Below, piece by piece: positions 1-64,000 of a stretch of DNA of 64,000 bases. The notes below the pieces were generated by a model, which did no database searches, had not been told where the DNA came from, and was given only the letters and a program-made list of their open reading frames with translations. Source of the stretch: Hippopus hippopus. Taxonomy: Eukaryota > Mollusca > Bivalvia > Cardiida > Cardiidae. Made by a program: the position numbers and the translations under genes. The stretch is from NCBI GenBank assembly GCA_946811185.2, contig OX328096.1:66773345-66837344 (forward strand), in the 5' to 3' direction. Positions within the stretch are counted from its first letter, which is position 1. The number at the start of each line of letters is the position of its first letter.

Positions 1-912
1 ACCTGTCAAATCTTATCCCTGGGCGTGATCAAACCGATCCTGGAAGATACAATTTAAGGAGTATCAGGTGTGTAAACGCAAGGACCCAATCCTACAGCTC
101 TTCTTTTTTACCTCGCACAATTCGGGAATGGAATACCTTGCCACAAAGTACAAGAAACGCCGCGTCCTTATCACAGTTTAAATCAGTATTAAACCGCACC
201 TTACAAAAATCATCTCCATTGCTTAATTTTGGGACACGAAAGGGACAGATCTTACATGCACGCTTACGCTTAGGATGTAGTTCGCTTAACCATGATCTAC
301 ACAGACGATCTCTAATCGACTCACCATTATGTTCCTGTGGCCAAATCGAAACTGTAGATCACTACCTTCTTTATTGTCCTAAGTATCATCATCTACGTAA
401 TCAAAATTTTTATGATATTCCATGTCCGCTTATCACCTCCAATTTATTAAATGGAAACGAACACCTTACCTTTGAACAAAACAAGTACATATTTGCTTGT
501 GTCCATCACTTTATTTTAGCGTCAAAAAGATTTTCTTCATAGGCTGGGTGTCTGGAGCCAGTCGTCATCTCAATCTCCGTTGCTATGATTCAATAACCTA
601 AATCCACCTGTATATTACGCTTTGTGAACTCCCAAGTGAAGGGAGAAGAAAACAGGAAGTGGTTATCATTTCTATATTTTTTGTCTTTATTTTCGGTATC
701 ATATCTACTTTCTTTACTTTAAAGCTATGGCATATCAATATGTGGTATTTTTTAATAAGTATGAAAACATCTTTAGGAGAGGAATTAATATAAGTTATTC
801 TTAGCTTGTTTTCCAATCCTACCTATCAACCTTTGAAACTTGTTATACCATGTATCATTTCTTTTATTTTACATGTGTATTTGTATCAACATAATAAATA
901 AAGTTTAAACTA
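1..912 (+). mobile_element. Non-LTR retrotransposon (LINE), 3' part only
   Basis: The window begins inside a LINE. Its reverse-transcriptase ORF runs in from the left edge and ends at 542. An AT-rich 3' UTR follows and finishes near an AATAAA-type sequence at about 895-903. The right boundary is estimated, because no target-site duplication can be recognised with the other end outside the window. Confidence 0.65.
3..542 (+). CDS. LINE reverse-transcriptase ORF2 protein, C-terminal 179 residues (partial)
   Basis: The frame is open from position 3 to a TAG at 540-542, with no stop, and continues off the left edge. The translation has the signature of the C-terminal tail of LINE ORF2 proteins: a stretch ending IREWNTLP, then LRLGCSSLNHDL, then a Cys-rich segment SPLCSCGQIETVDHYLLYC. 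In many LINE clades such tails end in CxC..H....C motifs of this kind. The RT catalytic core would lie to the left of the window. The tail differs clearly from that of the LINE at 15902-17923, so the two belong to different families. The exact clade is not determined. Confidence 0.75.
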   Translation: MSNLIPGRDQTDPGRYNLRSIRCVNARTQSYSSSFLPRTIREWNTLPQSTRNAASLSQFKSVLNRTLQKSSPLLNFGTRKGQILHARLRLGCSSLNHDLHRRSLIDSPLCSCGQIETVDHYLLYCPKYHHLRNQNFYDIPCPLITSNLLNGNEHLTFEQNKYIFACVHHFILASKRFSS

Positions 913-1002
913 AGATAATTCATCTTAATTTTCTAGAAATATGATGATATTACACGAGAAAAATTCTTTAAATATCAATGTTTATTGCAAATCTTTGCAA
1001 AC

Positions 1003-1345
1003 AGTTTCTAAACACAGACATGGGGAAAACCGGGATTTGTGCAACAGACTTTGACAATAAAAATAACGTCCCAAACAAGGCCTATACCGCGGCTGTTTCT
1101 CATGCTTATAGGGCCTGTGTTTATAAATGACTGATGCCTAGGTTACATGCTAGCTAACCATGGCTAGGTGAATCGTAGCAGATAGCGTTTTATTGAGTAA
1201 ACGTTTATCTAATTTTGAAATTTGAAGTAACGGTTGTCGTGTTGAAAAGTAGTCCGGTTCTGTACCCAGAATGCTCAAATCAGAAAGGTATGTATCCGAG
1301 AATGCCACCTAGCGGAAGATAATGTTAGTGACGATAGAGGCCATG
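1003..1345 (+). repeat. Dispersed repeat, copy 1 of 2 in the window
   Basis: This stretch is alignable by eye with 61688-62030 in the same orientation. Shared blocks include CAGTTTCTAAA, ATGCCTAGGTTACA, AGTAAACGTTTAT, AAAAGTAGTCCGGTTCTGTA and CAGCGGAAGATAATG-like ends. It has no coding potential and no obvious terminal inverted repeats. Confidence 0.7.
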
Positions 1346-1564
1346 TTCCAGTGTGCTATTTATTGTAACGGTGTCCGATGAGCAATTGAGCTTCAGTAGC
1401 CTATGGTTGTATATACTGGATATCATTTAGAGCCCCGGAAAAAGTATTGGGCACAATATATGTACTGATAAAAAAGAAAAAAACAGGGCCGTATGGACTG
1501 GTGCTATTGCAACCAGGATAAAAGTGAAATTGTTAAAAACAGCGTTAAGGTAAGACATGGAAAA
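1346..1564. other. No feature recognised
   Basis: AT-rich sequence without an ORF or a repeat that I can pair elsewhere in the window. Confidence 0.5.
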
Positions 1565-2330
1565 TACTTTATCCTGCAACATGACGTTTTGTCAATCTTT
1601 TTCTGTTTAACTCTTTACTAAACGACAACATGTTGGACTCGATATATGATCCCTGAACAGACTGAAAGCACTCTGACAATGTTTCATGAGTATCAGACTG
1701 AAAATATGGCCTCCAAACTGGACACAGAATTCTAAGATTTGTCCCTTTTTGACCCAAAGTAACCCAATGCAAAACTTGTCTGATATGTCATCAAGAAAAA
1801 CATACTGACCAAGTTTCATGAGCTTAAGCAAGGTTTTATTTGATCTGCCCCATGACAGGTACCTTTTGACCCGACATGACCAGTGACCTGATTTGGAACT
1901 TGTACTAGGTTTCATCAAGACAGACATTCTGACCAAGTTTCATGGGTATCGCTCTCAAAATGTGGTCCATAGAGTACACACAAGGTTTTATTAAAATTTG
2001 GCCCCGTGACCTACTTTTTCACCCGACGTGACCCAATTTCGACTTGTCCCAGGTTTCACCAAGAATACTATTCTGACCAGGTTTTATCAGTATGGGGCTC
2101 AAAATGTGGCCTCTAGACTGAACGCAAGGTTTTATTAAGACATAGCCCGGTGACCTACTTTTGACGGGTGTGACCCAATTTTGAAAGTCCAAGACAAACA
2201 TTCTGACAAAGTTTCATGAGTATCTGACGGAAAATGTGGCTTCTAGAGTGCAAAAAAGGTATTTGTTGACGACAGGACGACGGACACATCACGATCACAA
2301 ACGCTCTTCCTGCTCAGGTGAGCTAAAAAC
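1565..2330. repeat. Tandem-core repeat element, degenerate ~150-bp units
   Basis: Successive units share phrases such as AAAATGTGGCC, TTCTGACCAAGTTTCATGAG and GTGACCTACTTTT at roughly 140-160 bp spacing. The element ends with GACGACGGACAC..GCTCAGGTGAGCTAAAA, the same right end as the element at 4403-5597. The organisation, a tandem core between conserved flanks, resembles the bivalve pearl elements; that family assignment is an inference. Confidence 0.7.
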
Positions 2331-2333
2331 AAG

Positions 2334-2552
2334 GGAGTCATTCTCTTTGAAATAAAAAGTTTAATGCATCAGCTAAAAGGATCGACCCAAGTCAGATGCA
2401 AATTCATGCATGTCAAAGAACCAGTCTACCTCATGGTTAAATCGGCTGTTACACACAATGGATTTTATGGATCCATAACTATGTGATGACATGCTTAGTA
2501 TAATGCATCCTGGAACATGCATTAACCCCCCTTTTAGCCAGAGCATGGCTCA
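2334..2552. mobile_element. Family B palindromic MITE-like element, worn copy
   Basis: The right end CAGAGCATGGCTCA is clear, as are TTAATGCATC and GGATCCATAACTATGTGATGAC inside. The left end is degraded (TCATTCTCTTTGAAA in place of the consensus), and the central inverted repeat is partly lost. Confidence 0.7.
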
Positions 2553-2761
2553 AACAAGTTAAAACCAAATCCAATCAATTGAGGCTTATTTCATGTCGTC
2601 TGCAAGGCTTTCTATTCGGATGAGTCCAAAACTAAATTATTTGATTAAGAGTTGTGTTACTCGCACGGCTAGTTTAGATTGAACCGTGATTTGTAGATCT
2701 AACAAATCCTATGCCTGAAACACCGAGTGTTTGTTTGGAGTGTTAAACACATTCTTCAGCA

Positions 2762-2993
2762 TTTAGCCTTTACCACACAATCCCAACATTTAATGGCCTT
2801 CAGGAAGAAGGCTTTTGAAAACATTGTGGGAAAAGGAGAAAATGCTGGTAACCAGCATTTTCTCCTTTTCCCGCAATGTTTTCTTACCTTTCAATTTAGA
2901 CAAGATCTACCATTTGATTGACATTTAATTTGTCGTATGCAAATGCTTTGAATTTGGACTAGTCTAAAATTTACCGTCTGGTAATGAGTTAAT
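2762..2993 (+). mobile_element. Family A hairpin MITE
   Basis: A near-perfect inverted repeat lies at about 2820-2882 around CTGGTAACCAG. The left end is TTAGCCTTTACCACACAATC and the right end is CTGGTAATGAGTTAA. The internal flank TTTGTCGTATGCAAATGC.. and ..TTTGGACTAGTCTAAAAT is typical of the family. Its core can form a stem of about 30 bp. Confidence 0.9.
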
Positions 2994-3019
2994 TCAGATG
3001 TATCAGAGTGGCAATTGCA

Positions 3020-3272
3020 CCAAACCATGCTTTTCAAGTGTTTCTTTAACCAGTACTTCGCACAACATTATCGCCAAGCCACTGGCTGATTTCCCACATA
3101 ATCATCCAAAACAATGTTCAGTGACGGGGGAGAAATGCATCCCCGTCGCAATGACTATCATCAATCCTCAGAGAGACTTAAGCAAAGTTAGGAACCAAGC
3201 CAATGACCGCTTGCCTATACTGGTTTCAAGTCCTTTACATTACCGACTGAGCTACCGACCTCGGCAGTTTAC
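3020..3272 (-). mobile_element. tRNA-derived SINE, minus strand
   Basis: Read on the minus strand it begins with a tRNA-like head, including GTAGCTCAGTCGGTAA (A-box type) near 3240-3260. The shared SINE body follows (GAGGATTGATGATAGTCATTGC-like at 3150-3180), then the segment corresponding to GTGGGAAATCAGCCAGTGGC. The 3' tail seen in the copy at 60468 is missing. Confidence 0.75.
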
Positions 3273-3655
3273 TTCTGAATAAATATTGGGAGAACAGGTA
3301 ACAGTAAACGATTTAGTTGCTATGATCGTGTTTTAATCTCGCTTTTTACAACTGTTTAGAGAGATAAGATAAAGAAGATGTGAAATAAAAAAAGCCTACT
3401 TGCTAATAATCATGCGTTAAACCAGACAAGGCTGACATGGTTGAATACAATTGTTTTCAAATGTTTTTTTTTTTTCAAAAAAAAAAAAACCTTGAAAAGA
3501 AACAAAGGGAAAAAGCATTGTCAAGAAATTTTGTCCATAATGATTTTTCTTTTACTGTATTGTCTTTATTTAAACTCTAACCAAACAATCCGATTTCAAT
3601 AAAACTGAAGACAAAAAATCTTAAACAAAAGAGTCTTGATATCCCTGCATTGGTC
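3273..3655. other. AT-rich spacer with homopolymer runs
   Basis: It contains a T-run followed directly by an A-run (about 3466-3490), which can form a simple hairpin. No ORF and no recognisable repeat family. Confidence 0.5.
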
Positions 3656-3659
3656 CAGT

Positions 3660-4135
3660 CTCAAATAAATGAAATGTGCAATTTTGTGACAGCCCTTCCT
3701 CCTGTACTGAGACCAATTTTGGTAAATAATAAGATATCAAAAGTTTCCACACTACGTAAACCTATGTTAGACTTGTGACTCCTGGGTTGGGGCCAATTTT
3801 AACCTAAGGGCTATAGTCTGAAAAATCTTGGTAGAAGTCCGCTAGATAACGCTACATGTCAAATTTGGTACCTGTAGGCCTTGTGGTTTGGAACTGGAAG
3901 ATTTTTATAGTTTTCACTATACTAGCCCGTATAAACTTGTGACCCCTGGGGACGGGCCAATTTTTTATCCCAGGGCTGTAGTCTGACAAATCTTGGTAGA
4001 GATCACTTCGATGAATTTACATGCCAAATTTGGCAGCATGAGGTCTTATGGTTTTGGACAAAGAGATATTTAAAGATTTTTCAAGATTTTTTTTACGGCA
4101 AGTGGAGAGAAAAAATTGGCGGGCCTTGTCATCTA
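3660..4135. repeat. Repeat with ~190-bp units (TGTGACCCCTGGG type)
   Basis: Two successive units share CTTGTGACYCCTGGG, GGGCCAATTTT, CAGGGCTRTAGTCTGA, AATCTTGGTAGA, ATGYCAAATTTGG and TGAGGTCTTATGGTTT-like blocks. Related fragments lie at 7740-8060, 8870-9060 and 9250-9385, so this is a dispersed family. Confidence 0.7.
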
Positions 4136-4402
4136 CAATTTTGTCATTTGGTAAAGACTTAAGCAGACAAGTAACAAAGAAATCCTTGTGAATCACTCAA
4201 CATGAATTTAAGTTTAATACAAGATTACAGGTAAAAATAGAATGGCAACTTGTGAAATTGACCTTAGTGAGCATTACTTCTCCTTTTGCAACAATATTTT
4301 CAATCATGGTCGGCTGCAAGGCACAGAAAGTGGCAGGGTGAACTGTGTTAAATCTTAAAGAACGCTTATATCATGAAATGCTTCTTTCAAGTTAGAAAAA
4401 CA

Positions 4403-5597
4403 AGAGGGCCATGGTGGCCCTGAAGAGCTTTTTGATCAAGCATGATCCATTTCCAATCTCTTCAGAGATATTAAGACGAACATTCTGACAAACACTCATT
4501 AGTATTGGACTTACAAATATGGCCTCTAGAGTGCACACAAGCTTTTTCTAGAATTTGTCTCAGCGGCCTACTTGACATGTAGAAATTATCCAAACATTCT
4601 GACAAACTTTCATGAGTATTTGAGAGAAAATGTGGCCTGTAGGGTGTACAAAAGATTTTTCCGAGATTTGACCTAGTGACCTAGTTTTTTATCCAACATG
4701 ACCCATATTCATACTAATCTACAACATTATCAAGACAAACATTCTAAGCAAATTTCAAGATTATTGGACTGAAAATGTGGCCTCTAGAGCATACACCAGG
4801 TTTTTCAAGAATTAAACCTGGTGACCTAGTTTTTGATTCCACATTACCCATTTTCAAACTCATGCAAAATATCATCAAGACAAACATTTAAAGTTTAAAG
4901 AATATTGGACTGAAAATGTAACCTCTAGTGTGTACAAAAGGTTTTTCCGAGATTTGACTTAGTGACCTAGTTTTTGATCCAACATGACCATTTTCATACT
5001 AGTCTAAGATATTATCAAAACAAACATTCTGACCAAAATTTCAAGAGTATTGGGCTGAAAATGTGGCCTCTAGAGTGTACACAAGGTTTTTTTAAGATTT
5101 CACCCAGTGACCTAGTTTTTGACCTGATATGACCCATTTTCAAACTCATCCAAGCTATCATTATGAAAAACACTCTGACCAACTTTCAAGAGCATTGGAC
5201 TGAAAATGTGGCCTCTAGAGCGTACACAAGGTTTTTCTAAGATTTGACCTGGTGACCTAGTTTTTGACCCGACATGGCCCATTTTCAAACTTGTCCGAGA
5301 TATCATCAAGACGAAGATTCTGACCAACTTTCAAGAGTATTGGACGGAAAATGTGGCCTCTAGAGTGTACACAAGGTTTTTCTTAGATTTGACCTAGTGA
5401 CCTAGTTTTTGACCTGACCTGACCCATTTTCGAACTTGTCCGAGATATTATCAAGACAAACATTTTTAACCAAGTTTATGAGTATCCGACAGAAAATGTG
5501 GCCTCTAGAGCGCACACAAGGTAAAAGTTGACGACGGACGACAGACAGCACGATCACAATAGCTCACCATTAGCACTTTGTGCTCAGGTGAGCTAAA
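4403..5597. repeat. Tandem-core repeat element with about seven ~145-165-bp units
   Basis: The left end is a small hairpin, GAGGGCCATGGTGGCCCT. The body repeats AAAATGTGGCCTCTAGAG, ACACAAGGTTTTTC, GATTTGACCTAGTGACC, TAGTTTTTGA and CCCATTTTCAAACT seven or so times. The right end carries GACGACGGACGACAGACAG and CTCAGGTGAGCTAAAA. It is the best-preserved copy of the family at 1565-2330. Short ORFs in it (such as 5112-5327 minus) are repeat artefacts. Confidence 0.85.
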
Positions 5598-5751
5598 AAA
5601 AAAAAAAACTTCGAAATTATGGCAATTTCAAGGTATTTGCCCAGAATATGAAAGAAAGTAGCAGACCTTGAAGATTGTGTGGAATCTGATCTTGATGTAA
5701 GCTGTCTGCACGTTTGCAACAGCACCAAAAGGTATCCTTAGATCTTAGGAG

Positions 5752-5980
5752 TTAATCCTTTACCACAAAATCCCTAGTTTTAGCAACCCTCAATTTGAGG
5801 GCTTCTGAAAGCATTGTGTGAAAAGAGGAAAATGCTGGTAACCAGCATTTTCTCCTTTTCCCACAATGTTTTCTACCTGCTATGATTCAAATAATATCCT
5901 TTGTGCCACATTATATTTGTCTTGTGCAAACACTATAAATTTTGATTAGTCAAACATTTTGTCGTGTGGTAGACTTTTAA
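5752..5980. mobile_element. Family A hairpin MITE abutting the DDX47 stop codon
   Basis: The left end is TTAATCCTTTACCACAAAATC at 5752. A long inverted repeat at about 5812-5874 surrounds CTGGTAACCAG. The right end GTGTGGTAGACTTTTAA stops at 5980. The DDX47 stop codon (TGA on the minus strand) is at 5985-5983, two bases away, so this element forms the first ~230 nt downstream of the DDX47 coding region. Confidence 0.85.
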
Positions 5981-5982
5981 AA

Positions 5983-6774
5983 TCAGTATTTTTTCTTCAC
6001 AAAGCCTTTCTTTTTTCTTTTCCTGAAGCCTGTCGATTCCTCAGTGTCGTCATGATCATCATCATCACCTTTCCTTTTCTTTCGCTTCCCTTTATCTCTC
6101 TCTCTTTCACCCATTTCTACTTTCGCATGTCGCTGTGCCTCCGCCACTCTCTCCATCAATACCATGACTTCGTCTTCCTCTGTCTTATACAACGGAAGCT
6201 GTTTACCTATCAAATGTTCTATACGCTGATACAGTTCGACATCATACTGTGTGACAAATGTTATTGATTTCCCAGATCGGCCAGCTCGGGCTGTTCTGCC
6301 AACTCTATGGATGTAATCTTTCGAGTGTGTTGGAATATCAAAGTTTATCACAACATCAACATGTGGTATGTCTAAACCTCTACTGGCAACATCAGTGGCA
6401 ATTAAAATTGATCTAGACTTACTTTTAAATTTTCCAAGAGCCCCAAGTCTTTTAACCTGACTCATTTGTCCATGCAGAGGGATAGCCATAAGGCCAAGAT
6501 TTCTCAACATCAGAGCAACCCTTTGGGTATTTGCACAGGTACCACAAAATACCATGAACGAATTACCGGCCAATTCATTCAAAATGTACACAAGATAGCA
6601 GTCCTTGAATTTGACTGGTATAAAGATGTAAAACTGTTGCAGTTTATCGACAGTCTGATACTTGGATGACACTTCTACTTTTACAGGATCTTTCAGTGAT
6701 GCTCTTTGTAGTTTGGCTACTTTCTTTGTCATTGTGGCTGAGAACAAGTATGTACTTCTCTCCTTAGGAATCAC
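5983..6774 (-). CDS. DDX47: DDX47 DEAD-box RNA helicase, coding exon 2 (residues 196-458)
   Basis: This exon encodes the C-terminal RecA-like lobe of the helicase begun at 13771-14355. The 3' splice site is TACATTTCAG directly before GTG (6774-6772), so exon 1 ending ..KILQ continues in phase 0 as [14 protein letters not shown]. Motif III is SAT at residues 207-209. Motif V lies in [10 protein letters not shown] at 321-330 and motif VI in [11 protein letters not shown] at 351-361. The tail is very basic, with KGKRKKRKG at 423-431 and RKRKKK at 446-451, likely nucleolar localisation signals interrupted by an Asp/His patch. The combined length of 458 is close to that of human DDX47 (about 455). 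The frame is intact to TGA at 5983-5985, where a transposon begins two bases later. Confidence 0.95.
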
Positions 6775-6867
6775 CTGAAATGTAAGATTACTGTAAGTAT
6801 GCTTTGTTTGAATGGTGTTTTTAACCCTAAAAGTGCCAAAAAAACGAAACAGACATTTTCAGTAAAA

Positions 6868-7020
6868 AAATAAGACCTAAATACTTGCAGTTTCATGGTT
6901 GCTTTTGGCCAAAAAGATTAAGCAAAGCTGACAGTGTAGATCAAAGATCAGGCTGCATGTTTTGTGTAGTCTGATTTTGATCTACACTGGATGCAATTGC
7001 GGCAAGGCAACTTCAGTTCT
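6868..7020. mobile_element. Family C palindrome, fragment
   Basis: Core arms at about 6930-6958 and 6965-6992: GACAGTGTAGATCAAAGATC and its imperfect complement ending GATCTACACTG. The outer flanks are degraded. Confidence 0.65.
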
Positions 7021-7047
7021 GAAAAGAACTTTACTGGTTAACTGCAT

Positions 7048-7138
7048 TAACTCTTTACTACACGGCAAAATTACAGACTTGTCCAAATTGAAAACAATTG
7101 GAGACGACAAATTAAATGTGGCTCAAATGATGGAACAA
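7048..7138 (-). mobile_element. Family A end fragment
   Basis: TTAACTCTTTACTACACGGC at the left is followed by ACTTGTCCAAATTGAAAAC and GACGACAAATTAAATGTGGC, the right-end half of family A in reverse orientation. The hairpin arms are absent. Confidence 0.7.
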
Positions 7139-7140
7139 TT

Positions 7141-7500
7141 ATGTGTCAGAAAGAAAACAAGAGCACCGCATGCAAGTGCCAACAGTCAGATGCAACTGCT
7201 TGATTTTCAGTGAAAATTCAGCCAAAAAAGTGTCATAACTGTGTCAAAAATACCTTGATGGTTACCTGCCCTTGTTGTATGTTTTTTTTTATATTGAAAA
7301 ACTTGTCCAAGTCTGAAGTACATATCCTTAACAATGATAAAGGTATTATAAAATGTCAATGTTTTTCCATGATGCAGGTCTACGACATCAGGGCTACAAC
7401 AGCCAAGCTATTTCCTAAAAAAATGCTAGCTATGAGAACCCAAATAAAGGTTGACTTAGTCTTGAAAAAATTTCTATACCCTGAATAAACAACTTGGTAT
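7141..7500. repeat. Repeat unit related to the array at 40890-41790
   Basis: It shares CATAACTGTGTCAAAAAT, TGATGGTTACCTGCCC, TTGTTGTATG, AGTCTGAAGTA and ATTATAAAATGTCAA with the tandem units at 41 kb. The left end is ACAAGAGCACCGCATG, which looks like the conserved start of this family. Confidence 0.65.
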
Positions 7501-7739
7501 ATTGTTTAAAACTACTTTATACCTTTGTATTGGGGTATACTTTTTCTATGCCCACTGAATTGATTGAAAGGGGTACGAGGCTTTAAAAATATTACTTTAT
7601 CTATAGATAATCATCTGAAGAGTTTTTTTCTTCAGTGGTTATGCAAATTATTGACCAAGCTGGATTTATTAACTTAAAAATTGTTATAGCCAGCAGAAAT
7701 CCTCTGTTAGCTGTAGTGGCTTAGACTTGAAAGCTGAAC

Positions 7740-8060
7740 GAAGTCAGAAACAAGAGGGCCATGATGGCCCCGTAATACTCCACTGGCTAATACATACACA
7801 CCAAATTCTAGGCTAAATGGTTTCGAACAAGAAGACTTATTCAGTTTCCTCTTCAAAAGCCCATGACTGTGAAAGATGTGACCCCAGGGTGAGTCCATTT
7901 ATGACCTTCAATTACAATTTTGACCTATGAGCCGTATTTACTTGAATCCTGGTAGAGGTCAACAAGATACAGCCACATACCACATAATACAGGTCTAGGC
8001 CATATGGTTATAAGAAGATTTTCAAAGTTTCCTCATGACAGGTGGGGCTTATTTCCATTT
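7740..8060. repeat. Repeat starting with hairpin GAGGGCCATGATGGCCCC
   Basis: The start resembles the left end of the element at 4403. The body carries GTGACCCCAGGGTGAGTCCA, TCCTGGTAGAGGTCA and AGGTCTAGGCCATATGGTT blocks as in 3660-4135. Confidence 0.6.
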
Positions 8061-8299
8061 AAGGGCTAATTTTGAAAAGTTCAGAAGATACCACGCAAGT
8101 AGTTTTTTCTGTAGGTTCCAAATTCTGCAATTTGTTTCCAAAATGACAGGTGTTTAGGTTTCTGCAAACCTTATTTCTGCAATGTCCAGTCTGCACATTT
8201 TTGGTATTTACTATCTGCTGCAGTTTACAATTACAGTTGACAACAATCTAGTTTTCTTGACAGTTCCGGTTATGTTAATTAGATGTTAAATCTTCATTT

Positions 8300-8622
8300 G
8301 AAATTCAGTCGGTAGCGTGCAGGACTTGAGAACACGGGGTCCAGGGTTCAATCCCAGGCTACGACCCCTGGTTCGGCCAATTTCTTTCCGAGGATTGATG
8401 ATAGTCACTGGGACAGAATTCATTCGTCTCCCACCGCTGACCATTGTTTCGACGATGATTATGTGGGAAAGCAGCCAGTGGCTTGGAAAGAAAATTGTGC
8501 GAAGTACTGGTAAAAGAGACTCCAGGAACGCATGGATAGGTACACTGGCCGCCATGATATAACTGAAATAATGTTGAAAATGGCGTTAAACACCATACAA
8601 TCAATCAATCAATCAATCATTT
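8300..8622 (+). mobile_element. tRNA-derived SINE
   Basis: It begins within the tRNA-like head (CAGTCGGTAGCGTGCAGGAC then GGGTTCAATCCCAGG, B-box type). It continues with CCGAGGATTGATGATAGTCA, GTGGGAAAGCAGCCAGTGGC, AAAGAGACTCCAGGA and GGCGTTAAACACCATACAAT, and ends in four CAAT-type repeats. The first few bases of the tRNA head are not clear. Confidence 0.85.
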
Positions 8623-8869
8623 GAAATTAATGTTCAATCTGACATTTACTGATATTAAGCAGCCATATTTGCCCCACATTTGCTAAAGATCTATGTAGCT
8701 CAATAAACATTGCCGTTTTAGAACAGGATTGACCACATTGATGTTTTTCACATAACCCTTTAACACAAAGTCATCAGTGTTTTTTTGCTGTTCTGTCAAA
8801 AAGGCAAAATTGGACCTTATTATGTGTGCGTTTAATTACTGCAGCCTTGACTTAATCCCCAGAAATAAA

Positions 8870-9060
8870 ATACCTGCAGCAAAAACACATATATGGTATC
8901 CACTCTGTAAAGCTATGTGCCAAATTTGGTGTCACTAGGCCTTACGATTAGGAACCAGAAGATTTTTAAAGTATTCACTATACAGGCCCATGTAAAACTT
9001 GTGTGCCCCCCCCCCCGGGCCAATTTTGGCCAAAGGGCTATTATTTGAAGAATGTTATTT
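8870..9060. repeat. Fragment of the TGTGACCCCTGGG repeat family
   Basis: GTGCCAAATTTGGTGTCACT, AGGCCTTACGATTAGGAACC, AGAAGATTTTTAAAG and GGGCCAATTTTGGCCAAAGG match the units at 3660-4135. A run of C occurs at about 9007-9016. Confidence 0.6.
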
Positions 9061-9073
9061 GAGGTCCATCATA

Positions 9074-9249
9074 TTAACCCTTTACCAAACAATCCCTGGT
9101 TTTTACGACCCAGAGGAAGAAGCCTTCTGAAATCATTGTGGGAAAAGGAGAAAATGCTGGTTTCAATTTTTGAGTCATGTTTATTGTGTCGTCTGCAAAT
9201 GCTTTCAATTTGGACAAGTCTAAAATTTTGTCATTTGGTAAAGAGTTAA
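9074..9249 (+). mobile_element. Family A MITE lacking its second hairpin arm
   Basis: TTAACCCTTTACCAAACAATC opens it at 9074 and TTTGGTAAAGAGTTAA closes it at 9249. After GGAGAAAATGCTGGTTT the complementary arm is missing and the sequence jumps to CAATTTTTGAGTCATG, a clean internal deletion of about 50 bp. Confidence 0.85.
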
Positions 9250-9385
9250 GCTACATGCCAAATTTGGTAGCCCTTGGCATATGGTTTGGAACAAGAAGAT
9301 TGCAAGTTCTCCTAATATAAGCCCATGTGAAACTTGTGACCCCTGGGGCTGGGTCAATTTTGACCCTAGGGCTGGGTTTTCCATG
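9250..9385. repeat. Fragment of the TGTGACCCCTGGG repeat family
   Basis: CATGCCAAATTTGGTAGCCC, ATGGTTTGGAACAAGAAG, ACTTGTGACCCCTGGG and GGGTCAATTTTGACCCTAGG. It directly continues 8870-9060, so the MITE at 9074 was inserted into this repeat. Confidence 0.65.
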
Positions 9386-9389
9386 ACGC

Positions 9390-12300
9390 ACAAATCCTGC
9401 GTCATTGGCGCAATTTTAACTCAAATGACCCCCAAGATAAATAACAGTGCGTCATCAGTGACGCAACTTTCCAAAATCTAAAACATCTAGAAAATTGAAT
9501 AGAGCGTCATAAATCCATGTCTGTTCTTGCTTCCGTATCAGACGAACACCGTTCTTTTTTTTAACTACATGGTTTACTTTAGATAAAAGTGGTTTTCTGA
9601 TAATTTATTTATAGAATAAGACTGGTTTACGCATTATTGCCATAAAGTACTTCGGACATGTGTCGTAAATACCGGCCCAGACAAAGTCTTGGTTGGGTTC
9701 TCTGTATTTCAAAGCTTATTTCATGCGACTTCCGGTAGATAAAAGCACACATTACCAGTCTGTTGTGTTCGCAGAAAATAATATCACAAAGAAGTAAACT
9801 GTAGCATTCTTTTTTATCGTCTTCTTCCTACATGTGCCAATCAAGCAACGTCAAGCAGCGATTCAGACAAGAATGCAGCGATTCAGACAAGAATGTTTCT
9901 GTCAAAAACTGAAATCGAGCATTCCAATAGAAATGACTAACAGACTTTTACTTTCTTGGAGTTTAAAATTACTTATGTATGCAAAAATAGTGCTTTTTTC
10001 TGTGTGTCTCTCTGTTGGGAGACTGATTTTGAATCTTAACAGAAAGTAAACTGTTTGGTATTTCACAATCCTTTGCTTAAGACATACTTATCATGTACCC
10101 TTAAAGATGTATTAATGACACACGAAGACACATGCAACAGAATTTTAAAATATCAATGGTTTAGTTGTGTCGCCAAAAAGTCATTAACATCCGTTACAGC
10201 ATTTTATCTCATGTTGGGAAAGTCTAACTTAGAGCTGTTTGCCTAAAGATTACTGTCTGAATATTCTTTTATGCTTGATATTGAGGATTTTATAGCCTAT
10301 GGATCACAAAAACCTCTGTCATTCGAAAAAAATGCATCGCTGATATCGAAGATAGCATTCAGACAAAAACTTGTTTAACCTCTGTTACCAATGTTTTGCC
10401 AAAACCGTTATCAACTGACATCTGTTGAACATGATGCTTAAAGGAGAATACCAAATACTAAATAAAACTATATGAATCATTCTCATAATAATCAGAAAAA
10501 GGGCCTTTTCTGATCCAAAACATATGCTAATTTTAACATCTGTAACCTTTAACATCCGTGACTAAAATCAATACTTATCGTTTGCCGTTTGTAGACGTTA
10601 CACTCTACCTGAAATACCCTGTCTTATATTTATCCTCTATCTGACTTGCCAACCTAACAGTACCGTGACAAAAGTCATTCCACCTTTGTAAGTGAGCACA
10701 GTTAAATGTTTGGTTTGAACTCCAGATAGAACTACTTAGAAGCAGGTCATGATGAAAATACCAGACCCTGTTCCCTCAGGAAAGTAAAATCGGACTTAAA
10801 AATTAGGCCTTGAAATGGTTGACAAGATTGAGAGTGAAGGCAAAGTGTGGCTTAAAGTGCAAGAAGGTTTAGTTACAGTAATTTAGTTGGTTAACTTCTG
10901 TTACTTAGATCAGAAAATCTTGAAAACAGTACTAGAACATTTGGTCGATTGTGAAGCATTCTACAAAAACAATGTATACTTGTGCTTCAAAGAAATCATT
11001 AAGAATATGAATTACATAGGTTTAAGTACTTTAGCTTTCGGTATTTTTTTTCATTTTTTGTGGCTAAACTTTGCTAGACTTATTTCTAAAATCTGGATCA
11101 ATGTTTTCTAAGACATACATCTTTTGTTTAATTGTTCCTCAAGTTCAGTAAAGTTAGCTTTGTTTTTAGTCATTTTACTACTTTTTCATGTCAGTAACAC
11201 AAGAACATCGGATTTTTTTAACTTGTGAAATTTTCTTTTTAACATCCGTTACATTCTTATTGACATTTTAAATTTCAAAAATGAAGAATCATGGTCCAAA
11301 TTACTAAAAGGAAATTACTCAGTGATACATTCATTAAAATAATTAAGTATGATAGGCATTGAAATACCCAGCCAAAGTAAAAATATTTTAACTGAAAGTA
11401 ATTCGAAATTTCGGAATCAGTTTGAACAAAAAGGTATAGCTACGATATTGTGCCTTAATTTTCAATCAAACTCAAAACGATCCAAAAGTTCCGGCTTAAT
11501 TCCTACGGTACCACATACTTATATCTTCAATAAAAGGGTGTGTTTATATATGTTGTGTTAACAATTTTCACACAATAGATGATACAAAACTTGAATTTTA
11601 TGAATTAACATCCGTTACTCCAATATATAGTCAATTGCTTAAAACATTTACAACAAGAAAACGGTAGATTCTCATGAAGTGTAACTTCAGAATTTCATTA
11701 AACCAAGATAAGATTTTGTTGTGGCACATTTTTTATCAAAATTCTAAGACATGCATTTTTCATGTTTTTGGCATTCTTGTAAGTACATAAAAAATAGGAA
11801 TGACTGTACTATCAGGGTCAGAATTTCATTTTTTTTTCCACTTGCAAATTTTAGCAAGTGGTATTTTTTTCCACCCGCAAAATTAAAATTGAACTTGCAT
11901 TTTTTTGAAGCCCAGCATGCCTATCAATGGTGGAGAACAGAGTGCCAGTACAAACTGATCAATTCTTATCTATTTATTAACCTGTCGACTAGCCACAACA
12001 ACCAAACAATATATGAAGAACCTTAATTGATATTAAAACCATGATTTAACTATCAATTCAATTCCAGTTTAATATCTGTTCTCAAACCAAGTTAAATTTC
12101 CATAAAATTTACAATGGTGCACTATTTTGTTAATGATTACAGACGTATCACATCCAAATATCTGCGTGTTCAATAACTGGTATAGCGAGTCCACCATTTC
12201 TGACTTGGCTCTCGTTGTTATTTGTGCATGATAACTATCTTTTCAGGAAAGATTGACAAATATTTCTGTTTTATAATCAGAGATTGAATTCGCTTACCCC

Positions 12301-13770
12301 TTTTTTTTTCCCGTATAAAAAACGCAAAATCATGGTACTGACCATGAGTGCAGACGAACGCACTTGGCTCACTTAACTCATATAACAAACGACAACTTGG
12401 AGGCTTCAATGGCTACATGCAAAATTATTTACAGCCATTGTAGAAGGGTATTCTCAGTGCGACATGACCAATGTTTATGCACAATGAAAAGAATTACCTT
12501 ATATGTATTCATATGTAAAATTAATTACATTTTGGTAATTGATCTTCAATAATTTGCACTCGCATTTTTTTTCGCGTGCTTAAAATTTTTGCTCGAATTT
12601 TCCAATTCTGACTCACATTTTGCGAGTAAATACATAGGAATTTCAAACCCTAACTATCAAAAACATGCAAATTCATACTCTGAGGTATAAAGTCATCAGT
12701 TATAGGTAAAAAAAAAATCAAAATATTAATTAAACAGCCGGTATCAGTATGGCTATGAAACTATCTACTTGGACACCTAAACTTGCACAACACAAAAATC
12801 TAGTGTGAAGTTTCCTCTCCACAATTAACTTTTTTTACTGGGCCTTTTCAATACTGTATTAGGTCTACCACAGAAAATTACAACTTACCAGTCTTTCCAT
12901 GTCAAAACACATAGTCTTTTTTAAAGATAAATCGTCATGGTAAAAAAAACATGAAAACTCATGACAAAAAAAAAAATGTCAAAAAGACCTTATCCAATCA
13001 AAAGCCCTTCAATCTGTCTTAATCAGCTTCGATAATGACTTTTATCAGCTGACTTGCATACACACCATATAGAAAATAAAACAGGAACTAATGCCTCTGT
13101 TCATTCACCAGAAAAAAGTTTATTATAAGGTTAAATGTGTTCCAAACTTTTTATGTTTTGTCAGTATTTTTTCCCAAATCTTGACATTTGTCGATGATTT
13201 TTTTTCCCAATTTTGCCAGCCTTTTCCCAAAATGCCTGTATAAAGCCCTGATTTAATTTGCATTTGTCAAGACTTCTCAATTGTCATGTCTCATTATTTT
13301 TCACTCACCCAAACCTTTGGATTACCCGTCATGACAAGCAAAATTTTCAAATTTTGCTAGTCTGATTTTGATATACATTTTCTTCAGAAAGGACAGATAT
13401 ATCAGAAAAAGTCAAAACTTCCACAGCTGTTATGCATGGAGGCTGTACAAATAAACGTTCGTATGATTTTGAAAGAAACATGCTGCAGAAAACAAAAAGG
13501 TATTTCATAGCACTTTAATGATGGTGCTGCTAAATTTTGAATAAAAGTGCTATGAAATATCTCAATGTTATGTAGAAAACAGCACAGCAAAAAAGTGAGA
13601 TACTAGAAAAAGTTGCCCATAATGAGCAGTTTCTCCTTTTTACTTTCTTTTACAAGAATATCTATTCATAATTTTTGTTCTTGCTTTATACACTACTTCA
13701 CCCTGATATTTTCAAAGTTTTCTGTGCCATGTTTCTGTCAAAAAGCTATCACCAGTAACTTTGTTCTCAC
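9390..13770. other. Largely unassigned AT-rich intron sequence with a recurrent 14-bp motif
   Basis: I see no coding exon here: reading frames are short and none shows a recognisable domain. TTAACATCCGTTAC or a close variant occurs at 10184, 10375, 10549, 10891, 11239 and 11605. A short inverted repeat around TATTTCATAGCACTTT lies at about 13500-13560. CACTTGC/GCAAGTG-type short palindromes occur near 11850. Confidence 0.5.
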
Positions 13771-14355
13771 CTGCAAAATTTTGTCAAGTTCTTTTTCAAA
13801 ATCCATGTTTAGGATTCGATCTGCCTCGTCCATCACCAAGAACTTAAGTGACCTTAAGTTAAACCCCTTGGTGTTCTCCAGATGATCTACCAGCCTGCCA
13901 GGTGTAGCTATGATAACATGAGGTTTTTTTGCCAGCATCATGGCCTGGGTCATCATGTCTATTCCGCCAACAATAACGCAACATTTCACCCCGATCGTAG
14001 CGCCAAGTGCTTCAAACTGCTCCGATATCTGAAAAGCTAGCTCCCTTGTAGGTGTCATTATCAGAGCAAAGAGACGCTGAGGTGTCTCTAGGAGTTTTTG
14101 AAGTATCGGTAGAGCGAAGGCCCCAGTCTTCCCTGACCCTGTCTCGGCTAACCCAATCACGTCTTTCCCAGACAAAGCTACTGGTAGTGCCTCTCGCTGA
14201 ATCTTGGTAGGTGTCTTCCATTTCAGACTGTCACAAGCTTCACATAAAACATCTTCTACCCCAAGTGAACGAAATGTTACTTCAGAATCATCCGTCTCTT
14301 CAATTAATTCATCTGCATCACTTTCATCCGACGAACGTTGCTCAATTTCCGCCAT
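13771..14355 (-). CDS. DDX47: DDX47 DEAD-box RNA helicase, coding exon 1 (residues 1-195)
   Basis: This is the N-terminal RecA-like lobe of an ATP-dependent RNA helicase of the DDX47/Rrp3 group. Members act in the nucleolus on pre-rRNA for 40S subunit production. An acidic leader (residues 1-25) precedes the Q motif (F28; Q53 in PTKIQ). Motif I is AETGSGKT at 70-77, motif Ia PTREL at 102-106, GG at 130-131, TPGR at 151-154 and motif II DEAD at 176-179. The wording around these motifs ([32 protein letters not shown]) is characteristic of DDX47 rather than of other DEAD-box proteins. The start ATG at 14355-14353 gives MAEIEQRSS. The exon ends at CAG|GTGAGA. There is no sign of decay. Confidence 0.96.
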
Positions 14356-14520
14356 CTTTGTTATTCACGTGTTGAGTCGGTGCATTCGGCAAATCTCGGG
14401 TGATTCTTTAGAAACTTAGTTACGGAATGTACCGAGTTGTGACGAGTGGTGACGGAGTTGATATAGCTTTTTGCTCGTTTAAAATTCTCACGGTTTATGT
14501 TTACAAACCTGTCTTTTTCA
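14356..14520 (-). promoter_or_regulatory. Probable DDX47 promoter / 5' UTR region
   Basis: The sequence just upstream of the DDX47 start codon is free of recognisable repeats and relatively CpG-containing (CACGTG, CGGTG, CGAG). No TATA box is evident at a convincing distance. The assignment rests on position only. Confidence 0.35.
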
Positions 14521-14794
14521 AATCATTTTGATCGAAATATTTCCGTGATACCTGTTTCCTATCCATAGAAAAATAACAGAGTGAAACACACACACAAAAA
14601 CGTATTTACTTGTCTGCAAATGTTCCGATCTGGTACAGTTATCTCCCTTAGTCTGCAGTGTAGAATCGAAAGTGAAACTGAAAGTAGGTTTTCTGAAAAC
14701 AGTACTTAACCATGACGTGGAAAGCAGATACAGATGTGGAAAAAAAGAGGGCGATGTTAAAAATTTAAAGTTTATTTCGAGGTAAAGATCTTTG

Positions 14795-14862
14795 TTGTCC
14801 TCCTCTGTCTGCCTGTCTCTCTCTGTTTCTCTCTCTCTCTCCCTCTCTCTCTCTCGCTGTCT
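14795..14862. repeat. CT/CTCT microsatellite
   Basis: A run of CT dinucleotides with interruptions. It produces the arginine/glutamate-rich spurious frame on the minus strand. Confidence 0.85.
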
Positions 14863-15161
14863 TTCATTCACTCTGTTGTGAACACAATATTTAATAGGCT
14901 ACATAAAATTGAATTTGGAATGATTGCTGAATTCGTTCCTAGCTCAAGCCACAGTGAGAAAACAGAATCAGAAGCTTTAGCCGCAAGTATAAGTAATGGC
15001 CTACGAATCGAGTAATTCCTATGACGTTGGATCTAGATGAAATACATTTCACGGTCTTCATGCGTCATGTGCTTGTGTCACGAAGGGCGGTTTGATAAAG
15101 AAAGCTTTTATATTTTAAATCAGATGTTGTACAATCTTTTACGGCGATGTGATTTAGTGTT

Positions 15162-15232
15162 TAGGTCTCCGTGCTAGTTAAGCAGCGTGCATTATGGCTA
15201 GTGCTTGGATGAGTGACCAAACCGTTGCACAA
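15162..15232 (+). repeat. 5S rRNA-derived fragment (pseudogene or SINE3 head), copy 1
   Basis: AGTTAAGCAGCG followed about 20 nt later by GTGCTTGGATGAGTGACC reproduces the order and spacing of the 5S rRNA internal control region (A box AGTTAAGC; C box TGGATGGGTGACC). The 5' part of 5S and a proper 3' end are absent, so a working 5S gene is unlikely. Confidence 0.6.
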
Positions 15233-15319
15233 ATAGGGGGCCTACGTTATGGCGGCAGAGGTTGAATTATAAGAAAAGCCTGATTGGAATTTCCTTACCC
15301 TCTTAATCTCCCCAGGGCT

Positions 15320-15386
15320 ATTTGAATGTAAGTCTCAGGATCGAGACTTCTATGAGTGCTTGGATGGGTGACCAAGCCGTTGCATG
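15320..15386 (+). repeat. 5S rRNA-derived fragment, copy 2
   Basis: GAGTGCTTGGATGGGTGACC at about 15354-15373 is an exact-looking 5S C-box segment, followed by AAGCCGTTGCATG as in copy 1 (AAACCGTTGCAC). The A-box half is not preserved. Confidence 0.55.
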
Positions 15387-15632
15387 TTAAACTTGCAATG
15401 CGCCATTATGAAATCTTTTTATGATTGTTATACGCATTTTAATTGTGATAAATTATAATAGTAACTTCCAACCTTCTGAATTATAATAGTCAATGGATTT
15501 GACAATCGTTTAACGCTCCCAACGCCGTATGCGAAAACAAAAGCATTTGTGGAAGGCAAAGACCAGACTGTACAGAACTGTATTGCTCTTTTAGTCAAGC
15601 CTAGAAGATGAAATTCTGAGTTTCAGTAAAAT

Positions 15633-17925
15633 GTGTTTTAACAGAACAGAACAGAACAGAACATTTTATTGATTTAACCTGTACAGGTTATCATCACATA
15701 TTATATTTATAATCATCAAACTACATTACGTGAATCATGCCCTAGACAGAAAAAAATCTAATATGATAAGCATACTATCGTATAGAAGAGAAAAAAAAAA
15801 AAAAAAAATATGGAAACTGAATAGAAATTAGTTATAAAGGTGTAAATTGCACTACTAGTAAAACTGGTACCATCTAATACAGAATTTGAGATGAAAACAA
15901 ATTAGGTACCAGTTAGTTCATTACGTAATGAAAAAGCCTCATATATATAATGACCTAGCTTCTTTATTATAACTGGGTTTTTGGAATTTAACAACTCAAC
16001 AAATTTGTACATGCTGGGTCTAACATGGTAATATTTTTTAATGTATTTCTTTCTTAGATGCAGGTAGATCGGACATATCAAAACGAAATGAAATTCGTCC
16101 TCTATGTCCGCCCTAGTGCATAAATTACAAACTCGTTCATGTCTATCAAGTCTATTGCTACCATGGCGACCAGTTTCGATGCTTAGACGATGGGATGAAA
16201 GACGTAGCTTAGATAAAACAATTCTATATTTTTTTGGAAGGAGATCTAAATATGATTCAAAACTGACCGTAGATTTAAAAAACTTATAAGAGCACATCGA
16301 GCTTTGCAATACTATTTCGTTACACCATGTCTGTTTGAAAACATCAATAGCTCGACTTTTAAATAAAACATGAAAGGTTTTCAAATTGACAGTATACGGA
16401 TCATAAAAAACGTGAGAAAAACCGTAATTGTCAAGTAATGTCTTTACATTTGACAACCAGTTCCTTTTATTGGTTGAAGTACATTCATTAAACATAAGGT
16501 TATAGACAGCCTTAATAATTGAATTATTACTTAGTAATAATTGGCACCAATACTTTATGATTCTTCCGTATCTATTTATACTTAAAGGATAGCGTCCCAA
16601 CTCCCCATATACGCCTAGAGTACTGGTTGATCCCTTAACATTTAGAATGCGCTTGCAAAAATTTAGATGTACTTTTTCGATGTCGTTGAACGTACCATAG
16701 CCCCAAACCTCGCTCGAATAGTGTAGAATCGAACCAACAAAAGCATCGAATAATTGAAGTTGAACTGAAACTTGTATATCGTATTTATTAATGTTACTTA
16801 AAAGGGTATTCAATGCTTTATACGACTTTCCAACTATAGTCTCCTGATTTTCCCTAAAAGAACCAGTGTAATTAAAAACTGTACCAAGATAATTAAACTT
16901 GTCAACGACAGCAAGAATATCTTGGCCAAAATGCCATTGTTCATCAGCGCGTAAACCCCCCCTTTTGCGAAAAACCATAACTTTTGTCTTTTCAGTATTT
17001 ACAGAAAGCCCCCATCGATCGCAATAAACATTCAGTAGATCCAGCCTGCGTTGAAGATCATTTGGAGAATTGCCAAAAATAACCATGTCGTCCGCAAAAA
17101 GAAGTATTACTAACAAAATATCATCTAACCTGAAGCCACATTCAGTATCATCTCTCAAAAAGGTTTCTATATCATCAAGAAATAAAGAAAATAAAACAGG
17201 GGAGATAACCTCTCCTTGTTTCAATCCAACGATGCAGTCAAAGAAATCTGAGTAGGAGTTATTCCCCTTTATACAAGTTTTTACTATGCTGTACATATTT
17301 TTTATGATGCGTAACATTTTTCCATCTATACCTAATCTAAACAGTTTGTACCAAAGATTACAATGATTAATGCTATCAAACGCCTTTTTCAAATCGATAA
17401 AGGCACAGTATAGCCGTCCTTTATCGTTCAGAACTTTATTAACTATTGCATTTAAAATGAAAATTGCATCTATTGTTGATCTGCCAGCCCTAAATCCAAA
17501 TTGTGCATCACTTAGTACATTATTATTTTTAATCCATTCATCTAACCTTTTGTTGATGACTCCAGTAAATATTTTAGAAAAGCAGCTAACAAGTGTAATT
17601 CCTCTATAGTTTTTGACGTCATTTGGATCGTTCTTTTTAAAGATGGGAACCAAAACACCTTTGGTCCAAAGCTCCGGAAAATGGCCACTATCTAAAATAG
17701 CATTAAATATATCAACTAAATGTGAGCCTAAGATATCAAAGGATTCGATAAAATATTCATTCAAAAGGTTATCTCCTGCGACAGATTTATTTCTCTTCAG
17801 ATTACGAATGACCGCGCTTATTTCGGCTACAGTTATAGGTTTATCGAGTTCCTCGAACGTACTTCGAGTGTTATCAAAGTTAAAGTTTTCACTAAAATCG
17901 AATGCTTCGGTGTCATTAACCATAC
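15633..17925 (-). mobile_element. 5'-truncated LINE with intact reverse transcriptase
   Basis: On the minus strand the element ends with an AATAAAA-like signal and several GTTCT units (15641-15664), a microsatellite-type 3' end seen in several LINE clades. At the other end the sequence switches near 17925 into family B sequence (CTCTGTGAAAA..GGCTTAACGCATCTG), so the copy was truncated during insertion there. No endonuclease domain or ORF1 is present. Confidence 0.8.
15902..17923 (-). CDS. LINE reverse transcriptase (ORF2 without its endonuclease part)
   Basis: A 673-residue uninterrupted frame from ATG at 17923 to TAA at 15902. RT motifs in order: NYRGITLVSCFSKI at about 105-118, QFGFRAGRSTIDAI near 141-154, motif A AFIDLKKAFDSINH with D177, motif B GLKQGEVISPVLFSLFLDD near 233-251, motif C FADD at 276-279, then SVNTEKTKVM. 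A Cys/His cluster near the C terminus (VCNLC..H....C) is the usual LINE tail. The frame stays open about 15 codons upstream of this ATG, but those codons lie in family B sequence, so the native start is lost. The intact frame suggests a recent insertion. Only retrotransposon function is implied. Confidence 0.92.
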   Translation of the reverse strand: MVNDTEAFDFSENFNFDNTRSTFEELDKPITVAEISAVIRNLKRNKSVAGDNLLNEYFIESFDILGSHLVDIFNAILDSGHFPELWTKGVLVPIFKKNDPNDVKNYRGITLVSCFSKIFTGVINKRLDEWIKNNNVLSDAQFGFRAGRSTIDAIFILNAIVNKVLNDKGRLYCAFIDLKKAFDSINHCNLWYKLFRLGIDGKMLRIIKNMYSIVKTCIKGNNSYSDFFDCIVGLKQGEVISPVLFSLFLDDIETFLRDDTECGFRLDDILLVILLFADDMVIFGNSPNDLQRRLDLLNVYCDRWGLSVNTEKTKVMVFRKRGGLRADEQWHFGQDILAVVDKFNYLGTVFNYTGSFRENQETIVGKSYKALNTLLSNINKYDIQVSVQLQLFDAFVGSILHYSSEVWGYGTFNDIEKVHLNFCKRILNVKGSTSTLGVYGELGRYPLSINRYGRIIKYWCQLLLSNNSIIKAVYNLMFNECTSTNKRNWLSNVKTLLDNYGFSHVFYDPYTVNLKTFHVLFKSRAIDVFKQTWCNEIVLQSSMCSYKFFKSTVSFESYLDLLPKKYRIVLSKLRLSSHRLSIETGRHGSNRLDRHERVCNLCTRADIEDEFHFVLICPIYLHLRKKYIKKYYHVRPSMYKFVELLNSKNPVIIKKLGHYIYEAFSLRNELTGT

Positions 17926-17986
17926 TCTGTGAAAAAAGGCTTAACGCATCTGAAAAAAATAACGACCCAGGTCAGACTGCGCTACC
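17926..17986. mobile_element. Family B remnant at the LINE 5' junction
   Basis: CTCTGTGAAAAAAGGCTTAA, CGCATCTG, ACGACCCAGGTCAGACTGCG: the left third of family B, cut by the LINE. Confidence 0.7.
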
Positions 17987-18109
17987 TAAACATTATTGGA
18001 AAAGGAGAAAATGCTAGTTATCAGCATTTTCTCCCTTTTCCAAAATGTTTTCAAAAGGCTTCTTTCTCAGGGTCCTTAAAAATCGGGATTTTGCGGTAAA
18101 GGGTTTTAA
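17987..18109 (-). mobile_element. Family A half element, reverse orientation
   Basis: The hairpin GGAGAAAATGCTAGTTATCA with its complementary arm lies at about 17994-18053. AGGCTTCTTTCTCAGGGTCC and GCGGTAAAGGGTTTTAA follow. The other half is absent. Confidence 0.8.
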
Positions 18110-18134
18110 AAGTTTCATTCATCACGGAGATGCA

Positions 18135-18363
18135 TTAACCCATTACCAAACAATCCCGAGTTTTTATGACCCTGAGAAAGAAGCCTTCTGAAAACATTGT
18201 GGGAAAAGAAGAAAATGCTGGTAACCAGCATTTTCTCCTTTTCCCACAATGTTTTCTACCCTTCCCAAAACAAATTTCAATTTTTGAGTCACGTTAATTT
18301 TGTCGTCTGCAAATGCTTCCAATTTGGACTAGTCTAAAATTATGTCGTTTGGTAAAGAGTTAA
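18135..18363 (+). mobile_element. Family A hairpin MITE, complete
   Basis: TTAACCCATTACCAAACAATC at 18135 and TTTGGTAAAGAGTTAA ending at 18363, with a long inverted repeat at about 18192-18255. It was probably inserted into a family B copy: GGAGATGCAT is on its left and AGAGCATGGCTCAT, a family B end, is about 10 bp to its right. Confidence 0.88.
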
Positions 18364-18542
18364 ACCCCCTTCTCCTAGAGCATGGCTCATTCTCAGATGT
18401 CGCAGGAGGTCGCGGGTGTATTTGACACTGAGAGTTAATATTTTATTGACATTGAACCATTCAGTTGCTGAAGCGAATAATTACACTATGGAGGACAGAG
18501 TGGATAAAAAATTACAATAGTCGATGGGTTACAATTGTTAGA

Positions 18543-18866
18543 GCAAGGACTTGAGAACAGCCCTGAAAAAGCATGTTTTGCTGGCCATGAAGATTCTGGT
18601 ATATATAATGTGAGAAAATCGCCGGCGATATGTTCAGAAGAGCGCCTGTGAACCCGCCCGCATTCATATTAATTCTTTTCTCAACGCTGACCTTTGTTTC
18701 GACGATGGTTATGTGAGAAAGCAGCCACTGGCTTGGAAAGAGTATTGTACGGAGCACTGGTAAAAGAAACTCCAGAAAAGCATGGATAGGTGCACTGAAC
18801 GCCGCGATATAATTAAAAATAATGTTGAAAACGGCGTTAAACACCACACAATCAATCAAGCAGTCA
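18543..18866 (+). mobile_element. tRNA-derived SINE, divergent head
   Basis: The body ACGCTGACCTTTGTTTCGAC, GTGAGAAAGCAGCCACTGGC, AAACTCCAGAAAAGCATGGA and GGCGTTAAACACCACACAAT matches the copy at 60468. The tRNA-like head is poorly preserved. Confidence 0.75.
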
Positions 18867-18889
18867 ACCAATCGCGGTGCCTCATTTAG

Positions 18890-19120
18890 TGATGCACAGG
18901 GCTTCAAGGTGGGGGGGAGGGGGTGTCGCTGGTTTGATTTCTCGACCAGTGTCTGTCCGTGAATTCATGATAAGCCAGGACAGTATTCATTTCCCTCTTG
19001 CCGTTGAACAATGTTTTTAGACGATGTTTTTATGGGAAGGCAGTCAGTTGCTTTGGAGGAATATTGTGTAAAATGCTTGTAAAAACTACAGGAGAGCAAG
19101 GACATGTGCTCTGACTGCCA
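18890..19120 (+). mobile_element. tRNA-derived SINE truncated by a family A insertion
   Basis: GTCGCTGGTTTGATTTCTCG (B-box type), AGGACAGTATTCATTTCCCT, GGCAGTCAGTTGCTTTGG and AAACTACAGGAGAGC follow the SINE body. It breaks off at CTGACTGCC, where the family A element starts with TTAACCC. Confidence 0.7.
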
Positions 19121-19122
19121 CG

Positions 19123-19712
19123 TTAACCCTTGACCACACTATCCCGAGTTTAAGCGATTTTGAGAGAGAAAGCTGTTGAAAACATTGTGGGGAAAAGGAG
19201 AAAATGCTGGTAACCAGCATTTTCTCCTTTTCCACAATGTTTTCTACTCGACTTAAAGTAACAATAGCCACCAAAAGTAAACAAAGCGGATGTTTAAATG
19301 CATTTAAATTGAAACCGTACCATTTAAAAGTATGGAATTTATTGTGAAGATGACAATCTGTTATTGTAGGGTCGGTCCAAGTACTAGTCGCTGGTAGAGA
19401 AATTAATTTCAAAAGCTACGTTAACAGTTGCCAGATCACTCTATCTTTTGTTTACTTTTTGCCTGATTTTGAAATTATTTTTCTGCCAGCGACTAAGACT
19501 TAGGCTGACCACACAATGACAGACCTTCACAGTATTTTCCATACATTTAAATGGTATGGTTTAAATTTAAATGCATTTTAACACCTGCATTGTTTTTCCC
19601 GCTATTGGGCCTTTAAAGTAAGTTTCATCATTTAAGTCACCCTTGATTTGTCGTCTGCATATGCTTTTGATTTGGAAAAGTCTAAAATTTTGTCGTGTTG
19701 TAAAGAGTTTAA
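19123..19712 (+). mobile_element. Family A hairpin MITE interrupted by a family D element
   Basis: The left part, from TTAACCCTTGACC through the hairpin, is 19123-19252. The right part with TTTGTCGTCTGCATATGC and TGTCGTGTTGTAAAGAG is 19617-19712. The 360 bp between them are a family D copy. Confidence 0.82.
19253..19616. mobile_element. Family D palindromic MITE nested in family A
   Basis: Bounded by TTAA at 19253-19256 and at 19613-19616. Internally symmetrical: ATGCATTTAAATT..ACCATTTAAAAGTATGG and TAGTCGCTGG near the left reappear as complements (CCAGCGACTA, CCATACATTTAAATGGT) near the right. It is younger than the host family A element. Confidence 0.8.
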
Positions 19713-19999
19713 CGCAATACAAACAAAACAAAATCTTAGCAAGGCCCACAAGAGGTAAATATATGTAGCATACATGGCGATTATTTCCCAGAAGATAAAC
19801 TCTTCATGTTTCGTAAGAGCATTTTTGTTTTCAAAGATGAGGCATGCATCATTGGATTTTCGTGTTGTAGCTAGTGTTTGCGAGTGTTGTTTCACAATTA
19901 ATGAGTGTAGTTCTAGTAAACCTCTGTCGTAAAATTAATGGTGCGTTTTTCATTCCTCTACTTATATTATGTGCTTCGAATTTTCAAGTCTTCACATAA

Positions 20000-20019
20000 T
20001 TATATTTCAGGTTCCAGCT
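20000..20019 (+). promoter_or_regulatory. Probable 3' splice site and start context of the polymerase-helicase gene
   Basis: ATAATTATATTTCAG ends at 20010 and is followed by GTTCCAGCTATGG, an ATG nine bases into the putative exon. The pyrimidine-rich AG makes a good acceptor for a 5' UTR intron. An in-frame ATG at 19969 lies on the intron side, so 20020 is the preferred start. The matching donor is not identified; GGTAAAT near 19754 is one possibility. Confidence 0.6.
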
Positions 20020-23000
20020 ATGGTCAATATAATTCTTTGCGGGACAGCTGGTACTCGGAAACACAGGCTTATTGAAGAACTTAAGAGAAGATGCCAAGCT
20101 TTACAAAGACATGTTGTTATACAACACACCGTAAGCCGTGTTCTTGACCGTTTTGGTATACGCTGTGGAAGGGACTTCAACCGTGACGACAGCAAATATG
20201 AGGCCGTGCAGAGAGAAATTATTATGACACAGTGCGATGCAGAATTACAATGTCAGTCTGAGTATATAACGGACAACTGCATAGTGGGATCTTTGGTACA
20301 TGTTCATCTCTGCTTGGCGAATGAGACCTTACTAGAAAGCCTGAGCTCGACGCCGGAAGTAAAAGAAGTATTGAAAAGATACCAGTCAAATTTAGTTATC
20401 TTACTATGTTACAACTCGGTGCACAAACAGCGAACCGTAGGACTGCAGTGCAGAGCGGACAAGAAGAATACTGCTGAAATAAGAGCAGCGTACAGGGAAG
20501 TTTTAGATAAATATTCCATACCGTTTGTGGAAATAGGGAGCACAGAACTAGATGTACAAATGAAAGTCCTCAATAAAGCAATAGTAGGTGACATACCCCT
20601 TTACACTGCTACACTTGAAAATTACGAATCACAAAAGAAGGTTGACCAAGGCAAACAATGTGCTAATAGTGTTAAAGTGCAAAAATCGTTTTCGTTTTTC
20701 AAGAAAAGTTCGCACAAACAGCAGACGATACAAATACCAACTATAAAAGTGAAGGAGCAATCTTATGAGCAGATTTGGACCAGCTATTCCGCTAGAAAAA
20801 CAAACAGATTTATTTCTGTGCACGGTCATGAAAATTTGGCAAGCATTGAATTTCAACCTTCAATACGGTCAACTCGTGTTCAGAAGACATTATTAAATGG
20901 ATTGAGAATCAACGGTGAGCTATATACATTTTTAGGGTGCAGTTCTGGGGGCATGAAAAAACGAAAATGTTTCTTGTGCAAAGGCAAAGAAGAGCATGGT
21001 CAGGTGTTGATTCAAGACCTTGGAGATTTTAATGCCATAAAAACTGTATCAAAAAGGTTGGCAAGAATCTCTTTGCTTTTCACAGAAGTTCAATTGACAA
21101 GCATACAAATATACCAAAAAGACATTTACAAGATGGAAGATATCGTGATTAATGGACACACCTTCACGGATGGATGTGGTTTGATTGGGAGAAATTTGGC
21201 TGAAGATATTTGGTCTGAAATCAAGCCCGCTACCATTGATGACTATTTACCAGCAGTTTATCAAATGCGACTTCATGGATATAAGGGTGTTCTAGCACTG
21301 GATGCGAATAACGCCAATACTGACAAGATATTTGTCAGACCATCAATGAAGAAGTTCAGTACTGACCAACTCCCAAAGTTTGGCATATGTGACTTTTCAA
21401 TGCCAAATACATTTGGAAGTCTAAACAAACAGTACATCATGCTTCTATCTGGACTTGGAATCAGAAATGAAGTCTTTTTGAATAAACAAAAAGAGTACAT
21501 TGACTTGCTTGAATCTATGACTTGCAACCCGGAGTCTGCTATCATGATGCTGCAGTGGCAAGATAATTTTCAAGCTGCACAGCTCATTACCAGAGCTGGC
21601 AGTATAGATGCAATACCAGAACCTCATAAAAGATATGTTCAAAATGAGCTAAAAAACTTAAAACAATATCTAAAGGGTAGGGTTGAAAAATTGAGTATCT
21701 TAATTCCAGAGTCAAGAAATTTGTTCGGGATATGTGACCCCATCAGCAAACTTGACTATGGCGAGTGCTTCCTGAGGCTGACAATATCTGGAAAGCCTAG
21801 GAGTATCAGGGGAAATGTTGTGGTATGTAAGAACCCATGTTACCTCTCTGGAGATGTTCGAGTTCTAAAAGCTGTGACTGAGGCTGACAAACCAGAACTG
21901 AAGAAAATTCATCACTTGTTAGATTGTATTGTGTTCCCGTGCAAAGGTAAACGACCCCATCCTGCAGAAATAGCAGGTTCAGATCTAGATGGAGATAAGT
22001 ATTTTGTTTCCTGGGCTAAGGCATTGATACCCACTATCGTTAGACCACCATATGATTACCCCGCAGTTAGTGCCAAGAGTGAGGGTGAAGTTACAATGGA
22101 AAAAATCATAGAATATTTTTCAAGACAAAATGAAACAGGCAAACTAATGGGTAGGATAAACAACTATTTCATTCGCTGGGCTGATGAGAAAGGAGTAAGC
22201 TGTGACGAATGTGAGAGACTTGGACAACTCTTCTCAAGAGCTGTAGACGCTGTGAAAACTGGGGATGCTCTCGATATACCTCTGGGTCTTGTACCGCCAA
22301 CAACAGATTCTGATAATTTCGAAATAAAACAGGTCTGGCAGATAATGACCAGAGAAGCTACCAAATACAAAGACACGTTTGCTGAAAGTCTTATCAAAGA
22401 ACTAAAAACTGATATCTCCCCGGAGTTTGCATTGGAAATAATTAGCAATGAGTGTACAAACATTTCTGAGTTTGAAAAGTTCAAGTTTGCTCTTTCATAT
22501 CTGCAGAAAACACCAGACCTCGATATGGCAGCTTGCATTGAACTGTTCATCGACAAATATTACCCATTCATTGATTTTGGAAAATTCTCAATTCTGGAGA
22601 AGCGAGAGGCAGTTCTCATAGGATTTCCTAAAGGCTTGTTACTAAATGCTTTGATGAAATCTGCTATTTTATCCGAAACAGACCTTCAATATTTCTTTAT
22701 GGATAATCCAGAGTGTAGATGGAACCACTTGATATCAAAAGACCAAGATGAATTTGACTGGAGGCATCTTTTGAAAGCTTTGACAACATATGACAAAATG
22801 TTACTCGTCTTTGAAATGCCTGATGGGGTCATAATCCAATTACAGTTCCACGAGAGACAAACTGTTGGTAAAGAGATTGTTGTTGATCCGGGCACTGTTA
22901 CAGCTGTTTTCATTTCAAAACATTTTGGCTATCGAAACAAATATATTATCGGTCCATCTTTTTACATCGATCTTACAGAGGACACTTTGCAGTTGTACCG

Positions 23001-25734
23001 CGATAAGAAAGTTAATAGAACACTGATTTGGTTAAAAGCAACTGATAGGAAAGTCAGCAGAGGTAGATACAATAAAGCTTTGTCGGACGAAGTTGTTAAT
23101 TCTGTCAGTATGGACATACAAAGATTCCCGTCTGTGAATAGTAAAGGAAGACACCCATTAATAAACAAAATTCCTTTTGGGGGGATAGAATTGTATGCAC
23201 AGAAAGCTGGCAGTGAAACAGCTTACTGGGACATATACGATACAAATGTTACTGGCGATGTACCGGAGGAGATGCAAACAGAAACCGATGATGAACAAGA
23301 TATCACCGCTTTAATGAACAAGGAGGACCTCTTTCCGGTGATTTCCTTTGACGAAAGCATTGAAGATAACACCAGCGAGGAAGAATTCCAACAGATTTAT
23401 GGGAGTGTTAGTAAAACATGTAATCCTTTCCTATTTCTATCTTTATTTGAGAAGTATCCATTCAAACCAGACGAAGCACTGGATCATTTTATTGCGCTGC
23501 TAGAAAATATCTCGGCCATGGTAATACCGTTTCAGCTACCGGAAAATGTTAGTGCTACAATTGAGAAAACTACTCTAAGTATCATAGGAGCACTTGAAAC
23601 GGGTACAAGCGGTGTCATAAGTCATTGCAAAATCATAAGGCTAACATGTTACCTGTGTAGACTGTATATGCCTGATACAGCACAACAGCTCATTGCAAGA
23701 TTAGGAAACAAGCTTCCTTCAAGCACAGACTCATTTTTGGAATCATTAGAAATTTTGCCATCTTTCTGGGCTTTGGACATAAATATGAAGCAGGATATTC
23801 TGCGACTATTGTATCGCTCTGTGAGTGATGAAGCGGTTAGTATCAAGGATGAGGAGTGTAATGTTTCCATCTATGATGGGGCATACACAAGGAATCTGAG
23901 ACTGTACCTTAGGAAATACGCTTTTTTGCACGGGCTTCATCTAGTTTACGACATGCATACACACTCTTCTTCAAGAAGTGCAATAGAATCACTTACAGAT
24001 CTCAAACTTGACAAAACAAGCCGGGAGAATGAGATTCTTCTAACCTTTTACAAAACATCTGCAGTTTCAGTGTCTGATAGTTTTTTGATTGGACAATTTG
24101 TTACTATATCTCTGCAAAAACTAGTCCAGGAGAGACCTTCTGTCAGGTCTGTCTGTGCTTCAGGTGTTATTCATAAATTGATAAAAGCACCATTATCTAT
24201 CACCATAAAGGTCGACCATGCCATTCCGAGTATTCTCCAGTCTGCGTTTAAGAACACCGGCGTGAAATACTGGCGCATTGACATCGTTGGAAATATCGTG
24301 TCCTACAAAAGATGTGCTGCTGCAATGAAGTCTTTGTGGATGAATAACAGTGAATCTACCTTAATTCATATCCTTACCAGCCAAGATGAAAGTAATCAAG
24401 CTGAGGCAATTTGTCACCAAAGTGAACAGCTTGACTCGCGCGCCGAAATTCACTCGGAGAATGAAGTATCTGATCTTCTTAATCAAGAACAAAACACTGC
24501 TGTTGTTACTGCTTTAAAAGAGAAGATATGCTTGATTCAAGGACCACCGGGCACTGGTAAAACCAAGGTCGCATGTAGCATTGTAAAGCGCGTTATTGCA
24601 GAAAATACGTACAAAGGTGTACTCGTGGTTGCAGAGACGAATGCGGCGGTCGACAACTTGGCCAGACGACTTCGAAATGATTTGCTGATCGTACGATTAG
24701 GCACTACAGCGGCAGACGATTTATATGATATCACGCTAGAGGGGAACCTGAGGAATATTGCAGCAAAAGAAGCAAGAAAAACAGATTATCGGGATGAGTT
24801 CGGAGAAGCCCATAGGAACCCAAAACTTGTTAAACGTATAATTGCCGCCGCTGATGCAGTGCTGGCTACTTGTGTGGGTGCTGGTGAACTTTCATTGATT
24901 GAGCAGACTTTTGAATTTATAATTGTAGATGAAGCCACCAAAGTAATGGAAACTACACTGTTGTGTAGTCTTACACATGGAGCGAAACATCTTGTTATGA
25001 TTGGCGATCACAAGCAGCTCGGTCCATTGGTCCCCGACGACCCAGGCATACCACATCTGGATGGCCTACCGAGTATAAGAGAACTATCACAGTCTTTGTT
25101 TCATCGATTTTTGAGCGTCCTGCCCGTATGTGTTTTAGAAACCCAGTACAGGATGCAACCGAAACTTATGGAATTCCCATCGGCAGAATTTTACGAGAAC
25201 AGACTTAAAGCTGCCGAAATCACCAAGAAACGAGATCCAGTTGAATTCGACTGGCCAGCCGGAAAGGACGTCCCCGTTTGTTTTATCAATGTTGAAGGCA
25301 AGGAAAGGAGACAAGGAAATTCGTATATAAATGAGAAAGAAATAGAAATGGTTCAGAAAGTGATCAAACGACTGTTGAATTGTAGTTATGATCCTAGTAC
25401 AAAAGATGATCGGCCTATCAGTGTGGAAGAGATTGGAGTTTTGACATTGTACCAAGGTCAAGAGAAAGCTCTACGAAAATGTCTTTCTAGAGGCATTACG
25501 GTGAAGTCAGTTGATGGATTTCAAGGTCAGGAAAGAGACGTCATTATCGTCAGTACAGTGAGATGTAACGATCGAGGGAGTGTTGGATTTTCAGGCGATG
25601 CCAACAGAATTAACGTGCTGTTAACCCGAAGTAAGCGAGGTCTTATCGTTATAGGCAATCGACGGACGATTGAGGCAGCACCAATTTGGGAAAGATGGTT
25701 ATCAAGAGTTGAAACTCAGAACTGGTCGAACTGA
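20020..25734 (+). CDS. Cellular RNA-dependent RNA polymerase fused to a UPF1/ZNFX1-like SF1 helicase
   Basis: Intact 1904-residue single-exon frame. Residues 1-195: P-loop kinase-like domain with a degenerate Walker A, GTAGTRKH at 8-15. Residues ~280-765: eukaryotic RdRP fold. GELYTFLGCS, KGVLALD (from 422), RPSMKKF, PCYLSGDVRVLKAV (GD at 611-612) and the catalytic DLDGD at 655-659 in GSDLDGDKYFVSW follow the order in plant, fungal and nematode RdRPs. Residues ~765-1465: no recognised domain. Residues ~1470-1895: SF1 helicase with GPPGTGKT 1508-1515, TNAAVDNL, DEAT 1637-1640, GDHKQLGP from 1662, QYRM 1709-1712, DGFQGQE and NRINVLLTRSKRG (from 1862). Family knowledge: such RdRPs make secondary small-RNA precursors or dsRNA, and ZNFX1/SDE3/UPF1-type helicases act on the same templates. 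A role coupling unwinding with copying is inferred. All key motifs are conserved, so it is probably active. The RdRP and helicase calls are very secure; the N-terminal assignment is moderate. Confidence 0.96.
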   Translation: MVNIILCGTAGTRKHRLIEELKRRCQALQRHVVIQHTVSRVLDRFGIRCGRDFNRDDSKYEAVQREIIMTQCDAELQCQSEYITDNCIVGSLVHVHLCLANETLLESLSSTPEVKEVLKRYQSNLVILLCYNSVHKQRTVGLQCRADKKNTAEIRAAYREVLDKYSIPFVEIGSTELDVQMKVLNKAIVGDIPLYTATLENYESQKKVDQGKQCANSVKVQKSFSFFKKSSHKQQTIQIPTIKVKEQSYEQIWTSYSARKTNRFISVHGHENLASIEFQPSIRSTRVQKTLLNGLRINGELYTFLGCSSGGMKKRKCFLCKGKEEHGQVLIQDLGDFNAIKTVSKRLARISLLFTEVQLTSIQIYQKDIYKMEDIVINGHTFTDGCGLIGRNLAEDIWSEIKPATIDDYLPAVYQMRLHGYKGVLALDANNANTDKIFVRPSMKKFSTDQLPKFGICDFSMPNTFGSLNKQYIMLLSGLGIRNEVFLNKQKEYIDLLESMTCNPESAIMMLQWQDNFQAAQLITRAGSIDAIPEPHKRYVQNELKNLKQYLKGRVEKLSILIPESRNLFGICDPISKLDYGECFLRLTISGKPRSIRGNVVVCKNPCYLSGDVRVLKAVTEADKPELKKIHHLLDCIVFPCKGKRPHPAEIAGSDLDGDKYFVSWAKALIPTIVRPPYDYPAVSAKSEGEVTMEKIIEYFSRQNETGKLMGRINNYFIRWADEKGVSCDECERLGQLFSRAVDAVKTGDALDIPLGLVPPTTDSDNFEIKQVWQIMTREATKYKDTFAESLIKELKTDISPEFALEIISNECTNISEFEKFKFALSYLQKTPDLDMAACIELFIDKYYPFIDFGKFSILEKREAVLIGFPKGLLLNALMKSAILSETDLQYFFMDNPECRWNHLISKDQDEFDWRHLLKALTTYDKMLLVFEMPDGVIIQLQFHERQTVGKEIVVDPGTVTAVFISKHFGYRNKYIIGPSFYIDLTEDTLQLYRDKKVNRTLIWLKATDRKVSRGRYNKALSDEVVNSVSMDIQRFPSVNSKGRHPLINKIPFGGIELYAQKAGSETAYWDIYDTNVTGDVPEEMQTETDDEQDITALMNKEDLFPVISFDESIEDNTSEEEFQQIYGSVSKTCNPFLFLSLFEKYPFKPDEALDHFIALLENISAMVIPFQLPENVSATIEKTTLSIIGALETGTSGVISHCKIIRLTCYLCRLYMPDTAQQLIARLGNKLPSSTDSFLESLEILPSFWALDINMKQDILRLLYRSVSDEAVSIKDEECNVSIYDGAYTRNLRLYLRKYAFLHGLHLVYDMHTHSSSRSAIESLTDLKLDKTSRENEILLTFYKTSAVSVSDSFLIGQFVTISLQKLVQERPSVRSVCASGVIHKLIKAPLSITIKVDHAIPSILQSAFKNTGVKYWRIDIVGNIVSYKRCAAAMKSLWMNNSESTLIHILTSQDESNQAEAICHQSEQLDSRAEIHSENEVSDLLNQEQNTAVVTALKEKICLIQGPPGTGKTKVACSIVKRVIAENTYKGVLVVAETNAAVDNLARRLRNDLLIVRLGTTAADDLYDITLEGNLRNIAAKEARKTDYRDEFGEAHRNPKLVKRIIAAADAVLATCVGAGELSLIEQTFEFIIVDEATKVMETTLLCSLTHGAKHLVMIGDHKQLGPLVPDDPGIPHLDGLPSIRELSQSLFHRFLSVLPVCVLETQYRMQPKLMEFPSAEFYENRLKAAEITKKRDPVEFDWPAGKDVPVCFINVEGKERRQGNSYINEKEIEMVQKVIKRLLNCSYDPSTKDDRPISVEEIGVLTLYQGQEKALRKCLSRGITVKSVDGFQGQERDVIIVSTVRCNDRGSVGFSGDANRINVLLTRSKRGLIVIGNRRTIEAAPIWERWLSRVETQNWSN

Positions 25735-25748
25735 GTCCAGGGATCACA

Positions 25749-25916
25749 TTCACCAACTATTCTTAAGAATATTCTTAGTCTTATGGTAAAATAAAAAGGA
25801 ACAAAGCTTCTGATTGGCTGGGCCATTTGGTTTAGCCAATCAGAAGTTGTGCTACTTTCAAATTTAGAAAATTCTTGAGAATAAGACTAAGAATGATCAT
25901 AAGAATGGTTTGTGAA
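25749..25916. mobile_element. Family E palindromic MITE in the polymerase gene's 3' UTR
   Basis: The outer arms TTCACCAACTATTCTTAAGA and, reversed, TTCACAAACCATTCTTATGA enclose a nearly complete palindrome. Its centre holds CTTCTGATTGGCT..AGCCAATCAGAAG. It starts 15 nt after the stop codon. AATAAA at 25790-25795 inside it is a candidate poly(A) signal. Confidence 0.8.
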
Positions 25917-25999
25917 TACGAATTTTGGTTGACTCATCGATAGTGCCGTAAATACATCTGTTTGGATTGTTGAAGCAATTATTTCTAACTACTTAGCTC

Positions 26000-26226
26000 T
26001 AGCCTTTTTACCACACGACAAAATTTTATACTATTCCAAATTGAAAGCATTTGCTGACGACAAATTAAATGTGGCTGATGATAAAACTTTCTGTGAAAGG
26101 GTAGAAAATATGTGAAAAAAGCAGAAAATGCTCGTTTCCAGCATTTCTCCAATATTTTGTCAATATTTTCAAAGGCTTTCTTTGTCAGGGTCGTTAAAAC
26201 TCGGGATTGTATATTGAAGGGTTTCA
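26000..26226 (-). mobile_element. Family A hairpin MITE, reverse and worn
   Basis: TTTTTACCACACGACAAAATT at the left, GACGACAAATTAAATGTGGC, a hairpin with several mismatches around GCTCGTTTCCAGC, then CAGGGTCGTTAAAACTCGGG at the right. Confidence 0.8.
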
Positions 26227-26299
26227 AGATACCATGATTAGAGGACGCGAAAAAATGGAACAATAGTCCGTGAATTTTTTGCTGGTTTTTTTTTTTACG

Positions 26300-26350
26300 T
26301 TCATTACGTCCCTGATATATATACATGTATATATGTTTTTTTTATCAAAT
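26300..26350. repeat. T-rich / TATA simple sequence
   Basis: A TATATATACATGTATATATG palindromic stretch next to poly-T tracts. Confidence 0.6.
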
Positions 26351-26392
26351 GCCTTTGTTTCGATGCATGTGCAGAAAAAAAAAAACCCTTGA

Positions 26393-26765
26393 TTAAAGTG
26401 ACAATAAAGCCCAAAAGTTAACAAAGCGGGTGCTTAAATGAATTTAAATTATACATACTATTTAAAAGTATGGAAATTATTGTGAAGATGACAATCTGTT
26501 ATTGTATGGTCGGCCCAAGTGTTAGTTGCTGACAGAGAAATTAATTTCAAAACTATGTTAAAACCTGCCAGGTAGCTGTGTCTTTTGTTTACTTTTTTCC
26601 TGATTTTAAAATTCTTTTTTCTGCCAGCGACTAACATATGGCCCGACCACACGATAAGAGACTGTCATCTCCACAATATTTTTCATACTTTTAAATGGTA
26701 TGATTTAAATTTAAATGTATTATGACACCTGCTTTGATATTTTGGCCTGTGCTGGGCCCAATATG
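26393..26765. mobile_element. Family D palindromic MITE
   Basis: TTAAAGTGACAATAAAGCCC at the left, CATTTAAATTA..TTTAAAAGTATGG inside, CTGCCAGCGACTAACA and TTTTAAATGGTATGATTTAA in the right arm. The right terminus after GGCCTGTGCTGGGCCC is degraded. Confidence 0.78.
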
Positions 26766-26960
26766 TTGACTTTCATAAAGCCGCATTAAGACGTCTCTGT
26801 AGGCCTTTACAATAGACAGCTATTGAAATGGTAGACGGAAAAGAAGCGACTGTCTGTTATAAACAGTCGGTCCTTTGTTGTGATTGTTTTCAATATTGTA
26901 CAAGAAAGGTCTAAATTGCTCCATACAGATATCTCTCCTGTGTTGGCCTATTTTTTGCAC
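26766..26960. other. Spacer with a short inverted repeat
   Basis: CGACTGTCTGTTATAAACAGTCGG at 26846-26869 is a perfect-looking hairpin. Nothing else is recognised. Confidence 0.4.
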
Positions 26961-26964
26961 CACA

Positions 26965-27190
26965 TTTAACCTTTACCAAGCAATCCTGAGTTCAAACGAC
27001 CCTAAAGCATAAGACTTTAGAAAACATCGTGGAAAAAGGAGAAAATGCTGGTAACCAGCATTTTCTCCTTTTTCCACAATGTTTTCTACCCGTCTCAAAA
27101 CAAGTTTCAGTTCTTAGCCACATTAATTTTTCCGTCTGTAAGTACTTTTAATTTGGGCCAGTCAAACATTTTATCGTTTTGTAAAGTCAG
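26965..27190 (+). mobile_element. Family A hairpin MITE
   Basis: TTTAACCTTTACCAAGCAATC at the left, a near-perfect hairpin at about 27024-27084, and TTTATCGTTTTGTAAAG at the right. A smaller family A fragment in the opposite orientation follows at 27249-27360. Confidence 0.85.
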
Positions 27191-27524
27191 CTATTGTTGT
27201 CAATATTTAACTCTAGAAATTTCGGATAAAAATTTAAAGATGCTACCATATTGAAAGCATTGTAGACAACAAAGCAAATGAGGCTCAAATGATTCTTGTT
27301 AGTATTTTCTCCCTTTTCCACAATATTTTTGAACTGGCAACTTCTTCCCCAGGTCGTAGAACTCTTTGTCGTTTAGTAATTATTTATTTATTTACGTTAA
27401 ATAAGATTAAGAAAATTAATGATTTTCTTTCTAAACGCATGATTTTGTGTCACCACAGTAAATAAATACACTACAGAGAAGAAGAAACTCGAAGACTTAT
27501 CTGTATGAACAGAAAATAGATAAA

Positions 27525-27764
27525 TGAGCAACACTCCGGAAAAAGGGGGCTTAATGCATCTTCGTGATGTGTTATTGTAGATTCACAACAGCCACGTTGT
27601 TTAACAACATATTTAATCATGAGGTAGACTTGTCCTTGGACATACAGCAAATTGACCAATAGCGCAAAATTTCGGCTCAGGTCAACTTGCGTGGACTGCG
27701 CAGGCTTACCTGGGCCGAAATGTTTCGCAGATACAATTAGCCCCCTTTTGCGAGAGCCCGGCTA
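27525..27764. mobile_element. Family B MITE-like element
   Basis: TGAGCAACACTCCGG at the left and CCCCCTTTTGCGAGAGCCCGGCT at the right. The central inverted repeat AGGTCAACTTGCG..CGCAGGCTTACCTGGGCC is imperfect. Confidence 0.78.
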
Positions 27765-27902
27765 AAATGGAAAATGCTTTTGAATGTTTCCTTCAAATGT
27801 TGAAGAAACTCTTCGAGATATTATCTTGCTTGCTCTGCTTCTTCAGTAAACCAAGCCGCGCATTTCGTCCGGGAGGACAGAGGGTTCACCAATATTTACC
27901 CC

Positions 27903-28112
27903 TTAAACCTTGGGCTATTCAGCGACTCACTGACCTTTTGCGGGCAGTATAGATGAAGATCAGACTGCACATAACGTGCAGTCTGATCCTGGATCTACAC
28001 TGTCCGATAGGGAGATACCTTTCCCCCAAAATTACCTTTGAAATAGCAAAATTTGGGTTTTTACTATCGGTTTGAAAGTTTCATTTCACTTATTTAGCAG
28101 GATAAGGGTTAA
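27903..28112. mobile_element. Family C MITE
   Basis: Bounded by TTAA at 27903 and 28109-28112. The hairpin at about 27952-28007 surrounds the palindrome CTGCACATAACGTGCAG. ACTGACCTTTTGCGG flanks one side and CCGATAGGGAGATACC the other. Confidence 0.82.
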
Positions 28113-28296
28113 ACTGACTTTCAGTGGGGGGTGGGGGGTTGGAGTTCATTCTGTGCTGTTTTGGGGGAAAACTTAAACAGAGGGTAGCGTAGATCTGAGA
28201 TCAGACAGCACGATTTAACTCCTTAGAGAGCCAAGCATATCTTAATCGTTCTTGCAGACCATGAAGATCAAGATCAGGTTTCGCTTTGTGGGCCGA

Positions 28297-28614
28297 GTCC
28301 CGGTAGCACAGTCGGTAGTGTACAGGACTTGAGAGGGGGGGGGGCGGGGAGGGGGGCAGCTGGTTCGAATCCCCCCATGTTGGAAATTTCTTTCCGAGGA
28401 TTGATAAAAGTCAATGTGACGGGATTCATTCCTCTTTCACCGCTGATAACTGTTTCGACGATGGTTGTGTGGGAAAGCAGCCAGTGGCGTGGGAAGAATA
28501 TTGTGCGAAGTACTTGTAAAAGAAACTTCAGAGAGGTATGGATAGTTGCACTGACCGCTGCGATGTAACTGAAATAATGTTGAAACGGTGTTAAACACCA
28601 TACAATCAATTAAT
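28297..28614 (+). mobile_element. tRNA-derived SINE
   Basis: The head GTCCCGGTAGCACAGTCGG leads to a G-rich insertion (about 28335-28358) in the anticodon-arm region, then GCTGGTTCGAATCC. The body and GTTAAACACCATACAATCAA tail match the copy at 60468. Confidence 0.88.
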
Positions 28615-28816
28615 GCGCCTTGGTGGCAATATAGATCAAGAATACTCTGCAGAGCACGTGCAGTTTTATCTTGGATCGATACTGTTTGCCGGTTTTTGTA
28701 GAACTCTATAGCAAAACAGATCAACCCTGTTTACAATTAGTGTTCTATAGTTTCCCTTCTGGGCCTGCGCACGACAAGTCAGAACGGCAGTTCACTATAC
28801 TAGTATCTCGTACACA

Positions 28817-29032
28817 TTAACTCTTTCCATACCATAGACGACACCAGAAGCTTTTGTGGACAGTGTAGATCAAGATCAGGCTGCACAGAACGTGCAGTCT
28901 GATCTTGATCTGCACTGTCTACTGCTACATTCTAGATTATGACCGAACTGTCTCTTGATCTTGCAGAGGAAAATTTTGTATTTTTAGCCTTTGAGAAAAT
29001 GCAATTTATTCATTCAGCAGTGAAAGAGTTAA
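28817..29032. mobile_element. Family C variant (CCATAGACGACACCAGAAGC flank)
   Basis: TTAA at 28817-28820 and at 29029-29032. The core GGACAGTGTAGATCAAGATC..GATCTTGATCTGCACTGTC is preserved. The right flank GAGAAAATGCAATTTATTCA.. recurs inverted at 60855-61068, defining a sub-family. Confidence 0.82.
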
Positions 29033-29076
29033 CCACGCCGCCCCGCACAAGTTAACATCAACAATCTTTCTCTTTA

Positions 29077-29314
29077 TTAACCCTTTACCATACAATCCCG
29101 AGTTTTAACAAACAATCCAGAGAAAGAAAGCTTTTGAATGCATTGCGGGATAAGGCAAAAATGCTGGTTATAAGCATTTTCTCATTTTCCCACAGTGTTT
29201 TTTTTTCTACCCTTCGAAAAACATTTCAATTTTTGAGCCACCTTAATTTTGCCGTTTGCAAATGCTTTCAATTTGGACAAGTCTAAAATTTTGTAGTTTG
29301 GCCTAGACGGTTAG
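29077..29314 (+). mobile_element. Family A hairpin MITE, mutated core
   Basis: TTAACCCTTTACCATACAATC at the left. The hairpin arms have several mismatches (AAATGCTGGTTATAAGCATTT at the centre). TTTGCCGTTTGCAAATGC and GTAGTTTGGCC lie at the right. Confidence 0.82.
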
Positions 29315-29542
29315 CAAAATATAGACAAACTGGATTTGACATGCTCAGTCAAGAAAACAAACCAACATACAGTAACCTATGCACAGGTTCAAGCGTGTAC
29401 ATGTATTTGAAACAATATATTATCACTTGTAAAGTGTACATTAAAGTTTAGACTGCATTTGTAAAATGTACATTAAAGTTTAGACTGCACGTTACATACA
29501 GTCTATCTTGATCTACGCTGTTCCTAATAATCTTGATTTACA

Positions 29543-29925
29543 TTAAAGACCAAGTAAAGGCCAAAATATCAAAGCAGGTGTCGTCACGTGAATACATTTA
29601 AATTTAAATCATACCATTTAAGAGTATGAAAAGTATTGTGGAGATGGCAGTCTGTTATCGTGTGGTTGGGCCATATGTTAGTCGCTGGCAGAAAAAATAA
29701 TTCTAAAATCAGGCATAAAGTAAACAGAAGACACAGCTACCTGGCAGGTTTTAACCTAGTTTTGAAATTAATTTCTCCGTCGGCGACTAACACCTGGACT
29801 GACCGTACATTTAATGACAGACTGTCATCTTCACAATAATTTCCGTACTTTTAAATGGTATGATATAAATTCAAATGCATTTAAACGCCCTCTTTGTTTA
29901 CATTTGGCCTTTATTGTGTCTTTAA
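29543..29925. mobile_element. Family D palindromic MITE
   Basis: TTAA at 29543-29546 and 29922-29925. The arms contain TTTAAATCATACCATTTAAG and its complement. TAGTCGCTGGCAGAAAAAAT sits left of the centre. This is one of the most complete copies. Confidence 0.85.
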
Positions 29926-29984
29926 TAAAATAGTTGTAAACTATCGACAGAATATTAAAAATCACAAGATAACGGACAGGTAGT

Positions 29985-30080
29985 TCGAAGATCAGACTGC
30001 GCGAACAGGTGGATCGAAGATCAGATTGTACGTAGTAACGTGCAGTCTGATCTTTTGTCTACACTGTCCGTATAGAGAAA
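29985..30080. mobile_element. Family C fragment
   Basis: GATCGAAGATCAGATTGTAC and GTGCAGTCTGATCTTTTGTC around a TAGTAACG centre; no outer flanks. Confidence 0.65.
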
Positions 30081-30580
30081 TCTGATCTTAATCTTCTTGG
30101 AAGCAAATGCCCCAATAATTCAAGGGTGGAAATGTCAACCACATGCTTTTGAAACCAGGTGGTCGTGACACGTATCCGAAACCGAGATTGTTTATCCAAA
30201 AATAAATAATACATATATACGTCATTGGTCTAAAAATAGAAACAACTTTGACAAGTTCACGGGGGCTTCCTGAAACGTCCATAGATAACAAACACGGTTA
30301 ATTTCAAACCTGTCATGCTTTGTCGGTGTATTTGTCATAGGTCCCACCCAGTCATGGTGAATTATCTTCGGGCAATGGATTGCGAAATTTATTTGTAGGA
30401 TAATCATGGTTTTTCAGACAAAGTCTACGGGTATATACTTCTCAAAATACACATGAATAATTCTAATATGATTATGGGCGGGTCCACAGGGGCTCAACTG
30501 AACATGTCGCCGGCTATTTTCTCACACATGTATATCGTTATTTTCTATGTACCACACCCTCGTAGTTGATCAAATTTGTC
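30081..30580. other. No feature recognised
   Basis: AT-rich sequence without credible exons or repeats that recur in the window. Confidence 0.4.
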
Positions 30581-30584
30581 TTCA

Positions 30585-30652
30585 AAGATTGATTGAGTGA
30601 TTTCTGGTGTTTCACGACGCTTTCAACATTTTTTCAGCCATATCACGGCGAC
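30585..30652 (-). mobile_element. SINE 3' tail fragment, minus strand
   Basis: GATTGATTGAGTGATTTCTG, GTGTTTCACGACGC, CAACATTTTTTCAGCCATAT: the complement of the SINE tail region only. Confidence 0.6.
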
Positions 30653-30914
30653 ATGTCTTGCTGGTGGAAACTCTAACAAAAACCCTTCACCACATTCAAA
30701 GCAGGTAGTTTTCTTTTATTATTCAATGTGTTGACATCGGTGATCATGACTTCTGAAACTGAACCATACGATCATATTTTTAATCATGAATAATCAAAAA
30801 GTTCCGTATGTTTTTTTATTCTGTTCTGGTGAATCAGTACGGGCTAAATCCGTGTGTACATGTTTAAAAAGTATCCCGTCAAAAAAGAGAGATCACGTGA
30901 GAGAGAGACATAAT

Positions 30915-31168
30915 TGAGCAATGCTCTGGCAAAAGGTTGCCTAATGCATCTCCATGGTGCAATGATTACACGCAAGCCATTACATGATTATGGATCCATA
31001 ATAAATACTTTTTTAAACAACCAACTTAATCTTGAGGTAGGCTGGTCCTTGGACTACAGAAAAGTGACCAATAGCGTAAAGTTTCGGCCAGGGTCGGACT
31101 GCGCAGGCTGACCAGGGTTGATACTTTTCGCAGATGCATTAAGCCCCCTTTTCACAGAGCATGGCTCA
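30915..31168. mobile_element. Family B MITE-like element
   Basis: TGAGCAATGCTCTGGCAAAAG at the left and ACAGAGCATGGCTCA at the right. It contains CATGATTATGGATCCATAAT and the region GTTTCGGCCAGGGTCGGACT. Confidence 0.85.
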
Positions 31169-31398
31169 TACAGTTTGTGATAATCTTTTATGGCTTTATA
31201 AAGGGTAACAATGTGACAACGTAAGAAAAGAAAACTGTCTTTTGAAGTTACGGAAATACACTTTTTACACTTATAAATAAGACGCATGCTTCCTTTTATG
31301 TTTTCCAAGTCAACGTAAGAAATGTCACACTTTTCATATCTATCTATAATTGGATACAAGTTCATCTAGTCTGATGTAAATATGTAAATCTAGGCTGT

Positions 31399-31600
31399 AA
31401 AACCTTTGCCAAACGATCCCAGGTTTTAACGATCCTAACGGAGAAGGTTTTATACAGGTTACCGGCATGTTCTCCTTTTACCACATTTTTTTTTACCCTA
31501 TTTCTAGAGATTTTAGCCTTATTTATAGCAAATTTGAATGTGTCGTCAGAATGCTAGAAATCTTGAAGAATAAAGACATTGTCGTTTGGTAAATGGTTAA
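31399..31600 (+). mobile_element. Family A MITE with damaged hairpin
   Basis: AACCTTTGCCAAACGATCCC, a shortened core AGGTTACCGGCATGTTCTCC, and GTCGTTTGGTAAATGGTTAA at the right. Confidence 0.75.
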
Positions 31601-31629
31601 TTTTGCCCCCAATGCCTTTTTGCGCACAG

Positions 31630-31700
31630 TTTAAATCAAGATCAGACTGCACCGACCCAGCAATCCGATCCTTGATCCACACTATCCGATACGCTGATGT
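31630..31700. mobile_element. Family C fragment
   Basis: AAATCAAGATCAGACTGCAC and ATCCGATCCTTGATCCACAC arms only. Confidence 0.55.
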
Positions 31701-31896
31701 AATTTCCGGCTGAGACTGTTCAATCAATTTTCAACAAGTTAAGTGGTTAAGGTTCTGTGTAGGACTTTGTGAATCAACGTATTATTTAAAACCAAGATCA
31801 CTTTACACTTTCAGTGCAGTGTGATCTTGGATTAAGGCCGTCCAGTCAATGAATTTTTTTGATACAAATGAGTAGCGCTCTGCAAAAGGGGATTTA

Positions 31897-32158
31897 TGAG
31901 CCATGCTCCGTGAAAACGGGGCTTAATGCATCTGCGAAAAGTTTCGACCCAGGTCAGACTGCGCAGTCCGCGCCGGCTGTCCTGGGCCGAAACTTTTCGC
32001 TATTGATCAATTTTCTGTATGTCAAAGGACCAGTGCACCTCATGATTCAGTAGGTTGTTATACAAAACGGATTTTGGGGATGTATAATACTGTAATGACT
32101 TGCTTGGTATCATGCATCACGGAGATGCATTAAGCCCCCTTTGTCAGAGCATGGCTCA
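31897..32158. mobile_element. Family B MITE-like element, complete
   Basis: TGAGCCATGCTCCGTGAAAAC at the left and CAGAGCATGGCTCA at 32145-32158. The central arms GACCCAGGTCAGACTGCGCA and CTGTCCTGGGCC are partly complementary. It is followed directly by a second, partial B copy in tandem. Confidence 0.85.
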
Positions 32159-32372
32159 TATGTAATGCATTATAAACCAAGCAAGTATTCACATAATTAT
32201 GGATCTATAAAACTCTATTTTGTCGAACAACTGACTTATTCATGAGGTAGAATGGCCAGTAGACAAGCAGAGAATTTAGAAACTGCAACAATTCGACCCA
32301 TGGCGGACTGCACAGGCTGATTTTGGTCGCCACTTTTTGCAGATATATCGAACCACTTTTCACAGAGCATGG
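32159..32372. mobile_element. Family B element, partial, tandem to the previous copy
   Basis: It starts inside the element at AATGCATTATAAACCAAGCA and ends CACAGAGCATGGTTCA; the first ~35 bp are missing. Confidence 0.75.
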
Positions 32373-32540
32373 TTCAAATATTTGTTCTGATAATAGACAG
32401 CTCAAAGATGACGTTAGTTTTGGTCCGCATAACCAACAGATCATGATTTACATTACTGTGTGAAAATTAGACGCGTAAAATGTCTCCATTTATGAGCTAT
32501 ATTATGATGTTAAACCATCAACGAAAAAAAAATAACCCTG

Positions 32541-32766
32541 AACCTTTTACGGCACAATCCCGAGTTTTAACGACACTGAGGGAGAAGCCTTTTGAAAAGT
32601 TGTAGGAAAAGGAGAAAATGTTGGTAACCAGCATTTTCTCCTTTTCCCACAATAATTTCCACCAAAGCAAAGACAAATTCCGTCATTTGAGCCACATTTA
32701 AACTGTCGTCTGCAAATGCTTTCAATAAGGACAAGTTTAAGATTTTGTCACGTGGTAAACAGTTAA
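32541..32766 (+). mobile_element. Family A hairpin MITE
   Basis: AACCTTTTACGGCACAATCC at the left, an intact hairpin around TGGTAACCA, and TGTCACGTGGTAAACAGTTAA at the right. Confidence 0.85.
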
Positions 32767-32859
32767 GCCGCTAAGTAAATCCAACGAACATTTTCACTCA
32801 ATGGTAAAAATCCAAATATTGCGATTTCAAAGTTGATATCAACCTAGGAAAAATTCCGT

Positions 32860-32905
32860 ATCGGACAGTGTAGATCAAAGATCAGACTGCACGTGCAGTG
32901 CAAAG
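32860..32905. mobile_element. Family C half fragment
   Basis: CGGACAGTGTAGATCAAAGA and CAGACTGCACGTGCAGTGC; the second arm is mostly deleted. Confidence 0.55.
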
Positions 32906-32943
32906 GTCTGTTGAATGTTGAGTAAGTCTCATAGATTTACAGC

Positions 32944-33060
32944 GGGACTCTGGCAAATGGGGGTTAATGTATCTCTACAATGCATTATACCAAGCAAGTC
33001 ATCCCAGTTTATGGATCAAAGAAAAATCTATTTTGTATCCCCCATTTCACAGAGCATGAC
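32944..33060. mobile_element. Family B element with large internal deletion
   Basis: ACTCTGGCAAATGGGGGTTA, TACCAAGCAAGTCATC and TTTCACAGAGCATGACA; the central palindrome is lost. Confidence 0.65.
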
Positions 33061-33600
33061 ATTTTTTTTTTTCGTGACGCAAAAGTGATATCAAGCCTTT
33101 GAAAATTGTACCACAGATTTCAAAACTGTGTGACAAATTGCCTAAAATGTTCATTTTCTGTCTTTGTAACACGTTTTTCAACGCTTTCTGTACAAGGAGA
33201 TATTATTTGTCATCCGTTTTTTTTTTTCTCTCTTCTTTTTTTCATAAAGTGTGTCCGGTTCACAACAAGTCAATGGGGGTTGTTATTGTGAAGAGGGTTA
33301 ATTGATAAATTGTAAGGCGTGGGGTGTAAAACTATTACAGTTTTAAAATCGATCATTTATTGGTGACGTCTTTATTCGTCTCCTTTATGAAGTAGTAAAC
33401 CACCGCCCTCTAGTATTACGCCATGCATAGTTATAATGAAATGGACATTGTTGTTTATTTCAAGCGTGACGTAAGTTCGCACAGGGTGAAAATAAACATA
33501 ACAACACGGTCAATTAGACCAAAGCCGCGTGACGTCATTCAATTTAGATCGAGGCCGTTTGACATCATTCCATCCTATTCTCATCTATCCTCTTCCAGAC
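33061..33600. other. No gene recognised
   Basis: T-rich tracts (33211-33245) and unassigned sequence. The small plus-strand frames here have no recognisable domain. Confidence 0.4.
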
Positions 33601-33616
33601 AGTAAATTACAGGACT

Positions 33617-34000
33617 TTAGAAGTAGTAATTGTAGTAGTAGTAGTATAAGTAGTAGTAGAAGTAGTAGTAGTAGTGGAGGAAGTCGTAATAATATTAGTA
33701 GAACTAGAAGCAGTAGTACAATAGTAGAGGTTGTAGAAGAAGTAGATTACAGTGGTAAAAGTAATAGAAGTAATAACAGAGTAGTGGAATTAGTAGTTGT
33801 AGTATACCTAATGGTGGTAGTGGTAGTATAGTACGAGTCAAAATGAAGGAAGGTCGGTAGAATGTCCCTCGATAAACATGTCTACTTAATCGGCTTCATC
33901 ATCATCATCGTCATAGTCATCATCATCATCATCGATCTCATTATCCTCAGCATTGTAATCACGTTATTATTATTATCATCATCATCATCATTATTAGCGT
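33617..34000. repeat. Trinucleotide microsatellites (TAG)n then (ATC)n
   Basis: TAG-rich repeats run from 33617 to about 33835 with interruptions. ATC-rich repeats run from about 33893 to 34000. The serine-rich and valine-rich frames here are artefacts of the repeat. Confidence 0.85.
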
Positions 34001-34099
34001 TCGTCTCGCTTTGTAGAACTTGACTAGTTTAATTTTTACCAAAGATAAGACCACTTAATTTCAACTCTTTTGAAGGTGATTTTGCCAGGTTATAGTTTA

Positions 34100-34212
34100 G
34101 CATCAGTAACGGGACGGTGTAGACCTAAGATCAGACTACACGTTTTGTGCGGTGTGATTTCGATCTATGCCGTCTCGCTAAAGATACTTAAGTCGCCTTT
34201 GCAGTGAAAGAG
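34100..34212. mobile_element. Family C fragment
   Basis: GGGACGGTGTAGACCTAAGA and TTTCGATCTATGCCGTCTCG arms with moderate divergence. It ends at GTGAAAGAG just before the Harbinger-like element. Confidence 0.6.
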
Positions 34213-34215
34213 TAA

Positions 34216-34832
34216 AGCCTTGGTCACACCGAGCTAACGGACGAGTAACGGATAAAAAATCATTTCATTCGTTCGTGTCCGTTCGTATCCGTTTTATGTC
34301 CGTTTCTTATCCGGTGAATCCGCTACTTGTCCGGCGATGTCCGGCGATGTCCGTTCCGTCCGGTGGGAAGTTTTGAGCATGTTCAAAACTTTCCACCGGA
34401 CAAAACGGACAGAGACATGCAAATGATAGACTTTGGATGCATCTGACAATTTATACCTTCGGCATGTCACGTGACCGGTACGTTCCTCGTACGTTGGTGT
34501 TCGGTACATTTCCGTTCATCGTACGTTTTGTCCGGTTCTCATGCGTTGCACTTCCGTTTTATCCGGTACAAGTCCCTTACTCGTACGGTGATATCCGTTA
34601 ATAGACCGTTTATTATCCTGTACATATCCGTTAAACGTGCGTTTTTTTCCGTTACATGTGCGGTACTCGTGCGGTCATTGTGTGGCTTCCTCCTCCACAC
34701 ACCGATCGCGTGAGCCTCGAGCGGCAGAAGAGATGGATTTTGTCACCGGATAACCAAATTCCAAATTCTGCATGTTTTTGTCCGTTTCCCCCCCCCCCCC
34801 TTACATATCCGTTAGCCGGTCAGACCAAGCCT
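34216..34832. mobile_element. Harbinger-like non-autonomous element rich in TCCGT repeats
   Basis: The left terminus AGCCTTGGTCACACCGAGCT is matched by the complement of the right terminus (AGGCTTGGTCTGACCGGCTA). TAA at 34213-34215 and again at 34833-34835 would be the 3-bp target duplication (TWA type, as in PIF/Harbinger). The interior is filled with dozens of short TCCGTT/GTCCG words in one orientation on the left and mixed on the right. No transposase is present. Superfamily assignment is an inference from the TSD. Confidence 0.6.
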
Positions 34833-34926
34833 TAAAGTACACGGATCTGAATCCCCTATTGCCAGCAGTCTGATCCTACCCTTCTCTCCTCGATACAGAG
34901 TTCTTATTAAACAAAGAGCTGCATAT

Positions 34927-35150
34927 CTAACCTTTTCCCGGACAGTCCCGTGGTTTAAGGACCTTGAAGAAGAAGGTCTCTGAAAACATGGTGGGAAAAG
35001 GAGAAAATACTGGTTACCAGCATTTTCTCCTTTTCCCATCATGTTTTCTACCATTTTGAAGACTAATCCCATCATTTGAGCTAAATTATATTTCTCTAAA
35101 ACAAATGCTTTCCGTGTGGACTGAACTAAAAAACAGCATTTCGTTGATTT
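34927..35150 (+). mobile_element. Family A hairpin MITE, diverged
   Basis: AACCTTTTCCCGGACAGTCCC at the left and an intact hairpin around CTGGTTACCAG. The right end is degenerate (AACAGCATTTCGTTGATTTT). Confidence 0.75.
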
Positions 35151-35276
35151 TTTTAATAAAACTCGTTAACTTGGCCTCCAGATTTTTTGCCGTTATTCAA
35201 AATTTCAAGTAAAACACTGATAAATGATACTTAAATACACTTTTCTCAGTATGTGTTTGGAACCTGGCTGTTTCAG

Positions 35277-35488
35277 GTCTACGGCCCCTAACTCTCATAT
35301 TAAAGGACGGAAGCTGCCGAGATTAGCCGAATAGCCTTTACGAAAACGTCGTTGTTACATGATGTTTACCGATGAGTTAGCGAGTCTACGGCCCCAAACT
35401 CTCATATTAAAAGACGGAAGCTGCCGAGGTTGGCCGAATAGCCTTTACGTAAACGTGCATGTTACACGATATTTACCAATGAGTTAGG
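35277..35488 (+). repeat. Tandem duplication, two ~107-bp units
   Basis: GTCTACGGCCCC..AACTCTCATATTAAA..GACGGAAGCTGCCGAG..GCCGAATAGCCTTTACG occurs at 35277 and again at 35384 with only a few differences. Confidence 0.88.
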
Positions 35489-35677
35489 GGTCGTAATCCT
35501 TAAATGCAGTAAAAGGTGAAATTTCGACGTTTCTTTTTGAAATCAGGAACTCTGTTTATTTTTATGACATCAAATATGACGTCGTCGTACCTCCCGAAAA
35601 GCGATTTTTCGTAATCGACGTGTATTTTGATCACGTGACAAAGCAAAAGCGAAATACAAGATATGTAATAAATGCTT

Positions 35678-35908
35678 TTCCCTTTACCACACAGCAAAAT
35701 TTTAGACTCAACCATAGTGAGAGAATTTATATTGGACAATTTAACTGTGTTTCATATAATGGTATTTGTTCTTGATTACGTAAAAAAAAACCACTGTGGA
35801 AAAAGGAGAAAATGCTGCTTACCAGCATTTTCTCCTTTTTCCACAATGTTTTCAAAAGCCTGCTTTCTCAGGGTCGTTAAAATTTGGGATCGTGTTGTAC
35901 AAGGTTAA
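35678..35908 (-). mobile_element. Family A hairpin MITE, reverse
   Basis: CCCTTTACCACACAGCAAAAT at the left, a perfect-looking hairpin around CTGCTTACCAG, then CTCAGGGTCGTTAAAATTTG and GTTGTACAAGGTTAA. Confidence 0.85.
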
Positions 35909-36008
35909 CTGATTAATATTCTGAAAGGAACAAGAAATGCGTTGCGAAATTTGCTTAGATCTCCGATGCTCAGTGGTAAATCGTAGGTTACGTTACATGG
36001 GTGCGTTT

Positions 36009-36530
36009 TTTACCAACCATTCTTGACAACGTTCCGAGTCTTATTCTCCAAAATTTTCTAAATTTGAAAGTAACCCAACTTCTGATTGGCTAAACCATTT
36101 GGTTTAGCCAATCAGAAGTTGTGTTACTTTCAAATTTTGATAACCTTGAAGAATAAGACAAAGAATATTTTTAAAGGCCCAGTAGGGGCCAAAATATCAA
36201 AGCAGGTGTCATAATACATTTAAATTTCATACCATTTAAAAGTACGGAAAATATTGTGGAGATGACAGTCTGTTATCGTGTGGTCGGGCTATGTTTTAGT
36301 CGCTGGCAGAAAAAAGTATTTTAAAATCAGGCAAACCTGGCAGGTTTTAACCTAGTTTTGAAATTTATTTCTCTGTCAGCGACTAACACTTGGACCGACC
36401 GTACAATGACAGATTGTCATCTTCACAATAGTTTCCATACTTTTAAATGGTATGATATAAATTTAAATGCATTTAAAAATCCGCTTTGTTTACTTTTTGG
36501 CTTTATTGTTACTTTAAGAATGGTTGGTTA
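36009..36530. mobile_element. Family E palindromic MITE interrupted by a family D element
   Basis: TACCAACCATTCTTGACAAC and TCTGATTGGCTAAACCATTT..AGCCAATCAGAAG match the element after the polymerase gene. After AGACAAAGAATATTT it is broken by a family D copy and resumes with AAGAATGGTTGGTTAA. Confidence 0.78.
36171..36517. mobile_element. Family D palindromic MITE nested in family E
   Basis: TTAA at 36171-36174 and 36514-36517. TTTTAGTCGCTGGCAGAAAA and CTGTCAGCGACTAACACTTG in the arms. Confidence 0.82.
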
Positions 36531-36539
36531 ACACGAACT

Positions 36540-36715
36540 CTGGACGCACCGGGCTCCAGCCTCTCGTTAAGCATTGGGTTTCAATAGTACAGACCTTGGG
36601 CAAGACACTTCAGAGCCTATGACTGGTGAAACTACAAGAATACTCGTATGTGGGCTGTGACCGTGATATGAATGAAACACTTTTTCAGTCAATCATTTAA
36701 TTAACTCATGAAGTA
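36540..36715 (+). mobile_element. SINE-like repeat (CTTGGGCAAGACACTTC type)
   Basis: It shares CAAGACACTTCAGAGCC, CTGGTGAAACTACAAGAA and a CAATCATTTAATTAA tail with 39826-40000 and 42408-42640. No complete tRNA head. Confidence 0.55.
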
Positions 36716-36849
36716 CATATATATTGTTTAAAAAAAAAAAACATTTGTTAATCTCATTTTATTCAAAATTCATTTTCGTTAATTACTTGGGCTTGTTTGG
36801 AAAGGGTTACCTGGTAGTGATTTTATCCTTCGAACTCCTGCTGTCAAAG

Positions 36850-37005
36850 CAAGACCCTTAACCCATAAAACTGATAACAGCATTTTCTCATTTTCCCACA
36901 ATATTTTCTACCCTATTAAAGGCAGAAATCGTTATCTGAACATTTAATTTGTAGTCTGCAAATGCATTCAATTAGGTTCAGTCCAAAATTTTGCCGTTTT
37001 TAAGC
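36850..37005 (+). mobile_element. Family A fragment without left arm
   Basis: AACAGCATTTTCTCATTTTCC, TAATTTGTAGTCTGCAAATG, AATTTTGCCGTTTTTAAGCG. Confidence 0.7.
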
Positions 37006-37125
37006 GTGAAAATGCTTGGCCGCGGCAAAGTGACTGAAATTGGTCGTAGAATTTTCAGACCATTCGGCGATCGCGACAAATATTACTGAGGTATTTAATC
37101 TTTAACAATGGAGGTTGAAAAGTAT

Positions 37126-37311
37126 TTAACCCTTAGCCTGCTAAATAAATGAAATGTAAGTTTTAAGCCGATAGTAAAAAGCCAAATTTTCCTGTTTCAA
37201 AGGTTTTTTTTTTTTTTTAGTGGGAAAAGATGTCCTGTTCTGTGCAGTCTGATCTTGATCTACGCTATCAGCAAAAGGTCCTTGAGTCGCGCTTAGCAGC
37301 CTGAAGGTTAA
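37126..37311. mobile_element. Family C MITE with shortened core
   Basis: TTAACCCTTAGCCTGCTAAAT at 37126 and CGCTTAGCAGCCTGAAGGTTAA ending at 37311 are clear inverted termini. One core arm is deleted, leaving CTGTGCAGTCTGATCTTGAT. Confidence 0.8.
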
Positions 37312-37339
37312 GAGCAGAATGAAAAGAGTCAGTCGTCCG

Positions 37340-37525
37340 GAAGGCAGTATCTTGCGTTACTCAGTCGTTAAAGCAGAATGAGTAGTCCCGAGGTTTCTGG
37401 TTCGAGTCTTGCGGCTTTGCATGTCGTGTTGGGGTTTTCATATGAACAAGGAACTGCAGAAATAAAATCTAGTTATGTGGTTATAATGAGGAAGACATGA
37501 ATACGTTGCCGTGATATAACTGAGG
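37340..37525 (+). mobile_element. SINE-like fragment with tRNA-type head
   Basis: TTACTCAGTCGTTAAAGC (A-box type) and TTTCTGGTTCGAGTCTTGC (B-box type) 40 bp apart, with a degenerate body. Confidence 0.5.
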
Positions 37526-37544
37526 CGCTGGTCAAAGCACTAGA

Positions 37545-37743
37545 CTAGTCCAACTTAAAAGCATTTGAAGACGATAAAATAAATGTGTATGAAAAACTGA
37601 AATTTGTTTTGGGAGGGGTAGAAAACATTGTGGGAAAAGGAGAAAATGCTGGTTACCAGCATTTTCTCCTTTTCCCACAAGGTTTTCAAAAGGCTTCTTT
37701 CTAAGGATCGTTAAAAACTCGGAATTGTGTGATAAAGGGTTTA
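37545..37743 (-). mobile_element. Family A hairpin MITE, reverse
   Basis: GACGATAAAATAAATGTG on the left. A perfect palindrome of about 60 bp around CTGGTTACCAG at 37627-37685. AGGATCGTTAAAAACTCGGA on the right. Confidence 0.85.
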
Positions 37744-37959
37744 AAACGATCTTCTTGTAGAGGCGATGATGTCCCCCTTTATTCGTGCCTGGTTTCTAAA
37801 TATTTTGATGTTTATTTCTGTACATCAAAATACATGTAACATGAAATTTTATTACAGGTTGACATCCTTTTTTGTGAACTCTTTATAACACGGAAATATC
37901 CTTAAAAACGTTTTATTGTATTCTTATCAGTGAATTACTGGTATTTCACGGTGAATAAC

Positions 37960-38005
37960 ACCACTAGTGATGATATGGTATCATCACTAGTGACGATATA
38001 GTTTT
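37960..38005. repeat. Short palindrome
   Basis: ACTAGTGATGATATGG and its complement CATCACTAGTGA form a hairpin with a small loop at about 37963-37992. Confidence 0.6.
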
Positions 38006-38189
38006 AAAATGTTTGCCGGACCTACTTTTTTCCAATTTTTTCTTCATATTGTACAATTCTTGATAATTATTAGAATTTTAAAAAAAAGGTGAATTAGGAA
38101 TGTAATAAATAGGATAATCAACTGGTTGTGTGTAATATTAAAAAATCTGTCACTCGAATGCGGTGTGATGCGGTTGAGTCTGAAGGAAG

Positions 38190-38293
38190 CAAAATGTTTC
38201 GATCCATGTCAGGCAGCGTGGACTGCGCAGGCTGACATGGGTCAATATTTTTTGCAGATGCATTGAGCCCCCTTTTTACAGAGCATGGCTCAT
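38190..38293. mobile_element. Family B right-half fragment
   Basis: GTTTCGATCCATGTCAGGC, CGCAGGCTGACATGGGTCAA, ACAGAGCATGGCTCA. Confidence 0.75.
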
Positions 38294-38639
38294 ACTTATT
38301 TGACATAAGTGTCCTTGAACACAGCAAACTTTCATAACGGAGCCTTTTGCGAAAATAAATAGAAAGAATATAAATCGTAGTACATGCACCGAAGAACACA
38401 AGATTCCTGTACAAGCACAAACACATTTTCGCTTACTTGGTCTACGGAAGCCAGTTACGACCACTAACTTTTCGACAAAAACTTTATTTTTACACTGTCC
38501 CCTTTATGCTGCCGGACAAACAGTTTTCTATTTTCCTTGCATTTAAATGGTTTGGACTCTGGGGAAAAAACCGTTTAGTTTATCGAATGAACTCTCGGTA
38601 AATTTACACTAAAGGACAGAAAAATTGCTCTACAAACAC

Positions 38640-38832
38640 AAATGCTCAGTTCGTGCAGGCTGACATGAATCTTAAGTTTTTGCTGTTGGTCATTTGTTTG
38701 CATGTCAAAAGACCAGTCTTGATTTAGTCGGTTATTAGACAAAATGGACTTTATGGGTCCATAATTATGTGATGTCTTACTTGGTATAATGTATCACAGA
38801 GATGCATCAATCACCCTTTTGTCAGAGCAATT
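38640..38832. mobile_element. Family B fragment, left half missing
   Basis: CAGGCTGACATGAATC, TTTGCATGTCAAAAGACCAG, GATGCATCAATCACCCTTTT, CAGAGCAATTC. Confidence 0.7.
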
Positions 38833-38987
38833 CTAATATTTTACAAAAAAAATGAAAATACTCAGTTATATGCTCATTTTATTCGCAACGTTCGACACAC
38901 AATGTCTTTGGTTCAATAAAGAATAAGCAAAATATGGCTGGGACAGATATTATAGTATACAATGTATACAGCAAATATTAACCATTA

Positions 38988-39187
38988 TCCGGCTAAATAA
39001 GTGAATGAAACTTGCAAGTCGATAGTAAAAACCCAAATTTTGCCTTTTCAAGGCTATTTTTAAGGGAAAACATCTCCCGATCGGACAGTGTAGATTAAAG
39101 ATCAGACTGCACGTTCTGTGCAGTCTGATCTGGATCTACAATGTCCGAAAAGGGTCATTAAGTCGAGCTTAGCAGCCATAGGGTTAA
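38988..39187. mobile_element. Family C MITE, complete
   Basis: TTAACCATTATCCGGCTAAAT at 38988 and CTTAGCAGCCATAGGGTTAA ending at 39187. The core palindrome CTGCACGTTCTGTGCAG lies between long arms. Confidence 0.85.
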
Positions 39188-39820
39188 AGATACGTGTAAT
39201 TGTTAACAAAGAACTGTAAACAACCGTTGAAAAGTATGTCATAATGGACACCTAAGAAAATATAAAATCGGGGAACAACAAAAATTATGTAGTGTTCAAG
39301 ATAATTTCTCTCATGTCAAAATCGTTAATGACAAAATATTCCTACTAAATAATAATAATGATGATGATAAAAAATAATAATAATAATGCGATAGAATGGC
39401 GTTTGACTGACTCAGCGATGAATTGTCAAAATTCTGTTGAAATGCTAAAATTTGCTTTGTAATTCAGTGCAGTCAGCTATTTCTTTTTTTTAAAAAATAT
39501 TGTAAAGGTCGCATTTAGTGTAACTGAAACTTGGACCTCATTCCCAAGTTTTCTTAATAAATTCGATGGCCGTAATAAGATTTCATACTTGTAATCTTTT
39601 TGTCATCTACAGAAATTTGTCTTTGACACGCACGGAACAAATGTCAAAGGATATTATGGATAATATGCTATTTACATAACAATGCCTTAAATAGATACTA
39701 CAGTACACAAAAATAGAAAATCATAGTAATGAAATAGCAATTATAAAAATGATTATTTGGGTAATTTTAGGCAATATCTTGAGTATAATTTAACCACTCT
39801 TTTAAATCAGAATTTAGCGC
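39188..39820. other. No gene recognised
   Basis: AT-rich, with an ATAATAATGATGATG simple repeat at about 39349-39387. Confidence 0.45.
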
Positions 39821-39825
39821 GTACT

Positions 39826-40000
39826 AAAGAGGTCCTGCGTGGATCAATGGTAAATTGTAGGCCACGGATTCGAGCCTTATTGGAAGCCGCAAGCGGCAGA
39901 ACTTTCTTGAGAGTCTGCCAAGGCAAGACACTTCAGAGTCGTTGCCTTGCACTGATAAAACCAAGAACATACATGAAAATCTGATATGACTTAAGTTCTA
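39826..40000 (+). mobile_element. SINE-like repeat (CAAGGCAAGACACTTC type)
   Basis: GGTCCTGCGTGGATCAATGG head-like segment, CAAGACACTTCAGAGTCG, CTGATAAAACCAAGAACAT; related to 42408-42640. Confidence 0.55.
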
Positions 40001-40254
40001 AAACTGTGGTATCTTTGAATTAGTGCTGAAAGTTTAATATTTCGAGTAAGCGAGTGAAACTTAGTACATGATCCTTTTCATTATACTCGAGATTCATTCA
40101 TTCTTTTATTCAAAATAGACATTTTAAAAAATACCTTCATAAACTTACAAAAGGTACCAACGATGCAAATGTCACTGTCCTAGGACAAGGCACTTCGGGG
40201 CTCTTTAAATAGATAGCCGACGCTACCTTCTATTTTGAATGAAGTTCTTCTTCG

Positions 40255-40378
40255 GTCAAAGCTTAGCAACAGGTAGCGGACTTTGTAGATTCAAGATTAG
40301 ACAGCACATTCTGTGCAGTCAAATCTCAATCTAAGGTGTCTGCAAAATTATGCATGGGGTGCAATCGAAAAGGGTTAG
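40255..40378. mobile_element. Family C fragment
   Basis: GCTTAGCAACAGGTAGCGGA flank, TAGATTCAAGATTAGACAGC and AGTCAAATCTCAATCTAAGG arms. Confidence 0.6.
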
Positions 40379-40391
40379 AATAGATTTTATC

Positions 40392-40651
40392 TGAGCCATG
40401 CTCTGGCAAAAGGGGGTTAATGGATCTCCATGATTCATGATACCAAGCAAGTCATCACATAATTAGACCCATACGATCCATTTTGTCAACAACTGACTGA
40501 ATCAAGTGATAGAACGGTCCTTGGACATGTATAAAATTTACAAATTGCAAAAGATTTTGACCCATGTCAGGCCTGCGCGAACTGCGCAGGCTGACATGGG
40601 TTGATACTTTTTGCAGTTGCATTAAGCCCTCTTTTCACAGAGAATGGCCCA
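40392..40651. mobile_element. Family B MITE-like element, complete
   Basis: TGAGCCATGCTCTGGCAAAAG at 40392. The central palindrome CCCATGTCAGGCCTGCGCG..CGCAGGCTGACATGGG is well preserved. ACAGAGAATGGCCCA at the right. Confidence 0.85.
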
Positions 40652-40889
40652 TTTATTAATCGATCTAGGGTTTAACCACAAGTTGTTATCTCTTAAAGCA
40701 AGGACGGACGTCTCTGTTTATCGTATAGAATGATTGTCCCTCTTATAAAAGTAGCCATTCACGAATATGGGGAAAGTTCCGCGTCAAAATCACATGTATA
40801 GGCCTATCATGATCGATATACATGTATCTGTGGGAAATGTCTTAATTCCAAAAGGGTATTTCTGGTCTAAAATGTAACACGAGCACTGC

Positions 40890-41790
40890 ACAAGGGTGCC
40901 AACGCTAGGATGGACTTGCTTTTAATAAAAATTCTAAGTCGAAAAAGGGGCATAATTGTGTCAAAACCATTTTGATGGTAACCTGCCTTTCTTGTATAGG
41001 TTCCCCTCTTTTATAGTTAACAACTAGCCTAATTTTGAAGTACATGTAAATATCTGCAGTAATGACAGAAATATTATATAATGTCAAAGTTCTTTCTTTA
41101 AAAATTCGAAGTCGATAATGAGGCATAAATGTGTCAAAAATAGTTTGATGATTATTTGCTCCTCTTGTCTGGGTTAACCGTTTAATGGTTAACAATTAGT
41201 CCAAGTTTGAAGTAAATATCTTCAGTAATATCAAAAATATTGTAAAATGTCAAAGATTTTTTTTTTTTTTTTGAAAAGTTGAATAAGAGGCATAACTGTG
41301 TCAAAATATTTTGATGGTTACCTTTCCCTGTTGAATGGATTCCCCTTTTGATAGTTATCACTAGTCCAAGTTTGAAGTAATTATATTCAGTAATGACAGA
41401 AATATTATTAAATGTCATTTTTTAAATTCTAGGTCGTAAAAGGGGCATAACTGTGTCAAGACTATTTTTATCGTTACCTGTCCCTGTTATATGGGTTCCC
41501 CTTTTGATAGTAAATAACAAGACGAAATTTGAAGTAAATTTCTTCAGTAATGATAGAAATATTATAAAATGTCAATTTTTTTAAATCCAGGTAGTAAAAG
41601 GGACATAACTGTGTCAAACATATTTTGATAGTTACCTGCCCCTGTTGTATGGGTTCCCCTTTTGATAGTTAAGAACTAGCCCAAGTTTGAAGTAGATATC
41701 TTTTGTAATGACGGAAATGTTACAAACTGTCGTTTTTTTTACTTTAAGTCTAAGTTTAAGAAGGGACATAACTATGTCAAAAAATTTTGA
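40890..41790. repeat. Tandem array of ~155-170-bp units (about five copies)
   Basis: Each unit carries AGGGGCATAACTGTGTCAAA, TTTGATGGTTACCTGCCC, TTCCCCTTTTGATAGTTA, AGTCCAAGTTTGAAGTAAAT, TTCAGTAATGACAGAAATAT and TATAAAATGTCAA. Starts are spaced near 40915, 41097, 41270, 41425 and 41580. A related single unit is at 7141-7500. Confidence 0.85.
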
Positions 41791-41799
41791 CGTTATGTA

Positions 41800-41957
41800 A
41801 CTCAAAAAATAATTTCGGTCTTTGAAATGGTAGAAAACAATGTGGGAAAAGGAGAAATTGCTGCTTACTAGGATTTTCTCTTTTTTCCACAGTGTTTTCA
41901 GAAGCCTTCTTAAGTTAAGGTCGTTACAACTCTGGACTGTGTGGTACAGGGTTAATA
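41800..41957 (-). mobile_element. Family A hairpin fragment, reverse
   Basis: AAAATAATTTCGGTCTTTG, a hairpin around GCTGCTTACTAGGA with mismatches, and GTGTGGTACAGGGTTAA. Confidence 0.72.
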
Positions 41958-42407
41958 TTTCACAAAATAACGGACAGTGCAGACCATAACTTAGTCTGCT
42001 GAATAAAAAAACAAACGACCAATAAAACTATTGAAAAAAATCACCATTATAAGTGAGAACTACACTGATACAAATTTTCGGCGTATCTAAATGTGCTGGC
42101 TTTTGACCTTCTTTTTGGTATTGGTTACAAATGAATAAATTGAAATTTGTGATTGGTCATAACTGTAGGCACGTTTACTTTAAGGGCCCCTGCCTATTTA
42201 CTGGCAAATTTGCGCCGTCTATCTATTTTTTTTTTTAATATTTCTTGTTATTGTTTATATCTGTCAAGTGAATTTGACGTCTAAACATTGACACTAAAAC
42301 GTGTTGTTTGACAATGGGGGTTTAATAGCATACTCGCCACATGGCGCATTCCTGCATGGCGAGGATTTAAAAAAAAAACGACTCTACTACTTATGCTAAT
42401 AGGGGTC
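41958..42407. other. No feature recognised
   Basis: AT-rich sequence including a T-run near 42228-42236; no repeat match seen within the window. Confidence 0.4.
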
Positions 42408-42640
42408 CTGCCTGTCTCAGTGATAAAGTATAGGACTTGCAGCCAGTAGACCCTGGTTATGAGCCTCACTGGAAACACTTGGTTTTTCGAGGAAGTGTCC
42501 ATGGGTAAGACACCTCGGAGCCCTATCCTAATACTGGTGAAAGCGTGGACAAACATGAATATCTGAGCTGTCTCCGTAATAAAACTGAAATTAAGAGTGG
42601 CTTAAAACACCATTCATTCAATCAATCAATCAATCAATGA
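42408..42640 (+). mobile_element. SINE, CCATGGGTAAGACACCTC type
   Basis: GGGGTCCTGCCTGTCTCAGT and CCTGGTTATGAGCC form a tRNA-like head. The body carries GTAAGACACCTCGGAGCCC. The tail TTCAATCAATCAATCAATCAA is the same tail type as the main SINE family, with a different body. Confidence 0.7.
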
Positions 42641-42652
42641 AGCAAGCACCGA

Positions 42653-42875
42653 CTGATTTTCCTTCCAATACTACTACTACTACTGCTACTTCTACTACTA
42701 CTACTACTTCTACTACTACTACTACTACTACTTCTTCTTCTTCTTCATCTCCTTCTTCTCTTCTCTTCTCTTCTTCTTCTTCTTCTTCTCCAACTTCTTC
42801 CTCTTCCTCTTCTTCTTCTTTTTTCTTCTACTACTGCTCCTACTACTCCTTGTTCTTCTTCTTCTTCTTCTTCAA

Positions 42876-42906
<31 letters not shown>

Positions 42907-43003
42907 TTCTTCTTCTTCTTCTTCTTCTTCTTCTTCTTCTTTCTTCTACTACTGCTCCTACTACTCCTTCTTCTTCTACTTCTACTACTTCTAGTTTCTC
43001 TAA
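42653..43003. repeat. Long polypyrimidine microsatellite (ACT)n/(CTT)n
   Basis: About 350 bp of nearly uninterrupted pyrimidine on the plus strand outside the CTA/ACT blocks. The Ser/Phe/Leu and Arg/Lys runs in translations are artefacts. Confidence 0.92.
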
Positions 43004-43539
43004 TACCAAAACTTCTGGCAAAGACCAAGAATAAAAATTCATAATATATAGGTTTTTCTTAAAGTTCTTGTAATTTTTCAATCAATATCTTCAATCAATA
43101 TCTCGCATAGACCTTACATAACGTAAAATCATTGCATCGGGAATGTTATTCCATTCTTGAACGAGAACAGTGGCCAAAACCTAACTTTAATGTTACCTTA
43201 GTCTTTGAGTACTTTTGCAACTTCGATTTTAGTACCACCTTCATTTAAACTGCAAACAACCTAACTTAAACTTTCTGTTAGTCAAAATCTGATTAGCCTG
43301 GCATTTTCTACAGACTCGGAACTAAAGTATGATACCAAATTTGTTGGTCTTCAGTAAAACATGCGACGAGAAATAAAAGAAAATTAAGTGCACACTTATT
43401 TATGGAACTGAGTATATAAATGTAAAAGGTGCGGTTTTATGCAAGGTTGTTCAAACCCGGCAGGAAAATGTGATTCGATAATCACCAATACCTAATCAAC
43501 AGCCAAGAAAGCATCCTTTTAAGTCTTTAAAACTTTTGC

Positions 43540-43632
43540 GATTTGCAGCAGACCTTTTGAAAATATTGTGACAAAAGGAGAAAAAGCTCTTTACGAGCAA
43601 TTTCTCCTTTTGCCAAAAAGATTTTACTTTAA
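43540..43632. mobile_element. Family A-like hairpin, diverged
   Basis: ACAAAAGGAGAAAAAGCTC and GAGCAATTTCTCCTTTTG are inverted arms. They belong to a sister hairpin (CTTTACGAGC centre), seen again near 54815-54870. Confidence 0.6.
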
Positions 43633-43920
43633 ATTCTCTTTTTTGCCTCAATAGTTCAGTTTAATATCTCCGTTTGTCATAATGATTTTAGTTTAATTAT
43701 TTCGTCTTCCACAATGATTTTAGTTTGTTTTCTTTTTATTTCCCACAATGATTTTAGTTTAATTCTTTCTTTTGCCACAATGATTTCAGTTTAATTTGTC
43801 CTTTTGCCACAATGATTTCAGTTTATTTTCTTCTTTTGCTACAATGATTTCGGTTTAATTTTCCTTTTGCCAAAATAATTTCACTTTAATTTCTCCTTTT
43901 GTCATAATAATGTTAGTAAA
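43633..43920 (+). repeat. Degenerate tandem array, ~35-42-bp units
   Basis: About seven units with CACAATGATTTCAGTTTAAT and CTTTTGCC as common words. It looks like amplification of the right flank of the adjacent hairpin. Confidence 0.75.
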
Positions 43921-44162
43921 ACTCTTGTTTTATTATTCCTATAAGGCGTCAGCAGACTGTTTTTCACTACGTAATGTGTCAGAGCCATAACAAACTCACA
44001 CGTGTTTTTGGATGAAAGTTTTTCAAAACATAGTGGAAAAGGGAGAACATTTCTACATCTACTGCATTGCTTTTTACACCCTCTAAAGACACATTAAGTC
44101 GTTTGAACCTCATTTAATACTTCGTGTGCAAAACGGTTATCCGATGGAGGAGTACATGTACA

Positions 44163-44424
44163 TGAACCGTGCACTGGCAAAAGGGGGCTTAATGCATCTC
44201 CATGATGCATGATACCAAGCAAGTCATTACAGTATTATACATCCCTAAAATCCGTTTTGTATAACAACCTACCGAATCTTGAGGTACACTGGTCCTTTGA
44301 CATACAGATAATTGTCCAACAGCGAAAAGTTTCGGCCCAGGTCAGCCTGCGCGGACAGCGCAGGCTGACCTTGGTCGATACGTTTCGCAAATGCATTAAG
44401 CCCCGTTTTCACAGAGCACGGCTC
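44163..44424. mobile_element. Family B MITE-like element, complete
   Basis: TGAACCGTGCACTGGCAAAAG at the left. Central palindrome GCCCAGGTCAGCCTGCGCG..CGCAGGCTGACCTTGG. ACAGAGCACGGCTCA at the right. Confidence 0.86.
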
Positions 44425-44507
44425 ATATCATTTTGTACTCCGGTATACAGTAAGATCGAAACTTTCAATACGACAAACCAGGAAGCTTCCGTGTACATGT
44501 ATATGTA

Positions 44508-44733
44508 TATGACCCATGCAAAAGGGGGTTAATGGAATTCCTTGATGCATTACACCATGTAATTCATCACATCATATTTATCTAAGTATCAACAGGATCT
44601 GGAGGTAAAATGGTCCTTCGGACATGCAGAAAATTGACCAAGGGCAAAACGTTTCGACACAGGTCAGCTTGCACGGACTGTGTCCATAACGTTTTGCAGA
44701 TGCATTTAGCCCCCTTTTCGCAGAGCATGACCA
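44508..44733. mobile_element. Family B element, central deletion
   Basis: ATGACCCATGCAAAAGGGGG at the left, GACACAGGTCAGCTTGCACG in the middle without its full complement, and GCAGAGCATGACCA at the right. Confidence 0.75.
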
Positions 44734-44754
44734 ATATGTACGTGTATATGTATA

Positions 44755-45012
44755 TGATCCATGCTCCTTAAAAAGGGGGCTTTATGTATCTGCAAAAGGT
44801 ATGGATTCAGGTCAGCCTGCGCAGTCCGCGCAAGCTGACCTGTTTCGAAACTTTTTACTATTGGTCAATTTTCTGCATGTTAAACAACCAGTCTTCCACT
44901 TCATTCAATCGGTTGTTACACAAAAAGGATTTTATGGATCCATAATTATGTAATGACTTGGGTGAAATGCATCACGGAGATGCATTAAAGTTCTCTTTAT
45001 TAGAGCATGGCA
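44755..45012. mobile_element. Family B element, third of a local cluster
   Basis: TGATCCATGCTCCTTAAAAAG at the left. TCAGGTCAGCCTGCGCAGTC and AGCTGACCTGTTTCG in the centre. AGAGCATGGCA at the right. Three B copies lie head to tail or inverted within 850 bp. Confidence 0.8.
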
Positions 45013-45119
45013 TACTCTAAATATATAAATATATAAACGCGCTTTAAATAGTTTAATGTCGGACTGCATAGAACATGAGGTCTGCTTTGGCCATAGAATG
45101 TCACATATAGTATGTAAAT

Positions 45120-45405
45120 TGTATGTGTTTAAACGCCTTTTTCAAAATAATTTTAGTGATATCGCGGCGGCCAGTGCCCCTCTTCATGTTTTCCTTGAGT
45201 TCCTTCTACCAGTACAATATTCTTATCAAGCTATTATCTGCTTTTCTACAAAAGCATCATCAAAAGAATGATCTGCGGCAAGAGAAAAATTGATTCTATC
45301 CGGATTAGTTTGATCAGTCCTCGGAAAAAACTGGCCGAGCCGGGGATTCGTGCCGGCGACCACTAGTATCAAGTCCACTTCGTTAACGACGAAGCTGCGG
45401 GGCAC
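45120..45405 (-). mobile_element. tRNA-derived SINE, minus strand, internally disrupted
   Basis: The tRNA-like head (complement of GCCGAGCCGGGGATTCG) lies at about 45340-45405 and the tail-side body GATATCGCGGCGGCCAGTG at 45160-45215. The middle is replaced by unrelated sequence. Confidence 0.65.
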
Positions 45406-46375
45406 TACCGCAGCTTGGGTGCGTCAGCCGTTAACGTAAATCTTATGATTTGTCGAGTTTATTTCCTGCATTGTCGAGTTTATTTTCTGCATTGTTGCCT
45501 GCAGGCATCCAGGTAAAGTTTGATAAAACAATTAAAACATAAGTGTTTTGTTTACAACATTTTCGCTTCAGTATATTACTGCATGCAAACGAATGTCTAT
45601 TTTAAGAGATCACTTTTTTAAGAACATTGTTGCCAGTAAAGAATCTGCATGTGAGGAATTAAATTCTCCTTTTCCTCAAGCTTTTTAACTCGTATATTTT
45701 TAAGCTTAATTCATGTTGCTTTCCCCATTTTTGCGTGGATAACGGTATGCAAAAGGTTATAGATGGCAACTACAGAGAAAAACCGTTGTTAAAACTTAAA
45801 AAGTGTGTAGAATGGCCCAGCTGTGTAAACAAAGATAAATTACTAATAAATAATGTGTAAGGGATAGAAAAACTCAAAGGATTTGTCCTCATTTAAAACC
45901 GGAAACGACAACAGCGACAGCTTTGAAGGCCTCAAAAATATGAAATGTATTTTCTGTCCGTCGTAATATGTGCAACCTTGCATCCATCAGGAGCAACATT
46001 TAGCATGAAGATTTTTTTTAAAACTTGGAAAATTGTAAAATTTGTCGATTGATAAAGAAATAAAAGCGGCCCTGACTGGTTGTTCATGTGTCTTAGCGTG
46101 GTCACAATTGCTAAACTATTCCCGCAGAAATAGAAAAATTGAAACCATCTCAACAAATGAAAAAATCAATATCATGTATTACTAGTAAATCTGTATTTTC
46201 ATCTTTTCTGGTAACATAGTGTTTGATATCAAATTTTCAAGTGGGACTACCACCACCAGGAAGCATTCAGCTCTAGGTGATGTTACACCATTTGAATAGC
46301 CAGTATGGTAATCTGATGAACTTCCTGTTACTGCTGCCGTGTTCCAAAATTAAAAACCTTTTCCTCCTCAAAAGT
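45406..46375. other. No feature recognised
   Basis: AT-rich sequence without exon-like frames. A short near-duplicate, TTGTCGAGTTTATTTYCTGC, occurs twice around 45453-45497. Confidence 0.45.
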
Positions 46376-46377
46376 CC

Positions 46378-46660
46378 AGGTCGGGTAGCCCAGTCTAACG
46401 TGCAGGTTTAGTATTCCAGGGTCCATGAGTTAAACGAAGCTGGGCCAAACTGGTTACGATGAGAGTCAGTGTGACAGAATTCATGTCACATCCCCACGCC
46501 TGAACAGTGTTTCTATCATGTATGTTGGATAGCAGCAAGTGACTTGAAAAGGGTGTTGTGCGAAAGACTGGATTGAGGCACTCGAGGAATGTGTGGGTTG
46601 GTGCCAGTGCCACCTCGAAAAAACTGAAAAAAATGTTGTAACGGTGTTTCTCACAATTAA
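46378..46660 (+). mobile_element. tRNA-derived SINE, diverged
   Basis: GGTAGCCCAGTCTAACGTGC head, TCAGTGTGACAGAATTCATG, GATAGCAGCAAGTGACTTGA and CTGGATTGAGGCACTCGAGG body; degenerate tail. Confidence 0.68.
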
Positions 46661-46942
46661 ATCCTTCTCATTGAGCTAACTGCATTTACGTACACTGGGA
46701 TTGGCCCCTAAAAGGGCATATTTAGAATTTTGGCTTGACTCAAAATTTCTCGTAAATCATTGATAAAAAGTTCTTGAATTATTTTTCTTTGGAAGCGCAT
46801 AGAAACCTGAAAAGTTACATTCAGGACAAAAGGTGCAGTCTTCACGTCTAACGTGATGGTTGTTATGGGATTGAGAACTCCCGGCTTTTCTCTTGACACA
46901 TGATATAACGTTATCGTAACTACTTTAATACGATCCCGCTTA

Positions 46943-48089
46943 TGCCCCTTTCACACTTACGGATTTTTCTTACGAGTCCTTACGGATGTCACATATCCGT
47001 AAAAGTACACGGATTGTTACGATCTGGCCGCTTTTACGAGCGGTTTACAAGTAATTAATGTCCATTTACGATTTATTACGGGTTATTACGATGTATTTAC
47101 GGCAAATATGTACGATTTGTTCCGAGTTATTACGGACAAATACGAGCATGTTACGACATTTAAGAGTTGTTTACGGATTGTTACGAGTATATTACGGATG
47201 GTTGCGATTAATCTAGTCATGTACGTGTAAATTACGACATGTTAACGTGTTGTTACGAATAGTTGCGAGTAAGTTAGGAGTATTTACGAGTACATTTTTT
47301 TTTGTGCAAAAAGCATGCAATTCTCTGTGTATCACGTTCCGTGTCTTCTGTATCAGAAGGATGCAGCTGCGGTGGTTCAGTGGAAGGCGGGCGGTCTTCT
47401 ACCTCAGCGGGCTCTAGCTGTGGCGGTGGTGGTTCTAAGGAGGGTGAACGCGTCCACTTTTTTCTGATGACTGCCTTTTTTGCTTTCTTTGGAGCCATGC
47501 TTGTAGGTAGTGTATATCAATAGTGTATACTGAAGAGATCAGGCCTCTGTGACGTCTTGATAACAACTGTTCAATTTTGCACGCTTTTATACCATTTCTA
47601 AATCGTAAAGTATACGTATGTATTCGTAAGTACTCGTACATATCCATAAATTGCTCGTAATTAAGTCTTATCAATCCGTAAAGCAATCGTAACTGAACGC
47701 AACTAAAATCGGTAACGTCACTTAAGCACTCGTAATATTCCGTAAAGGAATCGTAAACTAACCGTAACAAATCGTAAAACAAATTGTTTACGAGACATTT
47801 ACGGATTCTTGCGAGAAGTTTACGGAGGGTTACAACCGGTTCACGATACTTACGGATTGTTACAAGTTATTTACGAGTTAATTACGGAAATTTTATCCGT
47901 GGACACTCGTAAGAAAATTTTTGACATGTCAAAAATTTTGTCTCTAATTTCAAGGATCCTCACGAGTGTCTGCGAGTTGTGACGAGTTATTTACGGATGC
48001 GAACGAGTTATGTACGGATGCTTGCGATTGACTACGAGTTGGCAATCCGTAAGGACTCGTAAGAAAAATCCGTAAGTGTAAAGGCGGTA
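46943..48089. mobile_element. Harbinger-like element with ~45-bp terminal inverted repeats
   Basis: The left terminus TGCCCCTTTCACACTTACGG continues as ATTTTTCTTACGAGTCCTTA. The complement of the right terminus (TACCGCCTTTACACTTACGG, then the same continuation) matches it. TTA at 46940-46942 and 48090-48092 gives a 3-bp target duplication of the TWA type. Most of the interior consists of degenerate ~10-12-bp TTACGAGT/TTACGGAT words, with the orientation changing at the centre. One small ORF lies in the middle. No DDE transposase is seen. Confidence 0.7.
47274..47498 (-). CDS. Small basic/proline-rich ORF inside the Harbinger-like element
   Basis: 74 residues starting MAPKKAKKAVIRKKWTRSPS. 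A lysine-rich N terminus is followed by Pro/Glu-rich SLEPPPPQLEPAEVEDRPPS and an acidic DTEDTERDTQ. It is the only higher-GC, non-repetitive stretch of the element, and ATGGCTCC is a good start context. It could be the N-terminal exon of an accessory DNA-binding protein of an autonomous relative, or a captured host exon. No family is recognised. The downstream part (HKKKCTRKYS) runs into the TTACGAG repeats. Confidence 0.35.
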   Translation of the reverse strand: MAPKKAKKAVIRKKWTRSPSLEPPPPQLEPAEVEDRPPSTEPPQLHPSDTEDTERDTQRIACFLHKKKCTRKYS

Positions 48090-48109
48090 TTACTCTGCGC
48101 ATGTCATTT

Positions 48110-48820
48110 GATCGTATAGGACGTTCCCACATACTAAATATTGGGGAAAATTCTCGTGCAAACTCTACAAATAATATTTAGCGGCTATGTATCACTTTAC
48201 GGAAATACCACTGCATATTTTTTCACACGTACCTTTTATTCATTAGTGGTTTCGCAAACTACAGGCACAACAAATCCAGTGATGAAATATTTTAAAGCAT
48301 GCTTTTAAAAATCCAAAATGGAAGTTTTAAGGCAATAGGAAATCCCAAAACATGTCGATTTCCATGATCTTCCTGTTGAACAAAAATTCACCGTGTCCAA
48401 AATCAGAGAATTTTTGCAAGCTACTTACATTAAGATAAGTCCGCATGTTCTTTGCAATCTGATATTGGATCTATACCGTCTGCCTGTTTAGGAAAACCTG
48501 TAAGTGGAACAATTCTTCAGAGTTTCAGTGGATTTTATTTTCAGCCGTCGGAAGAAGTCTAGTTATTATATTTGGCGGAGAAAGTGGTCATGAATAAAAT
48601 ACCATCCCCCCAAAAAAATCGGTTTTGCCGGGAAAAACTACTGCATTACTATGTAAATATTTCTATTTACGCCCCTGAATTCAGTCTTGGAAAACATTGT
48701 GGCCATGACTTTATTATCGCGTAGTCATGAGATATTTTGTGCCCAAGAGGCAAGTATCTAATGTAATTGTGACATACAACATAAAATTTGTTTCCTTTTG
48801 AAAATTTTCTGCAAACCATG
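48110..48820. other. No gene recognised; one family C trace
   Basis: A weak family C core remnant (GTTCTTTGCAATCTGATATT, GGATCTATACCGTCTGCC) at about 48430-48485. Otherwise unassigned. Confidence 0.4.
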
Positions 48821-48824
48821 AGAT

Positions 48825-49330
48825 ATCAAATTGAAGTTACGAGATAGCCAAGTCGTGGCATCGAGATATTAATGTTGGCCACGAAATAACTGGCTCTAGA
48901 TGTTAGTTGTTGCCACGCATTTAATTAATTTATGGCCTCTAGATACAAGTCGTGGCAACGCATTAATTTATGGCCTCTAGATATCAAGTCGTGGCCTTGA
49001 GATAATTAGGTCGTGGCTACGAGATTTTTTTTACTTTTCACGCATGTCCCCGCCAAGATAAAGTTTACGTATGTATGTAGGAGTGGCCATGAGATAATTA
49101 AAATATGGCCACGAGGTATTTAAGTCGTGGCTACAAGTTAGTTAAGTTGTGTCAACGTGATAAACAAGTCGTGTCAACGTGATAAATAAGTCGTGTCCAC
49201 AAAGTAAGTAAATTTCGACCACGTGCTTATCTAATCTGGCCACGAGATAGCTCATATTAAGTCGTGGACAAGCATCAATTGATTTGTGGCAGCTAGATGT
49301 TACTCGTGCCACGAGATATTTTTTTTTACT
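48825..49330. repeat. Degenerate array of ~18-24-bp GTCGTGGCCACGAGATA units
   Basis: Words such as AAGTCGTGGC, GGCCACGAGATAATTA and CCTCTAGATATCAAGTCG recur more than fifteen times. The array is broken by TTTTTTTTACTTTTCACGCATGTCCCCG-like sequence at about 49026-49056, with a counterpart at 49320-49350. GTGGCCAC is itself palindromic, giving many small hairpins. Confidence 0.75.
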
Positions 49331-49439
49331 TTTCTGACATGTTCCCGTCATGCTGCCATATTTATTACAAATTTTCCAGGGAAATCAGAATATTTCTCTC
49401 GTGCCTAGGTCATGCATCTCCTATCAAATTGTTTTGTTT

Positions 49440-49792
49440 AACCTTTTGCCGAACAATCCCCGAGTTTTAACGACCCTGAGGAAGGAGGCTTTTGAAAACG
49501 TTGTGGGAAAAGAAGAAAATGCTGGTGACCAGCATTTTCTCCTTTTCCCACAATGTTTTCAACCATTTTCTCCTCTACAAACGCTTTCAATGTGGATGAG
49601 TCCAAAATTTTGTCGTGTGATAGGACGGAGGTGTGAGAGGAAGGAGACTTTTGAAAAACATTGTTGGAACAGAAGAAAATGCTGGTAACCAGCATTTTCT
49701 CCTTTTCCCACAATGTTTTCATCCATTTTCTTCTCTTCAAATGCTCTTAATATGGATGAGTCCAAAATGTTGTCGTGTGATACAGAGTTAAC
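49440..49792 (+). mobile_element. Family A MITE with an internal direct duplication (two hairpins)
   Basis: TTTAACCTTTTGCCGAACAA at the left. A first hairpin and right flank run to GTCGTGTGATAGGAC. After GGTGTGAGAGGAAGGAG a second hairpin and right flank end GTGTGATACAGAGTTAA. Both hairpins are of the CTGGTRACCAG type. Confidence 0.85.
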
Positions 49793-49814
49793 CTATTACA
49801 ACTACATTAGTTTT

Positions 49815-49880
49815 TGCGGCGATTCTAAATCAAAATCAGACTGCACAAAACGTGCTGTCTGATCTTTGATCTATTTTGTA
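49815..49880. mobile_element. Family C core fragment
   Basis: ATCAAAATCAGACTGCACAA and GTGCTGTCTGATCTTTGATC arms. Confidence 0.65.
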
Positions 49881-49984
49881 TACTGAAATGAGACACTTTT
49901 CGCTAACAGCGGCCTTTTTTTCGAGGCTGAAACGTCCACTTTGCGTACTTACTGTTCCAAGAACCAAGTCTTTACCAGACCAGA

Positions 49985-50192
49985 AAAAATTTAAGACTCG
50001 TCCAAATTGAAAGGTTTTGAACACGATAAATCAAATGTATCTCAGTTAGGGGACTTTGGTATGTAAAAGGACAGACAATATGGTGGGAAAAGGCGAAAAT
50101 GCTGGTTACCAAAATTTTCGCTTTTCCGACAACGCTTTCAAATGGCTTTCTCATCAGGTTTCGTTAAAACACGGAATTGTTTGGAAAGGGTT
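49985..50192 (-). mobile_element. Family A hairpin MITE, reverse
   Basis: TTTAAGACTCGTCCAAATTG at the left. The hairpin has AAAATGCTGGTTACCAAAAT at its apex. TCAGGTTTCGTTAAAACACG and TTTGGAAAGGGTTA at the right. Confidence 0.8.
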
Positions 50193-50518
50193 AGGCCTAC
50201 TGGTATTTTCAACAGCCATAAAACAGACTCGTTATAGAAATATTACATAGAAAAAATCTTAATAAGTCTGAAGATGCTTAGCACGACCCAGACCCTACTT
50301 GCTTTTGCGACTGGTGTATATCTAGATTAGACCTTACAGACCGAGGGGTCTGATCCCAGATCGTGTTGGTAATGTTTAGACCAGAAAGGCTTTGAAACTG
50401 AAAGAAAAGTTATGTAACGATTTTCTTGCATAGATTTTTGTGTTCCAGTCTTGGCAATGGCTATCGCCAGGTTCGATTTTGCTATCTTAAACCTGTTAAC
50501 TTTGTATATGAGCAATTT

Positions 50519-50768
50519 TCTGTGAAAAATGGGTTTAATGCATGCGCAAAAAGTATCGACCCACGTCAGTCTGCGCAGTCCGGGCAGGCTGACCTGAGCA
50601 GAAACCTTTTGCTATTTTGAAATTTTCTGCATGTCCAAGGACCAGTCTGCCTCATGATGCAGTCGGTTGTAAGACAAAATGGATTTTTTGAACCACAGTT
50701 ATGTGATGAGTTACCAGGTGTAATACACCACGGATATGCATAAACCCCCCCCCCCCCAGCATGGCTCG
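50519..50768. mobile_element. Family B MITE-like element
   Basis: TGAGCAATTTTCTGTGAAAAA at the left. GACCCACGTCAGTCTGCGCA and CAGGCTGACCTGAGC in the centre. A C-run and AGCATGGCTCG at the right. Confidence 0.8.
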
Positions 50769-50786
50769 TTGGATAGCGTTGTCATC

Positions 50787-50989
50787 TTAACCTGTAGGCT
50801 ACTAAGCACGACTTACTGACCTTTTGCGGACACTGTAGATCAAAATCAGACTGCACAGAACGTGCAGTCTGATCTTGAATCTACACTGTCCGATAAGGAA
50901 GTACATGTACTTTCTCAAAAAAATTAGTTTGAAACCAGATTATTCGGCTTGAATATTTTATTTAATTTATTTAGCAAGATAAGGTTTAA
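50787..50989. mobile_element. Family C MITE, complete
   Basis: TTAACCTGTAGGCTACTAAG at 50787 and GATAAGGTTTAA ending at 50989. Core palindrome around CTGCACAGAACGTGCAG. Confidence 0.85.
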
Positions 50990-51054
50990 GTTACTATGCG
51001 GTAATTTCTACAGTTTAATGTCAGACTGGCTTGCAACCGTCTGTTCTACCATCT

Positions 51055-51235
51055 TCTGGAGCCATCATCACCATCATTACCATCATCATCATCATCATAA
51101 TGAAAATTTATCATCCCAGTATATTATTATTTTTTGTTCATTATCATCATCATCATTAAAAAGATAAGCACTAGCAGTAGTAGAAATGGTGGTGGTAGTA
51201 GTAGTAGTAGCAACAGTAGTAGTAAGGATTAGTGG
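51055..51235. repeat. (ATC)n and (TAG)n trinucleotide repeats
   Basis: CATCATCATTACCATCATC at 51062-51160 and AGTAGTAGTAGTAGCAACAG at 51175-51235. Confidence 0.8.
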
Positions 51236-51510
51236 CAGAAGGATTAGTGGTCGTAGTTGTTTATGTTGTTTTTATTGAAAAAAAGGTACAAGTAGTGGTA
51301 GTCATGTATTTTTGTATTTCACATAACAACAGTGCAATTGTATGCAATTATTGAAAATAAAAAAAACGAGTAGTTCAAGTAGTGGTAGTATTTGTCATGT
51401 ATTTTTTAATCATAACAATATTGTAATTGTATGCATATTGCCATCGTGTTTGTCATGTATCGTATAGTATATACATGTATGTGCTTCATTGATCTTTTTG
51501 TCTTCTGCGT
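51236..51510. other. Short imperfect direct duplication
   Basis: AAGTAGTGGTAGTCATGTAT.. and AAGTAGTGGTAGTATTTGTC.., followed by CAATTGTATGCA-type sequence, repeat at about 51291 and 51378. Confidence 0.5.
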
Positions 51511-51515
51511 GTATC

Positions 51516-51627
51516 TCTTTACCACACAACCATGGGTGACGGAAAAGCCTTTTGAAAACATTTTGGGAAAAGGAGAAAATGCTGGTAACCAGGATGTCTA
51601 AATTTTTGTCGTGTGGTGAAGAGTTAA
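51516..51627 (+). mobile_element. Family A MITE, internally deleted
   Basis: CTCTTTACCACACAACCATG at the left, GGAGAAAATGCTGGTAACCAG, then directly GTCTAAATTTTTGTCGTG and GTGAAGAGTTAA. Confidence 0.78.
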
Positions 51628-51869
51628 ATAAAATAGATTTTTTAAACTTTAAAACGATATTCAGAAGTGATTATATTACAAAGTTCTATACTGTCAGTTT
51701 AAACGAACAATCGGCTACAAAGTGAAGTTGCTGACAGAGTGAAACGTCTGTTAAGATTTTTGCGTATTTGTTCAACATTTTCAGAGTCCATCTTACGAAT
51801 TCGACCTCTATCGACACCTGAAAATGCAGACCACTGAAACTAGGAAAGACTGCCTTCATAATTTTGACT

Positions 51870-51979
51870 AAACAGGCGAACGGTATGAATACAACATATG
51901 ACTGCTTATTCTGAGCAGTCTGGTCTTAATCTATGCCGTCCGCAAAAGCCCGTTTATTGCCTCTAGTGCTAAGGGTTAA
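51870..51979. mobile_element. Family C right half
   Basis: GCAGTCTGGTCTTAATCTAT, CCGTCCGCAAAAGCCC and GTGCTAAGGGTTAA at the right end. Confidence 0.65.
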
Positions 51980-52525
51980 AATACAAAATTTTGATAACTG
52001 GATAATTTAGTGATCTTTGACTTTGACGTCACTATAGACGAAAATTCCTTAGTGTGTTCCATCATGTGCGATGATATCACGGTAAGTATAATTGGCGAAT
52101 GGTTCGATGTTGAGGACGAATGATACGTGAAATTTTTCGAAGGGTGTTTCGAAACATTGCGTTTTACAGTGTACGCACTTTCGGTTGTTCGGTGTATCGT
52201 CCGGTTTCAATTTCCATGTCAAGCGACGACGATCCTTATTTTCGTGAAAGCAATTTATCTTTGATTATCCAACAGAGAAAATCTTCTGTAGATAAACTAC
52301 GTGTATGCTTAATATTTTCATATGGGGTTAATTTTACATGAATTCTGAATTTGGGTATACCATGTTTGTTGACTGATATCGATAATGTTTTATGATAAGG
52401 AACTGACTACCTGATATTTCTGGATTTTGCCAAATACGATACGTTTAAAGAAAGTAATGTGATGATGTCTAGAAAAGAGTCCTTTGTCTGCGCATGTCAC
52501 AATCTTCGAAGATTGACCTGTCTGC
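51980..52525. other. Repeat-poor stretch, possible unannotated exon
   Basis: Higher CpG content than its surroundings at 52100-52260. ATG at 52216 opens a frame MSSDDDPYFRESNLSLIIQQ.. that runs into a weak donor-like GTGTATG at 52301. Too little to call a gene. Confidence 0.3.
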
Positions 52526-52676
52526 CATGCCATGGTAACCAGTATTTCCTCCTTTTCCTACAATGTTTTCCACCGTTTTCTACACAATTTTCAACTTTTG
52601 AGCAGCATTTGCTTTGTGGTCTGCAAATGTTCTCAAACTGGACAATCAACAGGTTCTGTCGGCTGACAGAGAGTTA
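52526..52676 (+). mobile_element. Family A right half
   Basis: CATGGTAACCAGTATTTCCTCC, TTTTGAGCAGCATTTGCTTT, CTGACAGAGAGTTAA. Confidence 0.68.
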
Positions 52677-52947
52677 AGTGTTGTATACCTAGATTTAAAG
52701 AAAAATGTTATTTGACCATAGTACCTTTCTCTATTATTTCAGCATAATAATCGTCTGACATGATTTTCATTGCGTATCTTAGATCGTTTTGCTCCTAACA
52801 TTTTTGTGTGAAAATACGCAGTGTATTATTCCTTATAGGTTTAGCTTCAAAATATCCCCCAAAAAGGTGCAGTATAGTTTTAAACAGTTGATGCCTGTAC
52901 TTCGTAGAAAAACGAATTCAATCATTCACGCGTCTATCCTGTACGAA

Positions 52948-53060
52948 TGGGTTGGTTGGTTGGTTGGTTGAGTGAGTGAGTGATTGAGTGAGTGAGTGAG
53001 TGAATGAGTGAGTGAGTGAGTGAGTGAGTGTGTGGGTGGTTGGGTGAGAGAGTGAGTGAT
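52948..53060. repeat. (GTTG)n / (GAGT)n tetranucleotide microsatellite
   Basis: GGTTGGTTGGTTGG followed by about twenty GTGA/GAGT units with minor interruptions. Confidence 0.9.
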
Positions 53061-53120
53061 TTTTCAAAAGCCCTCTTTCTTAGGGTTCTTACAATTCGCG
53101 ATTGTTTGGTAAAGGGTTAA
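53061..53120 (-). mobile_element. Family A terminal fragment
   Basis: CAAAAGCCCTCTTTCTTAGG and GATTGTTTGGTAAAGGGTTAA. Confidence 0.6.
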
Positions 53121-53324
53121 TGTTTTCTCAATGAATTAATGAATTTCTCAAACTTCCTTCTGACCAATTAACATGGAAGTTTACGACATCCCGGCAACAT
53201 GAAGCCAAACGCATTAATCATGGTGACAACTTAAAACATAATGATAATAAGATAAATTGCCATAGACGAGCAATTTCTTCCTCTGACTGTGTTTCTAAAA
53301 GTGATCCACTCCAAGACGCATGTA

Positions 53325-54655
53325 CGAGGGGTGATCAGAAAGAACGTGGACCAGTGCCGGCATCTGAATATTGTTATAAAAAACAACTTGGAGTGTTCAC
53401 TATTTTTGAAAGTAACCTCCTTTGAGTTCTATACATGTATTCATTCTTGATTTCGACGCCCGAAGCACGTGTGGGAGCGCGTCACGTGACGTTACTATAA
53501 AGAACCCGGTCGTAGCGAGGGTTATAGCTCCTCTCTGCTCTCGTAGTGTATGCCACATAAAAAATCTTTCAGAACAGAACTAGTTAGAGGTCACATGGAG
53601 TCAGGACTAAATTATAAGGAGCTTTGGCGGCAAGTGTTTCTTTGTTAAGTTTTTGCAAAGTTTCCAGTACAAGTGTGGCTTTGAGAGCTAGGGCGTTATC
53701 TTGGTGTAAATTGACGTCACTCCGCAGGACTTCTGGCTGTGTTTTTCGTATGGTGTTCGTGAAATTTATTTGAATAATGTGGGCATAAAACTCAGAATTG
53801 ACTGTAGTATGTAAAGATACAACACGATTTAGAAGAAAAACAGGAGAACAGAAATACTTGATGTAGATAACTTTACCAAGTGACTTATAAAGTTTGGCTT
53901 TACTAGCGGAAGGCGATGTTGGATGTTTCAACACCTGCTTTGTCGTTTAGATTCAGAGTCGGTAAAGTGTACCTATGTTTCATCGCATGTTACAATACGA
54001 TCAGTAAAGTTTGACCCCTCTACCCTAATGCGTTCTGAAATTTCTTAACAGATTTCGACCCTAACCCCCATTTTCTCGGGCGTCGGTTGCCGAGGTACCC
54101 ACATTGTGCAAACACGCGACATTCCAAGACTCTCAGTCAAAATCTCCTGAGTACTTATACATGAAATGTCAAATGTATCAGCTATTTTCCTGACAGCATC
54201 TCGGCGATCTTGTTTTACATGCTGCTCTACATCCGTTATGATTTTGTCTGTGACTGATGTTGATGGACGGCCAGATTTAGGGTCATCTTTAACAGTATCG
54301 CACCCTTGTCAAAACCGGTCCGATCCATGTACGAATATCAGATTCCTTGAGTGCAGAGTCCCCTTAAACTGTTTCTAAATCGGTTTTGATTTCCGATAAA
54401 TACTTTCCGAGTCTGACGCAAAACTTTATGATTACTCTCGGTTCAAATAAAATGTCGTCCAATATTTTGGACCACTAATGCAGTATATGACATCATTAAA
54501 ATGACGTCATACTTTACCTACTTTAATATGACAACATTTGAAAGCGTGAGTCAGTTACCAGATAATTAATGCTCATCTATGCAAATTTGTGTAATCCTAA
54601 GTGTAGTAGTTTTCAAAATAACGAGGTGGTCCACGATCTTTCTGATCACCCCACG
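53325..54655 (-). mobile_element. Mariner (Tc1/mariner) transposon, inactivated
   Basis: The terminal inverted repeats begin CGAGGGGTGATCAGAAAGAA (left) and CGTGGGGTGATCAGAAAGAT (complement of right), about 30 bp with few mismatches. TA dinucleotides at 53323-53324 and 54656-54657 are the target duplication. Length about 1.33 kb, normal for mariner. Confidence 0.92.
53390..54390 (-). pseudogene. Mariner transposase pseudogene
   Basis: Reading the minus strand, recognisable blocks are DDPKSGRPSTSVTD, then SCISTQEILTESLGMSRVC (helix-turn-helix region), then IVTCDET where the expected tryptophan codon is TAG (53973-53975). Next come LHQDNA with ATLVLETLQKLN (second catalytic Asp region), YNLVLTPCDL in place of YSPDLAPCD, and a C-terminal CIELKGGYFQK. 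Stops and frameshifts separate the blocks; the longest intact piece is 53584-53934. It cannot encode a working transposase. Confidence 0.88.
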
Positions 54656-54659
54656 TATA

Positions 54660-54745
54660 TGGTACTAAGTCATGGTAACTAGGACGGTAGAGTTGTCTGG
54701 GGTTACTGGTTCGATTCACTGCCTCGGCAAAATTCATTCAGAAAA
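54660..54745 (+). mobile_element. SINE head-like fragment
   Basis: ACTGGTTCGATTCACTGCCT is a B-box-type segment followed by CGGCAAAATTCATTCAG; the body is lost. Confidence 0.45.
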
Positions 54746-54868
54746 TTGCTGATGGTCATGCTCTATGATTCAACCCTCTCTCAAATACGTGAATACGTGT
54801 AAAAACATAGTGGCAAAAATGGATAAAATTACTCGTAACGAGCAATTTCTTCCTTTGCCACAGTGATA

Positions 54869-55078
54869 TTAACCGTTTACCATACAATCCCGAATTTAAA
54901 CGACCCAAAGGTAAAGGAGTTTGAAAACATTGTAGGAAAAGGAGAAAATGTTGGTAACCAGCATTTTCTACTTTTTCTGCAATGTTTTCTACCCTTTCAA
55001 CGACAGATTTCATTTGTCGTCTGTAATTTTTTTTCAATTTGAATGAGTCTAAAATTTTGTCGTTTGGTTAAGAGTTAA
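54869..55078 (+). mobile_element. Family A hairpin MITE
   Basis: TTAACCGTTTACCATACAATC at 54869 and TCGTTTGGTTAAGAGTTAA ending at 55078. Hairpin around TGGTAACCA. It is preceded by the sister hairpin (ATTACTCGTAACGAGCAATT) at about 54825-54850. Confidence 0.86.
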
Positions 55079-55132
55079 AAGAGGTCCACTACAAGACAAG
55101 AAAGGTAGTCTACAGTAGGTAATAAGACAAGC

Positions 55133-55620
55133 CAAGCCCGGTTCTTCTGTCTGTAACGGACAGGCTTGACAGCAAGGGATCTCTGGTTCGATTCCTTAGC
55201 CGGGCTAAATTCTTCTCGGGACATTGCGACAGGATTCACCCGTTTCTCATCGGTGAACGTTGTTTCGGCGTTGTTTTACCCTTTACCAGACGAGTTTTAA
55301 CGACCCTGAAGAAGAAGGCTTTAGAAAACAATTTTGGTAAGGAAGAAAATTCTGAAACCAGCATTTTCTCCTTTTCTCACAATGTTGTCTACCATTTCAA
55401 AGACGGCTACCATCTTTCTGACAAGAATTACATCTGTCGTCAGCAATCATCGACTTTTAATTAAGTCGAGCTTTTTGTAATTGGTAATGAGTTAAGCGGG
55501 AAAGCAGCCGGTGTTTCGAAAATAAGTTTGAGCGAAGTCTAAGCATGGAAACGTGCGTTGACCGCCGCGATATTCTTGAAATAACATTGCAAAAGGGGAA
55601 AAACATCAAATAAACAAATA
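55133..55620 (+). mobile_element. tRNA-derived SINE split by a family A insertion
   Basis: The head and first half of the body (AGCCCGGTTCTTCTGTC.., CTCTGGTTCGATTCC, CATTGCGACAGGATTCACCC, GTTGTTTCGGCG) are 55133-55274. The second half (GGGAAAGCAGCCGGTG, ACGTGCGTTGACCGCCGCGA, CATCAAATAAACAAATAA) resumes at 55496. The insert between is family A. Confidence 0.8.
55275..55495 (+). mobile_element. Family A hairpin MITE nested in a SINE
   Basis: TTTACCCTTTACCAGACG at the left and TAATTGGTAATGAGTTAA at 55495. Because the SINE sequence is known from other copies, the insertion point is exact: TTTA/TTAA flanks replace a single TTTA-like site in the SINE. Confidence 0.86.
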
Positions 55621-56110
55621 ATACATCATGTAAAAAATTGTTCAGTCCTGGAAGCCTATTTGATGGCTTAAAAGTACAATGTATCCAATAACAAATCTAT
55701 AAGGTTTCCATTCTTTCTAGAATGTATCGGCCAATTGAGTAAAGCAGTACTTAAAATAGAACATGACGCGTAATTTCCACATTTCACCGCACGGTATAAT
55801 TTCTAAAAATAGCACACGGAGTTTCAATATCGATTTCGAAAGTAAACGGCTATATCACTCACTGAGTCAGCGTAAAGTTTGAAACATCCGTAATATTTCA
55901 AAATTTCTCTTATGGTTTCTTTCACTCGTCTCAGAGTTTAGATCACTTACAAACGAATGATTGTTTTTCAATTCCTAGGTTACCCTCTGTGTTCTAAATT
56001 GAGCAATATAAAAAGCTTACGTCACGCGGTCACGCTTGCACCTGCGCACTGAATGTTTACAATATCATTCGGGTTTGTGATATCGGCTGGTCGATAATCA
56101 TATCGAAGCG
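55621..56110. other. Repeat-free stretch, promoter-like near its end
   Basis: One of the few half-kilobase stretches without any recognisable repeat. CpG-containing sequence (CACGCGGTCACGC, TGCGCACTG) lies at 56020-56055 just ahead of the candidate exon at 56116. Confidence 0.35.
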
Positions 56111-56115
56111 GCTGG

Positions 56116-56169
56116 ATGGCGGACCGAGTTTTTATCGCGGATTATATTAAGAAGAAACGTCGTAGAAAG
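56116..56169 (+). CDS. Candidate first coding exon of an unidentified gene
   Basis: GGATGGCGG gives a good start context. Eighteen codons (MADRVFIADYIKKKRRRK) are followed at once by GTAAGA, a strong splice donor. The repeat-free, CpG-bearing upstream sequence fits a promoter. The very basic end recalls N termini of Harbinger transposase-like proteins, but that is only a resemblance. No second exon could be identified in the remaining 7.8 kb, so the gene would have to continue through a long intron. Confidence 0.35.
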
Positions 56170-57110
56170 GTAAGACAAATTTCATTTGATTCATACGATT
56201 TCATTTTATTCACCTGTGAATTTTGATCTCATGACATTTCGTACTTTTTCTACAAAATCGGTTTTTGTCGGAGTAAGTTTTAAGTACATTATGATAATAT
56301 ATTTAACAACACGCACTTCATTCACTAAGGTGAAGGTCCCTTACACCAGTTTACTCCGGGCATGTTTACATGTTTTCAGTATCGATAAAACGTTACTACG
56401 CAGCAAATTTTTCGCTATTCTGAAGTCTGTTAGTCTGACCATTTTAGAAATAATTACGTATAATGAAATAATTATTTTCATTCATATCGCGCCCCGGTAT
56501 CTCGGTGCTAGAGCACAGAGATAATAAACGGTGGTTTCAAGTTCGAACATCGGCTTAGCCAAAATTCTGTCCAAAAATTGGTGGAGTTATTGCCAGAGGA
56601 TGTTTTACTCCCTCGCCGCTTATCATTTTCGACTTTACACAGGTAAAAAAAAACACAGCCGGTGGGTTAGGAGCATCGCTGTAGGTCTATACTCTTCAAT
56701 ACATGTAAAAAATAAAAGAAAGAAAAGATGCACTGGCCATTGTTCTTTTTTACAAGACTTGTCGAAAACGGCAAGAAAATGTTTGAAAAAAAAAACGATG
56801 GTTCAACCTTTTTGGCATGCTTCGAATCACTTCTTTGTTCGAATAATAAAAGCTTACATTGCGTTGTAGGCAAAGCAAGCATTGATAGAAAGAAAGTCTT
56901 TTTCGCACTGAATTAATCGGCACATAAAGTTCATTCACAAGTAATACTGTTTATGCAAATTCAGTAAGATTTACGGAGAAAGTTGTTGTTTTTCATCTAT
57001 TTTAAGGAAGGTTGTTGATTTATTTCGTTACAATGTTAAATTTGTATGTGTACAGTACTACGACTTCATATGTCCATATGTACATGTCTGAATATCTATC
57101 TATAGATGTG
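56170..57110. other. No feature recognised
   Basis: Overlapping short frames at 56531-56938 on both strands lack recognisable domains. ATCGCGCCCCGGTATCTCGG near 56486-56505 resembles a SINE head but the body is missing. Confidence 0.4.
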
Positions 57111-57112
57111 TC

Positions 57113-57323
57113 TTAACCCTTTGCCACACGACACAATTTTATACTCAACCATATTGCAGTAATTTTCAGATGACAAATGAAAGTATTTGTCCTTGAATAG
57201 ATGAAAACGTTGTGGGAAAAGGAGAAAATGCTGGTTACCAGCATTTCCTCCTTTTCCCACTATGTTTTCAAAAGCCTTTTTTCTCAGGGTCGTCAAATTT
57301 CGAGATTGTGTGGTGTAGGGTAA
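57113..57323 (-). mobile_element. Family A hairpin MITE, reverse
   Basis: TTAACCCTTTGCCACACGAC at 57113 and GATTGTGTGGTGTAGGG at the right. Hairpin around CTGGTTACCAG. Confidence 0.85.
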
Positions 57324-57587
57324 GGAATAACCCCTTAAAAAGGCGATAAGCACGGTATAGTTTTGGTCAGACAACCCAAATGAAACAAGTTTAGACCCGC
57401 GCCTCGACTAAAATGTATTTTGCGCAGATATACAGAGATCTTACAACACAGAACGTGCAGTCTGACCGTCTACTCTGTTCGTTTGTCACTGGAACTGTTC
57501 GCAGTAGTATTAGTCTGGCAGTTCTGATGGCGCCTGTTCGAACCCCAGATAAAGCAACGAGTCTTTTAGAGCTTAAGCCCTGAACCC

Positions 57588-57793
57588 TTTACCTCATAAT
57601 TCCGAGTTTTAACGACCGTTGCAAAGAATGCTTTGAAAAACCTTGCAGGAAAAGGAGAAAATGCTGGTAACCATAAGGTGTTCTGCCCTTCCGAAGACAA
57701 ACCGTTTCATTTTGAGTCACGTTTACAGAGTGTCTTCTGCAAATGCTTTCAAAATGGACAAGTCTAAAATTTTATCGTCTGTCTAAGAATTAA
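57588..57793 (+). mobile_element. Family A MITE, second arm deleted
   Basis: AACCCTTTACCTCATAATTCC at the left, GGAGAAAATGCTGGTAACCAT, then AAGGTGTTCTGCCC. TTATCGTCTGTCTAAGAATTAA at the right. Confidence 0.8.
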
Positions 57794-58010
57794 ACCCGTT
57801 GCCAGACAACAAAATTTTAAGATTGATCAAATTGAACTCATGTAAAGACGATAACTATGACATGGCTGAAATGCTGAGATTCGTCTTTAGAATAGAATAG
57901 AAAACATTATTGGAAAAGGAGAAAACGGTGATTACCAGCATTTTCTCCTTTTCCTATAATGTTTACAAAGGTCTGCTTTCTCAGTGACGTTAAAACTCGA
58001 CATTGTTAAT
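57794..58010 (-). mobile_element. Family A hairpin MITE, back to back with the previous copy
   Basis: TTAAACCCGTTGCCAGACAAC at the left, sharing its TTAA with the previous element's right end. A hairpin with ACGGTGATTACCAGC apex. GTGACGTTAAAACTCGACAT at the right. Confidence 0.8.
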
Positions 58011-58164
58011 AATCGATTATACCAACAAAATGGATTTGCCACGCTGTTTTGTCAAGGATGAAAGTATGAAAGTTAGCAATAAGTGTATGTAACGATAAAC
58101 ATTATTGCCTTCGGTAATACGAATCGTTATTTTTTACGAGCTTTATTTGTAAATTAGCTGTGTT

Positions 58165-58362
58165 AGTGGTTTGGCCCTTTACTTAAACTTCTCGAAATTG
58201 AAAGCATTTGCAGACGAAAGAAATAAACGTTACTCAAAAAGTTGGAATTTGTTGTTGGATGGGTAGAAAAATTATTCGAAACCAGTATTTTTCTCCTTTT
58301 GCCACAATATTCCCTTTTCTATATGGTCATTAAAAGTCGGGATTCTTTTGGTAAAGGGCTGA
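58165..58362 (-). mobile_element. Family A MITE, one arm missing, reverse
   Basis: CCCTTTACTTAAACTTCTCG, CATTTGCAGACGAAAGAAAT, AGTATTTTTCTCCTTTTGCC, GATTCTTTTGGTAAAGGGC. Confidence 0.75.
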
Positions 58363-58374
58363 ACACATGACTAA

Positions 58375-58582
58375 AAATTTGAGACGTATCCAGATTGAAA
58401 GTATTAGCAGACGACAAATGGAATTGTTGCTTAAATTATGAGATTTGTTCCTGAAAATATAGAAAACATTGTGGTAAAAGGAGAAAATGCTGGTGACCAG
58501 CATTTTCTCCTTTTACCACAATGTTTTTCAAAAGGTTTCTTCCTCAGGGTCGTTTACTGGGTTGTTTGGTTAAGGGTTAATT
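58375..58582 (-). mobile_element. Family A hairpin MITE, reverse
   Basis: AGACGTATCCAGATTGAAAG at the left. A perfect-looking hairpin around CTGGTGACCAG at about 58467-58525. TTTGGTTAAGGGTTAA at the right. This is the fourth family A copy within 1 kb. Confidence 0.83.
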
Positions 58583-58677
58583 TACAGTTTACTACATGTA
58601 CGTTGTGTGAGTACTTGCGTTTCAATCAGTTTTATTTGACAAGTTCATAAATTATATTTAAACTATTATGCAATTGA

Positions 58678-58845
58678 AAAACGTTTACTCTGTTTCAGTA
58701 TATCGGCTTTTGCCTTTATCAAGAAATTTGACGTGAAATTGATGCCTTGTACATTTTTTGACTATTTTCACGCCACCATTTTAAATGAAATCAAATTTCT
58801 TGATAAAGACAAAAGCCGAAATATTGAAACAGAGTAAACATTTCT
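58678..58845. repeat. Inverted repeat, ~50-bp arms
   Basis: The left arm contains GTTTACTCTGTTTCAGTATA and GGCTTTTGCCTTTATCAAGA. The right arm (58792-58845) is its complement with two or three mismatches (TCTTGATAAAGACAAAAGCC). The loop is about 60 bp. It does not match families A-E. Confidence 0.82.
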
Positions 58846-59006
58846 AAATTGAGTATTATTCATTCCATTTAACATTTCTAAATTGTGTATTATTCTTTCT
58901 CTCAGGAATATTAAGTGGATATAACACAAATTATCATACGTTTGTTCTGATACTTGAATTACAAAACATGACATTTTAAACTCTTTGTTTACGAAATAAA
59001 TAGAGT

Positions 59007-59270
59007 TGAGCAGCGCCCTGGCATAAAGGGGTTTAACGCATCTTCGCGATGCATTATACCAAGGAAGTCATCTCAGAATAATGGATCCATATAAATCCAT
59101 TTTGTTTAACAACCGTCAGACTCATGAGGTAGAATGGTCTCTTTACGTGTAGAAAATTTAAATATTGCAAAAAGTTTCGGTCCATGTCAGCCTGCGCGGA
59201 TTGCGCAGGCTGACATGGGTCGATATTTTTTGCAGATGCATTAAACACCCTTTTCACAGAGCATGGCTCC
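59007..59270. mobile_element. Family B MITE-like element, complete
   Basis: TGAGCAGCGCCCTGGCATAAA at the left. Central palindrome CCATGTCAGCCTGCGCGG..GCGCAGGCTGACATGG. ACAGAGCATGGCTCC at the right. Confidence 0.86.
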
Positions 59271-59376
59271 TTTATTTTTAGCTGGGCTGTTTCTTGGAAA
59301 TGTAAAACGTAGGATTATATAGTCATAGCCCTGTTGTAGACGTCGTCTACCTTGTCGTACAAAATGGCTAACAGTT

Positions 59377-60010
59377 TTTAGCTCCACTGGCCGAAGGCCA
59401 GAGAGCTATTGTCATGGCGTTGTGTCCGTCGTGCGTCCGTCCGTCCGTCCGTCCGTCCGTTCGTCCGTTCGTCCGTGCGTGCGTCCGTAAACTTTTTCTT
59501 TAAAAAACTTCTCCTCAGAAACTATTGACTGGATTTTTACCAAATTTCACAGGAATGTTCCTTTGGTGGTCGTCTTTCAAATTCCTTCAAATAATTGTGT
59601 TCCATGAAGAATTCTGGTTGCCATGGCAACCAAAGTAAAAAACCTTTAAAAATCTTCTCCTCCCAAACCGCTATTTGGATAGCATTATTATTTTGCAGGA
59701 ATGTTCCTTAGATACAGGTTTACAGAATTCCTTAAAAGAAAAAAGATCTGTCAAAAAACATGGCTTTTATGGGAGACTCATTTTCCTTTTATGGTATAAA
59801 GTAAAATCTTTGAAAAATTTCTTCTCTAAAACTATTCATTGGATTTCATTGTTGTTTTGCAGGTAAGTTCCTATGGTGGTTGTCTACCAAATTGTTTCTT
59901 CAGTGAGCTAAAATGCAGGATTGAATGATAATTGTTAAAAACTTCCTTTCGCCATTATAGAAATATCAGGCCTGTGGAGCGATACAGGCGCTCAAGCGCC
60001 TCTAGTTCCT
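59377..60010 (+). mobile_element. Repeat element starting TTTTAGCTCCACTGGCCG
   Basis: It starts with the hairpin CACTGGCCGAAGGCCAG, then a (CCGT)n microsatellite at 59428-59480. Two diverged ~150-bp units follow (CTTCTCCTCAGAAACTATTG.., TTTTGCAGGAATGTTCCT..). It ends with GGCGCTCAAGCGCC near 59985-60000. Hairpin ends plus tandem core suggest a Helitron/pearl-like organisation; this is an inference. Confidence 0.6.
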
Positions 60011-60294
60011 ATCTCCCGTGACTAGTGGTAATTTCTCCTTTAGCCACAATATTTGAATATATATTCATGCATTATGCTTTGATTCATGTTGAGTTTCCCT
60101 GTTCCACAAAAATTATTTTGACGGTCATACGGCTGCAAATTTGTGTGGTGAGGTAATGCGCTTACCCATACATTTGCTTTCGCTACAGTAGTTGCCCACA
60201 CTGTCCGCTTTGCCGAAACTCTAAACACAGAAAGAAACCGTGAAATTACTGTTATTAGGGTTTTATTCAAAGCTGAAAATGTCCATTTGGTTTA

Positions 60295-60388
60295 TTCGGT
60301 GCTTTCCATAGACGATACCAGAAGCTTTTGTGGACAGTGTAGATCAAGATTGCAATTCATTTATTCAGTAATGAAAGAGTTAAGGATC
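60295..60388. mobile_element. Family C variant fragment
   Basis: CCATAGACGATACCAGAAGC flank, TGGACAGTGTAGATCAAGAT, then a deletion to TTATTCAGTAATGAAAGAG. Confidence 0.65.
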
Positions 60389-60467
60389 AAAATTGTTACA
60401 TACCGTTGATAAAGTTGTATATTTCAAACGGATATTTGACGTGTTTTACTCGAACAGCCGAGCCCCG

Positions 60468-60768
60468 GTAGCGCAGTCGGTAGCGTATAGGATTCAAGAA
60501 CAGGGGGTCGCTGGTTCGATCCCCGGCTTGGCCAATTTCTCTCGGAGGATTGATGACAGTCATTGCGACAGGATTCATTCCTCTCTCACCGCTGATCATT
60601 GTTTCGACAATGGTTAAGTGGAAAAGCAGCCAGTGGCTTGGAAAAAAAATGTGCGGAGTAATGGAAAAAGAAACTCCAGGAAAGCATGGATAGGTGCACT
60701 GGCCGCCGTGATATAACTGAAATAATGTTGAAAACGGCGTTAAACACTATACAATCAATCAATTTACT
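60468..60768 (+). mobile_element. tRNA-derived SINE, best copy
   Basis: The tRNA-like head AGCCCCGGTAGCGCAGTCGG (A box) and GCTGGTTCGATCCCCGGC (B box) shows near-intact Pol III promoter boxes. The body follows: GGAGGATTGATGACAGTCAT, AAAGCAGCCAGTGGCTTGG, AAAGAAACTCCAGGAAAGCA, GGTGCACTGGCCGCCGTGAT. The tail is ACTATACAATCAATCAAT. This is the reference for the other copies. Confidence 0.92.
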
Positions 60769-60789
60769 CGAACAGGTGATCGTTGATTT

Positions 60790-61170
60790 ACCCTTTACCA
60801 GGCCACAAAATTTTTGTAGATTCGTCTCAAACTGAGGGTATTCGCGATGCCAATTCAACTCTTTAACTACTGTATAAATAAATTGCATTTTCTCAAAGGC
60901 TAAAAAAGATATTTCCTCTGAAAGATCAAGAGACACTTCGTTCATAATCCAGAATAAAGCACTGGACAGAGTAGATCAGAGATCAGACTGCAGGTTCGGT
61001 GCAGTTTGATCTTGATCTACACTGTCCACAAAAGCTTCTGGTGTCGTCTATGGTATGGAAAGAGTTAAACGTGGCTCAAATGGGCTATGATCTTTGAAAT
61101 GTTTGGAAAAAGACTGTGGGAAAAGGAGAAAATACTGGTTACTGTAACCAATGTTTTCAATAGCCTTCCG
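60790..61170 (-). mobile_element. Family A MITE interrupted by a family C element
   Basis: CCCTTTACCAGGCCACAAAA at 60790 and the half-hairpin GGGAAAAGGAGAAAATACTG at 61119-61165 are the two parts of one reverse family A copy. A family C variant separates them. Confidence 0.72.
60855..61068. mobile_element. Family C variant MITE nested in family A
   Basis: TCAA at 60855 and TTAA at 61065-61068 flank it. AACTACTGTATAAATAAATT mirrors the right end of 28817-29032, and GTCGTCTATGGTATGGAAAG mirrors the left, so it is the inverted orientation of that variant. Confidence 0.8.
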
Positions 61171-61177
61171 CCCAAAG

Positions 61178-61440
61178 TGCCCGCCCTGGTAGCTCAGTGG
61201 TTAGCATATCGGACTCATGACCTGGTGGTTGTGAGTACGATACCCGGTTGAGGCAAACTTTCTTTCCGGTGATATTTCTCCTGTCACCTCAGATGCGTGT
61301 GAGAAAGTAGTCAGAGACTTGGAAAGAAAGTTATATCAGTACTGGTGTGAGAAAGCCAGGAAACACATGAGTAGGTGCACTGACCGCCGTGATATGACCT
61401 AAGCTGTTAAAACGACGTTAAGCTCCAATTCAATCGTTAT
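61178..61440 (+). mobile_element. tRNA-derived SINE, second family
   Basis: CGCCCTGGTAGCTCAGTGGT head and GTGAGTACGATACCCGGTTG B-box region. Body with GTGAGAAAGTAGTCAGAGAC and GTACTGGTGTGAGAAAGCCA. End AGCTGTTAAAACGACGTTAA. Closely matched by 62970-63210. Confidence 0.82.
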
Positions 61441-61687
61441 CTGCGCAGTGCTCATGTCATATTCTTCGAAGATTCAACCTGTCTGCTATGACGCATCACC
61501 ATCTCCTGTACAGGAGAAAATTAATACGCTGCTTATAAAGTAGCAATGGAGAAAATGGCTATAAACATTTATACTTAAATGGAAAAATGTAGCCTGTTTT
61601 TCGCTCCAATTATCTTGAAAATTTAATTAATTCCAATGGGAAGAATAGTTTTCACAAATACTCTTGTATTACTGCACATTTTTTTTT

Positions 61688-62030
61688 AATACAGTTTCTA
61701 AATATAGACTAGGGAAACCAGGATTCGTGCAAGGTTTTTCCAAAGAGATATCAACAAGAAGTGTCTGGGCTTATACCAAAGCTATTACCCTAGCCTGTAG
61801 GGGCTGTTTTAATAAATGGTCCATGCCTAGGTTACAAGCTAGATCTAGCTGATCACAGCTGAATGAATCGTATCTAATAACGTTTTATGGAGTAAACGTT
61901 TATTTTATTTTGAAATTCAAAGTAATGGTTGTCGTTTTGAAAAGTAGTCCGGTTCTGTACCCAGAATGCCCAAATCCTATAGATATGTATTTGAAAAATG
62001 CCATCCAGCGGAAGATAATGTCAGTTCAAT
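61688..62030 (+). repeat. Dispersed repeat, copy 2 of 2
   Basis: Counterpart of 1003-1345, for example GTTCTGTACCCAGAATGC followed by CAAAT and CAGCGGAAGATAATG. Confidence 0.7.
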
Positions 62031-62054
62031 CGATCAGTCAATCAGTTCTCCCAA

Positions 62055-62175
62055 AAAATTCGTTATACCACGGGATTGTGTGGTAAAGGGTAAACCAATT
62101 TCTGTACAGATACGACTTATTAAAATATTATGTGACAGAAGGAGAAAATGCTGGTAATCAACATTTTCTCCTTTT
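62055..62175 (-). mobile_element. Family A rearranged fragment
   Basis: GGGATTGTGTGGTAAAGGGTAA followed, in unusual order, by GGAGAAAATGCTGGTAATCA and a complementary arm. Confidence 0.65.
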
Positions 62176-62317
62176 CCCCACAATGACTTTATACACCTCT
62201 CTCCCCCTTCCCCCCGGGCAAATGTAATGTTTGATATTGTATCGTTTGAGACGGTGGTGTAAGGATGAAGCGTTGGCCTATCACGCCGAAGGTTTAGGGT
62301 TCGAATTTAGATAACAA

Positions 62318-62476
62318 CCGACTAAATTGTGAGTTAGAATGGAAACTTGAACATACAGAAAATTCACAGATAGCACAAGGTTTCGCCTCATGTCAGCCTG
62401 CGCGGACTGCGCATTCTAACATGGGTCGATACTGTTTGCAGATGCACTAAACCCTCTTTTCATAGAACATGTCTCA
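62318..62476. mobile_element. Family B right-half fragment
   Basis: CTCATGTCAGCCTGCGCGGA, CTGCGCATTCTAACATGGGT, TCATAGAACATGTCTCA. Confidence 0.72.
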
Positions 62477-62586
62477 ATAGTTTGTTTGAAATTCTACACC
62501 GCTTTTAAGAGTGTCTACTGCAGATGAGGTGTCCTTCCATTTTGAACCATTATTAATCCCACGCAATATACGTATAGATTTTACCC

Positions 62587-62799
62587 TTAACCCTTAGGCT
62601 GCAAAGCGCGACTCACTGACCTTTTGCGGACAGTGTAGATCAAGATCAGACTGCACAGAACGTGCAGTCTGATCTTAGATCTACACTGTCCGATGAGGAG
62701 ATATTTTTCCCCTAAGAAATGAATTTGCAATAGCATCATTTGGGCTTTTACTATCGGCTTGAAAGTTTCATTTAATTTATTTTGCAGGATAAGGGTTAA
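62587..62799. mobile_element. Family C MITE, complete reference copy
   Basis: TTAACCCTTAGGCTGCAAAGC at 62587 and GCAGGATAAGGGTTAA ending at 62799. A ~64-bp palindrome around CTGCACAGAACGTGCAG with arms GGACAGTGTAGATCAAGATC. The termini CCCTTA/TAAGGG plus TTAA are unambiguous here. Confidence 0.9.
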
Positions 62800-62969
62800 T
62801 GGAACTGCGGAATTGACAAAATGAACATTTCAAATTGAAGAGAAAAATCTGTTTGTGCTGCATTTCACTTTTAAAGCTGTTTTAACCCTTTCTAAATTCC
62901 AAAACTAGCCGTTTGATTTGCTGACTGACTCATTCGTTTGTTCGTTCGTATTATTGTGTATTTACGCCG

Positions 62970-63210
62970 CGCCCGGGCGGAAAGCTCATTGGTTAACGTA
63001 TCAGACTCTTAACCTAGTTGTTGCGGGTTCGATATCTGGTTGTGGCAAACTTTGTTTTTTGGCGATTTTTCGCTTCTAACCTCTGATGCAAGTGAGAAAA
63101 GTAGTCAGTGGCTTCGAACGAAAGTTATGTCAGTACTGGTGTGAGAAAGCCAGAAAACACATGCGGAGGTGCACTGACCGCCGTGTTTGACCTAAGCTGT
63201 TAAAATCGAT
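62970..63210 (+). mobile_element. tRNA-derived SINE, second family
   Basis: GCGGAAAGCTCATTGGTTAA head, TTGCGGGTTCGATATCTGG (B box), GTGAGAAAAGTAGTCAGTGG, GTACTGGTGTGAGAAAGCCA. Confidence 0.82.
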
Positions 63211-63214
63211 CATT

Positions 63215-63400
63215 TCACGGCGACAACTCACATATTCATGTATGTCCTGAGTCACATCGGTACAAGGGAAGGGCTCTGAAATGTCTTGCTCAAGGAAACT
63301 CCCACGTAAGGCCCATTGCTTCGAGTGAGTATCCAACCCGGGACCTTCAGATTACGTATCCAACTTTTCAATACTAAGCTACGCAGGAACCCCAGGCCTG
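63215..63400 (-). mobile_element. SINE-like repeat, minus strand
   Basis: The complement carries GGGTTCCTGCGTAGCTTAGT and GTCCCGGGTTGGATACTC as head, then TTGAGCAAGACATTTCAGAG as in the 42408 type. Confidence 0.6.
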
Positions 63401-63574
63401 ATTTGCTGATGACATTCTGTTTTCGATAGCTGTTTGGTAGATCTAAAAGTAGAATACATTTACAGGATTGCGTTATAACTGTGCCATGATCGATTGGCAG
63501 ATGTCGCTGTATATACTCTTACGAACAAAATCCGTAAGAAAGAAACAAATGAACAAATGCATAGCAGAAATACA

Positions 63575-63650
63575 GGGACCGGGCAGGATTCGAACCTAGA
63601 ACGCCCGGACGAAAGGCCAACACCATAACCACTGAGCTAAAGAGAATTCT
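63575..63650 (-). mobile_element. tRNA-like SINE head or tRNA pseudogene
   Basis: On the minus strand, TTAGCTCAGTGGTTATGG and CTAGGTTCGAATCCTGCC are good A and B boxes about 35 bp apart. The 5' and 3' acceptor strands do not pair, so a functional tRNA is unlikely. Confidence 0.5.
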
Positions 63651-63763
63651 CCGTAACGCAATTGTTAGGTATCGTATTTAGTCGGGATGAAGCCATGCAT
63701 GAAGGAGTGGTCTCCCGTAACAATACATAACGACGTATCGAATGTCCTTACATGTATTGACCA

Positions 63764-64000
63764 GCCCGCATAGCTCAATAGGTAGAGCGTAGGACTCGTG
63801 AACGTGATGTTTCGAGTCATTTGAGGGTGTGGGTTCGATCCCCACGGCTGGCCACCTAAAATTACTAATAGTCTTTCGGATGAGACGTTAAACCGAGGTC
63901 CCGTGTGACGGTGCTATACACTGAGCACGTAAAAGAACCAGGCGTAACTTAAGATGGGTTTCGTCCTGTATCTGCACAATCCCCCATAACCATACTAACA
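63764..64000 (+). mobile_element. tRNA-derived SINE with conserved central domain (runs off the window)
   Basis: CCAGCCCGCATAGCTCAATA and GTGGGTTCGATCCCCACGGC flank an enlarged middle (GTGATGTTTCGAGTCATTTG). CCAGCC pairs with GGCTGG, giving a tRNA-like acceptor. The next part, CTTTCGGATGAGACGTTAAA and CCGAGGTCCCGTGTGACGG, is a central domain I associate with a SINE type spread widely in marine animals. The 3' end is cut by the window. Confidence 0.75.

Follow-up and report, generated by a model that had tools for sequence, protein, structure and literature searches.

A fused RNA-dependent RNA polymerase and SF1 helicase of Hippopus hippopus belongs to a widespread eukaryotic protein family and may synthesize double-stranded RNA for defense

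In nematodes, small-RNA amplification is carried out by separate proteins, EGO-1 and ZNFX-1. For animal RNA-dependent RNA polymerases (RdRPs) beyond nematodes, the role is called an open question in the available text of two papers (PMC6396948, PMC6085071). A lancelet protein, BL02069, was remarked by Pinzon et al. 2019, in a figure legend, to carry AAA_12 in addition to its RdRP (PMC6396948). This is the only earlier mention of an RdRP-helicase fusion that we found in the accessible parts of the PMC literature, and mention elsewhere is possible. The word "helicase" is absent from the main text of the same paper in its available form (PMC6396948), and the main text of a paper on mycorrhizal-fungus RdRPs, as far as it is available, contains neither "helicase" nor "AAA" (PMC6399891). 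Two other papers mention both TLDc and RNA-dependent RNA polymerase (PMC8005160, PMC6191289), and from their excerpts neither appears to treat an RdRP protein.

The window, which is the whole 64,000-nucleotide stretch of Hippopus hippopus DNA analyzed here, contains a single uninterrupted, intron-free frame of 1904 codons plus stop on the forward strand. The features of this gene are as follows.

20003..20010, + strand: putative 3' splice site TATTTCAG of a possible 5' UTR intron, ending 9 nt upstream of the ATG (sequence)
20020..25734, + strand: coding frame (translation; start backed by MVNII in relatives)
20020..20634, + strand: predicted NadR/thymidylate-kinase-like P-loop domain, residues 1-205
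20041..20064, + strand: destroyed Walker A, GTAGTRKH, consensus GxxxxGK[ST] (motif alignment)
20797..22293, + strand: RdRP domain PF05183, residues 260-758 (Pfam, E 8e-111)
21982..21996, + strand: RdRP catalytic motif DLDGD, residues 655-659, intact and fitting DxDGD
22651..23205, + strand: predicted TLDc-like domain, residues 878-1062
23377..23967, + strand: predicted fast-evolving, all-helical region, residues 1120-1316 (structure model; identity to P0002)
23989..24291, + strand: predicted 1B beta-barrel of the SF1 helicase, residues 1324-1424
24457..25719, + strand: SF1 helicase motor, residues 1480-1900, AAA_11 and AAA_12 (Pfam, motifs)
24541..24564, + strand: helicase motif I, GPPGTGKT, residues 1508-1515 (motif)
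25606..25629, + strand: helicase motif VI, RINVLLTR, part of NRINVLLTR from residue 1862 (motif)
25790..25795, + strand: AATAAA, a possible polyadenylation signal (sequence)

By chance alone, stop-free runs reached at most 246 codons when the window was simulated 40 times with a first-order model, versus 1904 here. The stop-to-stop opening begins at 19939 and comprises 1931 codons, with its earliest ATG at 19969; the start codon at 20020 is preferable because the MVNII opening of the N-terminus is shared by P0002 to P0005 and P0009 in the alignment of relatives (P numbers denote gathered proteins). P0002, the closest relative among the matches listed, is 82% identical across 100% of the query and lies on a 2.68-Mb contig. 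Since it carries the same RdRP-helicase join, which recurs in 109 further gathered proteins, we ruled out an assembly chimera. The sequence-only reading had described one uninterrupted 1904-codon frame uniting an RdRP and an SF1 helicase, and this was borne out by translation and by Pfam, where PF05183, AAA_11, and AAA_12 all score above their cut-offs on the translated frame. Each motif it had quoted (KGV, LSGDVRVLKAV, DLDGD, GPPGTGKT, DEAT, GDHKQLGP, QYRM, and NRINVLLTR) was found. Its account of the domains was thus right for the RdRP and helicase, but it overlooked the N-terminal kinase-like and TLDc-like domains.

Judged by domain and catalytic motif, the window protein is a eukaryotic cellular RdRP, PF05183 being matched at 372 bits against a gathering cut-off of 23.8. 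Among PDB sequences, the nearest solved RdRP is RNA-dependent RNA polymerase 2 (RDR2; 182.6 bits), with QDE-1 reaching 28 bits at best, and the PF05183 core is common to both of these and the window protein. Outside RdRPs other than RDR2 and QDE-1 were scanned for the remaining domains, and P0166, P0167, P0168, P0179, P0182, and also P0180 carry neither the TLDc-like domain nor an SF1 helicase. One of them, P0182 (2309 residues), is itself a fusion, though of another kind: its RdRP is linked with an SF2 helicase (DEAD/Helicase_C) and PF22600.

The helicase half contains the full set of SF1 motifs I, II, III, IV, V, and VI, with DEAT starting at residue 1637, GDHKQLGP at 1662, and QYRM at 1709, and it scores 180.4 bits for AAA_12 and 121.4 bits for AAA_11 against cut-offs of 27. 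Compared with PDB sequences, it matches UPF1 best (208 bits), followed by NAM7 (205.5), SEN1 (136.5), and ZNFX1 (115.4). The label "ZNFX1-like" given in the sequence-only reading therefore does not hold: although the SF1 helicase core is common to both, the ZNFX1 rows form a long branch distinct from the group of the window protein in each of the two helicase trees, and on these scores and this branch we dismissed ZNFX1 kinship. The ZNFX1 zinc-finger models PF25396 and PF20173, borne by the reference ZNFX1-type proteins P0115 and P0118, are absent among the 24 Pfam matches of the window protein up to E 1. By sequence, the helicase is nearer to UPF1 than to ZNFX1, yet it is neither one. UPF1 shares the SF1 motifs, but its CH domain (PF09416), found in the reference UPF1-type proteins P0104 and P0109, is likewise missing from those 24 matches, and the two UPF1 rows cluster with HELZ2/HELZ, away from the fused helicases, in two helicase trees (supports 81 and 89/90).

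These comparisons bear on a reading in which the protein serves RNA surveillance, the UPF1-type helicase spotting aberrant host mRNA and the RdRP copying it, so that the resulting dsRNA would be destroyed or edited as host quality control. The proximity to UPF1 among solved helicases speaks for it, as does the source label "regulator of nonsense transcripts 1" on P0067, P0151, and P0152, which is a similarity label only. Such labels can mislead, for P0151 and P0152 are RdRP-only proteins that likely had theirs carried over from fused relatives. The missing CH domain argues against host surveillance, and the patchy occurrence of the RdRPs suits defense better, together with the induction of cnidarian RdRPs by poly(I:C), which, according to the available text, raises Nematostella RdRP1-3, proteins that may or may not be of the fused type (PMC8476169). 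We regard surveillance as a doubtful explanation.

Between the two enzymes lies a domain that is predicted to have a TLDc fold. We call it only TLDc-like because its match to PF07534 (TLDc) remains under the Pfam gathering cut-off, at 13.3 versus 24.5 bits; with E up to 10, PF07534 matches 5 of 12 family members, the best at E 0.0014. This sub-cut-off score also sets the window sequence apart from the TLDc proteins OXR, NCOA7, and mEAK7. Against PDB sequences, the sole match of the TLDc-like domain profile was "hypothetical protein SO2946" at E 0.41. NCOA7 is a binding partner of V-ATPase subunits and has an interferon-induced form with antiviral activity, as stated in the accessible passages of PMC8005160; by analogy, we would guess at an NCOA7-like V-ATPase role for the TLDc-like part of the window protein. 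In the stretch that includes the helical region (residues 1100 to 1316), identity to P0002 falls to 71%, versus 87 to 88% in the RdRP, TLDc-like, and motor parts.

The N-terminal domain is predicted to have a NadR/TMK-type P-loop kinase fold; its NadR match (E 0.03) amounts to 13.4 bits against an NCBIfam cut-off of 201. It differs from the NadR ribosylnicotinamide kinase in its destroyed Walker A and its fusion to an RdRP. In many relatives, the Walker A reads GASSVGKT. By family profiles, the domain is carried by 78 of 111 fused proteins, and the Walker A is intact in 59 of these 78, with the window's protein counted and some of the other 19 being N-terminally incomplete.

Relatives were gathered with the whole protein as query (best 120 of 228), with its RdRP part (48), and with the fused protein P0142 of the coral Stylophora (best 120 of 133). 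Domains were called at a domain E below 1e-4 with profiles built from family members, so that counts within the family lean toward it; the outside RdRPs and helicases served as the control. Counted in this way, 111 of the 260 proteins, that of the window among them, combine RdRP and helicase; their median length is 1923 residues. The RdRP precedes the helicase in all 111, the TLDc-like domain lies between them in 109 (it is missing from P0098 and P0173), and DxDGD is present in 110, the helicase Walker A in 109, and motif II in 106. Some of the 111 are incomplete in the helicase, Rotaria P0099 and Attheya P0127 holding only its start. A further 49 proteins, many of them short frames, have an RdRP without the helicase, 33 of them with the TLDc-like domain, while of 100 with the helicase and no RdRP, P0101 alone has it.

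The organism is named in the source of 29 proteins that we checked, and 26 of them are among the 111. They come from bivalves (Mercenaria, Mya, Dreissena, and three Mytilus), cnidarians (Hydractinia, Dendronephthya, and Stylophora), sponges (Dysidea, Ephydatia, and Oopsacas), lancelets (three), crinoids (Antedon and Anneissia), rotifers (two Adineta, Rotaria, and Brachionus), fungi (Funneliformis and Gyalolechia, the latter a MAG), diatoms (Seminavis and Attheya), and a dinoflagellate (Effrenium). The others, Rotaria sordida P0157, Pycnogonum P0165, and Anneissia P0171, have an RdRP without the helicase. P0171, from Anneissia japonica, consists of two tandem, helicase-free units of RdRP and TLDc-like domain, which may be a gene-model error or a real duplication. 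In the lancelet proteins P0091, P0093, and P0094, RdRP, TLDc-like domain, and SF1 helicase follow one another as in the window protein, but the N-terminal kinase-like domain is missing.

The sequence-only reading had raised the possibility that the two activities were welded together in this animal. The occurrence of the join in animals, fungi, diatoms, and a dinoflagellate rules out such a lineage-private weld, and the same domain order, which that reading had proposed to look for in mollusks, was found in six proteins of named bivalves and beyond. Its remark that RdRPs are patchy in animals is supported. From these sequence comparisons, the window frame is a member of an old and widespread eukaryotic RdRP-helicase family. 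A viral or prokaryotic origin gained no backing from a limited profile scan, in which patterns of two short RdRP motifs gave 208 matches in viral contigs and 114 in genome contigs, among which 0 relatives were confirmed.

Trees of each half had also been proposed; in those built here, no RdRP of a nematode or of a named plant was among the rows. For the first RdRP tree, sequences having a usable D[LM]DGD segment were thinned according to the 4-mers that they share, so that 71 of 140 entered, and later trees used 35, 46, and 19 hand-picked rows of the 260. In the 35-row RdRP tree, 30 fused proteins, including those of fungi and the dinoflagellate, are split as one group from the five outside RdRPs P0166, P0167, P0168, P0179, and P0182 (98/96); the split recurs in 98% of 200 bootstrap trees. 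The window and P0002 group there with four named bivalves (95/91), as befits the earlier assignment to a bivalve. Among the animal rows of the RdRP tree, the diatom protein P0090 of Seminavis and its relative P0088 fall beside Hydractinia, an unexpected place for a diatom that may stem from transfer or contamination.

The first helicase tree comprised 49 rows, after P0101 and P0113 had been dropped with an unrecognized Walker A and P0085 and P0142 had been removed by hand; in it, the 30 fused rows make up one side of a branch (1 change, support 81). With wider references (46 rows), 4 changes were needed because some algal helicases mix with deep fused rows, and the best tree does not bring all fused helicases together; a single clade was not rejected (p-AU 0.118). 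The mixing rows P0102, P0103, P0105, and P0106 are algal and environmental SF1 helicases, possibly unfused relatives of the helicase half. RdRP and helicase distances correlate (r 0.87, with 0 of 999 shuffles as high) over the 27 members that were kept out of 95 after thinning at 60% identity, and we conclude from the sequences that both halves have been inherited jointly over most of the tree.

Within the window, the minus strand carries a DEAD frame at 13738-14355, whose best PDB match is DDX47 (306.8 bits), and a Helicase_C frame at 5983-6774 (Pfam). These are likely exons of one DDX47-like gene, which agrees with a eukaryotic chromosome as the source. Next to the fused gene, at 15902-17923 on the minus strand, lies a retroelement-like frame of 673 residues that encodes a reverse transcriptase (RVT_1). 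MITE-like palindromic repeats of about 65 nt flank the gene at 17988-18052, 18192-18256, 19181-19245, 27022-27086, and other places; there are seven copies at >=60% identity in 17000-29500, two of them with arms that are 97% complementary, and the exact core recurs at 2836. Comparison of ten other frames in the window with Pfam yielded one sub-cut-off match (DUF3915) and nothing else.

An intron-free frame with a reverse-transcriptase frame beside it and palindromic repeats on both sides could be taken for a remnant that has lost its catalytic role or for cargo of a mobile element, a disused intronless copy among repeats. We consider this very improbable. The frame is full and its RdRP and helicase motifs are all intact, likewise in P0002, and the gap in identity between the RdRP, TLDc-like, and motor parts and the helical region looks like selection. 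Many relatives from unannotated contigs are also full-length frames, suggesting that genes of this family often lack introns, and mobile-element cargo was set aside as the flanking palindromes are dispersed.

What the sequence offers is two enzyme domains with intact catalytic motifs in a fixed order, and a broken N-terminal P-loop. As the main reading, to which we give a probability of about 0.5, we propose that the RdRP and UPF1-type helicase, on one chain with the predicted TLDc-like and kinase-like parts, would be a self-contained machine turning ssRNA into dsRNA for antiviral defense. In this scenario, the helicase would load onto foreign or aberrant single-stranded RNA and remove proteins and structure with the energy of ATP, and the tethered RdRP would copy the cleared template; the helicase would be a built-in form of the help that conventional RdRPs may require from partner proteins. 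The TLDc-like and helical parts might dock or regulate the enzyme, possibly positioning it at V-ATPase-bearing endolysosomes. Where the P-loop is intact, as in sponges and some bivalves, the N domain would likely act as a nucleotide-type kinase, gating the enzyme or feeding it, whereas in Hippopus hippopus it would persist as a remnant without catalysis. The reaction would yield long dsRNA for innate dsRNA sensors rather than Argonaute-loaded secondary small RNAs.

A defensive role, rather than siRNA amplification, draws some support from cnidarians, where poly(I:C) raises Nematostella RdRP1-3 (PMC8476169) and a meeting report, in its available text, states that viral-load regulation is lost upon RdRPa1 knockout and terms the four RdRPs conserved within Hexacorallia (PMC12172373); the coral Stylophora has the fused P0142. 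In keeping with defense, too, one of six RdRP genes of B. belcheri shows presence/absence variation and is missing in 50% of individuals, according to the accessible part of PMC12373286.

The sequence-only reading had suggested small-RNA amplification or dsRNA production. In the former, the helicase would feed templates to the RdRP, which would supply Argonaute by making secondary siRNAs or substrates of Dicer. Nematode and plant RdRPs do make secondary siRNAs (PMC12768352, available text), and bdelloids, which hold P0097 and P0099 of the fused type, have greatly expanded RdRPs and Argonautes, their RdRPs being interpreted as RNAi components in the accessible passages of PMC7943196. However, the authors on lancelet RdRPs, at least one of which has AAA_12, speculate in the available text on a role unrelated to RNAi (PMC6396948; repeated in PMC12373286), and secondary siRNAs were undetected in Nematostella despite its four RdRPs, which may or may not be fused (PMC12768352, excerpt). 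The window helicase is not ZNFX1-like either, and on balance we find small-RNA amplification somewhat unlikely.

The defensive dsRNA synthetase can be extended into a bolder and, in our estimate, unlikely version: the kinase would sense or charge nucleotides, the helicase-driven RdRP would make dsRNA from intruding RNA, and the TLDc-like domain would tie the process to V-ATPase and endolysosomes, with no part for Argonaute or Dicer. This five-part enzyme would represent a pan-eukaryotic branch of RNA defense, undescribed to date, whose kinase was silenced in several bivalve lines with the other parts retained. For the family itself, our data mean that a large class of animal RdRPs outside nematodes comes with its own helicase and, by prediction, a TLDc-like domain, frequently with a kinase-like domain as well, and that the helicase join is common to animals, fungi, diatoms, and a dinoflagellate.
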